A stretch of 64,000 bases of DNA. Source: Methanobrevibacter olleyae. GTDB taxonomy: Archaea; Methanobacteriota; Methanobacteria; Methanobacteriales; Methanobacteriaceae. The notes beneath the pieces are model-generated. The model had not been told where the DNA came from and searched no databases. It was given only the letters and a program-made list of their open reading frames with translations. Positions 1-64,000 of the stretch are shown here, piece by piece. Location of the stretch: the NCBI RefSeq assembly GCF_900114585.1, contig NZ_FOTL01000001.1, forward strand, positions 1-64,000, written 5' to 3'. The number at the start of each line of letters is the position of its first letter. The stretch's first letter is position 1. A program made the position numbers and the translations under genes.

Positions 1-1
1 A

Positions 2-310
2 AAAATTGTTTTAAACAAAATTCTTCAAAAAAAGCGATTGAAAAATTTAAAAATTATTATAGAAAATTATGATTCGATTCCAGAAGTTTTAATGCAATTT
101 GTAAACAAACATGTCTTAAATCACTTCAAAAGATACATAGAATACTTAGATGATGAAAATATTGAAAAAACATCAAATAAAGTAGAAAATTACTACAGAC
201 AAACAAATCCAGAAAAAATTAAGAAAACTTACAAAACTAAAAATGGAATTCTAACATTTTTAGACTACCAAATGAAAAACTGGACAAAAAATCACATAAA
301 AATAAAATAA
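2..310 (+). pseudogene. C-terminal part of an IS transposase, cut by the window edge
   Basis: The reading frame is open to base 2, so this is the tail of a longer gene starting left of the window. A TTG at 38 could act as a start but has no clear ribosome binding site. The tail is rich in Lys, Asn and Tyr and contains VENYYRQTNPEKIKKTYKTK followed by a short helix ending IKIK. That pattern resembles the end of transposases common in Methanobacteriales (inference from memory of the family). Whether the complete gene is intact cannot be judged here. A hairpin at 351-374 follows. Confidence 0.5.
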
Positions 311-350
311 GCCTATAAAATTTTACAACCTCTAAAAATTTAAAAAAAGC

Positions 351-374
351 TTTTTATCATTAAAGTGATAAAAA
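351..374. terminator. Bidirectional hairpin terminator
   Basis: TTTTTATCA (351-359) and TGATAAAAA (366-374) form a perfect 9-bp stem around a 6-base loop. It lies between the convergent transposase tail and the pmbA-like gene. T runs follow it on both strands, so it could stop transcription from either side. Confidence 0.5.
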
Positions 375-418
375 TTTTGCTTAAATGTTTTTAACTCAAA
401 GCTCAAAAAGCTTGGTGG

Positions 419-1723
419 TTAAGTACCAATAATCCTCACATCATGTAAAAGCAATTTAGGAATAATGAATGATCCTCTTTGTTTTAACTCATCACCTACA
501 GCTATAGCATCAGCTAATAAATCATAAATATTACCAGAAATCATAGCTTTTTTAATAGGTTTCTTATCACCTTTATTTATTAAAAATGAATTGCTTGCTT
601 CAACTGAAAAATCACCAGTAATAGGATTAGCTGTATGGGCACCTAAAAGATCAGTTACTAAAAATGCATCCTTTATTTCAGATTCTAAAACAGAATTTTT
701 AAAGTCAAAAATAATGTTTGAACCACTTACTGAAGGTGTTCCTGCATAAGAAGCTCTAAAACCATTTGAAGTACTTTTTACCCCATCTTTATTTGCTGTG
801 TAAATATCATATAAATATCCTTTAAGAATCCCATCTTCAACTAAAGTAGTTCTTTTTGAAGCAGTACCTTCATCATCTGAAATTGCAGAGTTTAATCCAC
901 CGTCATGAGTTCCATCATCAAAAATAGAAAGATTATCAGTTACAACCTTTTCACCAATTTTACCAGCAAGCCTTGATCTTCCTCTTTGGATATTATCTGC
1001 ACTGAAGCCACTCATAAATGTAGAAAGTAATCCAGTTACTGCATGATAATCTAATACAAGATCTTTATTTGAAGTTTCAATATCTTCTCCACCTAAAGAA
1101 GATTTTGCTAAATTACAAATATCTTCAGCTAATTTAATTCCATCTAAATCATAAACACATGATGAGGCAGAATCATAAGCAGTTGTTAAATCACCATCTT
1201 TTACAGCATTAATTGAAATACCTAATGAAAATCCAGTAGATTTATCATAAGTTTCTACACCATTAGAATTTAAAATTAATCTTTCTTCTTCTGCAGCTGA
1301 AAATCCTCCAGAAGTAGTTTGACAACCATTATCCTCAACACAATTTAAAACTGATTTTAAGTAAGTTGTAAGTTCATCTAAATCAAGCTCTCTGAATTTT
1401 TTATCAAGAGTTCCCTTTATTTTTGGTAATTTTTCTACTTCTGCAAATGAGAAATTTTCATCTTTAGAGTTAAGTTTAGAATTTAAGTAAGCATTTTCAC
1501 AAGTTTTTGCGATTTTTTCCATATCTGATGTAAAAGCAAATCCTACTGCACCATCTCTAATAATTCTTATACCAATTCCTAAGTTAATTTCTTCTTTTGC
1601 AAAATTCAAATCAGTTTTTTGAGAATCTAATTGTAATAATTCCATATTATCCAAATAAATTTCATAATCATCAGAATATTTTAAAATTTCCCTTTTTGCC
1701 TCTTCAGCTAATTCATATAACAT
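419..1723 (-). CDS. pmbA: TldD/PmbA family protein (PmbA/TldE-like)
   Basis: 434 residues. The protein matches the modulator-of-gyrase family over its length: an N-terminal alpha/beta region with LGIGIRIIRDGAVGFAFTSD near residues 48-67, and a C-terminal beta-rich half with GTPSVSGSN and PITGDFSVEASNSF. It lacks the HExxxH zinc motif of TldD, which marks it as the PmbA/TldE partner type. In bacteria TldD and TldE form a heterodimeric peptidase that trims unfolded peptides; the archaeal role is less clear. The ATG at 1723 is preceded by GTGATAGT. No TldD partner is visible in the window. Confidence 0.8.
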   Translation of the reverse strand: MLYELAEEAKREILKYSDDYEIYLDNMELLQLDSQKTDLNFAKEEINLGIGIRIIRDGAVGFAFTSDMEKIAKTCENAYLNSKLNSKDENFSFAEVEKLPKIKGTLDKKFRELDLDELTTYLKSVLNCVEDNGCQTTSGGFSAAEEERLILNSNGVETYDKSTGFSLGISINAVKDGDLTTAYDSASSCVYDLDGIKLAEDICNLAKSSLGGEDIETSNKDLVLDYHAVTGLLSTFMSGFSADNIQRGRSRLAGKIGEKVVTDNLSIFDDGTHDGGLNSAISDDEGTASKRTTLVEDGILKGYLYDIYTANKDGVKSTSNGFRASYAGTPSVSGSNIIFDFKNSVLESEIKDAFLVTDLLGAHTANPITGDFSVEASNSFLINKGDKKPIKKAMISGNIYDLLADAIAVGDELKQRGSFIIPKLLLHDVRIIGT

Positions 1724-1840
1724 ACTATCACACAGTAAAAATAAAATTCTATAGAATAAAGTAAAAATAAAATAAAATATAATAAAAATAAAATATAATA
1801 TAATAAAAGTAAAATAAAAAAGTGACTAGATAAACTTTCT

Positions 1841-2545
1841 CTAACATTGGTTAAAGAGGAATTTATCAATAGCCTCTGCTACTCCATCACCATATTCCTT
1901 CTGACAAACATAATCAGCTATTTCTTTAAGCTCATCACATGCATTAGCTACTGCAACTTTAAATCCTCCAGCAAGTAAAAAATCTATATCGTTTTCACTA
2001 TCACCAATACACATAATACTCTCAATATTATAATCTAAAAGTTTAGCTAATTCAACTAAGCCAGTCCCTTTATCAACATCCAGGTCTGTTAAGTGAAGTG
2101 CAAATCCACTATCATAAACTTCTACATCAAAGTCCTTTAATAATTCTTTAAGGGGTTTTGAATCCATATTTTTATAGAAAGCAATTTCAGAAACCCTTGC
2201 ATCTGAATCTTCTACAATCTTAAATGGAATATCTTCACCAAATTTCTCAAGTAAAAAATCATAAGCTTTTTGGGCTTTTGAGATATCTCCTAAAATGATC
2301 ACTTCATTGTTATTATACCCATCTTGATAAATAACTCCACCATTCTCACAAACTAAACCTCCAGTAGTTCCAACAAGTGTAGCTACTGCATAAGAAAAGT
2401 GAGAAATATTTCCAGTAGAGATTATAACTGGAATTCCTGCATCTTCAGCTTTACGAAGAGCATCTAATGCACTATGACAAATTCTTCTTTTACCGTCTGT
2501 AATTGTTCCATCTACATCTACAGCTATTGCTTCTATTTTAACCAT
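1841..2545 (-). CDS. pgp: Phosphoglycolate phosphatase, HAD superfamily
   Basis: About 234 residues, typical of archaeal Pgp. HAD motif I is AVDVDGTITDG close to the N-terminus, motif II is IISTGN, and motif IV is CIGDSENDIDFLLAGG near residue 185; a Cof-type cap lies between. The family dephosphorylates 2-phosphoglycolate in the cytosol, using Mg2+ and an Asp nucleophile. The frame could begin at GTG 2554. ATG 2545 is preferred because AGTGGT sits about six bases ahead of it and the GTG overlaps that site. The upstream neighbour hypD is on the same strand. Confidence 0.8.
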   Translation of the reverse strand: MVKIEAIAVDVDGTITDGKRRICHSALDALRKAEDAGIPVIISTGNISHFSYAVATLVGTTGGLVCENGGVIYQDGYNNNEVIILGDISKAQKAYDFLLEKFGEDIPFKIVEDSDARVSEIAFYKNMDSKPLKELLKDFDVEVYDSGFALHLTDLDVDKGTGLVELAKLLDYNIESIMCIGDSENDIDFLLAGGFKVAVANACDELKEIADYVCQKEYGDGVAEAIDKFLFNQC

Positions 2546-2637
2546 TAAAACCACTTAAATTAAAGACTCTTAAAAATAAACTAAAAATTAAATTTATCTT
2601 AAATAATGAGAAAATTTTCTATTGAAACTAGAGAAAT

Positions 2638-3690
2638 TTATCTACTGTATCTATGGGCAATATTACAAGTTCCCTCTTTACTAACCATACATGCACCAAT
2701 TGGATGCATTGGATTGCATGCTTTTCTAAATAATTTACAATCAGTTGGTTTAGCCATACCTCTTAAAATAGGACCACAAATGCAGCCTTTAGGAGCTTCA
2801 GTAACCTCTTTTACTTCAATATCATATTTTTCTCTTGCATCCCAACTAGCAAATTCATCATTGAGCTCTAAAACAGAATTAGGTATTTTAGGGAAACCTC
2901 TCCATTCCCTACTTTCTACATGGAATACTTCTTCCATCATTTCTTTAGCAATGATATTACCTTCAGCTCTTACAGCACGTTTATATTCATTGTCTATCCT
3001 TGGAGTTCCATTTTCAATTTGCCTTAAAATCATATAAACAGACATTAAAATATCTAAAGGATTGAAACCTGCAACTGCTTGAGGAATACCATACTCTGTA
3101 GAGAATTTTTCAAAGGGTTCCATTCCAAGAATTGTACATACATGTCCTGGTTGAATTAAAGCATTTAAACTAGTTTCACCAGAATTAATCAAAAAATCAA
3201 GTGCTGGTGGAATTAATCTATGACATGATATGATTGAAAAGTTTTCAGGTGGTTTATTTAATAATTCAGAGGCAGTTGCTGGAGCAGTTGTTTCAAAACC
3301 TGCAGACATAAATACAACATCATTATCAAGTTTTTCTGCAATTTCTACAGCATTTGGAATACCATAAACAACTCTTACATCAGCTCCTTCAGCTTTAGCT
3401 TCAGCAAGAGAGCCATTAGAACCAGGAACTCTTAACATGTCCCCAAAAGTAGTAACAGTAATTCCTTTTTCGATTAATTCTAAACATTCATCGATTTCTC
3501 TTGAAGGAACAACACATACAGGACATCCAGGACCTGCAACAATTTCTACTTCCTCAGGAAGTAAAGATCTAATACCATGTTCCATAATAGTGTGTTCATG
3601 AGAACCGCAAACATGCATAATTTTAATGGGAGTAGCTAAATCATTAATTCTTTTTATTAAAGTATTAGCCATCTCTTTCATACTAACCAT
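2638..3690 (-). CDS. hypD: Hydrogenase maturation protein HypD
   Basis: 350 residues, full length for HypD. Visible family motifs are IMHVCGSHEHTIMEHGIR near residue 23, AGPGCPVCVVP near residue 52, TFGDMLRVPGS, and a C-terminal Cys-rich [4Fe-4S] region with CICGPILRGMAKPTDCKL. HypD works with HypC and HypE to build the Fe(CN)2CO centre of [NiFe] hydrogenases in the cytosol. In this window its obvious client is MvhA at 49669-51093. ATG 3690 is supported by AGGTG six bases upstream. No other hyp gene is adjacent. Confidence 0.93.
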   Translation of the reverse strand: MVSMKEMANTLIKRINDLATPIKIMHVCGSHEHTIMEHGIRSLLPEEVEIVAGPGCPVCVVPSREIDECLELIEKGITVTTFGDMLRVPGSNGSLAEAKAEGADVRVVYGIPNAVEIAEKLDNDVVFMSAGFETTAPATASELLNKPPENFSIISCHRLIPPALDFLINSGETSLNALIQPGHVCTILGMEPFEKFSTEYGIPQAVAGFNPLDILMSVYMILRQIENGTPRIDNEYKRAVRAEGNIIAKEMMEEVFHVESREWRGFPKIPNSVLELNDEFASWDAREKYDIEVKEVTEAPKGCICGPILRGMAKPTDCKLFRKACNPMHPIGACMVSKEGTCNIAHRYSR

Positions 3691-4043
3691 TATAACACCT
3701 AAAATTTTTTAAAAATACATTATCAAAATAAATCTCTTTATAGAAATATAAAATTTTTCAATAATTCTTTTTAAAAGAGAATCTAAAAAATCAATTCTTA
3801 ATATAATTAATAAAATTTAATATCAATTAAATTTAATATTATATAAAATTTAATATTAATTAAATTTAATATTAATAAAACTTAATATTAATTAAATTTA
3901 ATATTAATTAATAATATACTATTATTAATTTGTCTTAATTAATAATATTTTAATATACTATTATTAGTTTCTCTTAATTAATAATATTTTTTAAAATTTA
4001 GAAAAATATTCATATAAAATAATCAATAGCTAAAGGTTTTAAA
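3691..4043. other. A/T-only divergent spacer with palindromic repeats
   Basis: This 353-base region separates hypD (minus) from the nonulosonate operon (plus). From about 3795 to 3990 it consists of repeated, self-complementary AATTTAATATTAATTAA-type blocks that could form many alternative hairpins. Promoters for both flanking operons must lie here. The A/T background is too uniform to call a single TATA box. Confidence 0.5.
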
Positions 4044-5762
4044 ATGTATAAAAATAATAAAATTTTAGTTGTGATACCTGCTAGAGGTGGTTCTAAAGGT
4101 ATACCTCGAAAAAATATGCGGCTTCTAGGAAAAAAACCACTTATAGCACATACAATCCAAATGGGAAAATCATCAAAATATGTTGATGACGTTCTTGTAT
4201 CAACAGATGATAATGAAATAAAATTCATTGCTGAGAAATTCGGAGCAGAAACAATTAAAAGAGATGGAAAACTTGCTGAGGATTCAATTCCACTTGATCC
4301 TGTAATTTATGACGCTACAATTCAAAAAGAGAAAAAAGTGAATGTTAAATATGATGTTGTAATTACTGTACAAGCTACTTCCCCCCTTCTTAAAACAAAA
4401 ACTTTAGATTTAGCTATTGAAACTTTATTAAATCCAAATAATGATAATGAATATTATAGCACGATTATAAGTGTAGTTGATGATAGACACTTAAGTTGGG
4501 GTTATAGTGAGGAAAATAAAAAGTATTTCCCACTTTATAAAGAAAGATTAAATAGACAATACTTACCAAAAGCATATAAAGAAACTGGAAGTATTTTTGC
4601 AACAAAAAGAGAATTTCTTAAAGAAAATAGTCGTCTTGGAGATAATATTGGACTTATTGAAATATCTAAAGAAGAAAGCATAGATATTGATAACTATGAA
4701 GATTGGTGGGTAGCTGAAAGAATCTTAAAGAAAAAGAAAATCCTAATCAAAGCAGATGCTTCTCATGAAATAGGAACTGGACATATCTACAGAGGATTAT
4801 CAATAGCCTCTAAATTAGTCAATCATGAAGTTGTATTTTTACTTGATGAAGCACAGCCATTAGGGATTGAAATAGTTAGTAATAACAATTATCCTTACAT
4901 AACTCATAATAGTGATAAAGGTGGAGGAAAAGAAGCTGATGATAAAGCTAAAGATGAAATAATTGAAAAAATAGTAGAATATGACCCAGATATTATAATA
5001 AATGACATACTTAATACAAATTCCAAATACATAAAAACCCTTAAGAGCAAAGGTTTCTTTATTGTTGACTTTGAAGATCTTGGAGGTGGAGTGAAATATG
5101 CCAATATGGTCTTTGATGCATTATATGAACATAAGATACCTCTTAAAAATCTTTACTCCGGACATAAATATTATATTTTAAAAGATGAATTTTATTACCA
5201 GCCATTTAAGGAAATTAAAGAATCTGTAGATAAAGTACTTCTTACCTTTGGAGGAACAGATCCAAACAATCTTACTGAAAAGGTTCTTGAAGCAATCTTA
5301 GTAAGTAATTATAAAAACAGAATAGAAATAATATTGGGTCTTGGATATGCTAATAAAAATGAAATCCAAGAAAAATACAAAGATAATGACAGAATAGAAA
5401 TCTATGAGAATGTCAGAAATATGAGTGAGCATATGCACAGTGCTGACTTGATATTCACTTCAGCTGGAAGAACTATGTATGAAATAGCTTCACTTGGAGT
5501 TCCTTGTATCTGCCTTTGTCAAAATGAAAGAGAATTAACTCACATCTTTGGAAATGTGGAACATGGATTTATTAACTTAGGTTTAGGTTCTGAAGTTTCT
5601 AAAGAAGAAATCCTAAAAACATTTGAAAACACCGTTGATGATTTCCAATTAAGAGAAGAAATGAATAAAAGAATGGGTGAAGTAGATTTAAAACACGGAT
5701 TTGATAATGTAAAAAAACTGATTAAAAAATCCTATAAAGAATGGAAAGAGGAAAATAAATAA
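4044..5762 (+). CDS. neuA: Fusion of CMP-nonulosonate synthetase (NeuA-like) and PseG-like UDP-sugar hydrolase
   Basis: 572 residues in two domains. Residues 1 to about 228 are a CMP-sialate/legionaminate/pseudaminate cytidylyltransferase: VVIPARGGSKGIPRKN near residue 9, VSTDD, VQATSPL and SIDIDNYEDWW. Residues from about 232 resemble PseG/SpsG: KADASHEIGTGHIYRG puts a His at 247, where the catalytic His of Campylobacter PseG falls in its GxGHxxR motif, and LTFGGTDP starts a second GT-B-like lobe. The two halves would act at different steps of making a CMP-activated nonulosonic acid. A separate neuB follows at 5892. The ATG has AAAGGTTT upstream. The exact sugar (sialic, legionaminic or pseudaminic type) cannot be decided from sequence alone. 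Confidence 0.8.
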   Translation: MYKNNKILVVIPARGGSKGIPRKNMRLLGKKPLIAHTIQMGKSSKYVDDVLVSTDDNEIKFIAEKFGAETIKRDGKLAEDSIPLDPVIYDATIQKEKKVNVKYDVVITVQATSPLLKTKTLDLAIETLLNPNNDNEYYSTIISVVDDRHLSWGYSEENKKYFPLYKERLNRQYLPKAYKETGSIFATKREFLKENSRLGDNIGLIEISKEESIDIDNYEDWWVAERILKKKKILIKADASHEIGTGHIYRGLSIASKLVNHEVVFLLDEAQPLGIEIVSNNNYPYITHNSDKGGGKEADDKAKDEIIEKIVEYDPDIIINDILNTNSKYIKTLKSKGFFIVDFEDLGGGVKYANMVFDALYEHKIPLKNLYSGHKYYILKDEFYYQPFKEIKESVDKVLLTFGGTDPNNLTEKVLEAILVSNYKNRIEIILGLGYANKNEIQEKYKDNDRIEIYENVRNMSEHMHSADLIFTSAGRTMYEIASLGVPCICLCQNERELTHIFGNVEHGFINLGLGSEVSKEEILKTFENTVDDFQLREEMNKRMGEVDLKHGFDNVKKLIKKSYKEWKEENK

Positions 5763-5767
5763 TTTTT

Positions 5768-5850
5768 ATTAAATAAAGTCATACGAAATTAAATTAAATT
5801 AAATTAAATTAAATTAAATTAAATTAAATAAAGTCATGTCAAATTAAATT
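5768..5850 (+). repeat. Short tandem repeat between neuA and neuB
   Basis: About ten copies of a 5-base unit (TAAAT/AAATT) lie between two copies of AATAAAGTCAT. The segment sits just after the neuA stop codon, before the AAGGTG ribosome binding site of neuB. Confidence 0.7.
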
Positions 5851-5891
5851 ATTAAAATTAATCAAAAGTTATAGGTCAATAAGGTGAAAAT

Positions 5892-6962
5892 ATGAGCATA
5901 TTTAATGAAGAGCCATTTTTAATAGCTGAAATTGGTGTAAACTACTATGATATTGCAAAAAAAGAAAAGATGAGCAATATTGATGCAGCTAAATTGATGG
6001 TAAAAGAAGCAAAAGATGCAGGTTGCAATGCAGTTAAATTCCAATCATATAAAGCAAATACAATAGCTTCTAAGAACTCTCCTGCTTATTGGGATACAAA
6101 AGAAGAACCTACAAAATCACAATATGAATTATTTAAAAAATTTGACTCATTTGGAAAAGAGGAGTATAGGGAAATAGCTGATTACTGTAATGAAATTGGA
6201 ATTATGTTTTTATCAACACCTTTTGATTTTGACTCAATAGACTATTTAGATGAATTTATGGATGTTTATAAAATATCCTCCTCAGATTTAACAAACATTC
6301 CATTTATTAGAAAAATAGCTAAAAAAGGAAAGGATATTATTATTTCAACAGGAGCTTCTAATCTTGATGAGATAAAATTAGCCATTGATACAATAGAAGA
6401 AACTAATGAAAAATACACCAATAAAGAAGCAGGAATAGGGATTATGCACTGTGTTCTTTCCTATCCAACAGATAATAGTGATGCTAATCTGCTCATGATT
6501 AAGAATCTTAAAGATTTATATCCAAACTATGAAATAGGATATTCAGATCATACTAAACCCGATGAAAACATGCTTATTTTAACAACCGCTTATCTTTATG
6601 GAGCTACAATCCTTGAAAAACATTATACCTTAGATAAAACTTTACAAGGAAATGACCATTATCATGGAATGGACCCGGAAGATATAAGAAAATTCTATAA
6701 AAATATAGAACTTATTAAAGCAATCAATGGACAATATGATAAAATTCCCCTTCCATGTGAAGGAGAATCTAGAAAACAAGCAAGACGTTCTATTATTACA
6801 AAAGAAGAAATAAAAAAAGGAACTGTAATTACAGAAGAGATGCTTACATATAAAAGACCGGGAACTGGTATTTCACCAAGTGAAATAGCTAATGTTATTG
6901 GAAAAAAAGCTAAAATAGACATTGCTGAAGATGAATTGCTTAAATATGAATCTTTAGAATAA
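5892..6962 (+). CDS. neuB: N-acetylneuraminate/legionaminate synthase NeuB
   Basis: 356 residues, the usual NeuB length. The N-terminal TIM barrel shows FLIAEIGVNYY, GCNAVKFQSYKA, FLSTPFDFDSIDYL, KISSSDLTN, IISTGAS, HCVLSYPT, GYSDHT and EKHYTLDK. A C-terminal SAF domain (roughly residues 295-356) begins at ARRSIITKEEIKKGT. The family condenses PEP with an N-acyl-hexosamine to form a nonulosonic acid. Its partner fusion gene lies immediately upstream. ATG 5892 follows AAGGTGAAAAT. The final codons lie inside a tandem repeat that continues downstream (6950-7070). Confidence 0.9.
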   Translation: MSIFNEEPFLIAEIGVNYYDIAKKEKMSNIDAAKLMVKEAKDAGCNAVKFQSYKANTIASKNSPAYWDTKEEPTKSQYELFKKFDSFGKEEYREIADYCNEIGIMFLSTPFDFDSIDYLDEFMDVYKISSSDLTNIPFIRKIAKKGKDIIISTGASNLDEIKLAIDTIEETNEKYTNKEAGIGIMHCVLSYPTDNSDANLLMIKNLKDLYPNYEIGYSDHTKPDENMLILTTAYLYGATILEKHYTLDKTLQGNDHYHGMDPEDIRKFYKNIELIKAINGQYDKIPLPCEGESRKQARRSIITKEEIKKGTVITEEMLTYKRPGTGISPSEIANVIGKKAKIDIAEDELLKYESLE

Positions 6963-7070
6963 AACAATGAAAAACTTTAGATTATTTAAAATAAATCTTC
7001 ATAATAAAACACTGAAAAACTTAGATTATTTAAAATAAATCTTTAGAATAAAACACTTAAAAAACTTTTA
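6950..7070 (+). repeat. Tandem repeat running across the neuB stop codon
   Basis: ATCTTTAGAATAAAACA begins at 6950, and near-copies begin at 6995 and 7039, giving a period of 44-45 bases. The first copy contains the last codons and stop of neuB. The spacer therefore holds two decayed copies of the end of the gene. Confidence 0.75.
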
Positions 7071-7082
7071 AAAGGAATAAAT

Positions 7083-8717
7083 ATGGCTTTTACAGTAAAA
7101 GAAATTTGTCAAAATATTTGGAATCTTGAAGAAAAATATGAATTAAACCATAAAGAGATTCAAGATTGCTACCCTTGGCAATTAATTAGAATGTATTTAT
7201 ATTATGAAATAACAAGAAAGACAAATCTTTTTGAATCTGCCCAACAATCAAGTCTTTCTTTATATAATAAAATAACCTCATTATTACCTTTTATTAAAAA
7301 CAGCATATTGTCAAATCCTTTAAGTGGAAAAGAAAATCCAGATGTTTTAATATTTGACCATCCAAGAAAAGTCATATTTAATGATGAATATCAGGATATT
7401 TATAGCTATTTTTTAAAAGATGCTTTAAATGAATATAATAAAAGTTTTGAAACTATAGAATCCCCCTATCTCAATCAACATTTTAGAAATGATATAAATA
7501 AAAAAGAAAATAATGTTAAATTTAATGATAGAATTCTATTAGGTTCATTTATTCACAAAACAAGAAATAGGGGGAAAGTTCCATTTACAGATAAAGAAAA
7601 AGAATTAATAAATACTGTAAAAGAAGAGCTTGAATCTATTTTTAAAATAAAATTAGATTTATTTAGAATTTTAGAAGATCATATCCTTAATTTCCAATAT
7701 GACTATAAAAAGTATATAGAACTTCTAGAAAAAAGAAAAGCAAAATTTGTATTTCTAGTAGTAGCTTATGAAAATAAAGCATTAGTTGCAGCTTGTAAGA
7801 AAATGAATATTCAAATTATTGAATTACAGCATGGAACTATAAGCCCATATCATTTAGGATATAGTTATCCAAAAAATACTATGAAATTCAATGATGAAAT
7901 TAAGAAAATTGAATACTTTCCAGATAAAATACTAAGTTTTGGTAACTACTGGAAGAATGCTAGCTATTATCCTTTAGAATCTGATAATATTATCTCAATT
8001 GGTTTTCCCTACTTTGAAGAAAACTCAAAAAACTATATAAAAATAGCTAAAAATAAAGGAAATAAAAGTAATAATAAAAATAATGAAAATGAAAATAATA
8101 ATAATGAAAATAATGAAAATGAAAAACAAATTTTATTTATTTCACAAGGAGTTATTGGGAAATATTTATCTAAATTAGCTTACGAAACAGCAAATTCTTT
8201 AAATAAAAACAACAATAAAGAAAATAAAACCAATAATACTTTAAATAAAAACAACAATAAAGAAAATAAAACCAATAATAATCAAAATTACAAATTTATC
8301 TATAAACTACATCCTGGAGAATATGGAACTTGGAGAGAAAATTACGAATATCTAAACAAAGCAGTGAGTAAGTTTGATAATTTTAAAGTTGTTTATGAAA
8401 GTCAACCTCCATTATATGAATTATTTGCAAAAAGTGATTATCAGATAGGTGCATTTTCTACAGCAATCTATGAAGGACTTGCGTTTAATTGTAAAACATT
8501 TATCATAGATGTTCCAGGAGTAGAATATTTAGATGATTTAATTGATAAAAATATTGTAAAAAAAGTTAAAAATAGTGAAGAACTAATAAATTATTTAAAA
8601 GAAGAAAAAATAGATTTGAAAGAATATGATAAAGATTTCTTCTTTAAAAATTATGACAAAACTGTTTTTGGTGAAATTTTAAATAACTTAGATTCTAAAA
8701 AATATAAGTGTGATTAA
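7083..8717 (+). CDS. Putative GT-B glycosyltransferase of the nonulosonate cluster
   Basis: 544 residues, soluble. Not assigned to a named family with certainty. Two features suggest a GT-B capsule or polysialic-type transferase: ELQHGTISPYH with His at about 250, and KLHPGE with His at about 410, followed by SDYQIGAFSTAIYEGLAF near the C-terminus. Between these, roughly residues 325-400, is an Asn/Lys/Glu-rich insert including a 14-residue unit (LNKNNNKENKTNNT) repeated twice. The gene lies between neuB and a flippase, so a CMP-nonulosonate donor is plausible but inferred. ATG 7083 has AAGGA upstream. Its stop TAA is directly followed by the next ATG. Confidence 0.5.
   Translation: MAFTVKEICQNIWNLEEKYELNHKEIQDCYPWQLIRMYLYYEITRKTNLFESAQQSSLSLYNKITSLLPFIKNSILSNPLSGKENPDVLIFDHPRKVIFNDEYQDIYSYFLKDALNEYNKSFETIESPYLNQHFRNDINKKENNVKFNDRILLGSFIHKTRNRGKVPFTDKEKELINTVKEELESIFKIKLDLFRILEDHILNFQYDYKKYIELLEKRKAKFVFLVVAYENKALVAACKKMNIQIIELQHGTISPYHLGYSYPKNTMKFNDEIKKIEYFPDKILSFGNYWKNASYYPLESDNIISIGFPYFEENSKNYIKIAKNKGNKSNNKNNENENNNNENNENEKQILFISQGVIGKYLSKLAYETANSLNKNNNKENKTNNTLNKNNNKENKTNNNQNYKFIYKLHPGEYGTWRENYEYLNKAVSKFDNFKVVYESQPPLYELFAKSDYQIGAFSTAIYEGLAFNCKTFIIDVPGVEYLDDLIDKNIVKKVKNSEELINYLKEEKIDLKEYDKDFFFKNYDKTVFGEILNNLDSKKYKCD
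8198..8281 (+). repeat. 42-base in-frame duplication inside the glycosyltransferase
   Basis: A 42-base unit beginning TTTAAATAAAAACAACAAT occurs twice in tandem and encodes the 14-residue Asn-rich repeat. Because the unit is a multiple of three, gain or loss changes linker length without breaking the frame. Confidence 0.75.
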
Positions 8718-10160
8718 ATGAGTGAGTATGTGCGATTTATACAGAGGATAGGTTTAGTGGGATTAACCAATATTTTAATCTCCCTAAGTAGTCTTATTTT
8801 CATACCTATTATTACAAAATCCTTTACCACAGCAGAATATGGCATGTGGGCACAAGTAAATACAACAATCGCACTGGTTCCAAATATTGCCAATTTAGGC
8901 CTTCCATACACAATGGTAAGATTCTTATCTGCAGAAAAGGATAAAGAAAAGATAAAAGATTCTTTTTATCCAATGATTAGCCTAACATTTATTTCAACAA
9001 TAATCCTATGTACACTTTTCTTAATATTTGGAAATATTATTGCAGATACACTATTTAATGGAAGTATGCAAGTATTATACATTACAACTGCAATTTCCTT
9101 CTTTGCATCTATGAATTTAATGTTAATTACTTTCTTTAGAACTTTCCAGCAAATGAAAAGATACTCATTATTCTTAGTTTTCCAAAGTTATATAGGAGTC
9201 TTTGTAAGTATTTACCTTACATATGCAGGTTATAATATTGAAACTGTTGTACTTGGTCTTTTAACAGGTTATGCTACAGTGTTTATTATGATGGCATTCT
9301 TAATTCTTAGATATCTTGGAATTGGATTTGGAAAATGGTCTAATTTAAAAGAGCAACTTGCATTTGCTATACCCACTATCCCAAGTAATGTATCTAGTTG
9401 GGTGGTTGATTCAAGTGATAAATATGTTATTGGTATCCTTATAGGATCTGTTGCTGTAGGATGTTATTCACCAGGATATGCATTAGGAAGTATATTACTA
9501 ATGTTTCTCTCTCCCTTTGCTGTACTACTTCCTGCAATTTTACCAGAACATTATGAAAAAGGAGATCTTGCTGAGGTAGATAAATATCTTAGTTACTCTA
9601 TGAAATACTACCTACTCTTAACTGTTCCAGCAGGAGTAGGTATGAGTGTACTTTCTAAGCCATTATTATATATTATAACAACTCCAGAAATCGCTCTTGG
9701 AGGTTATATGGTAACTCCATTTGTCTGTCTAGGGGCAATATTTATGGGAATCTATGGAATTATTAATAATATTCTTATTTTAGAAAAAAATACAATGATC
9801 CTTGGTAAATTGTGGATTTTTGTAGCTATTTCAAATATAGTTCTTAATTTATTACTTGTACCCTATTTAAACATTCTTGGAGCAGCTATTGCTACACTTT
9901 TATCCTATATTATTGCTTTTAGTGTAACAACTATTGCAAGTAGTAAAACTATGAAATTATCATTTAATATTAAAGATATACTAAAAATAGTTATTGCTTC
10001 AGCGATTATGGGAGTTGTAGTTTATAATATGAAACCAGATGGAATTATTAATGTTCTGATATCCATCCTCGTAGGTGTAATTGTATACTTCGCCATCATC
10101 TTCATTTTAAAAGCAGTGACAAGGAAAGAAATTGCAATCTTTAAAGATTTACTTCATTAA
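8718..10160 (+). CDS. Polysaccharide flippase (Wzx/MATE-like, MOP superfamily)
   Basis: 480 residues with about 12-14 hydrophobic segments across the whole chain. The N-terminus, IGLVGLTNILISLSSLIFIP then TTAEYGMWAQ, is typical of oligosaccharide flippases, which move lipid-linked glycans across the membrane. The ATG abuts the stop of the preceding transferase (TAAATG), so translation is probably coupled. This is the last gene of the plus-strand operon that starts with the NeuA fusion. It is the likely exporter of the lipid-linked nonulosonate glycan (inference from position). Confidence 0.85.
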   Translation: MSEYVRFIQRIGLVGLTNILISLSSLIFIPIITKSFTTAEYGMWAQVNTTIALVPNIANLGLPYTMVRFLSAEKDKEKIKDSFYPMISLTFISTIILCTLFLIFGNIIADTLFNGSMQVLYITTAISFFASMNLMLITFFRTFQQMKRYSLFLVFQSYIGVFVSIYLTYAGYNIETVVLGLLTGYATVFIMMAFLILRYLGIGFGKWSNLKEQLAFAIPTIPSNVSSWVVDSSDKYVIGILIGSVAVGCYSPGYALGSILLMFLSPFAVLLPAILPEHYEKGDLAEVDKYLSYSMKYYLLLTVPAGVGMSVLSKPLLYIITTPEIALGGYMVTPFVCLGAIFMGIYGIINNILILEKNTMILGKLWIFVAISNIVLNLLLVPYLNILGAAIATLLSYIIAFSVTTIASSKTMKLSFNIKDILKIVIASAIMGVVVYNMKPDGIINVLISILVGVIVYFAIIFILKAVTRKEIAIFKDLLH

Positions 10161-10200
10161 ATTGAAGCTAAAATTAATTTAATCAAATGAAAATTCTAAT

Positions 10201-10380
10201 TAAAAAATAGATTAAATGAAATTAGTAAAAATAGAATAAATGAAATTAATGAAAAATATAATAAATGAAATTAGTAAAAATATAATAAATGAAATTAGTA
10301 AAAATATAATAAATGAAATTAATAAAAATATAATAAATGAAATTAGTAAAAATATAATAAATGAAATTAATGAAAAAAAG
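10201..10380 (+). repeat. 24-base tandem repeat after the flippase gene
   Basis: About seven copies of a 24-base unit, AATAAATGAAATTAGTAAAA plus a TATA-like tail, vary mainly at ATTAGT/ATTAAT. The array sits between convergent genes in the 285-base gap. It has no spacers of unique sequence, so it is not a CRISPR array. Confidence 0.8.
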
Positions 10381-10445
10381 TTTTAAAAAACATTAACAAT
10401 CAAATTATTTAATTAAAAATAATTAAATAATAGATTTAAATAGAA

Positions 10446-10952
10446 TTAATGGAATTTACCTTCTTTTTTTAACTTATCATAATGATCTTTATCTCTTGAA
10501 GAAAAGACTTTTGCAGGGTGACCTCCAGCAATTGCATATTTTGGAATGTTACTTACTACAACACTACCTGCTTGAATAATGGCTCCTTCACCAATAGTAA
10601 CACCGGGAAGTATAATTACACGATTTCCTAACCATACATTATCTTCAATAATCACATCTTTAGAAATAACAGTAGAATCATAAGGGATAGCTTTACCTTC
10701 GTAATTATGACTATCAGTAATTATCATACACTCAATTCCAGAATGAAAATTATCTCCAATAATCACATCAGCTGTTCCTTGAATTTTCATACCATTAAAG
10801 TTAACATTATTTCCTAAAGAAGTTTTAGGGGTAATATAAGAATAATTGTTAACTCTTAAATCATATCCACATGATTTAGATACTCTTTTTACTCTAAAAG
10901 TATAATATTCTCTTTTAATATTTTTAATAAAATTGAAGATATTTGAAATCAT
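10446..10952 (-). CDS. Left-handed beta-helix acyltransferase (maltose/galactoside acetyltransferase-like)
   Basis: 168 residues. After a basic N-terminus the protein shows hexapeptide repeats such as IIGDNF, VIIEDNVWLGNRVIILPGV and TIGEGAIIQAGSVV, then IAGGHPAKV, the standard end of this family. The probable catalytic His is in TDSHNY. Such enzymes O-acetylate sugars using acetyl-CoA. The position between two glycan operons suggests modification of a surface glycan (inference). ATG 10952 is preceded by GTGATT. Confidence 0.8.
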   Translation of the reverse strand: MISNIFNFIKNIKREYYTFRVKRVSKSCGYDLRVNNYSYITPKTSLGNNVNFNGMKIQGTADVIIGDNFHSGIECMIITDSHNYEGKAIPYDSTVISKDVIIEDNVWLGNRVIILPGVTIGEGAIIQAGSVVVSNIPKYAIAGGHPAKVFSSRDKDHYDKLKKEGKFH

Positions 10953-11048
10953 ATAATCACGAGATAAATTAATATATAAATAAAGTTCTTAAAAAAATAA
11001 AAAATAGCTGTTTTAAAAAATAAATAAAAAAAGTGAAAAATTAAATTA

Positions 11049-13094
11049 TTATACTACAGAACAATCTGTAGAATAATAAGATAGAAGTCTTGCTATTTTA
11101 GCAACAGTTAATTCATCAATTCTTCTTTGGCCACGAATCATTTTATTAAATAATTCATCAATAAACAAGTCTTCATTTGTAAGAATAACATTTAAAATAG
11201 CTAAATCATCATTTACAAAACCTATAAGAGGTTCAATATAAATACCGCTAAATCCTTTATTATCTAAGAAAATAGCTAAGTCTTCATTTAATTCTAAAGC
11301 TTTACGTTTTATTTGACTATTATTTACAAAATGAATTTCCTCATTACCAAATTGGAACCTTGATTGATTATCATCATAATCAGTTTGAAGTTCTAAAGTA
11401 TTTTTCCTATCCATATAATTTTGAATGGAAGCAGAATCATTTACCATTGCATCAGTTTCATTATCTGATTTTACTTTATTTTTATACTCCTTTGAATCGT
11501 ATCTTTTAGATAGAATAGTAAATAATCCAGTTGGTCCAACAACTACATGGTTAATAATATCTTTAGATTGTGGTGGTTGAACTGCATAGAATACATAAAA
11601 ATCACTTGGAAGAGCAAGTAATCTTTCACGAATGATTCTTCCACGAGCAATATAATTATTAAAAGTGTATTTTTTATAAATACCAAAACTTAAAATAAGA
11701 ATACCTAGCGCTACAGTAATTAATACATACCATATTCCACTTACAAAGAAATAATAAGCAGCAAAAACAATTAAAACAAATGCTCCCATCAATATATAAA
11801 CATCTGCATAGGTTTTTTTAGGTTCATATGCTCTATTTTGAGATTTCATTAGATCAATTGTTGCTTGATTAACTAAAGCATCATCTTCACCTGCAGTTAA
11901 GTTGCCACGTTTAACACTTTCTTCACCTTTTTTAATTAAACGTTTAACAGAGCTCTCTTTATAAAATTCTTTGTCCATTGATTTAATATAATCATCTTTA
12001 AGAATATCTATTATAAATACATAATATTTATATCTGGCAAGTTTAAATGCCTCATATTCCTCAGGACTATCGAAAACCATTTCATTTTGAACTCTTGAGA
12101 ATAATTTTTGGTCTTCTTCAGATAATTCTTGTCTTCCTAAAGAAACTGGTGATTCTGGCAATTCATCTTCTGGGATATCTGTCACTTCAACTAGCCTAGC
12201 TTCTTGGCTTTCAAGTTCCTCTGCATATTGGTAAATATCACTACCATCATAATTTGATTTATATGCAAAACCAGAAGAAATGTCTCTTGAAGTTTCCATA
12301 TGTCTTTTTTCTGCATGAATAGGAACTATATCATCACTATCTCCTAATGAAGAATCATATATAGAACCATAGGAAATCATTTCCCCCTCATCATAATTAG
12401 ATTCTAATGTATCTACATCAGGTAAAGCTGATTCAGTTTCATAATAATAATCACTATCTAAATATTCATCACTTTGAGCATTAAGCTCTCTATGAATAGG
12501 AACAATCTCATCTAAACCATCATCAAAATTAGCTTCAGCATGAATAGGAACAATCTCATCTAAACCATCATCAAAATTAGCTTCAGCATGAATTGGTATG
12601 ATTTCATCAACTTCAGACTCTGCATAAATAGGAACAATCTCATCAACTTGAGACTCTGCATGAATAGGAACAATCTCATCAACTTGAGACTCTGCATGAA
12701 TAGGAACAATCTCATCGATTTCAGTTTCATCATCAATAACTATGTTTTCAGTGAGTGGGTTATCTATAAAATTAGTAGAAGTAGTAGAATAGGTTGATGT
12801 AGAATCCATATTTGAAACATAATCTAAAGATCCTCCACAACTATTACATTCAAATTCATTTATATCATCATCTTCAGTTAATTGATATTTTAATCCGCAA
12901 TTTGTACAATAAACAACTATTGAATTAGAAACATTCTGCGAATTATAATCTGAGGAAACTCCTTTTTCATTATTTGAGAAATTTTCAAATTCCTCTAGAT
13001 TTCCAGAACAAACAGAACATTCAAATGCATTAATATCATCTTCATCATCTAGTTGATATTTTGCACCACAGTTCTTACAAACTACCACTTTCAT
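11049..13094 (-). CDS. Zinc-ribbon membrane protein with PIHAE repeats and a degenerate NERD-like domain
   Basis: About 681 residues, not a recognised named protein. Two zinc ribbons open the chain (CKNCGAKYQL with CSVCSG; CTNCGLKYQL with CNSCGG). An acidic region from about residue 120 to 260 carries repeated DEIVPIHAE units. Two membrane helices follow (roughly residues 425-475). Then NHVVVGPTGLFTI resembles the core of NERD domains but lacks the usual acidic catalytic residues. ATG 13094 is chosen over TTG 13109 because GTAGGGAT is placed correctly before it. The function is unknown; a membrane-anchored scaffold or sensor with the repeats facing the cytosol is possible. Confidence 0.6.
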   Translation of the reverse strand: MKVVVCKNCGAKYQLDDEDDINAFECSVCSGNLEEFENFSNNEKGVSSDYNSQNVSNSIVVYCTNCGLKYQLTEDDDINEFECNSCGGSLDYVSNMDSTSTYSTTSTNFIDNPLTENIVIDDETEIDEIVPIHAESQVDEIVPIHAESQVDEIVPIYAESEVDEIIPIHAEANFDDGLDEIVPIHAEANFDDGLDEIVPIHRELNAQSDEYLDSDYYYETESALPDVDTLESNYDEGEMISYGSIYDSSLGDSDDIVPIHAEKRHMETSRDISSGFAYKSNYDGSDIYQYAEELESQEARLVEVTDIPEDELPESPVSLGRQELSEEDQKLFSRVQNEMVFDSPEEYEAFKLARYKYYVFIIDILKDDYIKSMDKEFYKESSVKRLIKKGEESVKRGNLTAGEDDALVNQATIDLMKSQNRAYEPKKTYADVYILMGAFVLIVFAAYYFFVSGIWYVLITVALGILILSFGIYKKYTFNNYIARGRIIRERLLALPSDFYVFYAVQPPQSKDIINHVVVGPTGLFTILSKRYDSKEYKNKVKSDNETDAMVNDSASIQNYMDRKNTLELQTDYDDNQSRFQFGNEEIHFVNNSQIKRKALELNEDLAIFLDNKGFSGIYIEPLIGFVNDDLAILNVILTNEDLFIDELFNKMIRGQRRIDELTVAKIARLLSYYSTDCSVV
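12481..12716 (-). repeat. In-gene repeats encoding DEIVPIHAE units
   Basis: Units of about 36 and 54 bases with the core GAATAGGAACAATCTCATC (plus-strand reading) occur seven times, plus a distant copy near 12317. All copies keep the coding frame. The reading frame seen on the opposite strand here is a by-product of this repetition. Confidence 0.8.
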
Positions 13095-13443
13095 CTTATC
13101 CCTACTCAATTTGATTAATAATCTTAGATTTAATTAAAAAGTTTAATCGAAAAAATAATTAAAAAGATTACTTTATTAAATAAATATTAATATAATCTTT
13201 ATAATTTATTAGATTTAAACATTATGTATTTATTTAATCAGAAAAATAATATTCTTTAGATTAAAATTTAAAAATTTAAAAAAATATTGATTAAATTATA
13301 AAAAGAATAAGGTAAAAATAGATTTTAAAGAAATAATTATTTTAAAATGAATAAAAAACAATAGAACAGCAAAAAATATTAAAAAATAATAAACAGCACA
13401 AAAAAGCATGCCAAAAATAAAAAAAAGCATTTAAAAAAGTTTC
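13095..13443. other. Non-coding spacer upstream of the zinc-ribbon gene
   Basis: 349 bases of A/T-rich DNA between two minus-strand genes. Near 13391-13440, on the minus strand just after the GT4 stop, there are several T runs that could end transcription, but no strong stem. The zinc-ribbon gene promoter should lie at about 13120-13260. No gene is seen. Confidence 0.4.
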
Positions 13444-14643
13444 TTAAATAAATTTCTTATAAATTTCTAAAATTTGATTATTAATTATATCCCAATTATA
13501 TTTCTCTTTGATAAGTTTTTTGCCATTTTCACCATATAATTTAGACAAACCCTCATCAAATAATATTTCTTGAATAGCAATTCTTAAAGAATCTTTATCA
13601 TAATCACAAGCTAGACCAACATTTTCATCAACCCAGTTATGAATATGATTGTTTTTTGTTAAAACTAATGGTTTAGAACATGCCATTGCTTCAAGGCCAC
13701 TTGTTGTAAAAGATTCATATTTAGAAGGCATGACAAATAAATCACAATCAACTAAAGCTTCTTGTTTTTCTTCTTTATATAATGGACCTGTAATAATTAG
13801 ATTTTCTTCAAGAGAATATCCTTTAATCTTTTCTTCTAATTTAGATAAATAACCATCATCAGGACCGACAATAGCTAATTTAATTCTTTTACCATTATTT
13901 TTATTATCTTTATTATCACCATTTAAATGAATTAAATCATTAAATGCATCAATTAATAAATCAAGCCCTTTAATTTCATGAATTCTACCTACAAAAAGAA
14001 TTAATTTATCCCCCTCATCAATATCGAATCTAGATCTAAATTTACCGTAATCCGGAAGAGTTTCATACTCTTCTAAATTTATTCCTAGTGGAACAATCTC
14101 AATTTTATCCTCATCAATACCCATTTTTAAATATTGCTGCTTTTCTACTTCACTAAGTGCAAATACGCAAGATGCATTATGAAGGATTTTAAATCCGAAT
14201 ATTTTATCAAAAAGATTTTTTAAACCTTCTTTTTGGAAAAAAGGAAGTACAGAGCCGTGAGCTTGTACAATGTATGGAATATTATTACGACGAGCAAAAT
14301 AACTTACAATAATAGCTAAGGTCTGTCTATGTTCATGAATATGTATTATATCATAGCTTTTTATATCCATTCTAATCTTAAAAGGAGCAGATAAAGGAGT
14401 ATCTAACATAGTAGAAAGTTTAAATTTATTAGATAAATTTTTAAAGTAATCGACTTTAATTCCATTAACATCTACATCATATCGGCCATTTAAGAATTTT
14501 AATCTTTCTTTACATGAATCTGAGCTAATAACTTTAATATCATTATCAATGCTCTGTTTAGATGCAATCTGATAACTTGCATTAACTACTCCCCCTGCAG
14601 ATAAACAAGGATAAAAGAAATGGGCAACATGTAAAATTTTCAT
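13444..14643 (-). CDS. Glycosyltransferase family 4
   Basis: About 399 residues. The N-terminus MKILHVAHFFYPCLSAGGVV and the C-terminal domain with LFVGRIHEIKGLDLLIDAF, DLFVMPSKYESFTTSGLEAM are the classic GT4 layout (GT-B fold, EX7E-type acidic site). Start: an in-frame TTG exists at 14673, but ATG 14643 is chosen since AAGGTGA lies five bases before it. It is the last glycan gene of the minus-strand series after the GT-C protein. Its acceptor and donor sugars are unknown. Confidence 0.88.
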   Translation of the reverse strand: MKILHVAHFFYPCLSAGGVVNASYQIASKQSIDNDIKVISSDSCKERLKFLNGRYDVDVNGIKVDYFKNLSNKFKLSTMLDTPLSAPFKIRMDIKSYDIIHIHEHRQTLAIIVSYFARRNNIPYIVQAHGSVLPFFQKEGLKNLFDKIFGFKILHNASCVFALSEVEKQQYLKMGIDEDKIEIVPLGINLEEYETLPDYGKFRSRFDIDEGDKLILFVGRIHEIKGLDLLIDAFNDLIHLNGDNKDNKNNGKRIKLAIVGPDDGYLSKLEEKIKGYSLEENLIITGPLYKEEKQEALVDCDLFVMPSKYESFTTSGLEAMACSKPLVLTKNNHIHNWVDENVGLACDYDKDSLRIAIQEILFDEGLSKLYGENGKKLIKEKYNWDIINNQILEIYKKFI

Positions 14644-14711
14644 AAAATTCACCTTCGTTAAAACTAAATCCAATTAATTAAATTCATAGAATAGACAATA
14701 TTCCATAAATT

Positions 14712-14801
14712 AAAATAAAAAACTAAATCAAAATTAATTAATCCTCTCATATAATACTAAAATAAAAAACTAAATCAAAATTAATTAATCCTCTCATATA
14801 A
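14712..14801 (-). repeat. 47-base direct repeat copying the 3' end of the GT-C gene
   Basis: AAAATAAAAAACTAAATCAA starts at 14712 and again at 14759, with 47 bases between copies. The copy at 14759 holds the last codons (YERIN) and stop of the gene at 14781. The other copy downstream holds the same codons again. Confidence 0.8.
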
Positions 14802-16745
14802 ATACAAACCATTTTTATTATAAATCATAGTATAATTTTCTAGCTTAAAATTATCATCCGAAATATAATAATCAATATCGCTTGATTCTAAGAAACTTAA
14901 TTGATTATCTGTTAATGGAATAGTGTACATTTTTAAAAACCAATTATAAGACCTCTGATTAAATACTGCAACATCTTTTGAAGCATAATTTGAATCATAC
15001 TGGATTAAATAATCTGCAATCACTTTATTTTTATTAAAATCTTCCTTTAAGTGAACAGTTGAAGGAAATGTAAATGCAGAGAATATGCAAAATATTATTA
15101 AAATTATTGGAATAATATTTAAAAGATTCTTTTTCTTAAACTCAAAAAACTTAAATCTAGAAGCGAAATCTAATATCCCATTAATAGCAAAAATTACAAA
15201 GTAAATAAAAGCTGGAAATACAGTTATAATATATCTATTTACCTTAATATTCAAAAATGTAAAAAAGATAAAGTAAACTAAAAACCATGCTAAGAATAAA
15301 ATATTTGAGGAATATAATTCTCTATTAATATCATTTTTCTTTAAGAATGCAAACAGAATAACTAAATCAACTAATAAAATAGTTATTGTTATAATTGAAT
15401 TTATCTTAAAACTTAAAATTGAGATAAATAATAATAAAACAAATAAAATACCTACAAAATACTTAAAATATTTTTTTATATATTTATTGTTCAATCCATT
15501 AAACTCTCTTAATTCATTATCACTTTTTAAATCTTTATCACTTAGTCCATTAAACTCTTTCAATTCATTATCACTTTTTAAATCTTTATCACTTAGTCCA
15601 TTAAACTCTTTCAATTCATTATCACTTTTTAATTCACAATTTAACTTGTTTTCCCTAAGATTATCAAACCTAAAATCCTTTTTTCTTTTGCTATTAAATA
15701 AATTATATATAAATAAGAAAATTCCAATAGCAAATAGTCCAATTAGCAAATATGATACATAGTTTGAGCCAAATAATATAGGTATTACTCCATCAAATTT
15801 TACATTATCTGAAAATAAGAAATTTGGAAAATCATGAAGATAGAAAAACGTATCATTTGTATAGGCATTATCAATAATTTCTCCTTTAGAACCTGAAGCA
15901 AATGTAGAAGTTTGAGTTAAAAATGACAAATTAGAGCCATAATTTAAAATTGAAGCTGAGAATAGAATTATTAAAATTAAGGCTAAAATGCAAGATTTTA
16001 ATATATTTCTAAATTCTTCACTTTTTAGGTATAATCTAATTTTTAGAAAAAATTCTTCTCTATTTAAAAATAATAAATCTAAATTACTAAAGAAATCATG
16101 ATAAGAAATATAATATAATACTATCAAAGGTAATAAAAATAATGCTGTATAACGTGTGAAAATAGCTAAAACTAATAAAGGAATTGCAACTTTATAATAT
16201 TTTGAATCTTCATCAATAGCAAGAAGTGTGAAAATAATTACCCATATAGATAAAGCAGCTGCAGGTACATCTAATGTCCCATTTGCCCACCAAAGTAAAT
16301 TAAGAGAGAAACTGCCAAAAAGAAATGCACCACAAAGAGATAATAAAGAACTAAACTTATTCTTTAGAAGTACATAGATGCCAATATTTCCAAAAATACA
16401 GAAAACGCCAGTTACTAAGTAAAGAGATATTTCAGATAAAAAGCCCAGTCTAAATAAAATAGATGTTAAAAAGCAGATGAAAGGAGCCAAATACAAATAT
16501 AAAATACTGGAAGAATAGCCTGCAAAAACCAATGAATTAGATAAATAAATAAAAACATCTGAACAATATATTCCAATATATTCGTTAAGATTTATAAGGA
16601 CATATGTAATGAGAATACTGAAAACTGTTAAAATAAATAAATATAAAAAATCATTTCTAGAGATATTCAAATCCTCAAAAACACTTTTAAAAGCCATTTT
16701 AACACTATTCCCATCACTATTGTTCCAATTTAAATATGATAACAT
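14781..16745 (-). CDS. GT-C membrane glycosyltransferase (PMT/ArnT-like)
   Basis: Up to 654 residues, a polytopic membrane protein with about 11-13 hydrophobic segments. The first extracellular loop carries DVFIYL, and LDVPAAALSIW and FTRYTALFLLPL fit the lipid-phosphosugar dependent GT39-like group. A hydrophilic cytosolic loop near residues 370-425 holds a 17-residue unit (ELKEFNGLSDKDLKSDN) repeated three times. Start is uncertain: ATG 16745 gives the longest frame but lacks a ribosome binding site; ATG 16697 is an alternative. It lies 22 bases after ubiA. It probably attaches a sugar to lipid-linked glycan or protein outside the cell. Confidence 0.72.
   Translation of the reverse strand: MLSYLNWNNSDGNSVKMAFKSVFEDLNISRNDFLYLFILTVFSILITYVLINLNEYIGIYCSDVFIYLSNSLVFAGYSSSILYLYLAPFICFLTSILFRLGFLSEISLYLVTGVFCIFGNIGIYVLLKNKFSSLLSLCGAFLFGSFSLNLLWWANGTLDVPAAALSIWVIIFTLLAIDEDSKYYKVAIPLLVLAIFTRYTALFLLPLIVLYYISYHDFFSNLDLLFLNREEFFLKIRLYLKSEEFRNILKSCILALILIILFSASILNYGSNLSFLTQTSTFASGSKGEIIDNAYTNDTFFYLHDFPNFLFSDNVKFDGVIPILFGSNYVSYLLIGLFAIGIFLFIYNLFNSKRKKDFRFDNLRENKLNCELKSDNELKEFNGLSDKDLKSDNELKEFNGLSDKDLKSDNELREFNGLNNKYIKKYFKYFVGILFVLLLFISILSFKINSIITITILLVDLVILFAFLKKNDINRELYSSNILFLAWFLVYFIFFTFLNIKVNRYIITVFPAFIYFVIFAINGILDFASRFKFFEFKKKNLLNIIPIILIIFCIFSAFTFPSTVHLKEDFNKNKVIADYLIQYDSNYASKDVAVFNQRSYNWFLKMYTIPLTDNQLSFLESSDIDYYISDDNFKLENYTMIYNKNGLYLYERIN
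15487..15640 (-). repeat. 51-base in-frame triple repeat in the GT-C gene
   Basis: Three tandem 51-base units encode the 17-residue repeat in a predicted cytosolic loop. Two units are nearly identical and the third is slightly diverged. Unit length preserves the frame. Confidence 0.8.
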
Positions 16746-16767
16746 TATTTAAAAACTATTCTAAAAA

Positions 16768-17640
16768 CTATACAAAATTAAAAAAATTAAAAGATCCTAC
16801 TACAAATGCTAGAAAACTAATTAACATAGCTATTTTTAGATTTTTAGAAACTTTTGTACATGTTTCTTCAGAAGGATTTAATTTTAAACTATATGCACTA
16901 TATAAAAAAATGACTATTGGAATAATCATAATAATCATATAAGAAATATTAAAAATTTTAAAAATATAAAGAATGGGACAGATTAAAGTTGTAGCAACGA
17001 TCAAAATAATTGATATAAATGAGGGAATTCTCTTGCCATATAAAATTGGAAAAGTTCTTGCACCCTCTAATTTATCACCTTCAATATCCTCCATATCTTT
17101 AACAATTTCACGAGCTAAAGTCATAAAAACAGCAAATAATCCTAAGTAAATTGAAATAAATAAAATATTTAATGACTCTGTAGCACAGGCTATGACAGTA
17201 CCTGCAATAACAAAGCAGAAGCCTGTTAAAATAGCAACAGTAATATTTCCTAGTAAAGGCATCACTTTAAGGTTTTTTGCATATAAATACATTATAATTA
17301 CTGCAGGAATAACAATTACAGAAGGCCAAATAGAATTTACCAAATAACTATCAATGATACTTAATATGATTCCAATTCCAAATAATAAATAAGAGTAATT
17401 TCTTGCATTTTTAAGACTAATTCTTCCTGATGGAATTGGACGATTAGGCTTGTTAATTTTATCTATTTTATAATCAAAAACATCATTAATAGTATTTCCT
17501 GCTCCAGTAGATACAAATACAATTAAAGCACAAAGTATTATAGCTAAATCATAATAATGACCAACAAACATCATCAAAATTACAGCAATAGCTGCCATAA
17601 TTGCATTTCCTGGACGAATTATTTCTAAATAAGCATTCAT
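16768..17640 (-). CDS. ubiA: UbiA prenyltransferase, probable digeranylgeranylglyceryl phosphate synthase
   Basis: About 290 residues with seven to nine membrane helices. The two Asp-rich motifs are clear: NDVFDYKIDKINKPNRPIPS near residue 53 and DMEDIEGDKLEGARTFP near residue 182. The first motif and size fit archaeal DGGGP synthase, which adds the second geranylgeranyl ether chain of membrane lipids. ATG 17640 is used rather than the GTG at 17652, because that GTG overlaps the TGAGGT binding site. It sits inside a glycosyltransferase series, so a role on a polyprenyl carrier cannot be ruled out. Confidence 0.82.
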   Translation of the reverse strand: MNAYLEIIRPGNAIMAAIAVILMMFVGHYYDLAIILCALIVFVSTGAGNTINDVFDYKIDKINKPNRPIPSGRISLKNARNYSYLLFGIGIILSIIDSYLVNSIWPSVIVIPAVIIMYLYAKNLKVMPLLGNITVAILTGFCFVIAGTVIACATESLNILFISIYLGLFAVFMTLAREIVKDMEDIEGDKLEGARTFPILYGKRIPSFISIILIVATTLICPILYIFKIFNISYMIIMIIPIVIFLYSAYSLKLNPSEETCTKVSKNLKIAMLISFLAFVVGSFNFFNFV

Positions 17641-17714
17641 ATAATACCTCACTATTTTCCAATATAAACTATATAACTTTATAAGTATAAATTTATTTAT
17701 TCTATCTATTATCT

Positions 17715-17846
17715 AAGTCATTGAATTAATCATTTTATTACTAAAGTCATTAAATTAATCTATCCATTATTAAAGTCAATGAATTAATCATTTTATTACT
17801 AAAGTCATTAAATTAATCTATCTATTATTAAAGTCATTTAACAAAT
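17715..17846 (-). repeat. 29-base tandem repeat running across a glycosyltransferase stop codon
   Basis: AAGTCA with conserved flanks recurs at 17715, 17744, 17773, 17802 and 17831, an exact 29-base period. The copy at 17831 lies inside the end of the upstream coding region (stop at 17818). The other copies fill the spacer before ubiA. Confidence 0.85.
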
Positions 17847-19305
17847 CTGCGAATTTTTTTGCCATATTTTCCATAGAATAATCTTCAATATTAATATCTG
17901 AATTAAACTTAACTGTTCCGTTTTCAATAAATTCATTATACATGTTTAGTAAAACTTCTTTAGTTGATTCTAAATCAGAAACATGATACCCTACCTTTGT
18001 TTGATTGATTAAATCTTTTAAAGAACCTTCTTTATAACCAATAGATAAAACAGGTTTTTTTAATGCGAAGTATTCATAAATCTTACCTGGAATAAACATT
18101 TTTTCCTTTTCATTATCCCAAGATATTAATAAGAGAACATCACTATCCAATTGTCTTTTTAAAACTTCTTCATGAGATATTTTACCACCGATTTTAAGAA
18201 TATTTAAAAGATTGTATTGGCTAGCTATTTCTTCTAAGTTAGTACTATCCCCATAAAATTCAATAGAGAATTTAGAGGAATCTAATTTATATTCATCTTC
18301 TAATTGACGAATAGCTTTAAATAAATTACTAGGATCTCTTTTTCCACCATATAATGATCCCGCATAAATAAATTTTAGTTTATCTGAAGAAGAATTTGAA
18401 AAATTTGAATTAAGCAAATTATCTTTATTAACTAATAAATCATCTAAATATTTAAAATCATCTTCATCATAACCAGATAAAATTGGAACTATTTTATTAT
18501 TTGGATGTAAAGTTTTTAATGTTTTTGAAGCTAAATCTGTAGTAGTTGTTAAAATATCTGTATTTTCAAAGGTTTTTAACTCTAATCTCATCTCAAAATA
18601 CTTTCTTATAAAAGTATGTGAAACATAAGGATTTAAATTCCAAAGATCCCTCAAATCAGCTATCCAAAAAATATCATATTTATCTTTTAAACCTTTTGCA
18701 ACAGTGTGACATGTAATTGGCCATGAAGAACTTATAATCCCATAGATTTCTTCTTCTTCAATGATTTTAGAAGCCTCTTTAAATGCAGAATTATACCAAT
18801 ATTTCATAGCATCAGGATATGCAAAAACTTCACCAGCTATTGAAATAGCTTTAGAAACTATTGGATTAGAAAAAGATGTGGAATCTTTTAGTTTATCTTC
18901 CACATTACTATTTTTTAAATCTTCTTTAGATTCATATTTAAAATCATTTTTAAAATTATTATTATCACTATCACCATTACTATTACTATTACTATTACTA
19001 TTACTATTACTATTACTATTACTATTACTATTACTATTACTATTACTATTACTATTACTATTACTATTTGAGTCAATAGACAGTTTAAATTTATTTAAAA
19101 AATGAGCAAACATATCTTCATAATCGGTGTAAATGATTCTGCAATTTAAATCATTATTTTCTTTAGGAATAAAACCTAAATCTGGAACTATTATAATAGG
19201 TTCCCATCCAAATTGAGGTAAATATTTTGCTAATGCTCTTAAACGTTTAGAGGCAATCTCATTTACCTGATTGAAATAAAATGCTATTAAGATAACTTTT
19301 TTCAT
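17818..19305 (-). CDS. GT4-like glycosyltransferase with a long Ser-Asn repeat
   Basis: 495 residues. The N-terminus (residues 1-50) reads VILIAFYFNQVNEIASKRLR then KYLPQFGWEPIIIVPD, as in GT4 enzymes. The C-terminal half has KLKFIYAGSLYGGKRDPSNL, LLLISWDNE and IPGKIYEYFALKKPVLSIG, the nucleotide-sugar lobe. Between residues about 79 and 111 is a run of roughly 16 Ser-Asn dipeptides, followed by an acidic Asn-rich stretch; this insert is absent from ordinary family members. The ATG has GGTGGTT upstream. It heads the minus-strand glycan series followed by ubiA. Donor and acceptor are unknown. Confidence 0.78.
   Translation of the reverse strand: MKKVILIAFYFNQVNEIASKRLRALAKYLPQFGWEPIIIVPDLGFIPKENNDLNCRIIYTDYEDMFAHFLNKFKLSIDSNSNSNSNSNSNSNSNSNSNSNSNSNSNSNSNGDSDNNNFKNDFKYESKEDLKNSNVEDKLKDSTSFSNPIVSKAISIAGEVFAYPDAMKYWYNSAFKEASKIIEEEEIYGIISSSWPITCHTVAKGLKDKYDIFWIADLRDLWNLNPYVSHTFIRKYFEMRLELKTFENTDILTTTTDLASKTLKTLHPNNKIVPILSGYDEDDFKYLDDLLVNKDNLLNSNFSNSSSDKLKFIYAGSLYGGKRDPSNLFKAIRQLEDEYKLDSSKFSIEFYGDSTNLEEIASQYNLLNILKIGGKISHEEVLKRQLDSDVLLLISWDNEKEKMFIPGKIYEYFALKKPVLSIGYKEGSLKDLINQTKVGYHVSDLESTKEVLLNMYNEFIENGTVKFNSDINIEDYSMENMAKKFADLLNDFNNR
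18976..19068 (-). repeat. Hexanucleotide repeat (ATTACT)n, about 15.5 copies
   Basis: A perfect 6-base repeat spans about 93 bases inside the glycosyltransferase and encodes the Ser-Asn run. Copy changes would add or remove dipeptides in frame. Confidence 0.9.
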
Positions 19306-19637
19306 TTAACCACCAACTAAGAAAAACTTAGCTAAATTTATAAATCTTATTTGATATGTTTTAAAAAGATTTATATAAACAATAAATAATATATTAAAAT
19401 AATTATAAAATATATTTATACAACAATGTTTATATAAATTTTTAAAAATTATATTTTAAATAAAAAAAAAATATATTTAAAGTAAAAAAATTACATTTTA
19501 AGTAAAAAAAAAAAAAAAATATATTTAAATTAAAAATTACATTTTAAGTAAAAAATATATTTAAATATATTGATATAGATAACTTCTATAATATAACTTT
19601 TATAAAAATTTTTATTATTAAAATTACTGGTGAAAAT
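19306..19637. other. Divergent A/T spacer with poly-A containing repeats
   Basis: 332 bases between a minus-strand glycosyltransferase and ino1. From about 19450 to 19565 a unit of about 45 bases, AAATTACATTTTAAGTAAAA followed by an A run and ATATATTTAAA, occurs about three times. The ino1 promoter is probably in 19570-19615, where TATA-like sequences are dense. Confidence 0.5.
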
Positions 19638-20732
19638 ATGAGTAAAATTAAAATAGCCGTTGTAGGAATTGGAAACTGTGCAAGCTCACTTATACAAGGA
19701 ATTCATTATTATAAAGATAAAAACCCTAAAGATGCAATTGGTCTTATGCACTGGAAAATTGGTGAATGGGATCCAACAGATATTGAAGTAGTAGCTGCTT
19801 TTGATATTGATGAGCGAAAAGTAGGAAAAACTATTGATGAGGCTATTTTTGCAAAGCCTAATTGTACCACTATATTCCAAGCAGAAATCCCTAAAAGTGA
19901 TGTGAAAGTTTGTATGGGACCTGTTTTAGATGGTGTAAGTGAACATATGACTGATTTTGAAGATGATTATACATTTAAAGTAGCAGATTGCAAACCAGTT
20001 GATGTGGTTGAAACCTTAAAAGAAAGTGGTGCGGAAATATTACTCAGTTATTTACCAGTTGGTTCTGAAGAAGCTGCAAGGTTCTATGCACAATGTGCTT
20101 TAGATGCAGGAATTGCTTATATTAACTGTATGCCAGTATTTATTGTAAGTGATTCAGAATGGGATGCGAAATTCAGAGAAAAGGGACTTCCAACAGTTGG
20201 TGATGATATTAAAGCACAAATTGGTGCAACTATTACTCACAGAACTTTAAGTAATTTATTTAAAGAAAGAGGAGTTAAGTTAGACCACACCTATCAAATT
20301 AATACCGGCGGAAATACTGACTTTATGAATATGCTAAATAGAAAACGTTTAGACTCTAAAAAAGAATCTAAAACTGAAGCAGTTCAATCAGTACTTGCAG
20401 AAAGAATGAATCCTAATGACATTCACATTGGCCCAAGTGATTATGTACCATGGCAAAAAGATAACAAAGTTTGTTTCTTAAGAATGGAAGGTAGAACATT
20501 TGGTGATGTGCCAATGGAAATTGAACTTAGATTAAGTGTGGAAGATTCACCAAACTCCGCAGGATGTGTAATTGATGCAATCCGTTGTTGTAAATTAGGC
20601 TTAGAAAGAGGAATTGGTGGACAATTAACATCCATTTCATCCTATGTTATGAAACACCCTCCAATACAATTTAATGATGATGAAGCAGCAGCAAATGTTG
20701 AAGCATTCATTAATGGAGAAATAGAACGTTAA
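19638..20732 (+). CDS. ino1: myo-Inositol-1-phosphate synthase
   Basis: 364 residues, the short archaeal/actinobacterial form. The NAD-binding N-terminus is VVGIGNCASSLIQGI from about residue 8, and further family motifs are LSYLPVGSEEA, NCMPVFIVSD, GDDIKAQIGAT and NTGGNTDF. It converts glucose-6-phosphate to 1L-myo-inositol-1-phosphate in the cytosol, the head group precursor of archaetidylinositol lipids. GGTGA precedes the ATG by six bases. It stands alone, not in an operon. Confidence 0.93.
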   Translation: MSKIKIAVVGIGNCASSLIQGIHYYKDKNPKDAIGLMHWKIGEWDPTDIEVVAAFDIDERKVGKTIDEAIFAKPNCTTIFQAEIPKSDVKVCMGPVLDGVSEHMTDFEDDYTFKVADCKPVDVVETLKESGAEILLSYLPVGSEEAARFYAQCALDAGIAYINCMPVFIVSDSEWDAKFREKGLPTVGDDIKAQIGATITHRTLSNLFKERGVKLDHTYQINTGGNTDFMNMLNRKRLDSKKESKTEAVQSVLAERMNPNDIHIGPSDYVPWQKDNKVCFLRMEGRTFGDVPMEIELRLSVEDSPNSAGCVIDAIRCCKLGLERGIGGQLTSISSYVMKHPPIQFNDDEAAANVEAFINGEIER

Positions 20733-21214
20733 TTAGAATATTAAGAATTTATTTCTTAAGTTTTTAACTTTTCTACTTTTTAATATTTTAACTTTTTCAT
20801 GATTTTTCTTATATTTTAAGTTATCTTTCTATTATATTTAATTATCTTTCTATTATTCTTACTTTTCTTCTATTAGACTATTTTTAATAATTTAAAAATT
20901 ATTTAATCTTATTTTTATCATTAACTAAATTTATTTATCTATTAAAAAAATACTTAATCAAATCTGTTAAAAAAACACTTAATCAAATTAATAGAATTAG
21001 AATAAAATAGATAAGTATTATTAGTAGTTATAACAATAAATAGTAATATAATGTAAATTAATCTTATGTGTTTTATAAATGACATTATTTATAAAAATAA
21101 AAAAGTCATTTTTGTAAATTTTTTATAAATTTTTTATAAATCTTTTATAAATTTTTTTGAAATTTTTAAATCATATTTATTGAAAATATTTGAAAATTTT
21201 AGTGAGGTGTAAAG
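20733..21214. other. Intergenic spacer between ino1 and pycB
   Basis: 482 bases. The first 150 are T-rich on the plus strand with several TTTTTCTATTA-type runs, a good context for ino1 transcription end. The remainder is A/T-rich and ends with GTGAGGTGT, the pycB ribosome binding site. No gene or strong hairpin is seen. Confidence 0.4.
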
Positions 21215-22945
21215 ATGAAAGTAAAAATTACAGAGACCGCATTCAGAGATGCACACCAATCCCTTTTAGCAACTAGAATGAGAACTAGAGATATGCTGCC
21301 TATTGCTGAAGAAATGGATAAAGTTGGATATCATGCTATTGAAGCATGGGGTGGAGCTACCTTTGATACTTGTATAAGATTTCTAAACGAAGATCCATGG
21401 GAAAGATTAAGAATATTAAAAGAAAACTTTACTAAAACTCCATTACAAATGCTCCTTAGAGGTCAAAACCTATTAGGATACAAGCATTATGCTGATGACA
21501 TTGTAACTAAATTTGTAGAAAAATCCTATGAAAGTGGTATTGACATTTTTAGAATTTTTGATGCAATGAACGATACAAGGAATATGGAACAATCTATTAA
21601 AGTAGCTAAAGCACAGGGAGCCCATGTTCAAGGAACTATCAGTTACACTATTAGTCCAGTGCATACTGTAGACAAATTTGTGGAATTTGCTAAAGAACTT
21701 GAAGCTTTAGAATGTGACTCAATAGCTATTAAAGATATGGCAGGGTTAATTAATCCAGCAACTGTTTACGAGTTAGTTATAAGATTAAAAGAAGAAACTG
21801 ATTTATTAGTTAACTTACATTCACACTGTACCAGCGGTATTACTCCCATTAGTTATTATGCCGCTTGTCAAGCAGGAGTGGATATTTTAGATACTGCAAT
21901 TTCACCTATCGCTTGGGGTACTTCCCAACCTCCAACAGAAAGTATTGTAGCATCATTACAAGGTACTGAATATGACACTGGTCTTGATTTAAAAGCATTA
22001 AACCAAATTAAAAAATACTTCGAAAGTCTTAGAGAAAAATACGAAGGATACATAGATCCAATTAGTGAAAGAATTGATACTGATGTATTAATGTACCAAA
22101 TCCCTGGTGGAATGCTTTCTAACTTGATTTCACAATTAAAACAACAAAATGCATTAGACAGATACCAAGATGTATTAGAAGAAATGCCTCGTGTAAGAGA
22201 AGATATGGGATTCCCTCCTCTTGTAACTCCAACAAGCCAAATTGTTGGTATTCAAGCTGTAATGAATGTTATAAATGGAGAAAGATACAAAATCGTCTCT
22301 AACGAAGTTAAAGAATATATGAAAGGTAACTATGGACGTTCTCCAGCACCAATTAATCAAGAAATTGCTAAAAAAATCATTGGTGATGAAGAGCCTATTG
22401 AATGCAGACCTGCAGATTTAATAGAACCAGAATATGAAAAATTCAAAAAAGAAGGGGAAGAGTTAGGAATAATCAAAAAGGAAGAAGACATTCTTACTCT
22501 TGCAATGTTGCCTCCAGTTGCTAAACAGTTTTTAAAAGGTGAACTTGAAGAAGAACCATTCCCTGAGGCTCATAAAATTGGAGACTCTGGTGAAAGTGAT
22601 TTTGGAGCCATTCCAACCGAATACTCTGTAGAAGTTGATGGAGATGTTTTTGATGTTAAAATCATGCCTACCGGATACTTACAAATCGAAGCGAATAAGG
22701 ATGGAAACATAGGACCAATAACAGGTGCGCTTACTGCATCTATGCAGGGTATGGTACTTAAAATCAAAGTGAATACTGGAGATAAAATCCAAAAGGGCAC
22801 TGTAGTTGCAGTTCTTGAGGCTATGAAAATGGAAAACGATATCTATGCTGAAGAAGACGGTATTGTAGAACAAATCTTCATAGAGGAAGGAGATACTGTA
22901 AATGCAGGAGACAACTTAATGTTGATTAAGCCTTTAGAGGAATAA
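21215..22945 (+). CDS. pycB: Pyruvate carboxylase subunit B
   Basis: 576 residues. The N-terminal HMGL-like carboxyltransferase barrel opens ITETAFRDAHQSLLATRMRT; IFDAMNDTRN, KDMAGL and NLHSHCTSG follow. A conserved PYC/OADA domain comes next, then a C-terminal biotinyl domain with VLEAMKMEND, putting the biotin Lys at 538. With the separate ATP-dependent subunit A (not in this window) it makes oxaloacetate from pyruvate for the incomplete reductive TCA path of methanogens. Strong GAGGTG ribosome binding site. A terminator overlaps the stop codon. Confidence 0.93.
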   Translation: MKVKITETAFRDAHQSLLATRMRTRDMLPIAEEMDKVGYHAIEAWGGATFDTCIRFLNEDPWERLRILKENFTKTPLQMLLRGQNLLGYKHYADDIVTKFVEKSYESGIDIFRIFDAMNDTRNMEQSIKVAKAQGAHVQGTISYTISPVHTVDKFVEFAKELEALECDSIAIKDMAGLINPATVYELVIRLKEETDLLVNLHSHCTSGITPISYYAACQAGVDILDTAISPIAWGTSQPPTESIVASLQGTEYDTGLDLKALNQIKKYFESLREKYEGYIDPISERIDTDVLMYQIPGGMLSNLISQLKQQNALDRYQDVLEEMPRVREDMGFPPLVTPTSQIVGIQAVMNVINGERYKIVSNEVKEYMKGNYGRSPAPINQEIAKKIIGDEEPIECRPADLIEPEYEKFKKEGEELGIIKKEEDILTLAMLPPVAKQFLKGELEEEPFPEAHKIGDSGESDFGAIPTEYSVEVDGDVFDVKIMPTGYLQIEANKDGNIGPITGALTASMQGMVLKIKVNTGDKIQKGTVVAVLEAMKMENDIYAEEDGIVEQIFIEEGDTVNAGDNLMLIKPLEE

Positions 22946-22970
22946 TGGTAATCATTTTACCATTTTTTTA
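22944..22970 (+). terminator. pycB terminator
   Basis: AATGGTAA (22944-22951) pairs with TTACCATT (22957-22964) over a 5-base loop, followed by a long T run. The stem begins within the pycB stop codon. Confidence 0.7.
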
Positions 22971-23159
22971 TTTTTTTTATTTTATTAAAATATTTTCAAT
23001 CTCCCTACACCTTTTTAATCACTTAAAACCACTAAAACACAAATCGTTAATAAATTATTAGTTCCTTTCAATGAAATATTCAAGTTTAATAAAACTATTT
23101 CTTTAAATTTAAAATTAGAAAGAGCTGGAAAAAATAATAAAGAGAACTAAAATATAATA

Positions 23160-23768
23160 TTATCCATTTCCAATTCCTAAAAAGAAATAATCATAAGTAT
23201 TATCTAATGTATCTGGAGCCATCCAAGGATAAGTTTTAGCTAAATATTCTTTTATTTCATCACAACGTGTAATTACATCTGCTTTATTTGCAAATTTCTG
23301 AGATCTGAAATAATCATTTAAATCATCACTAATCTCACGAGATTCCTCATATAAGTACATTAAATGAGCTGTTGGAACATTAGGTAAAATATCATGAAGT
23401 ATTTCAACAGGAATTAAATCAAAATGATTAGCAATTGCAAAATTAAAAATCACATTTAGCAATAAATCTTTTGTATCAAGAACAAAACGCTTTTGAATAG
23501 AATCTGCTTGTTCTTTAGAAATTACTCCATCTTTTAAAGCTCTGTCTACATCTGTTTCAACAACTATCTGAAAAGATTGATTATATTTACCTTGTTTTAA
23601 TCGAATAGCAAATATGACCATAGAAATAATCGATAAAGAAGCACATATTAGAGAAATTATTTCTAATAAATCAGATTTAAGATAGAACTCATTATAAATC
23701 CATAAAACAATAGCTAACATGATAAAAAATCTTGAAATGAATGCTAAGTTTAAACTTGGAAGTTTCAT
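23160..23768 (-). CDS. Hypothetical membrane protein
   Basis: 202 residues, not recognised. The first 60 residues contain two hydrophobic helices (ISRFFIMLAIVLWIYNEF, then a stretch around IISLICASLSIISMVIFA). The rest is soluble and predicted mostly helical, with VDRALKDGVISKEQADSIQK, which looks like a short SHOCT-type helix pair (inference). The C-terminus ends in aromatic-rich DNTYDYFFLGIG. ATG 23768 follows GTGAAAAT. It is a single gene between pycB (convergent) and larC. Confidence 0.6.
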   Translation of the reverse strand: MKLPSLNLAFISRFFIMLAIVLWIYNEFYLKSDLLEIISLICASLSIISMVIFAIRLKQGKYNQSFQIVVETDVDRALKDGVISKEQADSIQKRFVLDTKDLLLNVIFNFAIANHFDLIPVEILHDILPNVPTAHLMYLYEESREISDDLNDYFRSQKFANKADVITRCDEIKEYLAKTYPWMAPDTLDNTYDYFFLGIGNG

Positions 23769-23801
23769 ATTTTCACATATAATAGTTATAATTAGTCCTA
23801 T

Positions 23802-23941
23802 TTATAAATTTGGTAAAAATTATTAAATCTTAATTAGGTTTATTTATAAATCTAGTAAAAATTATTAAATCTTAATTAGCTTTATTTATAAATCTAGTAA
23901 AAACTATTAAATCTTAATTAGCTTTATTTATAAATTTGATT
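23802..23941 (-). repeat. 42-base tandem repeat, about 3.3 copies
   Basis: The unit starts TTATAAATCTAGTAAAAATT and ends AATTAGCTTTAT. Copies differ at only a few bases. The array fills the gap between larC and the hypothetical membrane gene. Confidence 0.85.
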
Positions 23942-23961
23942 TATATAAAATTGATTATTTC

Positions 23962-25236
23962 CTACTGTCTATTATTCTCTAAAAAGTCACGAATCATTGT
24001 ATTTGCAACATCTCGAACTTCAATTAAAGGAATATCTTGTTCTACAGATATTCTACGTAAATCTTCATATTCTGCCCTATGGGAAATTATTTCATCACCA
24101 ATTAAACCTATTTTAAAGTTTATTGTATAAACATGATTCCCTACATTAATATCTAAAGGAACAAATTGCCTCTCAGCAACTCCCCTATGAGTATTTTCAG
24201 AAATTCTAATACCTAAAGTACCAGTCTCTTTAAATAAAATATTAACTAAATGATCAACTAAATTTGGCTTAGAAATAATCTTTATTAAATGCCCTGGCCT
24301 ATTTTTCTTCATAGTAATAGGAACCATAGAAACATCAGAAGCTCCTTCGATTAATAATAAATCAAACAAGAACCCTAATTCCTCTCCAGACATATGGTCA
24401 ATATTTGTTTCAATAACTGAAATTCTATGTTTTTCATTTGTCTCTTTTGACTTAATAACTCTTAATATATTTGGGAAATCAAAATCTTTTGAACCACAGC
24501 CATATGCAATTTCTTCAGGAGACAAGATCGGAGCAAATTCTAAAAATTCATCACAAAGTTCCATATATAAAGCACAGCCAGTAGGTGTTGCAAGTTCACT
24601 ATTTATAGGACCTCCAATACATTTAGCTTCTCCTTTTGAAAAGTCTCCAAATTCATCATCACTTAATCCTTTAAGAATATCTATAGTTGCAGGAGCTGGA
24701 ACTGGGATTATACCATGAGCAGTTTTAACTACTCCTCCACCTACTGCAATAGGAAGTCCAACTACCTTATCTTTATCCATACCTAAGTCATAATAAGCAC
24801 AAATAGAACCTAAAACATCCGCAACTGCATCTGCAGCCCCAACTTCATGAAAATGAACCTCTTCAAGAGTTTTACCATGAACTTTTGATTCAGAAATAGC
24901 TATTCTCTTAAATACCAATTTAGCCCTTTCAACCATTTCATCAGTTAAATTTTCAATATCTGCAAATTTTAAAAGGTCAATTTTTTCTATAAACTCTGGA
25001 AAATGAATGTGATGATTGTGTTCATGCTCTTCATTAATAGTTTTTACATTACAAAATGTAGCATCAATTCCAGCTTTATTTACTTTAGTTAAAGATACTT
25101 TCACCTCACCAAAGTCAATTGCTACATCTTCCATAAGATTTTTTATTTTTTCACCATCAGCTCCTAAATCTACTAGAGCTCCAATAATCATATTCCCAGA
25201 AATTCCTGCATTCTGAGGATCTATAATATAAGCCAT
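23962..25236 (-). CDS. larC: LarC family nickel-insertion protein
   Basis: 424 residues, full length for the family. Motifs include DPQNAGISGNMIIGALVDLG at the N-terminus, a His-rich stretch EEHEHNHHIH around residue 70, EEVHFHEVGAADAVADVLG, and GGGVVKTAHGIIPVPAPAT. In lactobacilli LarC inserts Ni into the pincer cofactor of lactate racemase. Many methanogens carry larC without a racemase, so here the client enzyme is unknown. ATG 25236 has AAGGAAG upstream. Neighbours do not suggest a pathway. Confidence 0.88.
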   Translation of the reverse strand: MAYIIDPQNAGISGNMIIGALVDLGADGEKIKNLMEDVAIDFGEVKVSLTKVNKAGIDATFCNVKTINEEHEHNHHIHFPEFIEKIDLLKFADIENLTDEMVERAKLVFKRIAISESKVHGKTLEEVHFHEVGAADAVADVLGSICAYYDLGMDKDKVVGLPIAVGGGVVKTAHGIIPVPAPATIDILKGLSDDEFGDFSKGEAKCIGGPINSELATPTGCALYMELCDEFLEFAPILSPEEIAYGCGSKDFDFPNILRVIKSKETNEKHRISVIETNIDHMSGEELGFLFDLLLIEGASDVSMVPITMKKNRPGHLIKIISKPNLVDHLVNILFKETGTLGIRISENTHRGVAERQFVPLDINVGNHVYTINFKIGLIGDEIISHRAEYEDLRRISVEQDIPLIEVRDVANTMIRDFLENNRQ

Positions 25237-25479
25237 AAAATTACTTCCTTAAGTTTTAAAAAATCATAATAAATATTAATAAAAATGAAAAGTTATTTAT
25301 ATTAAATTTTCTAATAATATCTGAACTAATATATATAATTACAATTAAATAATATTTGTTATAAAAATATATCTATTAAAATATTTTAATCGATTAAGAA
25401 TTATAAAAGTCAATTAGAAATAAAAATTCAAAAAAGATTAATATTGTATAATAATTAAAATTTAAAAAAGAGGAATCTG

Positions 25480-26682
25480 ATGGCTAAAAAAAATAAAAAC
25501 ATTAAAGAAATCAAAAGCATCAAAAATAAATTATTAAATGGGGAATTGATAAAAAATGAAGATGTTTTGTATATTAATAATCCAAATTATTTTTTAACAT
25601 TCAGCGATTTAGAAATTAGTGATGGAATCGATATAATTGAAAATATTATGGTTCTATCAGATGATTATATAAGCTTTAATAGGCAAAATGAAGATGAAAC
25701 ATTAACAGATGTTGAATTGATGGAAATTACTGAAGAGTATAAAGAAAATAAAGCTATTGATGGAGGGTATATTTGCCAAAGCTTTGATAAAATAGACTAT
25801 ATAATTAATTCTTACAATGACATAACTGTTATTACAGTAATTTCTAATGATCTTGAAGTTCAAGAATTCTTTAATGAATTAAAAGTAGTAAATAGTTGGA
25901 AAGGATTTAACAATGCAAAGGTTGATTTTGGACAAATAATCCTATTAAACCATGCATTTAGTCCAAAATTACTTATACAGCTTTATAAAACAGCTATTAA
26001 ACAAAAAACTAAATTCTTTGAATCTCTTCATCTGCCAATACATATAAACAATATTTTAAATAATGAAGATTTCTTAGTTATTGCATCCAATCTTCCAGAA
26101 GAAACTTTAAACCAAGATTATATTATGGAAATTGGTTTAGATATAACCAATATGGAATATGAAGATGATAATATAGATTTAGATGAATTTATTGAAAGAA
26201 TTGAAGATGCAGTTGTTATAAGCTGTGAAGATGCATTAGAAAAGATTAATTTAAAAATGGGAATATTAGATTATCTAGTTAGCAAAGGTATTCTTATTGG
26301 AGATTTAATTGAAGTGGGAACAAGCCTTTTAGAAGATGTAGAAGCAAGTGATGAATTAAAAGAAAAATTAGAAAACCAACTACTTAAATCAATAAGTGAT
26401 AGAAACATTAACGCTCTTTTAATGGGAGCTATTAGAATGGAAGAAGACATCCAAAAAGGAAGAGTTCGTGAAATAAGCTTAAATGAAAAACTAATTCATT
26501 TCTATCCAGATGAACTTATTGGTGCTACAATTGCTAATCAAATAGCTGGAACAAAAGCTATATTAAACTTTAGAAGATATTCTAAAAATAAACCTGGAAT
26601 ATTATATGGATTAGGACCAATTTTGTCAAATACTTTTGCTGGTTTAATTGCAGGCTCCATAACCAAGACACTTGAAGAATGA
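25480..26682 (+). CDS. cobZ: Probable CobZ/CbiS-like alpha-ribazole-phosphate phosphatase
   Basis: 400 residues. The C-terminal part (from about residue 250) resembles the PgpA-like CobZ phosphatase: YPDELIGATIANQIAGTKAI, FRRYSKNKPGILYGLGPI and AGLIAGSI. The first 200 residues contain NHAFSPKLL and resemble the adenosylcobinamide amidohydrolase (CbiZ) half of bifunctional CbiS, but weakly. CobZ removes the 5' phosphate from alpha-ribazole phosphate in the last steps of cobamide synthesis. cobS follows after a 34-base gap, which supports the call. ATG 25480 follows AGAGGA. Confidence 0.68.
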   Translation: MAKKNKNIKEIKSIKNKLLNGELIKNEDVLYINNPNYFLTFSDLEISDGIDIIENIMVLSDDYISFNRQNEDETLTDVELMEITEEYKENKAIDGGYICQSFDKIDYIINSYNDITVITVISNDLEVQEFFNELKVVNSWKGFNNAKVDFGQIILLNHAFSPKLLIQLYKTAIKQKTKFFESLHLPIHINNILNNEDFLVIASNLPEETLNQDYIMEIGLDITNMEYEDDNIDLDEFIERIEDAVVISCEDALEKINLKMGILDYLVSKGILIGDLIEVGTSLLEDVEASDELKEKLENQLLKSISDRNINALLMGAIRMEEDIQKGRVREISLNEKLIHFYPDELIGATIANQIAGTKAILNFRRYSKNKPGILYGLGPILSNTFAGLIAGSITKTLEE

Positions 26683-26716
26683 AATTATTAAATAATAGAT
26701 TGGCAGATTTGATGAT

Positions 26717-27553
26717 ATGAAAGAAAAGAACAATGATGATTATTTTGAAAAACAAAATCCTTCTATCCTACGTTCAATAGGGGGATTATTAACTTTTTCA
26801 ACAATCCTACCTTTAAATATTTACACAACAATTGATGAAATGGCAAAAATTACTTGGTTTTGGCCAATTATAAATGGAATTATAGGGCTAATAGCTACAA
26901 TTATTGCTTTTATATTAATAGAATACATACATTTTGATGCATTATTGATAGCCACCATAGTTTATGGATTTTTATTAATTATTAATGGATTTAACCATTT
27001 TGATGGGCTGATGGACTTTGGTGATGGGATAATGGTTCATGGAAGTCCTGAAAAAAAATTAAGTACTATGAAAGACCCTATGACTGGTGTTGGTGGAATA
27101 GTTAGTGGATTTATAGTAGGAACCATTACAATTGCATCATATTGTTCTCTGATTGATTATGCATATGCAATTAACTTAGATTTAATTTTATTAATTATAG
27201 TTGCAGAAATTTCTGCTAAAATAGGATTAACAACTTGTTGTATAAGTTCTAACCCATCAGAGGATGGGATTGGAAAATACTTCATTAAGTATATGAACTT
27301 TAAAAATTATGTTTTTGGATTAATTATTTCCTTTTTAATTTCTCTATTACTTAGTTCAACTATAGGATTCCAAATAGGTATTATGGGTATTATTGGTGGA
27401 GCATTTGGTGGTGCTTTAACTTCATTAATTGCAAACAAACATCTTAAAATTGCAAATGGAGATGTTCTTGGAACTTCTAATGAATTAGCTAGGCTTTTCT
27501 CATTACTAGCAATGTTAATTGTAATTTCAACAAGTTTTACTACCTTAATCTAA
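26717..27553 (+). CDS. cobS: Adenosylcobinamide-GDP ribazoletransferase CobS
   Basis: 278 residues, polytopic membrane protein. The active-site motif GFNHFDGLMDFGDGIMVHG is clear near residues 92-110, followed by KDPMTGVGG. Five to seven hydrophobic helices surround it. CobS joins AdoCbi-GDP to alpha-ribazole (or its phosphate) at the membrane to finish the cobamide needed by MtrA. It forms an operon with the upstream cobZ-like gene. A GATGAT motif overlaps the ATG region and probably serves as ribosome binding site. Confidence 0.9.
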   Translation: MKEKNNDDYFEKQNPSILRSIGGLLTFSTILPLNIYTTIDEMAKITWFWPIINGIIGLIATIIAFILIEYIHFDALLIATIVYGFLLIINGFNHFDGLMDFGDGIMVHGSPEKKLSTMKDPMTGVGGIVSGFIVGTITIASYCSLIDYAYAINLDLILLIIVAEISAKIGLTTCCISSNPSEDGIGKYFIKYMNFKNYVFGLIISFLISLLLSSTIGFQIGIMGIIGGAFGGALTSLIANKHLKIANGDVLGTSNELARLFSLLAMLIVISTSFTTLI

Positions 27554-28090
27554 TCAAACAGATTTTAAACAGTTTTAATACCTAATTTAATACTAAAAAT
27601 AGTATTTTAAGAAAGTTAGTGCTTATAAATTGAAAAAATATTAAAAAATGATTATATAGACTCCCAGATTTTTCACATTTTTACAGGCTTTTGTAGGTCT
27701 GTTTTTGTGGTTTAACCTTGTAATGTGATGATTCAGCTAAAACAACATTTAAATATACTGTTCTTTTTATCGTGTGTATATTTGTGTATATTTCACATGT
27801 TGAGTCCATCTTCAGATATGGAAGTCTTCTATTTTGCCTCTTATTTGGTTTTTATTTTTACTATGAAAAATCATAGGATATTGAAAACATAGAAAATAAT
27901 AACAAAAAATACCCTAATTTTTAAAAAAAATCTAGGATTCTAATTTATTTTAATAATCATATAATTTCTTTGCAATTTCATTTAATATAAAAAAACAAAA
28001 AATAGCAAAATTAGATAAATTTCTAAAAGTGCAAAGATATAGCTTATCAAAATAAAATATAAGAAAAAATATATATTAAATTAAAAAATA
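27554..28090. other. Spacer with a transposase relic
   Basis: 537 bases between cobS and the ABC transporter operon. The middle (27660-27860) has visibly more G and C than normal spacers here and contains the relic listed separately. The rest is ordinary A/T-rich DNA. Confidence 0.5.
27681..27851 (-). pseudogene. C-terminal fragment of a transposase (relic)
   Basis: 57 codons are open on the minus strand, ending in TAA at 27681-27683, with a stop just upstream at 27852-27854. The translation includes CEIYTNIHTIKRTVYLNVVL and KPQKQTYKSL. The KRTVYLNVVLA pattern resembles the end of IS4-type transposases (inference from memory). There is no ribosome binding site and no full gene. It lies on the same strand as the transposase fragment at 32442-32740. 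Confidence 0.42.
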
Positions 28091-28849
28091 TTAATAAGGC
28101 TTTGGAATAACTGTTTTAATGCCATTTATGTCTTTAACATAAGCATCTATACCATATACTTCTTTTATAGTGTTAACATTAATAATATCTTCACCACCAC
28201 AACTAAAAACCTTTCCATCTTTTAGTAGTATAAATTTATTAGAATATCTTAATGCTAAATTTATATCATGTAAGACAATTATTGGAGTTATTTTTTTATC
28301 TTTTGCTATTGTTTTAAGTAAATTCATTACATCATATTGATTTTTTAAATCCAAGTCACTTGTAGGTTCATCAAGAAGAAGAATTTCAGGATCTTGAACA
28401 AGTGCACGAGCTAAAACAACTTTTTGTAACTCCCCTCCACTAAGTTCATTAATATATCTTAATGCATATGAGTTTATATTTAATAATTTCATCATATTTT
28501 TTGTTATTTCAATATCTTTTTCTGATACATTCCATGTTATATATGGTCGTCTGCCTAATAAAATAGCATCAAAAACAGTTGACCTTTCAACTGAAAATTT
28601 TTGTGGTACATAAGCAATTTTCTGTGCTATTTTAAAGTTGTCAATATTTTTAATATCTTCATCATTTAAAGAAATAGAACCACTTTCATAATTTAATATT
28701 TTATTTATACATTTTAAAAGTGTAGATTTTCCAGATCCGTTAATTCCTAAAATAGAAACAAAATCTCCCTCTTCAACTGTAAAATCTATTCCTTTTAATA
28801 TTTTCATATCTTTATACGAAAACTCCATATTATTAACTGATAAAAGCAT
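28091..28849 (-). CDS. ABC transporter ATP-binding protein (FecE/BtuD type)
   Basis: 252 residues with all ATPase motifs: Walker A GINGSGKST near residue 34, the Q-loop region AYVPQKF, signature LSGGELQKV, Walker B ILLLDEPTSDLD, and the switch HDINLALRY. The pattern fits importers of iron chelates or cobamides. It lies 8 bases after the permease gene, the last of a four-gene operon (binding protein, methyltransferase, permease, ATPase). GTGATT precedes the ATG. The substrate is not decided by sequence. Confidence 0.9.
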   Translation of the reverse strand: MLLSVNNMEFSYKDMKILKGIDFTVEEGDFVSILGINGSGKSTLLKCINKILNYESGSISLNDEDIKNIDNFKIAQKIAYVPQKFSVERSTVFDAILLGRRPYITWNVSEKDIEITKNMMKLLNINSYALRYINELSGGELQKVVLARALVQDPEILLLDEPTSDLDLKNQYDVMNLLKTIAKDKKITPIIVLHDINLALRYSNKFILLKDGKVFSCGGEDIINVNTIKEVYGIDAYVKDINGIKTVIPKPY

Positions 28850-28857
28850 ATAATCAC

Positions 28858-29904
28858 TTAATACCTCATTTTTATAATTATATAAAGAAACATAGGGGCT
28901 CCCATAAATGCAGTTATTATACCTACAGGTAAAATAATTGGTGCTAGAATTAATCTTGATAATGTATCTGAGATTAATAAAATCAAAGCCCCTAATAGTC
29001 CTGATGATGGAATTAAAAATCTATGGTCATTACCAAGAATTCGTCTCATAATATGTGGAGCTATTAATCCTACAAATCCAATAACCCCTAAAAAAGCAAC
29101 AGTTAATGCAGATGTGAAAGAAGATAATAATAAACCAATTAATCGAATTTTTTCAGTGTTAATTCCAAAACTTTTAGCAGTAGTCTCTCCTGCAGAAAGA
29201 CTATTATAATCCCAAGAATGATAAATAAAATAACTTATACTTGGAATAAGTATTATCAACATAATCCAAAAATCATTCCAAACAGCCCTACTAACATCCC
29301 CAAATGTCCAAAATATAGTTGCAGCAACTTGAGTATCACTAGCAAAATACTGTAAAAACATAGTTCCTGCTGAAAATAATGCACTCATTGCAACTCCAGC
29401 AAGTATCATTACTTCAGGAGCTAAATTTCGAATTTTAGAAATTATAATTATTGCAACAACACCAATCAAAGCACCTAAAAAAGCAAAAAACACTGTTAAA
29501 TAAGGATTATTTAATATTACAGCATCTGCTTGAGAACTATACAATGTTCCTGCACCTAAAATAATTATAGAAAATGATGCTCCAAAAGCAGCACCCTGTG
29601 AAATACCCATTGTATAAGGACTTGCAAGAGGATTTCTAAGTACACATTGCAGTATTGTACCCTCAACACCCATAAAAATTCCTGCAACAATAGCAACAAC
29701 AATTCTTGATATTCTAATATTCCAAATTATTGATGAATCCTTTGTATCAAAAAAAATAGATAATACTATCTCTTTAAAACTTAAATTAGTAGCACCGACT
29801 TTTATTGAAAATAGAGATACTATTAATAATAATATAAATAAAATCAAAATGATTATAAATTTTCTATTTATATAGTCTTGGTATGATTCAGTACTTAATT
29901 TCAA
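28858..29904 (-). CDS. FecCD/BtuC-type ABC permease
   Basis: 348 residues with about ten membrane helices. Family motifs are [40 protein letters not shown] and [20 protein letters not shown], the last being the ATPase-coupling region. The start is a TTG directly after the TAG of the methyltransferase gene. It is required because the first helix begins at about residue 15 and no earlier ATG exists; AGTGAGA lies upstream of it. It is the inner-membrane channel of the chelate importer. Confidence 0.88.
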
Positions 29905-30963
29905 CTATCTCACTTTTTTTGCAATTATTATTTTATCTTCAGCTGTTGTTCCAAAAGAGGCATTATGATGATTAATTGGGAATATATCTAAAATATCAAA
30001 GCCAAGATTTTCTAAATTTTTTAAATAGGAATCATAAGATAAATCATTTTTAAATGTATATCTTATTTTTCCTTTATTCGATTTATCAAAGTTTGTAAAA
30101 TTCCATTCTAAATTATTTAAAATATCATCTAAATTTAACTCTTTTTTAGTTGGAAAATATTGTTTATTTATAAAAAGTCCATTTATGTTTAATGAATTAT
30201 ATATTTTTTCTGCAATTTTTGCATTTTTTCCACCAGGATTATAGGAAGAGAATATTATATCATAAGAACCTTCTAAATCATCTTCATAGAAATTTCCAGG
30301 AATCAGAATTATATCTGAATTATATTTATCACAAAAATTTTTAGTTTCAGTCAATACATCTGGAAAGTCAAACACAAATGCTTTTAAATTTGGATTTAAT
30401 TTTTTAAATCCAATAGCATACAAACCATGTCCTCCTCCAATATCTAATAATGTTTTAGAATTTTTAAATTCAACATAGTTTTTAACTATATTTAAAGTTT
30501 CTTGCAACTCTCCAGATACTGCATCCTCAGCCATTGCTTTAATAATAAATTTAAAAAAATTTTCATCCTGCTTTATTTCTTTAGAATGCAAAATATTCTC
30601 TAAGTCATTCCAATATGCCAAAGGTTGATTTAAAGATTTTATTATTGTTTTTCTTTGGAAATGAGAATTTGAGTTTAGATAAATATTAGAAATCTCTTTA
30701 TTCTTGTAATTTCCATTATTTTCCTCAATTAATCCTAATTTAACTAAAGATTCTAAAATATAGTAAAATACATCATAGTCTATTGAAAACTTATTAGAAA
30801 GTTCTAAACAACTATGTTCTTTTTCTAAAACATCAAATAAACCCATATTCACTGATGCTTTTATAATATTAAATACTTTAATTCCTTTTGTTGCAAAATT
30901 TAAAATTCTTTCAAATTCTAAAACAGAAATTGAAGGTTCTTCCATTATATCCATAAACATCAT
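29905..30963 (-). CDS. SAM-dependent methyltransferase inside the ABC operon
   Basis: 352 residues. Residues 15-100 look like a winged-helix dimerisation domain (MGLFDVLEKEHSCLELSNKF). The catalytic domain has SAM motif LLDIGGGHGLYAIGFKK near residue 176 and FDFPDV, as in O-methyltransferase/Methyltransf_2 proteins. It lies between the substrate-binding gene and permease with no gap to the permease, so it is co-transcribed. Such an enzyme might alter the imported chelate or a ligand made by the cell (inference). Start uncertain: ATG 30963, 30960 or 30954 are in frame; GGATGAT ahead of 30954 favours that one. Confidence 0.78.
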   Translation of the reverse strand: MMFMDIMEEPSISVLEFERILNFATKGIKVFNIIKASVNMGLFDVLEKEHSCLELSNKFSIDYDVFYYILESLVKLGLIEENNGNYKNKEISNIYLNSNSHFQRKTIIKSLNQPLAYWNDLENILHSKEIKQDENFFKFIIKAMAEDAVSGELQETLNIVKNYVEFKNSKTLLDIGGGHGLYAIGFKKLNPNLKAFVFDFPDVLTETKNFCDKYNSDIILIPGNFYEDDLEGSYDIIFSSYNPGGKNAKIAEKIYNSLNINGLFINKQYFPTKKELNLDDILNNLEWNFTNFDKSNKGKIRYTFKNDLSYDSYLKNLENLGFDILDIFPINHHNASFGTTAEDKIIIAKKVR

Positions 30964-30975
30964 CCAAAGATTAAA

Positions 30976-32091
30976 TTAAATTGTTGTCGCTTCAAATGCA
31001 TTATAATGAGATATTATATTTTTTGCAGTCTCTCCACCATTTTCTCCATTGAATTTAATGAATATTTCCTCAGTTTTTTTATCTACATCAACATCCTTAA
31101 ATTCATCAGGATATAAAATTTTACCAACATAATAAGAATTTGCAAACATTTCTTCCTTATTATAGCTATATAAACAGTAAGTTAATAAATTATAAACTTT
31201 TTTATTCTTTATAGCACTTATGTTTTTATAATCTGGGTTTTTAGAAATATCATCTTTAATAACTTGATTACTTGCACCTTCAATAAAAATATAATCAGGA
31301 TCCCATTTAATTAATTGTTCTTTATCTATTTGAATCGCATGTAGAGTTGCATTGTCCCCACCAACTCCACTTACAACATTTGTAGCATTTAAATGCATGA
31401 AAGAAGGGTAATAAGGATTAGTAGAAGTTATACTATGAACACCATAAAATGCTTGTCCTGCAACATATACTTTTTTATCTTTATTAGCATTATTAGTTCT
31501 ATCTTTAAGATCCTTTTCAATTTCATCCATATAATCAATTAATTCTTTAGCTCTATCTTCTTTGGATAAAACTTTCCCCATCATAGTTAATGATTTTTTA
31601 TATTTTTCCATTTGTTCCTCTGTTCCAACAGATCCAACATAGCTAACAATTGTTGGAATACCTGTTTTATTTTGAATTAAGTTAGCTTGTTCTGGAGTTC
31701 CTGCAAATACAACATCTGGTTTAAGACTTGATAGCTTTTCATAATCAACAGTATCTGTTTTTGCATTACCAATTATTGGTAATTTCATTAAATCTTCATT
31801 AGATTTCATATATGGTAACTCATTACCCCAAGCGCCTTGAGAATTAGATTCTATCTGTTCAATTCCCACAATTTTATCTTCTGCATCAAGATAAACAATC
31901 TCTCTTGCACTACATCCAACACCTACAACTTTTTCCACATTAGCAGGAACATTAACTGTTCTTCCAGCCATGTCTTCTACTGATATCATTCCATTTGAAC
32001 TTTCATTAGAGTTATCATTATAATTAAATGCTAAAATAGCAATTATAGCAATGACAACAACAATACCAACATATAATATTTTTTTATCCAT
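30976..32091 (-). CDS. ABC transporter substrate-binding protein, metal-chelate/cobamide family
   Basis: 371 residues. An N-terminal hydrophobic anchor (YVGIVVVIAIIAILAFNY) is followed by a low-complexity Asn/Ser linker. The binding-protein fold comes next: ISVEDMAGRTVNVPANVEKV, VGVGCSAREIVYLD and LSSLKPDVVFAG. There is no lipobox Cys, so it is probably held by its N-terminal helix facing outside. It is first in the operon and belongs with the permease and ATPase. AGGTGTC precedes the ATG. An iron-chelate or corrinoid substrate is likely by family. Confidence 0.85.
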   Translation of the reverse strand: MDKKILYVGIVVVIAIIAILAFNYNDNSNESSNGMISVEDMAGRTVNVPANVEKVVGVGCSAREIVYLDAEDKIVGIEQIESNSQGAWGNELPYMKSNEDLMKLPIIGNAKTDTVDYEKLSSLKPDVVFAGTPEQANLIQNKTGIPTIVSYVGSVGTEEQMEKYKKSLTMMGKVLSKEDRAKELIDYMDEIEKDLKDRTNNANKDKKVYVAGQAFYGVHSITSTNPYYPSFMHLNATNVVSGVGGDNATLHAIQIDKEQLIKWDPDYIFIEGASNQVIKDDISKNPDYKNISAIKNKKVYNLLTYCLYSYNKEEMFANSYYVGKILYPDEFKDVDVDKKTEEIFIKFNGENGGETAKNIISHYNAFEATTI

Positions 32092-33213
32092 TTTGACACC
32101 TATAAAATAACAATATTTTAAAAGTATTACTTAAATAACTAAAAATAGCAAATTAGTAATACAAAAAAGTATTTAAATAATACTTTTATTATTTAAAGTT
32201 ATTTTTTTATTACTATTTAAATATTATTAAAAATATTTAGGGTTTTGAATTTTTTAGTTTTCTGAAAGTTTTTATGGTTTTAAATTGTCTTTTGGAAAAA
32301 TAAAAAGAAGAATCTCTATTTATTAAGTATTATTTTATATAAGTCCAATATCCATTCAAAGAGCAAATATCTCTTCTTTTCTTGATTATTCCTATTTTTT
32401 TAAAAGTTTTCTAAAATCCCTTCAAAAAAGTTTTGCATTGATTAAAACTCCATGAATGGATTAAAATACAAATCAGATTTATAGAATCCTAATCCATTTA
32501 CGGTTGTTGCTTTAAATCCAATACAATAACCTTTAGATGATGAATAGCTCCATTTTTGATATTTAATTTTTGAAGATGTTCTTTAGTCTTTTTATTTCTA
32601 TGAAAATTAATATCTAAGTCCATTAGAGTCTCATCCAACAATGAAAATCTTTTTTTCATCTTCTTTTTATCATATTTCTTGAGTTTAGGATTCTGTTTAA
32701 AGATTTTAAAAGTTTTTTTAGAGTTTATTCTTTATTAAAAAATTTTATAAAACTTAATTTAGAGTTAAAAGTTCTGAAAATATTAAAATGTTTTTAGGAG
32801 ATATTTTTTAAATTTAAATTCATTTTATAATAAAATGAAATCTTAAATCTGAAGATCATTACTTATAAAAATGATTAAAAGTAAATATTGTTCTATTTAA
32901 ATTTTTAAATCCATAAGATACTAATATCATTTTTTAGATTTTTCTAGAATCCAATAATTTTAAATATTTCTTTTAACAAAGTATAATTTGGGCCTTCAAT
33001 ATCTAAATTTAATCTATGCTTCATTATTATCATAAATAATATATTTATAAAGTATTTTATTTAAATTTAACTATATTTAAGACCTATTTTTTTATATAAC
33101 CAAAAATACAATTGTATTTTTAGAAATAAAACTAATTTTTTACGATAATGAATAAAAATACAGAAAATTCAAACCCCCTAAAATTATTATATTATTAAAA
33201 GAAGAGTGAAAAA
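32092..33213. other. Long spacer upstream of the ABC operon
   Basis: 1122 bases. The ABC operon promoter must lie in roughly 32100-32220, where the pattern AAAGTATT.ACTTAAATAA recurs with imperfect dyads (32115-32200). A transposase relic occupies 32442-32740. The part from 32740 to 33200 is A/T-rich and holds no visible gene; the trm56 promoter is probably in 33030-33160. Confidence 0.45.
32442..32740 (-). pseudogene. N-terminal/middle fragment of an IS4-like transposase, frameshifted
   Basis: On the minus strand an open stretch reads KKRFSLLDETLMDLDINFHR then NKKTKEHLQKLNIK. A frameshift near 32551-32556 moves to another frame reading WSYSSSKGYCIGFKATTVNG and ending with a stop at 32442. 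The order of motifs, basic HRNKKTKEHL then a Tyr/Ser/Lys stretch and GFKATTV, resembles IS4-type transposases. Both ends are missing, so the gene is dead. Confidence 0.6.
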
Positions 33214-33771
33214 ATGAATATTAATGTTTTAAGATTAGATCATAGAATTGGAAGAGATACTCGTATTACAACACATGTATGTTTAACTGCAAGGGCTTTT
33301 GGAGCAAGTAAAGTATGGTTAGCTGGAGAAGAAGACCATAGCATGATGAAAAGTGTTAAAGACATTGCAAACAGGTGGGGAGGAGACTTTGAAATAGAGT
33401 ATAATAACTCTTACATGGAAGTAATAATGAACTGGAGAGAAAATGGAGGAAAAATAGTTCATTTAACTATGTATGGTTCTCAAGCTCATGAAATTGTAGA
33501 TGAAGTTCGTGAAACTGGTGAGGATATATTAATCATTGTTGGTGGAGCAAAGGTATCTACAAAAGTTTATAAAAATGCTGATTGGAATGTTTCTGTAACT
33601 ACACAACCTCATTCTGAGGTTGCAGCACTTGCTATTTTCCAACATTTATTAATGGATGGAAAAGAATTTGATTTAGAATTTGAAAATCCTGTATTTGAAG
33701 TTATTCCAACAGCTCATGGAAAAAATGTAAATATTCATGATGAAAATAGGAAAATCCATAAAGAAGAGTAA
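33214..33771 (+). CDS. trm56: tRNA (cytidine(56)-2'-O)-methyltransferase aTrm56
   Basis: 185 residues, the standard size. The N-terminus VLRLDHRIGRDTRITTHVCL and the SPOUT-fold segments VHLTMYGSQAHEI, ILIIVGGAKVSTKVY and SVTTQPHSEVAALAIF are characteristic. The enzyme methylates the ribose of C56 in the T-loop of archaeal tRNAs in the cytosol. GAGTGA precedes the ATG. It is a single gene. Confidence 0.93.
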   Translation: MNINVLRLDHRIGRDTRITTHVCLTARAFGASKVWLAGEEDHSMMKSVKDIANRWGGDFEIEYNNSYMEVIMNWRENGGKIVHLTMYGSQAHEIVDEVRETGEDILIIVGGAKVSTKVYKNADWNVSVTTQPHSEVAALAIFQHLLMDGKEFDLEFENPVFEVIPTAHGKNVNIHDENRKIHKEE

Positions 33772-33831
33772 TTATTATTTATACCTATTAAAAAATAATA
33801 ATTTTTAAGCTTTATTTTTCAATTTTTAAAC

Positions 33832-34953
33832 CTAAGAAATAAAATCATCTAATCGTTTTAAAGCTTTCATTTTATCATATTTATCTAATTTTGCTTGATA
33901 AAGAGCATCTTTTACAGTAGATATAGAATTATCATAAGTATCCCTATCAACAGGATAGGGAAAGCCATCTTTACCTCCATGACTAAAAGAATATTTAACA
34001 GGATCTCTCCAACTAGCAGGTTCACCAAATACTAAATCTGAAATTAATGCCAAAGCTCTTATCTTTTTTGGGCCAATACCTTGAAGTAGAATCAACTCTT
34101 CATAATTTTTAGGCTGAATTTCCCATGCATTTTTTAAAACTTCAAATTCTTTATCAGATAAATCCATATCTAAAACTTGATGATGTGGAGCTAAAGTGAG
34201 AGAATTTGTTTCATTAATGCTAAAATCAGTTAAAAGAAGTTGATTAGAATCTTTCCTTTTAAAATAATTTCTTAGGTGGGATGGATTATCGTTAATTAAA
34301 TCAACCCCAATTTTTTGAGCTTCAACACTTTCTTCTGAAGCCATATTCAATGCTTCATTTTCTTTTTTATCACAAGATATTCCATTATGTGGGTCTTCTA
34401 AGAAACTATCTACATTTTCTCCCATCCAATGATAACGTCTTGCATATTTTGTACTAGTATTCATCCCTTGTTGTACAACTGCCCAATCTCCTTTTTCAGT
34501 GATAAAGAAATTGTGAACATATAATGTATAGCCATCTTGAATACATGAATTATCCACCTTCGCAGATAGTTTACTTGAATTAATCATATCAACTATATTA
34601 GAATTTTTTAGATTAAATATCTCTCCAGCAAACTCTATTCCTTGAGGAGTTTTACGAGAAGCCGAACCTTTACCACCAGATATATAAACTCCATGCTTTT
34701 CAGGGTCAATTGAGGATTTTAATGCTCCGAGAGTTGTTGTAGTTGTACCTGAAGAATGCCAATCAAAACCTAGTACACATGAAAATGCTTGAAACCAGTA
34801 GGGATTAGATATACGGTTTAAAAACTCATTAGGGCCATATTCATCAATGACAACTTCTGAAATTGCACCAGATAATTTAGCCATTCTATCAAATAACCAT
34901 CTTGGTGTATGTCCTCCATGTAATGGTAAATTAGTAGTACCTCTTCGTTGCAT
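33832..34953 (-). CDS. DUF763 family protein
   Basis: 373 residues, close to the family norm. The N-terminus MQRRGTTNLPLHGGHTPRWL is the family hallmark, followed by YGPNEFLNRISNPYWFQAF, GTTTTTLGALKSS and GGKGSASRKTP. A helix-hairpin-helix-like element (LILLQGIGPKKIRALALISD) near residue 285 suggests nucleic-acid binding. No function is established for the family. AGGAGT precedes the ATG. No operon partner. Confidence 0.85.
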   Translation of the reverse strand: MQRRGTTNLPLHGGHTPRWLFDRMAKLSGAISEVVIDEYGPNEFLNRISNPYWFQAFSCVLGFDWHSSGTTTTTLGALKSSIDPEKHGVYISGGKGSASRKTPQGIEFAGEIFNLKNSNIVDMINSSKLSAKVDNSCIQDGYTLYVHNFFITEKGDWAVVQQGMNTSTKYARRYHWMGENVDSFLEDPHNGISCDKKENEALNMASEESVEAQKIGVDLINDNPSHLRNYFKRKDSNQLLLTDFSINETNSLTLAPHHQVLDMDLSDKEFEVLKNAWEIQPKNYEELILLQGIGPKKIRALALISDLVFGEPASWRDPVKYSFSHGGKDGFPYPVDRDTYDNSISTVKDALYQAKLDKYDKMKALKRLDDFIS

Positions 34954-35109
34954 TAGAATACTCCTAAAAATAGTTTAAAAATAATCTCTTAAAAATAGTT
35001 TACAAATAATAATATCTTAAAAATAGTATATAAAATTTAAAAGAGCATTTGAAAAATAATGATAGAACAATAAGAAGAATAAAAGAAATAAAAAAATGGC
35101 AATGATTAA

Positions 35110-35610
35110 TTATAAAAATTCACCATGTGCAATAGCTACAATACCTGGAATGTCTTTAACTTCTAATTCAAAAAAAGCTTCCATACCTTCTTTTTCATAA
35201 GCTACACACTTTTTAGAGATTATATTATTTGTTAAAAGTGCTGCTAGCGGAGGGGTAACAATAAAAATAGAATTATATTCTTTTAAACTTTTTTTAGTTT
35301 CACAAGATAAAGAGCCTTTACCTATATGAAATTTAACTCCTGCTTTAGATAATGTTGGAATTGATGATTCAATTTCTGCTTTATTACTTGTAGTTGGAGC
35401 AATACCTGCAACACTAAATGCTGTATGCATAATAGCCATGCCTTTAAAATCAAAAGGATACCTATCAATATCCTCATTTTCTATAGATTTAACTAATTTT
35501 GGTAAAGCTGCATCTCTGCCACAATACATTAAACCTGAAAGAGATATTTTATCTCCAACTTTTAAATCATTTATTACATCATCACTAATAGGAGTTTGTA
35601 TTTTTTTCAT
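35110..35610 (-). CDS. fumB: Fumarate hydratase class I, beta subunit (C-terminal domain)
   Basis: 166 residues. Family motifs are LKVGDKISLSG, GRDAALPKL, AIMHTAF, GIAPTTSNKAE and GKGSLS. The two-subunit archaeal fumarase interconverts fumarate and malate; the [4Fe-4S]-binding alpha subunit is not adjacent and must be elsewhere. The Ser/Arg-rich part after APTTS differs from the usual GPTTSMRMD, so the substrate could also be a related hydroxyacid. No ribosome binding site precedes ATG 35610, which may mean a leaderless transcript. Confidence 0.78.
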   Translation of the reverse strand: MKKIQTPISDDVINDLKVGDKISLSGLMYCGRDAALPKLVKSIENEDIDRYPFDFKGMAIMHTAFSVAGIAPTTSNKAEIESSIPTLSKAGVKFHIGKGSLSCETKKSLKEYNSIFIVTPPLAALLTNNIISKKCVAYEKEGMEAFFELEVKDIPGIVAIAHGEFL

Positions 35611-36070
35611 ATAATTAAATATTTTTTTTAGAATTTATAAAATTTTCCAAGCATGTGAAAAATAATAATTGTCTAAAAGTGAAAATCTGCTAAAAAATTA
35701 AATATGTTTTAATTAAAAGTATGATTGATTAAATAATAAGTATTAGTAAAAACTAATAGAATTATAATATAAAATTTTAATATAATTAGAGCATATTCTA
35801 ATTAATAATTTATGTACAGCTAATACTATAGATAAGGAGGTGTAAAAATTAAAAAATATTAAAAATTAAAAAAATAAAGAGAATAGAATAAAAAAATAAT
35901 AAAAATTAAAACTAAAAAAGAATTAAAAATAGAATTAAAAATAAAATTAAAAATAAAATTAAAAAAGAATTAAAAAAGAATTAAAAAATAGAATTAAAAA
36001 AAATAAAAATAGAATTAAAAAAAAGAATTAAAAAATAGAATTAAAAAAAATAAAAATAGAATAATAAAAA
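35611..36070. other. Spacer with an orphan ribosome binding site and simple repeats
   Basis: 460 bases. A perfect AAGGAGGTG occurs at 35834-35842 on the plus strand but no coding frame follows. From about 35860 to 36060 the DNA is made of repeated AAAAATAGAATT and AAAAAAGAATT blocks. Confidence 0.55.
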
Positions 36071-36448
36071 TTATTCTAAATTACCATCAACAACACCAAG
36101 TTCTTCTTGATCTTCATCATAAGAAGAACCTATAAGTTTTCCAGATGACTTATCATATTGGCGGAAACCACCATCTTTGTAAGTGACTTCACGGAATTGG
36201 CCTTCACCATTTTGATGATTAAATTTAACTATTTCACTTACAATATCACTACCACCATCTGAAGAGCTACTTGAACTAGAACTATCAGAAGATGTAATTT
36301 TGTCTACTTTATTAGCTATTTTATGAAAAGTACCAGAGTCACCATCATCACTAAGATCTGCAATCTCATCTACAAATGTATATGCAAAAGCACCACCTAC
36401 AACAAATACTGCTAAAACAATACCTAAAATTAAAACAGAACTTTTCAT
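36071..36448 (-). CDS. Small secreted or membrane-anchored protein, unknown
   Basis: 125 residues, not recognised. Residues 3-24 form a signal or anchor helix (SSVLILGIVLAVFVVGGAFAY). An acidic part and a Ser run (SSDSSSSSSSSDGGS) at about residues 53-67 act as a linker. The C-terminal 55 residues are compact and soluble with FNHQNGEGQFREVTYKDGGF and FRQYDKSSGKLIGSSYDEDQ. It is probably exported and held at the cell surface. The ribosome binding site GAGGTGAT is one of the strongest in the window, so it is likely well translated. Confidence 0.68.
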   Translation of the reverse strand: MKSSVLILGIVLAVFVVGGAFAYTFVDEIADLSDDGDSGTFHKIANKVDKITSSDSSSSSSSSDGGSDIVSEIVKFNHQNGEGQFREVTYKDGGFRQYDKSSGKLIGSSYDEDQEELGVVDGNLE

Positions 36449-36741
36449 ATTATCACCTCTTTTAATCTTTCATTTATTTTATTTGCTATGATTATTAAAA
36501 TACTTTTCTATTTTTCTAAAAATAAATAAATTTTAAAAAAGGATTAAAAGTGATAAAAAAACTTCAATAATAGCAATATAAGCCCCATAATAAAATAAAT
36601 GAAAATCATATGGTTAAATATGAAATATTCTTATATTAATCTCGTAAGCTAAAAAATAAGAAAATTTTAATTTATATAAAATAAATAAAAATAGAACAAA
36701 ACAGGCAGGAAAAAAATTAGAAAAAAATGAAAATAGATCAA

Positions 36742-37908
36742 TTAAATAGACCTAGATATCTCATCCAAATCATTAATAAACTCAATTAGATGTTCTTTTT
36801 TAATATGATTCATTAAAATAATCCTAATTGCCTTAGGGTAAGAAGAACAAGATATTTTCCAATTTCTATCTTCAAGCAATCTTGCTAATTCACCAGTTTC
36901 TAAATTCGGATGATTAAAGACAATTATATTTAATTTAGGTTCAACAATCAAATCATAACCTAATTTTTTAATATTTTCTGCTAAAAAATGAGTTTTTTCT
37001 AAAGCTATTTCAGCATGCTTTCTATAGCCTTCCCTACCTAAGTAACTCATTACAGCATAGGTTGCAGCTGCTGAAGCACCTAAACGAGTACCAACAATAG
37101 TAGATTGATTTTTAATAGTTAAATAAGGAGAATCAACAGACATTGCATCTAAAAAGGATTGATTCCTGAATAAAATACATCCTGAAGGAATAGGTGAGAG
37201 TCCCATTTTATGAGGATCTATAGTAATAGATTTAACACCTTCAATTGAAAAGTCAAAGTTTGGTAAATCATAGCCCTTTTCTTTTAAGAAAGGAATAGAA
37301 AAGCCACCAAATGCAGCGTCTACATGTAGGTGAATATCATTTTGGGTAGCAATTTTAGATAAATTTTCAATTGAATCAATCATTCCTAATTCAGTAGTAC
37401 CTGCAATACCAACGATAGCTACAGTATTATCATTAATATTTTCTTTAACTAAATCAGTATTAATGGAATAATTTTCATCCAAAGCTATATGAATTAATTT
37501 TAAATTAAGCATATCTGCCGCTTTTTTAAAAGAAAAATGAGCAGATTTAGAAACTATAATTTCACCATTTTTAATCCCTTTACTGCCTCTTGCAATATTT
37601 CTTGCAGATCTAATTGCCATGATATTTGCTTCTGTACCACCTGTAACAATATGACCTACAGGATTTTCTATTGATAAAAAAGAACCAATCATTTTTAAAG
37701 CTTTATTTTCAATTAATTTAGTTCCTTTAAAGAGACCTGGATCCCCTAAATTAGAATCAATAAATTTAAAAAAGGCTTCTTTTGCAATAGGATGGGCCTC
37801 TGTACACATAGAACCTAAAATTCTACCATCAGAATATTTACAATCCATTGCTTGAAATTTATCTAATTGATTAAAAATATCATCATGGGATTTTGGTTTT
37901 TCATTCAT
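36742..37908 (-). CDS. mfnA: L-tyrosine/L-aspartate decarboxylase MfnA
   Basis: 388 residues, full length. PLP-fold group II decarboxylase motifs: [40 protein letters not shown], and [13 protein letters not shown] with the PLP Lys at about 234. In methanogens MfnA makes tyramine for methanofuran; it may also make beta-alanine from aspartate for CoA. AAGGTAAT precedes the ATG. It stands as a single gene. Confidence 0.92.
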
Positions 37909-38105
37909 AAAGATTACCTTAAAATTAAAATAAATATTCTATTTTTTAAATACTGTCCAATAAACATTAACCTAAAGAGATAATTAGGAAAAATAAATTA
38001 AAAATAAGCTAAGTTAATTAAAATAATATTAAAAAAATAAAAATAATTTAAAAATAAAAAATAAAGATTTAAAAGAATAAACTTTTAAATCAAAGCAATT
38101 TAGAA

Positions 38106-40379
38106 TTATAATTGCTTTCTTGCCACATCAAGCACAATTTTCTTTTCAGCTCTTGCAACAGTTTTTCTTACTTCTTCTACAGCATCGATATTAGAAGAAA
38201 CACTAGTGATTCCGAATTTAACAAGTTTTTCTACAATATGAGGTACACTACCTGCTTGGCCACAGATACTACAAGCTACACCTGCTGCTGCACAATGTTT
38301 GATAGTTCTTTCAATTAATGCCATTACTGCAGGGTGTTCTTCACTGTAGTGTTTTGCTACATATTCATTGTTACGATCAACTGCAAGTGTGTATTGAGTT
38401 AAGTCATTAGTTCCAAGACTTACAAAATCAATTCCTTCTGCAATGTAATCATCAATGATGATAGCTGCTGATGGAACTTCAACCATCATACCAAATTCAA
38501 CATCAACTTGAGGTACTAAACCTACTTCTGCACATAATTCTTTTGCTCTTCTAAGTTCAGATGGATGTTGAGATAATGGAATCATAATTCCAATATTTTG
38601 ATATCCTTTATCATGAAGCTTTTTAATTGCCTTAAATTCTGCTTTTAAGATTTCAGGTTCATCTAATTCTCTTCTGATACCTCTCCAACCAAGCATTGGG
38701 TTGTGTTCTCTTGGTTCATTTTCCCCACCTTTAAGGGTAATAAATTCATCAGTTGGAGCATCAAGAGTTCTGTACCATACTTTTTTTGGATAGAATTCAT
38801 CAGCTACTTTTAAAACACTTTCAGCAATCACATTTACTAATTTATCTTCTTCACCATCAAGGATGAATTTTTTAGGGTGAATACCAGTAGATAACATCAT
38901 ATGTTCTGTTCTAAGTAAACCTACACCATCAGCACCAGTAGCTGCTGCTTTAGAAGCTGCTTCAGCCATACTTACATTAGCTTTAACTTCAGTAACAGTA
39001 ATTAAAGGAGTTGCAGATACCTGTACTGCACTAGCACTAGTCTCTTCAGATTCAGCACCTTTGATGATTCCTTTATATACTAAACCTTTTTTACCATCTG
39101 CAGTTACTTCATCATTTTCTTTTAAGCTAGTAGTTGCATCCCCAGTACCTACTACACAAGGAATTCCTAATTCTCTTGAGATAATAGCTGCATGGCAGGT
39201 TACTCCACCTTCATCAGTTACAATACCGGTAGCTCTTTTCATAGCAGGTACCATATCAGGAGTAGTCATGGTAGTTACCATTACATCTCCATCTTGAACT
39301 TTATCAAGCTCATCAAGACTTAAGATAACTTTTACAGTACCAGACGCTAAACCTGGACTTGCTCCAAGACCTTTAATCAATACTTCCAAATCCACTTCTT
39401 CAGAAGATTCCTTTTCTCCATCCCCTAATGTAGTGATTGGTCTAGATTGTAATAAGAATAATTCCCCATCATGGAAAGCCCATTCAGTATCTTGTGGCTT
39501 ACCGTAGTGACCTTCTACTCTTTTAGCCATTTCAACAAGTTCTATTAATTCTTCATCAGATAAAACTCTTTCATTTCTTAATTCTTCAGGAACTTCTACT
39601 TGAATAGAGGTTCCACCTTCTTCATTAGTGAACATAGTTTTCTTATCACTAATTTTAACATTTAGAATTTCATTGTTTTCTTTTGCTACAGCATAGTTAT
39701 CAGGAGTAACAGACCCACTAACAACAGATTCACCAAGTCCCCAAGATCCTTCAATTAATGCAATATTTTCACCAGTAGATGGATTTACAGTAAACATTAC
39801 ACCTGCTTTATCAGAATCAACCATTTGTTGAACTACTACTGCAATATAAACTTGAGAATGTTCAAAGTTATTTTCTTCCCTATAGAAAATAGCTCTTGCC
39901 TCAAATAAAGAAGCCCAACATTTTCTTACATATTCAATTACATTTTTTAAACCTTGAACATGTAAAAAAGTATCTTGCTGACCTGCAAATGATGCCTCTG
40001 GTAAATCTTCAGCAGTAGCAGAAGAACGAATAGCTACATCTGCTTCTTCTTCTCCAACTCTTTGAGATAATTGATTATAAGCTTCAATAATATAAGTAGA
40101 AATATCTTCAGGTATAGGAGTTTCAATGATAATTTCTTTAATTTCCTCAGCAGCTTCTTGAAGCTCTTTAGTGTTATTAATATCCACTTGGTCTAAAATA
40201 TCCATAACACTATTAAAAATCCCAGTATCTCTCATAAACTTATCATAAGTTTTAGAGGTTACAACAAAACCTGGAGGAACAGAAATACCTGCTTGGGTTA
40301 ACTCACCTAAATTAGCGCCTTTTCCACCAGCAATACCTAAATCATCTTTGCTTAAATCTTCAAACTTTTTAACATACAT
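38106..40379 (-). CDS. ppsA: Phosphoenolpyruvate synthase
   Basis: 757 residues, the normal length. The N-terminal ATP-grasp-like PEP/pyruvate binding domain starts KGANLGELTQAGISVPPGFV and includes AIRSSATAEDLPEASFAGQ. The swivelling His domain has GGVTCHAAI with phospho-His at about 396. The C-terminal barrel has LLRTEHMML, FVSLGTNDLTQYTLAVDRN and CSICGQAGS. It makes PEP from pyruvate, AMP and phosphate, the entry to gluconeogenesis from C1-derived acetyl units. GGGTGA precedes the ATG. Confidence 0.96.
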   Translation of the reverse strand: MYVKKFEDLSKDDLGIAGGKGANLGELTQAGISVPPGFVVTSKTYDKFMRDTGIFNSVMDILDQVDINNTKELQEAAEEIKEIIIETPIPEDISTYIIEAYNQLSQRVGEEEADVAIRSSATAEDLPEASFAGQQDTFLHVQGLKNVIEYVRKCWASLFEARAIFYREENNFEHSQVYIAVVVQQMVDSDKAGVMFTVNPSTGENIALIEGSWGLGESVVSGSVTPDNYAVAKENNEILNVKISDKKTMFTNEEGGTSIQVEVPEELRNERVLSDEELIELVEMAKRVEGHYGKPQDTEWAFHDGELFLLQSRPITTLGDGEKESSEEVDLEVLIKGLGASPGLASGTVKVILSLDELDKVQDGDVMVTTMTTPDMVPAMKRATGIVTDEGGVTCHAAIISRELGIPCVVGTGDATTSLKENDEVTADGKKGLVYKGIIKGAESEETSASAVQVSATPLITVTEVKANVSMAEAASKAAATGADGVGLLRTEHMMLSTGIHPKKFILDGEEDKLVNVIAESVLKVADEFYPKKVWYRTLDAPTDEFITLKGGENEPREHNPMLGWRGIRRELDEPEILKAEFKAIKKLHDKGYQNIGIMIPLSQHPSELRRAKELCAEVGLVPQVDVEFGMMVEVPSAAIIIDDYIAEGIDFVSLGTNDLTQYTLAVDRNNEYVAKHYSEEHPAVMALIERTIKHCAAAGVACSICGQAGSVPHIVEKLVKFGITSVSSNIDAVEEVRKTVARAEKKIVLDVARKQL

Positions 40380-40541
40380 TGTTCTTCACCCTTAAATAAA
40401 CACATTTTTTAAACAATTTACACTAAAATTGAATGATAATAATGTTTGGATATAAATAAATTCCAAATAAATATTATATAATTAAAAAAAAATTAAGTTT
40501 TAAAATTTGATTTGAAAGCTTTAATTAAAAAGTCTTAAGAC

Positions 40542-41024
40542 TTATTTAATTAATTCTGCACCTTTTTCAATAACAATTCTACAAGAAACTGGTAATTTCA
40601 TACTTGCTCTTTTTAAAGCAACTTTAGCATCTTCGAAGTTTTTAGGGTTTACATCAATAGACATAACTTTTTGATTAGTTTTTACAAGTGCTTCTACACT
40701 AATTGCCTTACCAAAAGCATTTCTCATACCACTTTGTACCCTATCTGCTCCTGCACCAGTAGCCATTGGATTTTCTCTTACAATGTTATGAGGGTATACT
40801 CTTAATTTTAAATGATATCCTAATCTACCAGCAGATCTTTGCATGTATCTATTAGAAGCAATACGAGCTGCTTCTAAAGCATTATGCCTAATTTGAGCTG
40901 GTTTTTTAACTGCTAAAGATACTCTTACTGGGAAATCCTCAGATAAATTACCCATATCATATTGAACAATTCTGTTATTTGGTATTTTTCTAATATATTC
41001 TCTTCTTGAATAAGCACGAACCAT
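40542..41024 (-). CDS. rpl10e: Large subunit ribosomal protein L10e (uL16)
   Basis: 160 residues. Recognisable from [19 protein letters not shown] at the N-terminus, [40 protein letters not shown] and [10 protein letters not shown]. It sits near the peptidyl-transferase region of the 50S subunit. The ribosome binding site TATGGAGGA is strong. A TATA-like TTTTATACA about 37 bases ahead of the ATG suggests a short leader. Confidence 0.95.
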
Positions 41025-41706
41025 TAAAAGTCCTCCATATAATCATAATTAAGAACCATTGTATAAAAGTTCTTTAGATATTCTATCAATTAAATGAAAA
41101 TTCTAATTAATATTTTATCAACTAATATCTATTTAATTTTAAATGTGTTTTAATACAATTATTCTTTTAAAATTTTTAAATCAACTTAAAGTTGAATGTA
41201 ATAGTTCTATCGGAACATTTGAAAAAATAATAGCTAATTTAAGTACAATCCCATATTAAGAAAATATAATCTATAATTATATTCTTATTATTATACTTAT
41301 CACATATACTAGCCATATAAAATTGAAAAAATTAATAAATACATAATCATTATTAATTTATAAAGTTAGATAGAATAACATTATTTATTTTTTTAAACAT
41401 TAATAAATGTTATTGTTATAAGATTGAAATTTGAAAAAAAATCTATAAAGAACTAGAAAAAAATAAAAAAATTCAAAGTTTACAAAATTAAAATAGAAAG
41501 TAATAATAAAAAAATTCTTTTCAAATTCCAAATTATAATTGAAATCATAAATTAGTTACAAAATTTAATAAACAATATCAAAATAAAATTAATAAAATTA
41601 ATAAAATTAATAAAGTTAAATTAGAAATAAATTAATAAATTAAAATAGCATATTAAAATAGATCAACTTTAATAAATTAATTAACATATTACAAAAAGGT
41701 AAGAAT
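41025..41706. other. Divergent spacer between rpl10e and pcc1
   Basis: 682 bases. The left end holds the rpl10e promoter region. The remainder is A/T-rich with short repeats such as AATAAAATTAATAAAATTAAT near 41583-41620. No additional gene or stable hairpin is apparent. Confidence 0.4.
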
Positions 41707-41952
41707 ATGATTATTAAATCAAATATAAAAATTGAATATGAAAGTCCAAAATATTCTGAAATTGTTTATAAATCTCTTGAAGTAGATAATGAAGGTTTTG
41801 TAGAAAGTGATTTAGAGGAAAATACAATAAATTTTAAAGTTGAAAGTAAAAGTTTAGCTAGTTTTTTAGCTACAGCTGATGATTTAATAGCTTCTGAGAT
41901 ACTTGCTGAAAATATAATAAAAAATACAAATAGTGAAAAATTTAGAAAATGA
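41707..41952 (+). CDS. pcc1: KEOPS complex subunit Pcc1
   Basis: 81 residues, typical Pcc1 size. The pattern of two beta strands and a helix is recognisable from ITIEYES-like KIEYESPKYSEIVYKSLEVD and NTINFKVESKSLASFLATAD, then DDLIASEILAENI. Pcc1 dimerises the KEOPS complex that makes t6A37 in tRNA. AAGGTAAG precedes the ATG. The family is short and divergent, so the call rests on pattern rather than invariant residues. Confidence 0.75.
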   Translation: MIIKSNIKIEYESPKYSEIVYKSLEVDNEGFVESDLEENTINFKVESKSLASFLATADDLIASEILAENIIKNTNSEKFRK

Positions 41953-42160
41953 TAATAAAAAACTTAAAGAATATAAAAAATAAGATTTTAAAAGATAAAC
42001 TTAATAACAATTAAAACTATAAATATATATCAATATTTTTGTTTAATCAAAATTAAATAAAAATTTAAAAATTTATATTAAATATTTTAAAAATTTAATA
42101 TTAAATATTTTAAAAATATTTTAAATTTATATTTATTATTAATATTGATGAAGTGTTAAT

Positions 42161-43375
42161 ATGGAATGTCATAATCATCCGGATAGAGAGGCTATGGCAA
42201 ATTGTTCAGTTTGTGGAAAAGCAATTTGTCAAGATTGTAGTATGGAAATTGCAGGAAATATTTATTGTAAAGATTGTGTAAATGAAATCGTTACAAAAAG
42301 TATTTTGGAAAAGGCGACTCAAGAGCAAAATAATGCTCCAAAGCAAACATTAACTGAAAAACCTATAGGTGAAATTAAAGATGAACCTATGGATCTTATT
42401 GAACCAATAGAACCGATTACCCCAATTCAAGCAGAAGAGCGTGAAAGTGAGGAAGAACTTATAAATCAAGTAGAGAAAGCTCCTGAAAACTATGAAACTG
42501 ATTACGAATATGAAACTGAATATGTCGAAACTTATGAAGAAGATGGTACTGAAGATAGCTACTATGAAAATCCTGAGCTAATTCCAGAACCCGAACCTGA
42601 ATACAAAGAACATGAAAGACAAGTAAAAGCAAAAGCTAATGCAAAAAAAGACTCTATTGAACCAATCCATACTGGAAATAGAGCTGAAGATTATTATGAA
42701 GAACCTATTCCTAGTGAAGCTCCGAGTAATGAACTTGAAGCAAAATATGAAAGATACTTAGAAGATCTATATTATGACGAAGAAGATGTAGATAATGTAA
42801 TTCCTCAAGAGCTTCTTGAAGAAAAGGTTCCTAGAGCTAGGCCTCCTAGAGAAAGACAAATAAGAAGAGGTCCAAGACCTGCAGAATATGATGAATATTA
42901 TGAAGGTCCTAGAAGACATAGACCTAAAAATTATCCTGATTCAAATAATGGGGAATATTATATCAATCCTAGAGAAGAATATGAGGATGATTTTATTGTT
43001 CCTTCACATCGTAGAAACAGAAGAGATGCTGAAAGTTATGAAGATTTAAAAAGAAGAATCGAAAGAAACTATGAAAGGGAACAAGAAGCTAAGAAAAAAG
43101 ATCCTTTTAGAAGATTTAAAAAACCTAGACATGACTATGATGAACTAGAAAATATCCAAGAAATGCATAGATTCTCAGAATTAGGGGAAGAAGAAAGTGA
43201 AAAACTTACAGTTACTGAAATCATTCTTGCAGTAATCTTAATCATTTTAATTATAATGCTTATTTTATATGTGGTATATTTATTTAGATTAAGCGGAGAT
43301 TATACTAGTTTCATTGAAGCTATTATTGGATTAGTTCAAAATCCTGGTGAATTTATCAGTAATATGTTAAATTAA
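42161..43375 (+). CDS. B-box-type zinc-finger protein with a C-terminal membrane helix
   Basis: 404 residues, no named function. Residues 1-45 are a B-box-like zinc finger: MECHNHPDREAMANCSVCGK then CQDC, YCKDC. Residues 60-330 are disordered, acidic then Arg/Pro rich, with IEPIEPITPIQAEE and DSIEPIHTGN, which resemble the PIHAE repeats of the protein at 11049-13094. One strong membrane helix (around residues 350-375, AVILIILIIMLILYVVYLF) ends the chain with a short tail. It may anchor a zinc-finger domain at the membrane. The ribosome binding site is weak (GAAGTGTT). Confidence 0.65.
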   Translation: MECHNHPDREAMANCSVCGKAICQDCSMEIAGNIYCKDCVNEIVTKSILEKATQEQNNAPKQTLTEKPIGEIKDEPMDLIEPIEPITPIQAEERESEEELINQVEKAPENYETDYEYETEYVETYEEDGTEDSYYENPELIPEPEPEYKEHERQVKAKANAKKDSIEPIHTGNRAEDYYEEPIPSEAPSNELEAKYERYLEDLYYDEEDVDNVIPQELLEEKVPRARPPRERQIRRGPRPAEYDEYYEGPRRHRPKNYPDSNNGEYYINPREEYEDDFIVPSHRRNRRDAESYEDLKRRIERNYEREQEAKKKDPFRRFKKPRHDYDELENIQEMHRFSELGEEESEKLTVTEIILAVILIILIIMLILYVVYLFRLSGDYTSFIEAIIGLVQNPGEFISNMLN

Positions 43376-43767
43376 ATTTAAATAGAGAATTTTATATTCT
43401 CTATCTTTTTATTAACACTTTATTTTATTTTTTTTATTAATTTTTACTATTTTTTATTTTTTCTAAATTTTTTAGTACTGTTTTTTCAAATCAATTATTT
43501 TTAATGAATTTTTAATTAAATATTTCCATCATACAACTCGATTTTTTTTTAACTTTTAATTTTAATACCCTATAAAAAATTCATTCTAATAATTTTAAAA
43601 AAATATCTAATTTTAAATAATATATAAAATATTTAAATAGAATATAAAAAGTTAGAAAATAATATTAAAAAAATAAAAATAAAAACTAAAAAGAATAAAA
43701 ATAGTAAAAAATATTAAAAAAATAAAAACTAAAAAGAATAAAAAAAGTAAAAGAAAAATTAAAATAA
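43376..43767. other. Convergent spacer after the B-box protein gene
   Basis: 392 bases between convergent genes. It begins with the terminator above. The right end (43660-43760) consists of two rounds of AAAATAAAAACTAAAAAGAA-type repeats; read on the minus strand they are T-rich and could end transcription of the FKBP gene. Confidence 0.4.
43382..43410 (+). terminator. Terminator of the B-box protein gene
   Basis: ATAGAGAAT (43382-43390) and ATTCTCTAT (43396-43404) pair perfectly over a 5-base loop and are followed by CTTTTT. It lies 7 bases after the stop codon. Confidence 0.75.
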
Positions 43768-44502
43768 TTATTCTTCAGATTCTCCTTCAGGGTCTTCTTC
43801 TACTTTTTTCTCAAATTCATCTACGAATTCAACTTTTTCATAACCCATATTGTCCCAAATGTCTTTTGAAATTCTGAATCTAGCAAAAGTTACATCCATG
43901 TAAGATTTTTGATCAAATCTGGTGATTTCATCTAATTTAATACTTACTTTGTCACCATCAATTTTAATTTCAGTTTTATCTAAATCCATATTAGGGTAAG
44001 AGTAATGTAACTCGATCATACTTTTGATTTTTTCTTCATCTTCATCAATAACTTCTACTACAGAAACATCATATTCTAAGTTCTTACCTGCTAATTCATG
44101 GTTAAAATCAACTTTTACTCTGCCTCCATCTACAGAGATAATTTTACCAGTACCATTGTCAGAAGTAATTTTCATACCTCTAACAGGAGCCATACCTTGT
44201 TTTTTGAATTCTTTCATTGGTATTAATTGAATTAAATTAGGATTTCTTTGGCCAAAACCATTTTCAGGATTTACAGATACATGAATTGCTTCTCCAGCTT
44301 CAGTACCAATAATAGCATTATCAATAGCTTTTAATAAATGATTTCCTCCAACAATAATGGGAATTGGACCATAAACTTTATCTTCTACTAAAATATCTGC
44401 CTCTTTAGCGATATCTTCGGAAGTAGTATCAAACACTTCATCAGTTTCTTTTATTTTACCAGTAAAATTTAATCTTACAAAATCTCCTTCTTGAATTGCC
44501 AT
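43768..44502 (-). CDS. FKBP-type peptidyl-prolyl isomerase, long archaeal form
   Basis: 244 residues. The FKBP core begins GDFVRLNFTGKIKETDEVFD, and an IF (insert-in-flap) domain is indicated by SVNPENGFGQRNPNLIQLI and VDFNHELAGKNLEYDVSV, as in SlyD and archaeal 26-30 kDa FKBPs. The C-terminal 90 residues are the extra domain of the long archaeal form and end in an acidic tail. It helps protein folding in the cytosol. AGGAGA precedes the ATG. Confidence 0.9.
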   Translation of the reverse strand: MAIQEGDFVRLNFTGKIKETDEVFDTTSEDIAKEADILVEDKVYGPIPIIVGGNHLLKAIDNAIIGTEAGEAIHVSVNPENGFGQRNPNLIQLIPMKEFKKQGMAPVRGMKITSDNGTGKIISVDGGRVKVDFNHELAGKNLEYDVSVVEVIDEDEEKIKSMIELHYSYPNMDLDKTEIKIDGDKVSIKLDEITRFDQKSYMDVTFARFRISKDIWDNMGYEKVEFVDEFEKKVEEDPEGESEE

Positions 44503-44967
44503 AAATAATTCTCCTATAATCTTTATGTAGATTAATCACATTATATCATAAAAAATATGTCATTAACTTTCACAGACATACTCATAGTACTCCAATTGAA
44601 ATTTAATCTAAATTAATATTTAAAATATCTGAATTAAAATTACCCATTAGAAATAAAATGTAATTAACAATAAAATTGAATAATAAATTTAAAATTTAAC
44701 ATCCATAATTAAAATATTAATTAATCAAAAATTTTATAATTTTAAATTTTTTATTTATAATTTTTTCAACTAATCAAATATTCATTATATATTTTTAATA
44801 AGTAATATTATATAATATTTACTAAAAAATATTAACTTTCAGGTATTAAAAAAACATGACAAAAATAGTTTAAAAAAAGAAAAGATAAAAATTAAAAAAT
44901 TTATTATTTATACACTATTATCAAAAAACTAAAAAATTTCAGTGCTTTTTAAAATCATTACTAAAAA
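44503..44967. other. Spacer between FKBP and the TmcAL-like gene
   Basis: 465 bases between two minus-strand genes. The FKBP promoter should be in 44520-44600. The rest is A/T-rich without clear repeats, hairpins or reading frames. Confidence 0.35.
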
Positions 44968-46140
44968 TTATAAAACCTCAATATTATTTACAAAAATTTT
45001 ATCATTGAAGAAGACCTTTTCTTTAAATTCATTTAATACCTTCTCATTTTTATAATTTAAAACACGAACAGTGCTAGGATAATTATTAATATATTCTGAA
45101 ATAGTATCTGCATTAATCCTTGTTTCTAATATACTCAAAACTCTATTTTTAAAATGACTGCTAAAGCCATAAAAAATAGAATTTTCAATTTCTGAAACAG
45201 ATTCAAATGGTTTTATTTCACGTTGATTAATTAATTCATTAGCTAATTTATCATTGAAGAAATTTAATTTAATCAAATCATCGAAAGATAAGTTGTTCGC
45301 AGAATCAATTATATACTCATCAAGTCTTAAATCATGTAGTGGAGCTCTATCAGCATTAATTTCTCTTTCTAAAATCCTAATTGTTTCACTAGGTAACATG
45401 AATTTAACAGATTCTAAATCATTTAGAGAACAGGCTTTACGAATTAAAGTTCCGCTAACACCTTCAATCCTTGGAACAAAAATAAATTTATCCTTAAAAT
45501 CAAAGCCTATTTTTTTTAATGATTTAGAAAAGGATACTATAACATAATTATCTTCCTCTAATTTCCCATTATAAATTACTTCATTAGTGTCCATATCAAC
45601 AATTTTATAAGGTTTTGGAGCTATGCCATGACCTAATGAAATTTTTTCTAAAATCTTTTCATAAGCATCAAAGGGCCTATAACCTCTAGGAATAAAATCA
45701 GTATTTAAAGCTTGAAACATTTTTGTTAAACATAAAGAATATTGTCCAGATCCCATAATTCCCATAGGCGGTCCTTCAACAACAATATCTGCACCTACAG
45801 CAATAGCTATTTCTGATCTGACATTCCTGTGCAAAATATATGGTAATCCTCTACCACTTCTCTCAAATAATCCTGGAACAATAGCTACAAACAGTCCATT
45901 AGGAATTTTAGATTTAGCAGTTTTCATACAATGAAAATGACCATTATGAAGAGGAGAATATTCTGTAAAGTCTGCAATTAAAGGTCTTGAATCATCTGAG
46001 ACTTTATTTGAATTTTCATATTCAAAATGATTAACTTGGGCTTTTTGTGAATTTTCAAAATCTTTGAAAAATGTTTTTTTATCCTTTTTTTGAATATTTC
46101 TAATAAAATCAATTGAAGGCATATTATATAATATAAACAT
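44968..46140 (-). CDS. TmcAL/YlbM-like nucleotidyltransferase
   Basis: 390 residues. The nucleotide-binding site is ADFTEYSPLHNGHFHCMKTA with HxGH at residues 65-68, and VEGPPMGIMGSGQYSL and VSGTLIRKA follow. These match the HIGH-type fold of tRNA(Met) cytidine acetate ligase (TmcAL) in bacteria, which modifies the wobble base; the archaeal homologue is not proven to do so. ATG 46140 lacks a ribosome binding site. ATG 46122 lies about 25 bases after a TATA-like TTTATAAA, so a leaderless start there is possible. Confidence 0.65.
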   Translation of the reverse strand: MFILYNMPSIDFIRNIQKKDKKTFFKDFENSQKAQVNHFEYENSNKVSDDSRPLIADFTEYSPLHNGHFHCMKTAKSKIPNGLFVAIVPGLFERSGRGLPYILHRNVRSEIAIAVGADIVVEGPPMGIMGSGQYSLCLTKMFQALNTDFIPRGYRPFDAYEKILEKISLGHGIAPKPYKIVDMDTNEVIYNGKLEEDNYVIVSFSKSLKKIGFDFKDKFIFVPRIEGVSGTLIRKACSLNDLESVKFMLPSETIRILEREINADRAPLHDLRLDEYIIDSANNLSFDDLIKLNFFNDKLANELINQREIKPFESVSEIENSIFYGFSSHFKNRVLSILETRINADTISEYINNYPSTVRVLNYKNEKVLNEFKEKVFFNDKIFVNNIEVL

Positions 46141-46154
46141 TAGAATTTATAAAA

Positions 46155-46334
46155 CTATTCAAAGTCTTCATCAATATTCTCTTCAATCCATAAATTAACT
46201 GCTTCCTCCATAGCTTTACTATACCATTTTGGTTCAAATTTAAATTTTTGAGAGGCCATTTTTCTAAATTTATAATCTAAACTTTTATCAATAACAATTG
46301 TAACTCTTTTTTCACCGCTTTCTTTATAAACCAT
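46155..46334 (-). CDS. Small ribbon-helix-helix-like protein
   Basis: 59 residues. GEKRVTIVIDKSLDYKFRKM starts with a strand followed by a helix, and EEAVNLWIEENIDEDFE forms the last helix, the layout of MetJ/Arc DNA-binding proteins, though the call is from pattern only. The frame extends to 46424, but ATG 46334 is preferred because TGTGATTAT is placed directly before it. It lies 14 bases upstream of the TmcAL-like gene on the same strand and may regulate or be co-expressed with it. Confidence 0.6.
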   Translation of the reverse strand: MVYKESGEKRVTIVIDKSLDYKFRKMASQKFKFEPKWYSKAMEEAVNLWIEENIDEDFE

Positions 46335-46837
46335 ATAATCACAGCATAAGAATTTTATAATCTGTTTTACCATATATAACCATTTATAAAAAAACCATAC
46401 AAAATTAAGTTTTTTTAGAATCACTATAATATATAGTTTTCATTAATAAAAAGATTTTCTATGAAGCTTTAAAATTAAAAAATAAGACTAATAATCAATA
46501 ATTGACTTAAGATTAGAACAATTTTATAAATTTTTACTGAAATTTAATTAATGAAAAAATTAAAAAAATAGAAAAAAATTAAAAAAAATTAAAAAATAAA
46601 GTAAAGTAAAAAAATTAAAAATAAATTTAGTAAAAATTAAAAAATAAAGTAAAGTAAAAAAATTAAAAATAAATTTAGTAAAAATTAATTATAGAAAAAT
46701 CGGAATAAAAAATCCCTATGAATAATTAAAATAATGATTGAATAAAATAAAATAAAATAAATAACCATCAAAAATATTTATCGAATAATAAAATAAAATA
46801 AAGTAGAATTAAAAATAGATAATTTTAATACAAACTA
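46335..46837. other. Spacer with a duplicated A/T block
   Basis: About 500 bases between pyrC and the small RHH-like gene. At about 46595-46690 a block of some 50 bases starting AATAAAGTAAAGTAAAAAAA is present twice. No gene is seen; the RHH promoter is likely just above 46340. Confidence 0.45.
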
Positions 46838-48079
46838 TCAATATGTACATTCATCATTTTCCATAATTATATCCCCATTTACCATAGTCATAGTTACTTT
46901 ACCTTTATAATAAAGTCCATCAAATGGAGAATATTCTGCTTTTGTATAGAAATTATCTATATCAAAGACCCCTTCTTTATTTAAGTCTAAAACAACCAAG
47001 TCTGCATCAAAACCTTCTTTAATAAACCCTTTATTTTCAAGATTAAATCTTTTAGCAACATTTTCTGAAAATATTTTAGGAATTAAACTTAAATCTAAAT
47101 TTGATTTATTCACCTCAGTCAATAGTAAAGATAAAACAGTTTCTAAAGAGGGAATACCTGGGCTAGAATCCCAAGTTCCTTTTGTTTTTTCTTCTAAACT
47201 ATGAGGTGCATGATCTGTAGCTATTATTGAATTTTCATTTAAATCTTGAATAGTAATCTTTTTAGTTTTTTCTCTTAAAGGAGGATTGGTTTTAATAATT
47301 GTCCCAAATTCATTAAATGCTGTATTATCATATAACAAGTGATGGGGAGTAAATTCAAAACTTACATTATTAGAAATTGCTAAATTCATTGCATTTTTAG
47401 TACTTAAATGACAAATATGTAAATCGTTCCCATATTTTTTAGAAAGTGCAATAGCTTGAGCAACAGATTCATCCTCAGATTCTGCAGGACGGCCATAGCT
47501 ATATGCAATAGCTTCAGTTTCATTAGACAATTTTTTAGTGTATTCTAAAACCATGTCTCTTTTTTCACAATGAGCTGTTACAATTGACTTTTTACTTAAA
47601 TCAGATATGTCCTTAAAGATTTTATCTAAATCTTCATCAGTTTCTAAGTCCATGAATATTTTAAATGACATAGGGTTCAATTCAAGAATTTTTTCCATTT
47701 CTTCAAGTGTAGAATATCCTGCATGAAGCCCAAAATTAACTATAGATTTAGATTCTGCAATTTTTAATTTATCTTTAAATGATTTATATGTATTAGTTTT
47801 AGGAACAGTATTAGGCATATCCATTACAAATGTAAATCCGCCATGTGCTGCAGCCATAGAACCAGTTTTAAAATCTTCTTTATATGTTAAACCAGGGTCT
47901 CTAAAATGAACATGAGGATCAATAAGCCCCGGAAATACTAATTGCCCTTTAAGATCTATTTCTTTTTCACCTTTAATTGAAGATTTTGATATTTTTGCTA
48001 TTTTACCATCTTCAATTGCTATAAATAATTCATTAGAATAATCTAATAATTTTAGATTTTTTAAAACTAGATCAAACAT
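46838..48079 (-). CDS. pyrC: Dihydroorotase
   Basis: 413 residues, class I type. Metal-binding motifs are clear: GLIDPHVHFRDPGLTYKEDF near residue 49, MDMPNTVP, AHCEKRD, HICHLSTKNA and ATDHAPHS. It closes carbamoyl-aspartate to dihydroorotate in pyrimidine synthesis. The C-terminus ends as amidohydrolases do with a beta-sandwich strand set (VTMTMVNGDIIMEN). GTGATT precedes the ATG. It is a single gene on the minus strand. Confidence 0.94.
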   Translation of the reverse strand: MFDLVLKNLKLLDYSNELFIAIEDGKIAKISKSSIKGEKEIDLKGQLVFPGLIDPHVHFRDPGLTYKEDFKTGSMAAAHGGFTFVMDMPNTVPKTNTYKSFKDKLKIAESKSIVNFGLHAGYSTLEEMEKILELNPMSFKIFMDLETDEDLDKIFKDISDLSKKSIVTAHCEKRDMVLEYTKKLSNETEAIAYSYGRPAESEDESVAQAIALSKKYGNDLHICHLSTKNAMNLAISNNVSFEFTPHHLLYDNTAFNEFGTIIKTNPPLREKTKKITIQDLNENSIIATDHAPHSLEEKTKGTWDSSPGIPSLETVLSLLLTEVNKSNLDLSLIPKIFSENVAKRFNLENKGFIKEGFDADLVVLDLNKEGVFDIDNFYTKAEYSPFDGLYYKGKVTMTMVNGDIIMENDECTY

Positions 48080-48420
48080 AAAATCACTTTAAATCTTTAA
48101 TGAAAATTCATAAAATTAATTTTTTTAAAATTTTTAATTTAATATTTAATTTTAATATTTAATAAATTTGTTTAAAAAATAAAAACAATATTAAATAAAA
48201 ATAATATTCAAAGCTTAGAAATAAAGATTAGAAATCTTAAAAATAGTAAAAAAAGTAAATAAAGATTAAAAATCTTAAAAACAGTAAAAAAAAAAAAGTA
48301 AATAAAGATTAAAAATCTTAAAAATAGTAAAAAAGTAAATAAAAAAAAGGCACTTAAGCTCATGTTAAGTGCCTTATACCTAAACTTAGGTTTTAATTTT
48401 GTTTTGTGTTTATAACTTAT
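48080..48420. other. Spacer with a 40-50 base tandem repeat and the mvh terminator
   Basis: 341 bases. From about 48225 to 48340 a unit containing TAAAGATTAAAAATCTTAAA, AATAGT and an A run occurs three times with slightly different A-run lengths. Each unit holds a small AGATT/AATCT dyad. The mvh terminator lies at 48347-48375. Confidence 0.6.
48347..48375 (-). terminator. mvh operon terminator
   Basis: AAGGCACTTAA and TTAAGTGCCTT form a perfect 11-bp stem with a 7-base loop. On the minus strand it is followed by eight Ts. It lies about 45 bases after the mvhB stop codon. A smaller dyad (ACCTAA/TTAGGT, 48378-48391) sits between it and the gene. Confidence 0.88.
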
Positions 48421-49653
48421 CTATTTTAAACTAAGAGCTTCTGGAGTACATTTTGCGATACATTGTTCACAGAGAGTACAGAATCCAGCAATAGGTAAGT
48501 TAACTTTGTATGCTTTATGTAACATATCATATGGACATGCGTCAATACATTCTCCACATTCATCACATTTAGATGGGTTGAAAATGATTCTATCTCTAGA
48601 TACAGTTTCACCATCAATTTCTTTGTCAACAGAGTCTAATTGTAATGCATCGTTAGGACATACATTAGCACAAGCACCACATCTTACACACATGGTGAAA
48701 GATTGCTCGCCCATATCTTTTTGACGGGAAGGTACTTCCATTCCTCTTTTGGTAACTACTTTTATAGCTTCAGTAGGACATTTTAAAGCACATCCTCCAT
48801 CATAGATACATTTTTCTTCATCCCTACAAATTCCTTCAGTTGAACTGAATTTAGATGCACCATACTCAACATCTAAATCAATTGCATCTACAGGACATAC
48901 ATTTACACAAAGACCACATGCAGCACATACTTCAGGAAGAACTACAGTCAAGTCAGATTTAGGGGTAATGAAGCTTCCAGGACAAATATCAACACAGGAA
49001 TTACAACCGATACATGTATCAGCATCTAAAGTAAATGATTTCATTTCTTTAGTACGTTTTACAGGGTTTGCATTTTCTGCGATGAAAATTGCATTCCATG
49101 GACAAGATTGTGAACATACTCCACATTGGATACATTTATCTTCATCTACTTCGATAGGTTCTCCGTAAGCAGATAAGGTGATTGCATCTACAGGACATTC
49201 AGCTACACATACTCCACATCCTTTACAATCTTCAATGTATACAGGACCTTCTGGTTTAACAACTCTCTCTACAGGTTCTTTTACTCCAGGAACTCCGATA
49301 ACGTCTACAGGACAGATGTCAACACATTTTTGACACATTACACAGAATCCTTTTAAGAGTTGAGAATCTTCTGCATCTAATTTAAGAGTTTTAGAAGGAC
49401 ATGCTTCTACACAATCTCCACATTCATTACATTTAGTTTTGTTAAAGATTAATCTTACTTGAGTGTTTCCTTCTTCATCAATAGCTATGTCGTCTACTTG
49501 TAAAGCACCATTAGGACATACATCAGCACAATTAGGTGCTCCACCACAAGTATCACAGTAAACGATGTGATCGCCTACTTCAATAGCTGCTGTAGGACAA
49601 ACACCTTCACATGCTCCACATTTAATACAGCTATTTTCATTGAATACTATCAT
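48421..49653 (-). CDS. mvhB: Polyferredoxin MvhB
   Basis: 410 residues made of six tandem two-cluster ferredoxin domains; twelve CxxCxxCxxxCP-type motifs can be counted. Motif 2 is enlarged (CDTCGGAPNCADVCP). Motif 9 reads CIYDGGCALKCP and has Asp where the second Cys should be; motif 12 ends CT instead of CP. MvhB is the electron-carrier protein encoded with the MvhADG hydrogenase and can pass electrons to ferredoxin-linked enzymes. It lies 15 bases after mvhA. The ribosome binding site is TGGAGTG. Confidence 0.95.
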   Translation of the reverse strand: MIVFNENSCIKCGACEGVCPTAAIEVGDHIVYCDTCGGAPNCADVCPNGALQVDDIAIDEEGNTQVRLIFNKTKCNECGDCVEACPSKTLKLDAEDSQLLKGFCVMCQKCVDICPVDVIGVPGVKEPVERVVKPEGPVYIEDCKGCGVCVAECPVDAITLSAYGEPIEVDEDKCIQCGVCSQSCPWNAIFIAENANPVKRTKEMKSFTLDADTCIGCNSCVDICPGSFITPKSDLTVVLPEVCAACGLCVNVCPVDAIDLDVEYGASKFSSTEGICRDEEKCIYDGGCALKCPTEAIKVVTKRGMEVPSRQKDMGEQSFTMCVRCGACANVCPNDALQLDSVDKEIDGETVSRDRIIFNPSKCDECGECIDACPYDMLHKAYKVNLPIAGFCTLCEQCIAKCTPEALSLK

Positions 49654-49668
49654 TTTAACACTCCAAAG

Positions 49669-51093
49669 TTAGATTTTGTTTATTAAGTTTCCTTCACTAT
49701 CATATACTTCGACAGTAGCTAGTCTCATTTGACTATCCATAGTGTGGGTAGCACAAGATAAACATGGGTCGTGAGCTCTGATAACCATTTCCATTAAGTT
49801 AAATATTTTATCATCTACTTCTACACCCGGTTTGATGTAATCTTTAGCTACTTGTTGAATACCCATTTCCATTGCAGGGTTGTTTTGAATAGTTGCTACT
49901 ATGATGTTTGCATTGGTAATTAAACCATTGTCATCAGTTTTGTAGTGGTGGATTAAAGTACCACGAGCAGCTTCTACAATACCTGCACCTTCTCCAGCAC
50001 TTCTTTCTAATGCATCAGGGAATTTGTCACCAGATAAATCTTGTTCTAAAGCAGCAGCAGCCATTTCAGCAGAAGCTAACATTTCGATTAATCTTGCCCA
50101 GTGGAATAACAATGGGTATTGTGCATAACCGAATCTTTCTCTGAAGTCTTCTAATGCAGCTTGTGCTAAAGGAGCATCATCAGGCATTTTGTCACAAACA
50201 TTAATACGAGATAATGGTGCTACTCTGTAAATACCTTCAGGGTATCCTAATTCTTTAATGTAAGGGAATTTTAACCAAGAGTATGGTTTTACATGCTCTG
50301 CAACAACATCAGTATATTCGAGGTTGTTATATTCAGTGTAAATAGATCCATCTTTGTCTTTTATTCTTACATTACCATTGTATACATCCCATACACCATC
50401 TTTTACAAGACCGCAGTGACGAGTGTCACCGAAGTAACCTAAAGTTTTAACAAGGTCAATTTTTTCTTCTAAGATAGGTACTGCTAATTCAATAGTAGCT
50501 TGAGATAATTCAATATTTTCTTTAGCCTTTGCTAATAAATCAGCCTGGGTTTCTTCATCTAATTCAGTAGAAATACCACCAGGAGTAGAAGAAGTTGGGT
50601 GAATTGGACGACCACCAGTTGCAGATACAATATCTAAACCGTTTCTTCTGATTTTAATAGCTTGTAAAGCAACTTCTGGCATATCTTGGATAATTTGGAA
50701 AACATTTCTAGTTTTTCTGGTTCCATCAGGAACTACTAAATCTGGAGCTGCTAAGAAGTAGAAGTGGAGAGCGTGTGAATGCATGAAAGATCCCCAGTTC
50801 ATAAGTTCTCTCATTTTGTAAGCAGCTGGTAAGATTTCATCATCATCAAATCCGTAGATTTGGTCAACAGCTTTAGCAGCAGCTAAGTGGTGTTGTACAT
50901 CACAAATACCACATATTCTAGGTACGATACGAGGTACTTCCTCAGCTGGACGTCCTTGTAAGAATTTTTCGAATCCTCTAAATTCCATAACATGTAATCT
51001 AGTGTCTTCTACATTTCCTGCATCGTCAAGGTGTACAGTAATTTTTGCGTGACCTTCAATACGAGTTACAGGTTCCATAGTAAGTTTTACCAT
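49669..51093 (-). CDS. mvhA: F420-non-reducing [NiFe] hydrogenase large subunit MvhA
   Basis: 474 residues. The Ni-Fe ligands are RICGIC (Cys61, Cys64) and DPCLSC near the C-terminus (Cys444, Cys447) with ATH ending at His450. The 24 residues after His450 should be removed by a maturation protease once Ni is in. MvhA splits H2 for the MvhADG-HdrABC complex, which couples heterodisulfide and ferredoxin reduction. The gene follows mvhG by one base. HypD in this window belongs to its maturation pathway. Ribosome binding site AAAGGAGGAA. Confidence 0.97.
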
Positions 51094-51094
51094 A

Positions 51095-52021
51095 TTATTT
51101 TCCTCCTTTTTGCATTTTAGCAGGGACTAAAGCAGCTGGTAAAGTGTAAGTGTAGAAAGTACCTACAATATCATCTAATTGATCAGCTACTTGTTCAGGG
51201 TCTACAGTTTTATCTTCGTTAACACCGTAGTCAGATGCAATTGCAGAAATCATTTTTGCACCTGCATCATTTACTTTTGCAGTAGGTCCATAGCAACCTC
51301 TACATGGGATAGCAATACTTGGGCATTGTGCACCACATAAAGATACGGTTGCAGGTCCCATACAAACTAATCCTTGAGCAATTAAACATAAATCATCTTC
51401 AGGTTTACCAACTTCGAACTGTCTTTTAATGAAGTCCATAGCGAGTCCAGCAGGTGGTTTTTCTCTAGGGCATACTTCACAAAGGTTAGTGGTAGGTAAT
51501 TCTATAGTTTCTCCTCTTAATAAAGTGAGAATAGCTTCAGCTACTACATCAGATTTTGGAGGGCAACCAGGAATCATTAAATCAACTTGAATAGCTTCAT
51601 ATAATGGTCTTACTCTGCTTTCTAATGAAGGCACATCTTCATTAGGAATAATACCAGCATCGTTGTAAGTACTTACAGAGTTAATGTAAGCTTCGGTAGT
51701 TAATTCTTCAACAGTATGTAAATTACCAAGACCAGGAATACCACCATAAGCTGCACAAGTACCATATGCAATAACGAGGCCAGCTTTTTCTCTTAACATT
51801 TCTGCTAATTCTCTGTTTTCTTCGTTTCTAATTCCACCTTCTACAATAAGTACATCTAATTCAGGTACTTCATCGTATTTAGTATCACATAATACTGGTG
51901 AGAATTCGAATTGAGCTAATTCTAAAACATCTAATAAAGATTCGTGGAAATCCGCAATGGATAAGTGACAACCAGAACATCCTCCGAGCCACATAGTTCC
52001 TATTTTAACTTTATCTGCCAT
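51095..52021 (-). CDS. mvhG: F420-non-reducing hydrogenase small subunit MvhG
   Basis: 308 residues. The proximal cluster ligands are in GGCSGCHLS near residue 14. The other clusters are marked by [10 protein letters not shown] and by [19 protein letters not shown]. There is no twin-arginine signal, so the enzyme is cytosolic as expected for Mvh. It conducts electrons from MvhA to MvhD. It is separated from mvhD by 20 bases and from mvhA by one base. GGAGGAT precedes the ATG. Confidence 0.96.
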
Positions 52022-52041
52022 AAATAATCCTCCAGTTAAAT

Positions 52042-52467
52042 CTAATTTTCAGCATCTAGTTGTGCTTTTAATGGGGAAGGTCCTAAATCTTTAATTCTGT
52101 TTACCATCATTTTTACAGAACTAGCGAATTTTTCTCCTTCAGAAGCAGAAATCCAGTCATGATGGACTCTTTCTCTTCCAATTCCCATATCTTCGACTAA
52201 TTTATAAACTAATCTCATTCTTCTGTCAAGTTTATAGTTACCTGCATCGTAGTGGCAGTCACCCATGTGGCATCCTGCTACGAATACACCGTCAGCACCG
52301 TCTCTGAATGCTTTTAAAATAAACTGAGGGTCAATTCTTCCAGAACACATTACTCTTATAACACGAATGTTAGGTGGGTATTGCATTCTTGCAGTACCTG
52401 CAGTATCTGCTCCACCATAGGAACACCAGTTACAACAAAACATTACAATTTTTACATCTTCAGACAT
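52042..52467 (-). CDS. mvhD: Mvh hydrogenase delta subunit MvhD
   Basis: 141 residues, full length. Cys-rich motifs [15 protein letters not shown] and [18 protein letters not shown] hold the [2Fe-2S] cluster. MvhD is the contact point with HdrA and passes electrons to the bifurcating flavin. It is first in the mvhDGAB operon. AGGAGGAT lies eight bases before the ATG. Upstream is a 1-kb spacer with a clear TATA box at 52578-52587. Confidence 0.95.
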
Positions 52468-52577
52468 AGAGTTTATCCTCCTCTATTTAAAATATTTAGT
52501 TTATAGTCCTAAAATAAAATTTTAATCTTCTAGTCTAAGACTGATCCAACTATCTCAATCTAATAATCATTAAAAAG

Positions 52578-52587
52578 TATTTATAAA
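52578..52587 (-). promoter_or_regulatory. Probable TATA box of the mvh operon
   Basis: On the minus strand TTTATAAATAC lies about 110 bases ahead of the mvhD start. Using the usual 25-base spacing, transcription would begin near 52552 with a leader of about 85 bases ending in AGGAGGAT. This is a pattern match only. Confidence 0.45.
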
Positions 52588-53309
52588 TCATAAATAATAC
52601 AATTTAAAAGAATTTAATATCGATTGAAAATATTAAACTTTTATTATAATTGAAATAATTAAGATACTCAACCTAAATAGTCTAACACTATTTTTAACCT
52701 ATAAAGATCCAAATCAAAAAATCTTAATAGATTACTTTCTTGAATCTAAATCATAAAATTCAAGAATTCCATTTAACTTTAAAAACCCAAATCAAAATTT
52801 TTAAAGTTAGTTTTCAATCTAATTTCTTTTTTAAAAAAGTTTTTCAAATCTATATTAAAATATGTTTGAGGCATACCTTAATCTCAAATCATCGTACGCT
52901 AATGAGCTAGCTCAGCTTAACATTAATGTACTAGTTATATATTATATTTAAATTAAATATAAAGGTTACTTGGAAACAAAAGACACAAACTTTATATATT
53001 ATAATACTTTTTTAAAAAAAGATATTACAAAATTCAAAAATTAATTTTAATTTATACGAAATAATATTGAAAAATAAATTGAATTATTAATAGATATATA
53101 AAAATAAGAAATGAATTTTATCTAATTATGAAATAAAGAAATAAAATAAAAATAAATTAAGTTATAATATATTAAAACAATTTTTATAATTAAGAATAAA
53201 ATCTAAAAAAATAGCTAAAAATTAAGGAATGCCTAAATAAAAGAATATGGGAGATTTTTGAAAAATTTGAAATTATAAAAATTAAAAATCAATGTAAAAC
53301 TAATTACAA

Positions 53310-53490
53310 AAACTTAAAAAAAATTAGTAAAAAATTAGTAAAAAAAATTTATTAAAAAATTAAAAAAATTAGTAAAAAATTAGTAAAAAAAATTTATTAA
53401 AAAATTAAAAAAATTAGTAAAAAATTAGTAAAAAATTAGTAAAAAATTAGTAAAAAATTAGTAAAAAATTAGTAAAAAATTAGTAAAAAT
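53310..53490. repeat. 11-base and 55-base tandem repeats downstream of sufB
   Basis: AAAAAATTAGT is repeated about eight times from about 53410. Upstream of that, a longer unit with TTAGTAAAAAAAATTTATTA occurs twice. There is no unique spacer between copies. Confidence 0.75.
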
Positions 53491-53544
53491 TAAGAAAATA
53501 AAATAAATCTTAATAATAAAAAATAATAAATGAAATGTAAATAA

Positions 53545-54786
53545 TTACATTCCTTCTAAACTCATATCAATCATTTTTTGAGTTTCAGCAGCTAATTCAT
53601 TAGGTAAACCTGTAATATCCATACTTAAGAAACCTCTAACAATCATAGAAGCTGCCTCTTCTTCAGTTAATCCTCTTGAAGTTAAGTAATAAATTTCTTC
53701 TTCATCAATTTGACCAACTGCTGCTTCGTGAGACATCTCAAGGTTTGCTGCATTAGCTTCAAGTTCCGGAACTGCATAAATAGATGAATTATCATCTAAA
53801 ACTAAACCATGACATTCTAAGTGTCCTTTAACATTAGGAACATTTCCAGATAAATGCCCTCTAGAATAAATTTTAGAATCATCATTAGCTACAGCACGAG
53901 AAATAATCTCTGCACTTGATCTAGGAGCATTTAAAATAGCTCTAGATCCTACATCAATAATTGATTCATTAATACCACTTTGAATACTTTGGAATAATGC
54001 TCTTGCATTTTCACCATTACAATAAGTAGTAGGATAAGATTGAATAGATTTAACTGGGCTTGTTAAAATATAATTATTAATATAAGTACTGTTTTCTTCT
54101 TGGATAATTGCAGTTCTTGGACGTACTTCTACTTGTTCTGCCCAATTATGAACCATAGTAAAAGTAACTTTAGCACCAGGTTTAATATAAATTTCAGAGA
54201 TACCTACATGAAGTGCAGATGAAATATCATCACCAGTTGCACATCCAGTAATAAGGTGAAGCTCTGAATTTTCCTCAGCAATAATAATATTATGTGCAGT
54301 TTGCATCACATCTTGGTCTGCAATAAACATACAAGCTTGAACTGGGAAAATTTCTTTAGTTCCAGGTAAAGATCTTACAAAATAGCCACTGTAAGCTCCA
54401 TCTTTTGCTTCAGAAAGTGCTGTTTCTGCAGTATATTTGTCTACATCTGGTTTTACTGCATTCCACATATAATCTTTTAACCAAGAATGTTTATCTAATG
54501 CAACACCTAAATTCATTAGTTCAATTGAATCAGAAATAGAATGTGAAAAAATATTTGATTGGTCCATTTGGACAAAAGAACCTGCTCTTTCTTCAGCAGT
54601 TGCATCAACACCTACTTTTAAAAAAGATTTTTGAGTTTTTTTATCAACATCTTTAATATCATCAATTACATCAAAAGCATTGATATCTTCCTTAGTAAAG
54701 TTTTCAATTACAACATCAGTACCTAGTGTTGCTTTTTTGTTTTTTGCCTTCTCAGCATTATGAGTTACATTGCGCACAACTAACAC
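53545..54786 (-). CDS. sufB: SufB/SufD family Fe-S cluster scaffold protein
   Basis: 413 residues, shorter than bacterial SufB. The C-terminal beta-helix core is clear: ALHVGISEIYIKPGAKVTFT, SRAILNAPRSSAEIISRAVA, GHLECHGLVLDDNSSIYAVP and HEAAVGQIDEEEIYYLTSRG near the end. Together with SufC it forms the minimal archaeal SufBC cluster assembly system. The start is a GTG at 54786, within the last codons of sufC (29-base overlap), so the two are translationally coupled. Confidence 0.9.
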   Translation of the reverse strand: MLVVRNVTHNAEKAKNKKATLGTDVVIENFTKEDINAFDVIDDIKDVDKKTQKSFLKVGVDATAEERAGSFVQMDQSNIFSHSISDSIELMNLGVALDKHSWLKDYMWNAVKPDVDKYTAETALSEAKDGAYSGYFVRSLPGTKEIFPVQACMFIADQDVMQTAHNIIIAEENSELHLITGCATGDDISSALHVGISEIYIKPGAKVTFTMVHNWAEQVEVRPRTAIIQEENSTYINNYILTSPVKSIQSYPTTYCNGENARALFQSIQSGINESIIDVGSRAILNAPRSSAEIISRAVANDDSKIYSRGHLSGNVPNVKGHLECHGLVLDDNSSIYAVPELEANAANLEMSHEAAVGQIDEEEIYYLTSRGLTEEEAASMIVRGFLSMDITGLPNELAAETQKMIDMSLEGM

Positions 54787-55516
54787 ATCCTTTAAATCCT
54801 TCCTTCCTAATATCCTCTAAAATTTCATCAGGACCACCAGAACAAGCAATTATACCCTGCATTAATACATGAGCTTTATCCGCTTTAATAAAATTCAAAA
54901 TATAACCTAAGTGAGTAATAAGCAAACCTGCTTTTCTTCTTTGACCAGGCTTTTTATCTTTGTCTAATAAAACATTTAATTCCTCAGCTAATAATTCTAC
55001 ATTTTCAATGTCAACACCAGAGTCTGGTTCATCAAACATTGTAAAGAGAGGTTCTTGAGCAAGTAATTGAAGAATTTCAGACCTTTTAACTTCTCCACCA
55101 GAAAATCCCCTATTAACATCTCTGTCTAAGAACTCATCACTGAATTTTAACTTACGAGCAAGTTCTTGCATTCTTGGATTTAACTCTTCATCAGAGTCTT
55201 GTTTTGATTCAAATTTTAATAAATCTCTTACACTTACTCCACGAATAGTTGGAGGGTTTTGGAAGCTTACACCAAGACCTTTTTGAACTCTTTCAGTAGT
55301 AGTTAAATTAGTGATATCTTCTCCCTTAAATAGGATAGATCCTTCTACAACCTCATACTTTGGGAATCCTAATATAGTTAAGAATAATGTACTTTTACCA
55401 GCACCATTCGGACCTAAAAGAACATGAGTTTCCCCTTCTCTTATTGCAAGGTTTACACCATTTAAAACACGTTTACCTTCTACTTCAACAACTAAATCTT
55501 TAACTTCAAGTAACAT
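54758..55516 (-). CDS. sufC: Fe-S cluster assembly ATPase SufC
   Basis: 252 residues. ATPase motifs: GPNGAGKST near residue 35, Q-loop FQNPP, signature GFSGGEVKRSE, Walker B TMFDEPDSGVD, and THLGY. The SufC-specific pattern FSGGEVKR identifies it over transport ATPases. It drives conformational change in the SufB scaffold. The C-terminus (FKGCVSCAQCNS) has three Cys, unusual for SufC. AAGGATG precedes the ATG. First gene of the suf operon. Confidence 0.93.
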   Translation of the reverse strand: MLLEVKDLVVEVEGKRVLNGVNLAIREGETHVLLGPNGAGKSTLFLTILGFPKYEVVEGSILFKGEDITNLTTTERVQKGLGVSFQNPPTIRGVSVRDLLKFESKQDSDEELNPRMQELARKLKFSDEFLDRDVNRGFSGGEVKRSEILQLLAQEPLFTMFDEPDSGVDIENVELLAEELNVLLDKDKKPGQRRKAGLLITHLGYILNFIKADKAHVLMQGIIACSGGPDEILEDIRKEGFKGCVSCAQCNS

Positions 55517-55885
55517 TGTATCAACATCCTTATTAGTTTAAAATTACTAAGCATGATTTTAATTGGTATGAATATATAATCGATATTATCAAAGATTTAT
55601 ATTAATCAAGTTTTATTCCACTAATCTTTATTAAGGTATAATCTTTATTAACATATAACAATTATTATATTATTTTCATTATATAAAAACTTTTATTATG
55701 TGAAAATTTAACATTTAAAAATAAGATTTTTAAAAATTGAAAATAGTTTAATAAAAATATGATATAAAAGCTAAGTGGTAGGATTAATAACAAAAATTAG
55801 AAAAAATAGACTTAGTCAATTAAAAATAGTTAAATAAGTATAATGAAAAAATAAAAAAAAATAAAAAAAGTGAAAATTAGAAAAA
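55517..55885. other. Spacer upstream of sufC
   Basis: 369 bases between the sufC start and the PRC-barrel gene. A TATA-like ATTATATATT-type region is probable near 55560-55620 for sufC. No gene, strong hairpin or repeat is seen. Confidence 0.35.
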
Positions 55886-56164
55886 TTATTCAGTTACAAT
55901 AATGAATTCTCCAACTTTTTCTATTTTGGTGAATGGGATTAATAATAAATCTCCTCTACGTTTAGCACCTTTTACATGAATATTACGTCCAGCTTCTACT
56001 TTTACAGCAATATCCACGATTTTACCAGTTTTTTCATTGATAATTAACTCATCAAGTACTCCTAAAATACGAGCATTATTAGTAGCTACTTGATAGCTTT
56101 TTATTTCACTCCATAATTTTTCTTCTCTTCTATGAGTATTAGGTTTAGCAACAGTATTTTCCAT
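55886..56164 (-). CDS. PRC-barrel domain protein
   Basis: 92 residues. After a 25-residue N-terminal extension, the small beta-barrel is seen from SEIKSYQVATNNARILGVLD through KIVDIAVKVEAGRNIHVK to LLLIPFTKIEKVGEFIIV. The fold occurs in RimM and in photosynthetic reaction centre H; in archaea small stand-alone versions are common and unassigned. GGTGAAAAT precedes the ATG. No operon partner. Confidence 0.82.
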   Translation of the reverse strand: MENTVAKPNTHRREEKLWSEIKSYQVATNNARILGVLDELIINEKTGKIVDIAVKVEAGRNIHVKGAKRRGDLLLIPFTKIEKVGEFIIVTE

Positions 56165-56585
56165 ATTTTCACCAATAAATTAAATTTTATAAAAATGATT
56201 GAAGGCATGATTCGTGTTTAAGTTTTTTAAAAAACACTCCATTTAAAATAAATAATTTAATTTAAAAAACATTAGTTTACCTTACTATTTTTTATATTTA
56301 AAGAAATATATAAACTTATTGATATTTTTAGGAAAAATAATGAGAAAATACTAAAAAATCTATAAAATACTAAAAAACCTATAAAATATTGAAAAAGGAT
56401 GAATTTAATAGAAATAATTAAATCAAGTTTTAAAAATCAGAAAGTTTTATGAAGGTAATGAAGTTAAAAAACATACCATTGTAAAAATGATAAATTTTAA
56501 AAAATTTCTAAAAATTATTTTTCTCTAAAAATGATAAAAATTATAAAAATTTCTAAAAATTATTTTTCTCTAAAAATGATAAAAA
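56165..56585. other. Spacer with repeats spilling from the cobY end
   Basis: 421 bases. The first 200 hold the PRC-barrel gene promoter. From 56482 on, the 44-45 base repeat described separately reaches into cobY. Confidence 0.4.
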
Positions 56586-56597
56586 TTATAAAAATTT
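56482..56597 (-). repeat. 44-45 base tandem repeat running across the cobY stop codon
   Basis: TAAAAATGAT with matching flanks recurs at 56482, 56526 and 56571. The third unit contains the last codons and stop of cobY (stop at 56586). Internal sequence includes AAAATTTCTAAAAATTATTT in the copies outside the gene. Confidence 0.75.
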
Positions 56598-57218
56598 AGT
56601 GGTTAATATAGCTATGTCAATAGTATTTATATTGAAAGCTAGCTCATACCTTGAAATAGTTAAAAATTCCTCCTCTTGAACAACATTTTCACTCCTAAGT
56701 ATGTTAATTCCTGAAGGGACTTTACCATTAAATTCATAGGAATATTCTATCCCATACTCTTCAAAAATTTCAACTGGAACTAATGTAGATAATGCAGGTT
56801 TATCTTGATTTAAATAGTAAGTTAAAATTTCATCTAGTATTTCTCCATTTACTAAAGGCAAGTCTGCATTGATAAAAATTAAAATATTTTCTCTAGATTT
56901 AGATTCAAAAATTTCTAAAATATTAGAAAGATCTTCAACAAAACCCTTACCTAAAGTATCTAAATAAAATGATTTTTCTTCACTGTCATAAAAAGAATCA
57001 TCAAAGCTGGAAAAATCTAAATCATTTATTAAGAAATCTTTTGTATTTTTGGCATTTGGACTAACAGCAACAACTGTTTTTTCAATTAATTTAGATTCAT
57101 TAATATTATCTAAAACATGCTTAATTAATGGTTTATTATTTATTGGAAAAAGTGGTTTTTCAATATCAGCTTTTAATCTTAAACCTTTTCCACCAGCCAT
57201 TACAAGAGCTATAATCAT
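56586..57218 (-). CDS. cobY: GTP:adenosylcobinamide-phosphate guanylyltransferase CobY
   Basis: 210 residues. The nucleotidyl transfer fold opens IALVMAGGKGLRLKADIEKP, then LFPINNKPLIKHVLDNI, and INADLPLVN holds the acidic site. Archaeal CobY replaces bacterial CobU for making AdoCbi-GDP, which CobS (26717-27553) then uses. The family also resembles MobA, but size and KPLIKHV pattern fit CobY. A 34-residue stretch around SFDDSFYDSEEKSFYLDT is longer than usual. GGTGTATTT precedes the ATG. Confidence 0.82.
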   Translation of the reverse strand: MIIALVMAGGKGLRLKADIEKPLFPINNKPLIKHVLDNINESKLIEKTVVAVSPNAKNTKDFLINDLDFSSFDDSFYDSEEKSFYLDTLGKGFVEDLSNILEIFESKSRENILIFINADLPLVNGEILDEILTYYLNQDKPALSTLVPVEIFEEYGIEYSYEFNGKVPSGINILRSENVVQEEEFLTISRYELAFNINTIDIAILTTKFL

Positions 57219-57399
57219 AAATACACCAATAATTAATTTATAAAAACAATACCTATAATAGAATAAAAATAAATAATGAAATAAAAATTTAAAAAATAAA
57301 TAATTTAATTAAAATTCTAAAATCTTAATAAATAAAAAAACTTTAAAATTAAAAAATTCTAAAATCTAATGAATATTTTAATAAAAGATACCTGATAAC

Positions 57400-58878
57400 T
57401 TATTTAATTGTACCTTGTGCTTGCATTCTTCTCTTAAGAATACATCTTTCTCCTTGGTTTCCGCCAAGAGGATTCTTTTGAGTTCCCATTGAATTCATAC
57501 AACGAGCCATAATTGCAGAACCTAAAGCTAATCCATCCTCTACAAATACAACCCCATCGAATTTATCTTGAGCATATTCTAAAATAAGTTCTGGTTTTTT
57601 ACCTGTAATACCTGCTCTGCCAGTAACCCCTAAAACAGAACCGTCAAGAATAAGATTCTCTTCAAAAGCAACATCAAGAATTCTGTAAACAATATTTGCA
57701 CTTACATGGTCCATTGTTGCAAGCAATGTAGGAATTCCATCCTCTTCATAAATTTTAGCACCAATTTCTTCTAATTTATCTAATCCATCAGCATTTGTTC
57801 CAACATCAGAACCGATTAAACAAGTACCTGCTGCTTTAGCACCTGCAGCATCTAAAGGAACAGTACCAAACCTATCAATTCCTTCTGGGACCTTACAAAT
57901 ATTAATAAGTTCATGTACTTCCTGAGCATATTTTTTAGCCTTTTCCTGATGTTTTTTACCATCTGCTTTTTTAAGTAACTTTGAATCAAATATATCTAAT
58001 GCCGCACCATTCTTTTGATCAATCTGATTAGAACCTTTAGCTAATGAATCGGAAATTACTCCTGCTAAACCTAAGAAGTTACCAACAGTACTTGCATAAG
58101 GTTCCTCTTTATTTACAATACGTCCTGCAAGAGTAGAACCAAAGTCTAAAGATACGCAAGGGTTTCTATAGTCTACATCAGTCCATTTAGCACCTAATTT
58201 AATACCTGCAGTAACAAGTTCCCCTTCCATTTCATTAGCTACAACTTCTTTACCTTTTGGAGGAACTACACTTACTACTGCTCCATCAAACATAACATTA
58301 TCTAATAAAGTGTATTTTTGAAGCCTTTTAGGAAGGTGTGCAGTAGACATAGCTGGTGCCATTTTTTTATGAGAAATACCTGCATCAAGGCAACCATCAG
58401 CAAGAGCTTTAATTAATTCTCCCACTTCCTTGGTTGTAGCAAAGCCGGCAGTTACACCAGTAGACCTTACTACAAAGTCTAAATCTTCATCCATATCAAC
58501 ATGTGCCTTTTTAAGTGATTCTAAAACTGTATCTTTAATCATATCAGCAACAGATTCTTTAGAAAGTTCTACACCCCAAACAGTTTTACCAAATACCACT
58601 TCTCCTGCTTTAGGTTTTCTAACATCTCTTGTCATTTTAACAGTTTTATTAATTAAATAAGATTGACTGTTATTTAAATTTGTAGCCATAATAACACATT
58701 TGGTAGTGGTATTTCCTAATTCTACAGAAGCTGTTACATAATACTCATCAGGTTTAGCAACAACAGTACCCGGACCTTGAGGCCTGCTACCTGCTTTTAA
58801 AATACTTAAATCCCTTGATCTGCTTTCAGCAACAATTGGCTTAGGCCCTTTCTTAAAAAATTTATCTAAAAAAGACAT
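57400..58878 (-). CDS. Methanogenesis marker protein 14
   Basis: 492 residues. It matches the marker 14 family by length and by VTASVELGNTTTKCVIMAT, FVVRSTGVTAGFATTKEVGE, GISHKKMAPAMSTAHLPK and TCLIGSDVGTNADGLD. The SVELGNTTTK segment resembles the first phosphate-binding loop of actin/Hsp70-type ATPases (seen in sequence; function inferred). The family is restricted to methanogens and related archaea and has no proven role. GGGGATT precedes the ATG. It lies downstream of the second mtrH after an 837-base spacer. Confidence 0.82.
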   Translation of the reverse strand: MSFLDKFFKKGPKPIVAESRSRDLSILKAGSRPQGPGTVVAKPDEYYVTASVELGNTTTKCVIMATNLNNSQSYLINKTVKMTRDVRKPKAGEVVFGKTVWGVELSKESVADMIKDTVLESLKKAHVDMDEDLDFVVRSTGVTAGFATTKEVGELIKALADGCLDAGISHKKMAPAMSTAHLPKRLQKYTLLDNVMFDGAVVSVVPPKGKEVVANEMEGELVTAGIKLGAKWTDVDYRNPCVSLDFGSTLAGRIVNKEEPYASTVGNFLGLAGVISDSLAKGSNQIDQKNGAALDIFDSKLLKKADGKKHQEKAKKYAQEVHELINICKVPEGIDRFGTVPLDAAGAKAAGTCLIGSDVGTNADGLDKLEEIGAKIYEEDGIPTLLATMDHVSANIVYRILDVAFEENLILDGSVLGVTGRAGITGKKPELILEYAQDKFDGVVFVEDGLALGSAIMARCMNSMGTQKNPLGGNQGERCILKRRMQAQGTIK

Positions 58879-59286
58879 ATAAAATCCCCATAATCTTTAT
58901 ATAGTATATACTATTTTCATCAAATAATATAAATTTTGTTAAATCTTTTTTGAAATACCAAGAAATTAAAAAAAGAGCTTGTAAAAAATTCTAGGCTTAA
59001 AAATAAAAATTTATTATTTATTAATAATTAAAAACAAATTGAAGCCTATAACATTTTACATTAGCATAAACTAAATTAAGGATATATAGTTAAATTATTA
59101 TCTAAATTATATTTTTATAATTTTTATCCATTATTGTTGAAACTAATAATAAATTAATCTTTGAAATTAATAATAAATTAATCTTTGAAACTAATAATAA
59201 ATTAACCCTTATAAAAATATAATTATAGTTTTTAGCAAACAATTTATATAAAAAGAAGAATTAAAAATGAATTTTATATAAATTTA

Positions 59287-59374
59287 ATGAAAAAACTGAA
59301 TCTTAGACAAATTTAATACAAGTTAAAAACATGAAAAAACTGAATCTTAGACAAATTTAATAGAAGCTAAAAAC
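59287..59374. repeat. 44-base direct repeat
   Basis: TGAAAAAACTGAATCTTAGA and the following 24 bases occur twice back to back, with only two or three differences near the right end of each copy. Confidence 0.8.
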
Positions 59375-59455
59375 TATAAAGATTTATTTATTTTCAATAC
59401 ATATATCTAATTGTTAGTTCCAAATATACAAATATGTCAAGTTTAATAAGAACTA

Positions 59456-59518
59456 AGCAAACATAGATGAAGCATAAGAATTAAATGAATTTTCATTTAA
59501 TTCTTATTCGTGTTTGCT
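59456..59518. other. Hairpin A: long two-part inverted repeat
   Basis: The inner stem TAAGAATTAAATGAA (59475-59489) pairs perfectly with TTCATTTAATTCTTA (59492-59506). An outer stem AGCAAACA (59456-59463) pairs with TGTTTGCT (59511-59518), separated by an asymmetric internal loop of 11 and 4 bases. Confidence 0.85.
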
Positions 59519-59548
59519 AAAATAATATTCTGGAGAAAATATTATTTT
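59519..59548. other. Hairpin B
   Basis: AAAATAATATT (59519-59529) pairs perfectly with AATATTATTTT (59538-59548) over the 8-base loop CTGGAGAA. It abuts hairpin A without a gap. Confidence 0.85.
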
Positions 59549-59567
59549 ATTGTTTAGATTTGATAAA

Positions 59568-59603
59568 TTAAACATATTTTTAGCTGAATTTAAATATGTT
59601 TAA
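59568..59603. other. Hairpin C
   Basis: TTAAACATATTT (59568-59579) pairs perfectly with AAATATGTTTAA (59592-59603) around a 12-base loop. Confidence 0.85.
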
Positions 59604-59620
59604 AAAATTTTTAGGAAAAT

Positions 59621-59650
59621 TAGTTAAAGTAATTTAAATTACTTTAACTA
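59621..59650. terminator. Hairpin D, 30-base perfect palindrome; possible mtrH2 terminator
   Basis: TAGTTAAAGTAATTT (59621-59635) is followed at once by its exact reverse complement (59636-59650). It lies 65 bases after the stop of the second mtrH, the first hairpin a transcript of that gene would meet. A short T-rich stretch follows on the minus strand. Confidence 0.55.
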
Positions 59651-59715
59651 TACAATATTATTCAAATTTGATGAAGAACAATATTATAACTTGAAACAGC
59701 CTTAAAATATGGATA

Positions 59716-60654
59716 TTACAATAGTTTATTAAATGGATGATTTTCTACTGCCGTAGTCCCTATATCTCTTACTGCTTCAGCAATAAACATATCAGTTTGA
59801 GCTACAGCAGGAAATGCAATTTTAGCATTATCTATAGGGCCAAAAAGGACGAAATCTCCACCACACATTACTTGAACAATATTAGCGCCAATATCACAAA
59901 CAGTATATGCAGTTTTATTACCCTCTTTTTTATAATCTCTTAACCAATCCCATGCAGAAGGTACATTATGAATACCAGAACCAAGAGGGTATCCCCATTT
60001 AGCTTTTTCTGCAAAAGAAGTCCTAGCTGCCACACCAGCACCTTGACCAAGAGGAGTTACAGCAGTATCCATCAAATACTTATCAATACCACAATCACTA
60101 GCAACTTCTAACAAACCTTTTTCATAAGATCCATCATCTCCATCTTCCCACATAGCTAATTTACCATTTATAGATGGATTCATTGGATTAAATCCTAAAA
60201 TAATGGAAGCGGATATAGAAGTTTCTGCAAGAGCATCTAATTCTGCTTTATCTGCAGACATGTTAATAGAATTATATATTCCTCTATCATACAATCCTAT
60301 TTCATCAACATATTGAGCTCCTGCAACTCTAGCATCAGCAGAGGTTGAGTCTATAAGAAAAGGATAATCACTAATTTCTCCTACAAATTCTAAATACTTA
60401 ATGATAGCTTCTTCAGTTTGTCCAAAAACCTGTATTAAACATGGATTACCTGTAATATCAGCCATTTCTTCCATATCTTTAATTAAAGATTCTGCACGAT
60501 CTTTATCAAAAACACCAGCCAATTCATCATCAATGATATTATGCCCACCATAGAAAATAGTACCTGCTAGAACAGTAGGATATTCACCAGGCTGACCACC
60601 TATTTTTACACCAGCAATATCAAAAACTTCTTGTTCTTTGTCAAATTTAAACAT
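59716..60654 (-). CDS. mtrH2: Second MtrH (tetrahydromethanopterin methyltransferase subunit H paralogue)
   Basis: About 312 residues, co-linear over its full length with MtrH at 61424-62356 and identical in a majority of positions by eye (for example DIAGVK.GGQPGEYPTVLAG, CDIG.NIVQ, GGDFVLFGPI). Changes from MtrH include GSYEKGLLEVASDC and VAQTDMFIAEAVRD. ATG 60654 is chosen over TTG 60669, since that TTG overlaps the GAGGT site. It is separated from the mtr operon by a terminator and 769 bases, so it is expressed separately. No MtrA or corrinoid-protein paralogue is next to it; its partner is unknown. Confidence 0.9.
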   Translation of the reverse strand: MFKFDKEQEVFDIAGVKIGGQPGEYPTVLAGTIFYGGHNIIDDELAGVFDKDRAESLIKDMEEMADITGNPCLIQVFGQTEEAIIKYLEFVGEISDYPFLIDSTSADARVAGAQYVDEIGLYDRGIYNSINMSADKAELDALAETSISASIILGFNPMNPSINGKLAMWEDGDDGSYEKGLLEVASDCGIDKYLMDTAVTPLGQGAGVAARTSFAEKAKWGYPLGSGIHNVPSAWDWLRDYKKEGNKTAYTVCDIGANIVQVMCGGDFVLFGPIDNAKIAFPAVAQTDMFIAEAVRDIGTTAVENHPFNKLL

Positions 60655-61423
60655 ATCATTTAACCTCAAAAATTAATTTGATAATTTCTAATGTTTTATA
60701 ATTTCTTCTTTAACAATTGAATTATTCAATTATGATTTATTAATTAAAAATATTATTTTATTTATTGATATAAAAAATTTATAAAATAAATTTTATAAAA
60801 TAAATTTTATAAAAAATAAATTTTAATTTATTAACAATCATTATAAATATAAATTTAAAAAAATTATAAAGTTTATTTTAAAAAATATAAAATAAAATTG
60901 ATTTGTTCAAAAAAGATAAAGGTTAATCAATAAAAGTTTTAAAAAAAAAGAGATTTTTAAAAAACAAAATATCAATTATTCTAAAAAAATGAACAAAAAA
61001 ATTTAAATTATGGTTTAATTTAATTTATCAAATTAAAATAAAGCTTATTTTTAAAATAAATTAGAAAATATCATATAAATATTGATTGAAGTTATATATA
61101 AAGTTTATGTTAAAAATAAAAACTAATAATCAAGAATTAAAATTATAAAAAACAGCAATATAGTAATAAAAAATAAAAATAAAGTATTACTAATCTTAAT
61201 AAATAAGATTATAGAATTTAAATAGAGATATAAAAATTAGAAAAATGTCTAATCAGCGAAATGAAAAATTTCAAAAAATTTCGATTAAATTTTTTTTAAA
61301 TTTTGAAAAAATAGTAAAAATAAGAAAATTAATAAAAATAGTAGATTAAATAAATTTTTGAAAATTATAAAAAATTTAAAATAGATTAGATGATAAAAAT
61401 CATCTAATCTTGAACCCTTTCAA
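60655..61423. other. Spacer between mtrH and the second mtrH
   Basis: 769 bases of A/T-rich DNA starting with the mtr terminator on the right. Around 60730-60900 are repeated AAAATAAATTTTATAAAATA-type blocks. The promoter for the second mtrH should lie at about 60700-60800. No gene is seen. Confidence 0.45.
61383..61410 (-). terminator. mtr operon terminator
   Basis: AGATTAGATGAT (61383-61394) and ATCATCTAATCT (61399-61410) form a perfect 12-bp stem with an AAAA loop on the plus strand (TTTT on the transcript strand). On the minus strand ATTTTAAATTTTTT follows. It is 13 bases after the mtrH stop. Confidence 0.85.
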
Positions 61424-62356
61424 TTATAATAATTTGAAAAGTGGGTGTTCTTCAATAGGTTCGGTACCAATATCTTTTGCTGCTTCAGCAATCATGATAT
61501 CAGCCATACCACATGCAGGGAATGCAAGTCTTGAGTTTTCGATAGGACCGAAAAGAACGAAGTCTCCACCAGCCATTTGCTGTACGATATTAGAACCTAT
61601 GTCACAAACAGGCCATGCCTCTGTGTGTTCTTTTTTATATTGTCTTAACCAATCCCATGCAGAAGGTACGTTGTGAATACCGGAACCTACAGGGTATCCC
61701 CATTTAGCTTTTACAGCATAGGAAGTTCTTACTGCAGGACCTGCACCTTGACCTAAAGGAGTTACTGCTACATCCATCCATGGTTTTGTAATTCCACATC
61801 TTTCTGCCATTTCAAGAATACCTTCATCAATAACACTTCCACCAGATTCCCAGATTTCGAGTTTACCTGCTACACCTGGAGACATTGGGTTGAAACCTAA
61901 GAGAATAGATGCATCAATGTCAGAGTTAGCAACAGCTTCAATCTCAGCAGCTTCAGCTGCCATACTTAAGGAGTTGTATACAGCTCTTTCAGCTAATCCT
62001 ACTTCTTGTACATATTCTACACCTGCAATTTTTGCAGCTGCAGCAGTTGAGTCAATGAGGAAAGGTTTGTCACAGACATCTCCTACAAATTCTAAGTATT
62101 TAACCATAGCATCTGCAGTAGCACCGAAAGTTTGTACAACACAAGGGTTTCCAGTAACATCAGACATTTCTTCCATTGTTCTAATTAATCCTTCAGCAGC
62201 GTCTTTATCAAAGTCACCTGCTTTTTCATCACTAATAATTTTGTGTCCGCCATAGAAAATAGTTCCTGCTAAAACGGTAGGGTATTCTCCAGGTTGTCCT
62301 CCCATTTTAACTCCAGCTATATCAACGACGAGTTGTTCTTTATCAAATCTAAACAT
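61424..62356 (-). CDS. mtrH: Tetrahydromethanopterin S-methyltransferase subunit H
   Basis: 310 residues. It shows VVDIAGVKMGGQPGEYPTVL, NPCVVQTFGAT, FLIDST, GFNPMSPG and AWDWLRQYKKEH, all typical of MtrH. MtrH transfers the methyl group from methyl-tetrahydromethanopterin to the Co(I) cobamide of MtrA; it is the soluble subunit of the Na+-pumping membrane complex. It is the last gene of the mtrEDCBAFGH operon and lies 15 bases after mtrG. Ribosome binding site GGAGGAT. Confidence 0.96.
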   Translation of the reverse strand: MFRFDKEQLVVDIAGVKMGGQPGEYPTVLAGTIFYGGHKIISDEKAGDFDKDAAEGLIRTMEEMSDVTGNPCVVQTFGATADAMVKYLEFVGDVCDKPFLIDSTAAAAKIAGVEYVQEVGLAERAVYNSLSMAAEAAEIEAVANSDIDASILLGFNPMSPGVAGKLEIWESGGSVIDEGILEMAERCGITKPWMDVAVTPLGQGAGPAVRTSYAVKAKWGYPVGSGIHNVPSAWDWLRQYKKEHTEAWPVCDIGSNIVQQMAGGDFVLFGPIENSRLAFPACGMADIMIAEAAKDIGTEPIEEHPLFKLL

Positions 62357-62371
62357 TTATAATCCTCCAAT

Positions 62372-62620
62372 TTAGATTAATCCTGTAAGTATAGATTGCA
62401 TTGCGCCTACAATTCCAAATTCAATAGATACAATCAAAATTACAAGACCTAAAATTATACCATATAAAATACCAATATCTCTACCGTTTTGTTGACCTAA
62501 ACGTTGGAAATATTCTCCAACAGCAAATTCTACTTTTTCTTCAGCTTCATCTAATTTTTGAGTTGCAGCTGACATATCATCGGCAGATACAATAATTTGA
62601 GGTACTGATTCTTCAGACAT
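62372..62620 (-). CDS. mtrG: Tetrahydromethanopterin S-methyltransferase subunit G
   Basis: 82 residues. A hydrophilic helix ([20 protein letters not shown]) is followed by one membrane helix ([20 protein letters not shown]). MtrG is a small membrane subunit of the Mtr complex. It lies between mtrF (11 bases upstream) and mtrH. AGAGGTGTTAT precedes the ATG. Confidence 0.94.
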
Positions 62621-62631
62621 TTATAACACCT

Positions 62632-62838
62632 CTATAATCCACATAATTTAGCTAAATATGGAATAACAACTGCTAAACAGATAGCAATTCCAAGACCAAT
62701 AGCCATTCCAGAAAATCTGGTACTGATTACTCCAGCAAATAATCTTCCTTCTCTACCTATGAGTTTAGAACGGTATTCTATATTACTAGAAGTATTCCTA
62801 ATTCCACGAGTGTTTGGTTTGTTAGAAAATTTAACCAT
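62632..62838 (-). CDS. mtrF: Tetrahydromethanopterin S-methyltransferase subunit F
   Basis: 68 residues. NTRGIRNTSSNIEYRSKLIG and REGRLFAGVISTRFSGMAIG precede a single membrane helix near the C-terminus. It resembles the C-terminal part of MtrA, as is usual for the family. It lies 14 bases after mtrA. GGAGGTC precedes the ATG. Confidence 0.94.
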   Translation of the reverse strand: MVKFSNKPNTRGIRNTSSNIEYRSKLIGREGRLFAGVISTRFSGMAIGLGIAICLAVVIPYLAKLCGL

Positions 62839-62852
62839 AATAAGACCTCCAG

Positions 62853-63590
62853 TTATATACCTGCTAAAGGTGCCATTAATAATATGAAACCAATTACTAA
62901 AGTAAATACTAATCCAATCATAATACCTTGGACTTTACCTGCATAGTTACCTGCCATATTTCTTTGTACAGCACCAACTAATTTTATTTGAGTATCGATG
63001 TTTCTTAATCTTGCTTCAATTAATGCAGTTTCTGAGGAAATAGGGCGAATTTCTTCACCATCATCTTCATCATCATCTCCTTCAGATACTTCAATAACCA
63101 TAGCATCTTCTTCAAAAGCACCAGGATCTTTTTCTATACATTCTTTAACTTTAGAAGTGATTGCTCCACCATCTTCATTATCAATCATATCAACAAGTTC
63201 TACTTGTTGTTGGAACCTTTCTACACCCTCCATAGGAATATTTTCTACAAATGGAATAGCACCAGTAGCTCCAGTGATTTTCTTCTTCTCAGGGTCGCAA
63301 CCATTTTCATGTAATGCTTGGAAACTTTGACCAGTAATGTGACCTTGTACTTCAGCACCACAAAGAACTAAAAATCTGATGTTTGGGTTTGAAATAATGT
63401 TTGCTACAACTTTTTCAATACCAAGGTTTTCAGTTTTACAAGGACCAGCAATAGCAGCACCAGCAGCAGCTGGAATATCTTCATTGTGAGAAGCTAAAGT
63501 AGTTACAGCAACAGGACTTTCAGGGTCCCCAACAACATAATCCCCACTAACAACAGGCCAAGTGTCAGAAGTAGGTTTTTTATCTACCAT
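62853..63590 (-). CDS. mtrA: Tetrahydromethanopterin S-methyltransferase subunit A (corrinoid protein)
   Basis: 245 residues. The corrinoid-binding domain shows [21 protein letters not shown], which places His84 exactly where the axial ligand of MtrA is known. A very acidic linker ([15 protein letters not shown]) near residue 170 leads to a helix and a C-terminal membrane anchor. MtrA carries the methyl group between MtrH and coenzyme M. The ATG directly follows the TAG of mtrB (TAGATG). Confidence 0.97.
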
Positions 63591-63908
63591 CTATAAAACC
63601 CCCATAGCCATTAATAAAGGCATTGCTGCCATAATAAGGAATAACCCTATAATAAACCCATAAACCATGTTGGTTAATTTACCTGCAATAACAAAGTTAC
63701 CTTCTCTTCCAGGAAATGAACCTAATGGTGCTGAATTAGGATCTAAGGAATTCATTAATTCATCAGCAGCTGCTTCAACTTTTGCGATTTCTCCATTTAT
63801 TTCATCCATTGAAATAATAATTAAATCTCCACCACCTGCTCCGAGAATACCGGAGTCAGGATCAAGATTTAAGTTTAATTCAGGAACAAATTGTACTAAT
63901 GGTAACAT
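63591..63908 (-). CDS. mtrB: Tetrahydromethanopterin S-methyltransferase subunit B
   Basis: 105 residues. [20 protein letters not shown] at the N-terminus and [20 protein letters not shown] before a single C-terminal membrane helix identify MtrB. It is a small subunit of the Mtr complex. TAAGGAGGATG precedes the ATG; the TAA at its left belongs to mtrC. Its stop abuts the mtrA start. Confidence 0.95.
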
Positions 63909-63921
63909 TCATACATCCTCC

Positions 63922-64000
63922 TTATTCCTCAACTTTTGGCCATAAACCAGCCCATTTAACAGATGCAGCTGCTTCATATGAAGCATCAACAAACATTTTA
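63922..64000 (-). CDS. mtrC: Tetrahydromethanopterin S-methyltransferase subunit C, C-terminal end (partial)
   Basis: Only the last 25 codons lie in the window. They read DASYEAAASVKWAGLWPKVEE before TAA at 63922-63924. The position just upstream of mtrB and the WAGLWPKVEE ending fit MtrC, the large membrane subunit. The remainder, and mtrD and mtrE, should follow to the right of the window. Confidence 0.85.
   Translation of the reverse strand, partial: KMFVDASYEAAASVKWAGLWPKVEE

Follow-up and report, generated by a model that had tools for sequence, protein, structure and literature searches.

A hairpin array behind a second mtrH gene of Methanobrevibacter carries predicted antisense arms to mtrH start regions

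Introduction

The Mtr complex is described as central to energy conservation in methanogens (PMC12774963). In the window analyzed here, the first 64,000 nucleotides of a Methanobrevibacter olleyae contig (NZ_FOTL01000001.1; genome G000), mtrH1 of the mtr operon is accompanied by a second gene, mtrH2, which is followed by a run of perfect hairpins. What could such a run be for? The initial annotation, made from the window alone, had judged that four stems are more than termination needs, and we concur: a single hairpin with a T run does not account for the feature, which consists of four to five separate hairpins with conserved open linkers rather than a lone terminator of the intrinsic type. 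The elements of the locus are as follows.

57400-58878, minus strand: methanogenesis marker 14 gene
59414-59420/59450-59456, minus strand: possible sixth stem, TTAGTTC/GAACTAA, seen in the alignment and present in relative G007 too
59456..59518, minus strand: hairpin H1, with inner stem 59474-59489/59492-59507, outer stem 59456-59463/59511-59518 and an asymmetric bulge
59518..59549, minus strand: hairpin H2, 12 bp perfect stem, loop UUCUCCAG
59551..59567, minus strand: arm B, the open linker between H3 and H2, UUUAUCAAAUCUAAACA, antisense of the mtrH1 start
59568..59603, minus strand: hairpin H3, 12 bp perfect stem
59621..59650, minus strand: hairpin H4, 30-nt palindrome with a 13-bp stem if 4 nt are left for the loop
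59651..59688, minus strand only: hairpin H5, with two G-U pairs, pairs read by eye
59658..59681, minus strand: arm A, UUGUUCUUCAUCAAAUUUGAAUAA, inside H5, an imperfect complement of the first eight codons of both mtrH1 and mtrH2
59716..60654, minus strand: mtrH2, the host gene, ATG at 60654 (TIGR01114)
60631..60654, minus strand: first eight codons of mtrH2, which arm A is predicted to address
61424..62356, minus strand: mtrH1 of the mtr operon (TIGR01114)
62339..62355, minus strand: start region of mtrH1, to which arm B is exactly complementary

Results

The array is a set of perfect, separate stems

All four hairpins of the initial annotation are present. Counted as perfect Watson-Crick stems with loops of 3-20, H1 has an inner stem of 15 bp (59474-59507) and an outer stem of 8 bp; the others measure 12 bp (not 11, as had been given), 12 bp and, for the palindrome, 13 bp. 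The 251 bases from 59450 to 59700 hold four stems of at least 11 bp. Across 300 dinucleotide shuffles, such stems averaged 0.05 and never numbered more than 1. RNA folding gave z-scores of -7.1 for the plus strand (59440-59670) and -8.1 for the minus strand (59440-59720), with 0/200 shuffles as good in each case. The concern that shuffled sequence might yield equally strong stem sets is thus not borne out. In the region 59414..59456, a longer imperfect version of the possible sixth stem was also found.

In a 464-kb sample of the genome, consisting of the window and 20 stretches of 20 kb (approximately 22% of the genome), only the array packs at least three separate stems, each 12 bp or longer, into 250 bases; at a threshold of 11 bp, two weaker clusters also appear. 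GC-corrected folding energies of 240-nt windows place the array among the lowest values. Since two other sampled sites fold lower by energy alone, what makes the array unusual is its set of perfect separate stems rather than its folding energy. The statement that no other spacer of the window has more than one such stem was inexact, as positions 3859-3947 carry three overlapping stems composed only of A/T. Other A/T-rich sites, L137 (9380-9860) and L149 (4440-4860), are built of repeated units and have folding energies as low as that of the array. Searches of Rfam returned two matches for the array, both far under their gathering scores, and no match for five loci of the second clade described below.

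The array most likely belongs to the mtrH2 message

The array sits between mtrH2 and the marker 14 gene, and a role as leader of the latter had been considered. This is unlikely: the 72 bases that precede marker 14 (58879-58950), among them a TATA-like stretch, show 90-93% identity in G002, G009 and G011, in which mtrH1 stands directly before marker 14 and both mtrH2 and the array are absent; the spacer upstream is not kept in this manner. Because this block is retained in relatives without mtrH2 or the array, a separate promoter for marker 14 is probable, and the array would belong to the mtrH2 message. The G-U pairs in H5 and among the inner pairs of H2 exist on the minus strand only, which agrees with the mtrH2 message; one altered pair in H4 fits the plus strand better. 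We infer that transcription of mtrH2 runs on into the array, which most likely forms the 3' UTR of its mRNA.

The spacer also holds, at 58975-59060, a dispersed element of approximately 90 nt with imperfect inverted ends (GTAAAA..TTTAGGCTTAAA / TTTAAGCCTATAAAATTTTAC), similar to a miniature transposable element, with about a dozen copies in the examined parts of the genome and copies in G004 too. Tandem repeats, two units of 44 bp and three of 24 bp, lie in the same spacer at 59287-59374 and 59137-59205, respectively. A hairpin, GATTAGATGAT..ATCATCTAATC, is found after mtrH1 at 61383-61410, and relatives of both clades have comparable hairpins behind mtrH1.

Open stretches of the array are complementary to mtrH starts

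The initial annotation did not include one feature: where the array is open between hairpins, it is antisense to both the mtrH1 and the mtrH2 start. Arm B (UUUAUCAAAUCUAAACA), read as its reverse complement, equals the mtrH1 sequence that starts at base two of the AUG and ends with codon 6. Exact copies of this 17-mer in the 2.12-Mb genome are limited to two, one in the array and one at the mtrH1 start; up to two mismatches yield five sites, those with two mismatches being the mtrH2 start and two other places. When 433 gene-start regions of the 464-kb sample were ranked by duplex energy, mtrH1 came first for arm B (-20.0 kcal/mol, the next at -14.4 kcal/mol) and mtrH2 30th. Arm A, whose imperfect antisense of codons 1-8 fits both starts, ranked mtrH1 first (-21.8), mtrH2 second (-20.7) and another start third (-19.5 kcal/mol). 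In the predicted ensemble, arm B is unpaired at 0.88, within the top 1% of 17-mers (0.60 in G007), and the arm A loop is open at 0.99 (0.81 in G007).

In the window genome only, the H2 loop can in addition pair with the Shine-Dalgarno region of mtrH1; with this loop included, total pairing to mtrH1 amounts to -29.4 kcal/mol, and 0/500 shuffles were as low. For the whole 3' UTR compared to dinucleotide shuffles, G000 gave z = -5.5 to mtrH1 (0/300) and z = -3.5 to mtrH2 (1/300). The corresponding values for G007 were -4.6 for mtrH1 (0/300) and -1.0 for mtrH2 (50/300), the latter no better than shuffles. Complementarity of the 3' UTR to its own start region beyond chance is thus seen in G000 and in the mean of the second clade, and not in G007 taken alone.

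Two further segments were evaluated as antisense candidates. Neither segment C, in the H1 bulge, nor segment D, in the H3 loop, preferred mtrH starts, and segment C had stronger matches to other starts. A plus-strand peptide running through arm B and H3, noticed by eye, was dropped, as a stop codon breaks its frame in G007.

The hairpins and arm B are conserved in G007

In a DNA search of 138 genomes of the family, the only other long match to the array was in G007 (CAMODR010000008.1, an uncultured Methanobrevibacter), at 86% identity over 247/251 query bases; the rest among the matches listed were short and A/T-rich. Gene order and array in G007 are as in the window genome, and the match lies inside a single alignment that starts at 59378 and continues to the end of the window. 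Across six nearby genes, the two genomes agree at 59-76% of four-fold sites (mtrH2 61%, marker 14 60%), and the rest of the array spacer is 55% identical over ungapped columns. In G004 and L124, mtrH2 is present and the array absent.

A hand alignment of H1-H4 showed three pairs that are changed on both sides yet still paired, and one U.G that became U-A; four pairs were lost on both sides and four were broken, three of these at stem ends. When the same changes were placed at random, as many bases stayed paired in 3/5,000 simulations. The H1 inner stem is unchanged, H3 carries a compensatory change from U-A to C-G, and H4 one from A-U to C-G, plus one broken pair. H5 is poorly kept, and the H2 loop, with its anti-Shine-Dalgarno sequence, is not kept. 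Arm B is identical. The comparison supports a structured RNA in the mtrH2 3' region that is under selection with compensatory changes; the absence of conservation or covariation in relatives, which would have spoken against the initial annotation, is not what G007 shows.

A covariance model of H2 and H1, run on the 138 genomes, found G000, G007 and four weak matches (E 0.03-0.9). The best of the weak matches, as well as weak ones in the window and in L080, lie at mtrG/mtrH1 junctions, because the H3/H2 linker is the antisense of the mtrH1 start.

Counterpart elements in a second clade

A counterpart motif was found behind mtrH2-type genes in 30 other genomes of a second clade; these 30 loci were chosen because they carry the element. 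The named carriers are nearly all Methanobrevibacter, and mtrH2 stands alone in both of the loci inspected (L063 and L097). In the paired set, G000 and G007 aside, the motif lies 47-113 bases past the stop codon. The thirty aligned 3' UTRs share a common order. First comes a segment similar to the antisense of the gene's own start (TTATCAAA, CATTT, AACCTC), then, in most of them, TTTGTTC; a variable hairpin and an extended AATCT-N-AA follow. In the G+C-rich hairpin that closes the series, eight of nine pairs show compensatory changes. A simple hairpin stands in place of the element behind L054, L055, L056, L058, L070, L114 and L115, which are operon-type mtrH by sequence (a set that leaves out L197).

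Arm A of the second clade pairs with the start of its own mtrH2, beginning at -14 to -16, at the Shine-Dalgarno sequence, in the same register in 30/30 genomes, the stretches of L069 and L061 having been shortened for this comparison. Its energy averaged -16.7 with its own mtrH2 versus -15.9 with mismatched species (7/20,000), as compared to -12.5 with one mtrH1 start and -7.5 for shuffles. In dinucleotide shuffles of the UTRs of 15 genomes of this clade, mean z-scores were -2.76 to mtrH1 and -2.09 to the own mtrH2, and +0.84 for the mtrH1 3' UTRs that served as control. Arm B is slightly more open than the remaining UTR (0.64 versus 0.51; 29/30 sequences, L068 having been missed). In G055 and G058, mtrH1 and mtrH2 lie 46 kb and 110 kb apart, so that arm B would have to act in trans.

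Other 3' UTRs showed less. The 3' UTR of G004 carries no antisense signal (z = -0.6 to the mtrH1 of G000, -1.1 to its own mtrH2), L124 has an mtrH2 without such a signal, and the 3' UTRs of two stand-alone mtrH genes of smithii type were negative as well. One control went against expectation: the 3' UTR of mtrH1 in the window genome was nominally low (15/500 shuffles). Those of mtrH3 in G055 and G116 are borderline, with 9-29/500 shuffles as low. In these third mtrH genes (L173 and L174), the 3' UTR carries ATTTAAACATT followed by AACCTA and may pair with the mtrH2 start; here 29 and 24 of 500 shuffles, respectively, were as low, which is again borderline. A further mtrH, L119, lies on a contig whose title names a Bacteroidales bacterium MAG; the contig is probably archaeal and mis-binned.

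Arm B follows changes in its target

Twenty-one genomes combine an mtrH2-type 3' UTR with a full start of mtrH1 or an operon-type mtrH. In 18 of them, the longest exact antisense run measures 10-17 nt and lies over the first codons of mtrH1, starting at codon 2 in three (G058, G099 and G098); the exceptions are G086, whose element mismatches, and the smithii-type G061 and G056. A permutation test on 19 genomes (both smithii-type ones left out; target -12 to +15) gave a mean run of 12.8 for matched versus 10.2 for mismatched species (0/20,000 permutations), and a duplex energy of -19.4 versus -17.0 (3/20,000). The 16 genomes of the second clade alone gave 7/20,000 for the run and 5/20,000 for the energy. 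Shuffled 3' UTRs had a mean run of 6.8 and reached 12 in 0.16% of cases, and nine other gene starts had mean runs of 5.8-6.8. Complementarity to the start of another mRNA is thus conserved, with covariation.

The changes can be followed by eye. Where mtrH1 begins with ATGTTA (codon 2 TTA), the element has the matching UAA in 5/5 genomes, and where it begins with ATGTTT (codon 2 TTT), it has AAA in 12/14; of the other two, G114 could pair by G-U and G086 mismatches. In G014, codon 3 of mtrH is AAA instead of AGA, and the element has UUU; in G114 the leader TTCGTACTT faces the element AAGTACGAA, and in G094 TATTT goes with AAATA. The codon-2 pattern requires four changes on the mtrH2 tree and two to four on the mtrH1 tree. 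Independent replication of the covariation is limited, as well-supported branches yield only one independent pair of covarying codon-2 changes. The mtrH1 proteins of G073 and G074 are identical, whereas their mtrH2 differ, and one of these bins may be mixed. Six genomes with the element CUUAAC (G107, G092, G100, G097, G087 and G106) lack the mtrH1 start in their assemblies; if the pairing idea is true, their mtrH1 should begin with ATGTTAAGA.

Discussion

The hairpins, their conservation, the complementarity and the target-matched covariation of arm B between species were computed directly. With a probability of roughly two in three, we read the array as a dual antisense 3' UTR of mtrH2 that limits the translation of mtrH1 and of mtrH2 itself. 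RNA pairing of the arms with the mtrH starts is well supported by the sequence comparisons, and we infer that it takes place in the cell. The hairpins would provide a scaffold and a 3' end that keep the two antisense stretches accessible, and may also end or protect the message. Arm B would pair with the first codons of mtrH1 or, in some species, with its leader or Shine-Dalgarno region; arm A would pair in cis with the start region of mtrH2 and, in the window genome, with that of mtrH1 as well. The mtrH2 message would in this manner cover the ribosome landing site, lowering translation of the paralogue and limiting its own. Repression is the favored outcome because the pairing site covers the start codon.

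Three other explanations have to be weighed against this one. The hairpins could simply terminate, protect or process the mtrH2 mRNA, the antisense match having no role. Their strength and conservation would suit such a structured 3' end, as would the G+C-rich hairpin with compensatory changes that ends the second-clade elements and the hairpins found 3' of mtrH1. We nevertheless consider it unlikely, as it leaves the exact 17-nt match to mtrH1, its rank among 433 starts and the target-matched covariation unexplained, and archaeal termination has been reported to proceed via U-tracts and aCPSF1 (PMC8716108, PMC7515710). It is still less probable, indeed highly improbable, that the arms are functionless remnants of small inverted duplications of mtrH starts. 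Both arms do resemble the same few mtrH codons, and relatives such as G014 have three mtrH genes in tandem or nearby, but the similarity ends after 17-24 nt, G007 retains arm B without change at a four-fold-site identity of 59-76%, and the match is kept in 18/21 genomes and tracks changes in the target.

The pairing could also be real and act in another mode, through a free small RNA, through the mtrH1 mRNA acting on the mtrH2 mRNA as a sponge or by decay, or by stimulating translation. The same complementarity fits these modes, and sRNA162 is a known archaeal RNA with two target domains and processing (PMC3510493); a site over the start codon, however, favors repression, and we regard such modes as very unlikely.

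Beyond repression by a dual antisense 3' UTR, a wider proposal, to which we would give slightly less than even odds, is that the mtrH2 mRNA has two functions, encoding an alternative MtrH and using its 3' UTR to silence both itself in cis and, in trans, the mtrH of the mtr operon. Methanobrevibacter would then rely on RNA pairing to swap one subunit of its sodium-pumping methyltransferase, and the element would represent a new regulatory RNA family co-evolving with the start codons of its targets. A conserved RNA element linking two MtrH paralogues would give rumen and gut methanogens a point at which methane formation can be controlled.

Comparison with known systems

Among the matches listed from the open-licence literature on mtrH, Methanobrevibacter and UTRs or small RNAs, we found no report of a paralogue being addressed by a 3' UTR that changes in step with the paralogue's start codon; among those listed for structured RNAs in general, also open-licence, nothing was on point. 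Pairing of a 3' UTR with a start region and a two-domain archaeal antisense RNA are themselves already known (PMC3868564, PMC3510493). In haloarchaea, the control of translation is directed by 3' UTRs acting jointly with the 5' UTR (PMC2636863); unlike what we propose for mtrH2, antisense pairing and a paralogue as target are not described in the abstract of that work. The 3' UTR of icaR in Staphylococcus aureus carries a motif that pairs with its own Shine-Dalgarno region and hinders initiation (PMC3868564). As reported there, a single short motif addresses only its own mRNA, whereas the mtrH2 array, archaeal and known here from sequence, has two arms, one of them for the paralogue, and scaffold hairpins. 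sRNA162 of Methanosarcina mazei masks a ribosome binding site with a single-stranded linker, and its second domain addresses a cis-encoded mRNA (PMC3510493). It is described as a separate small RNA with other targets, whereas the arms reported here lie behind a coding gene and address mtrH genes, and would present a case of a 3' UTR that silences a paralogue in archaea.
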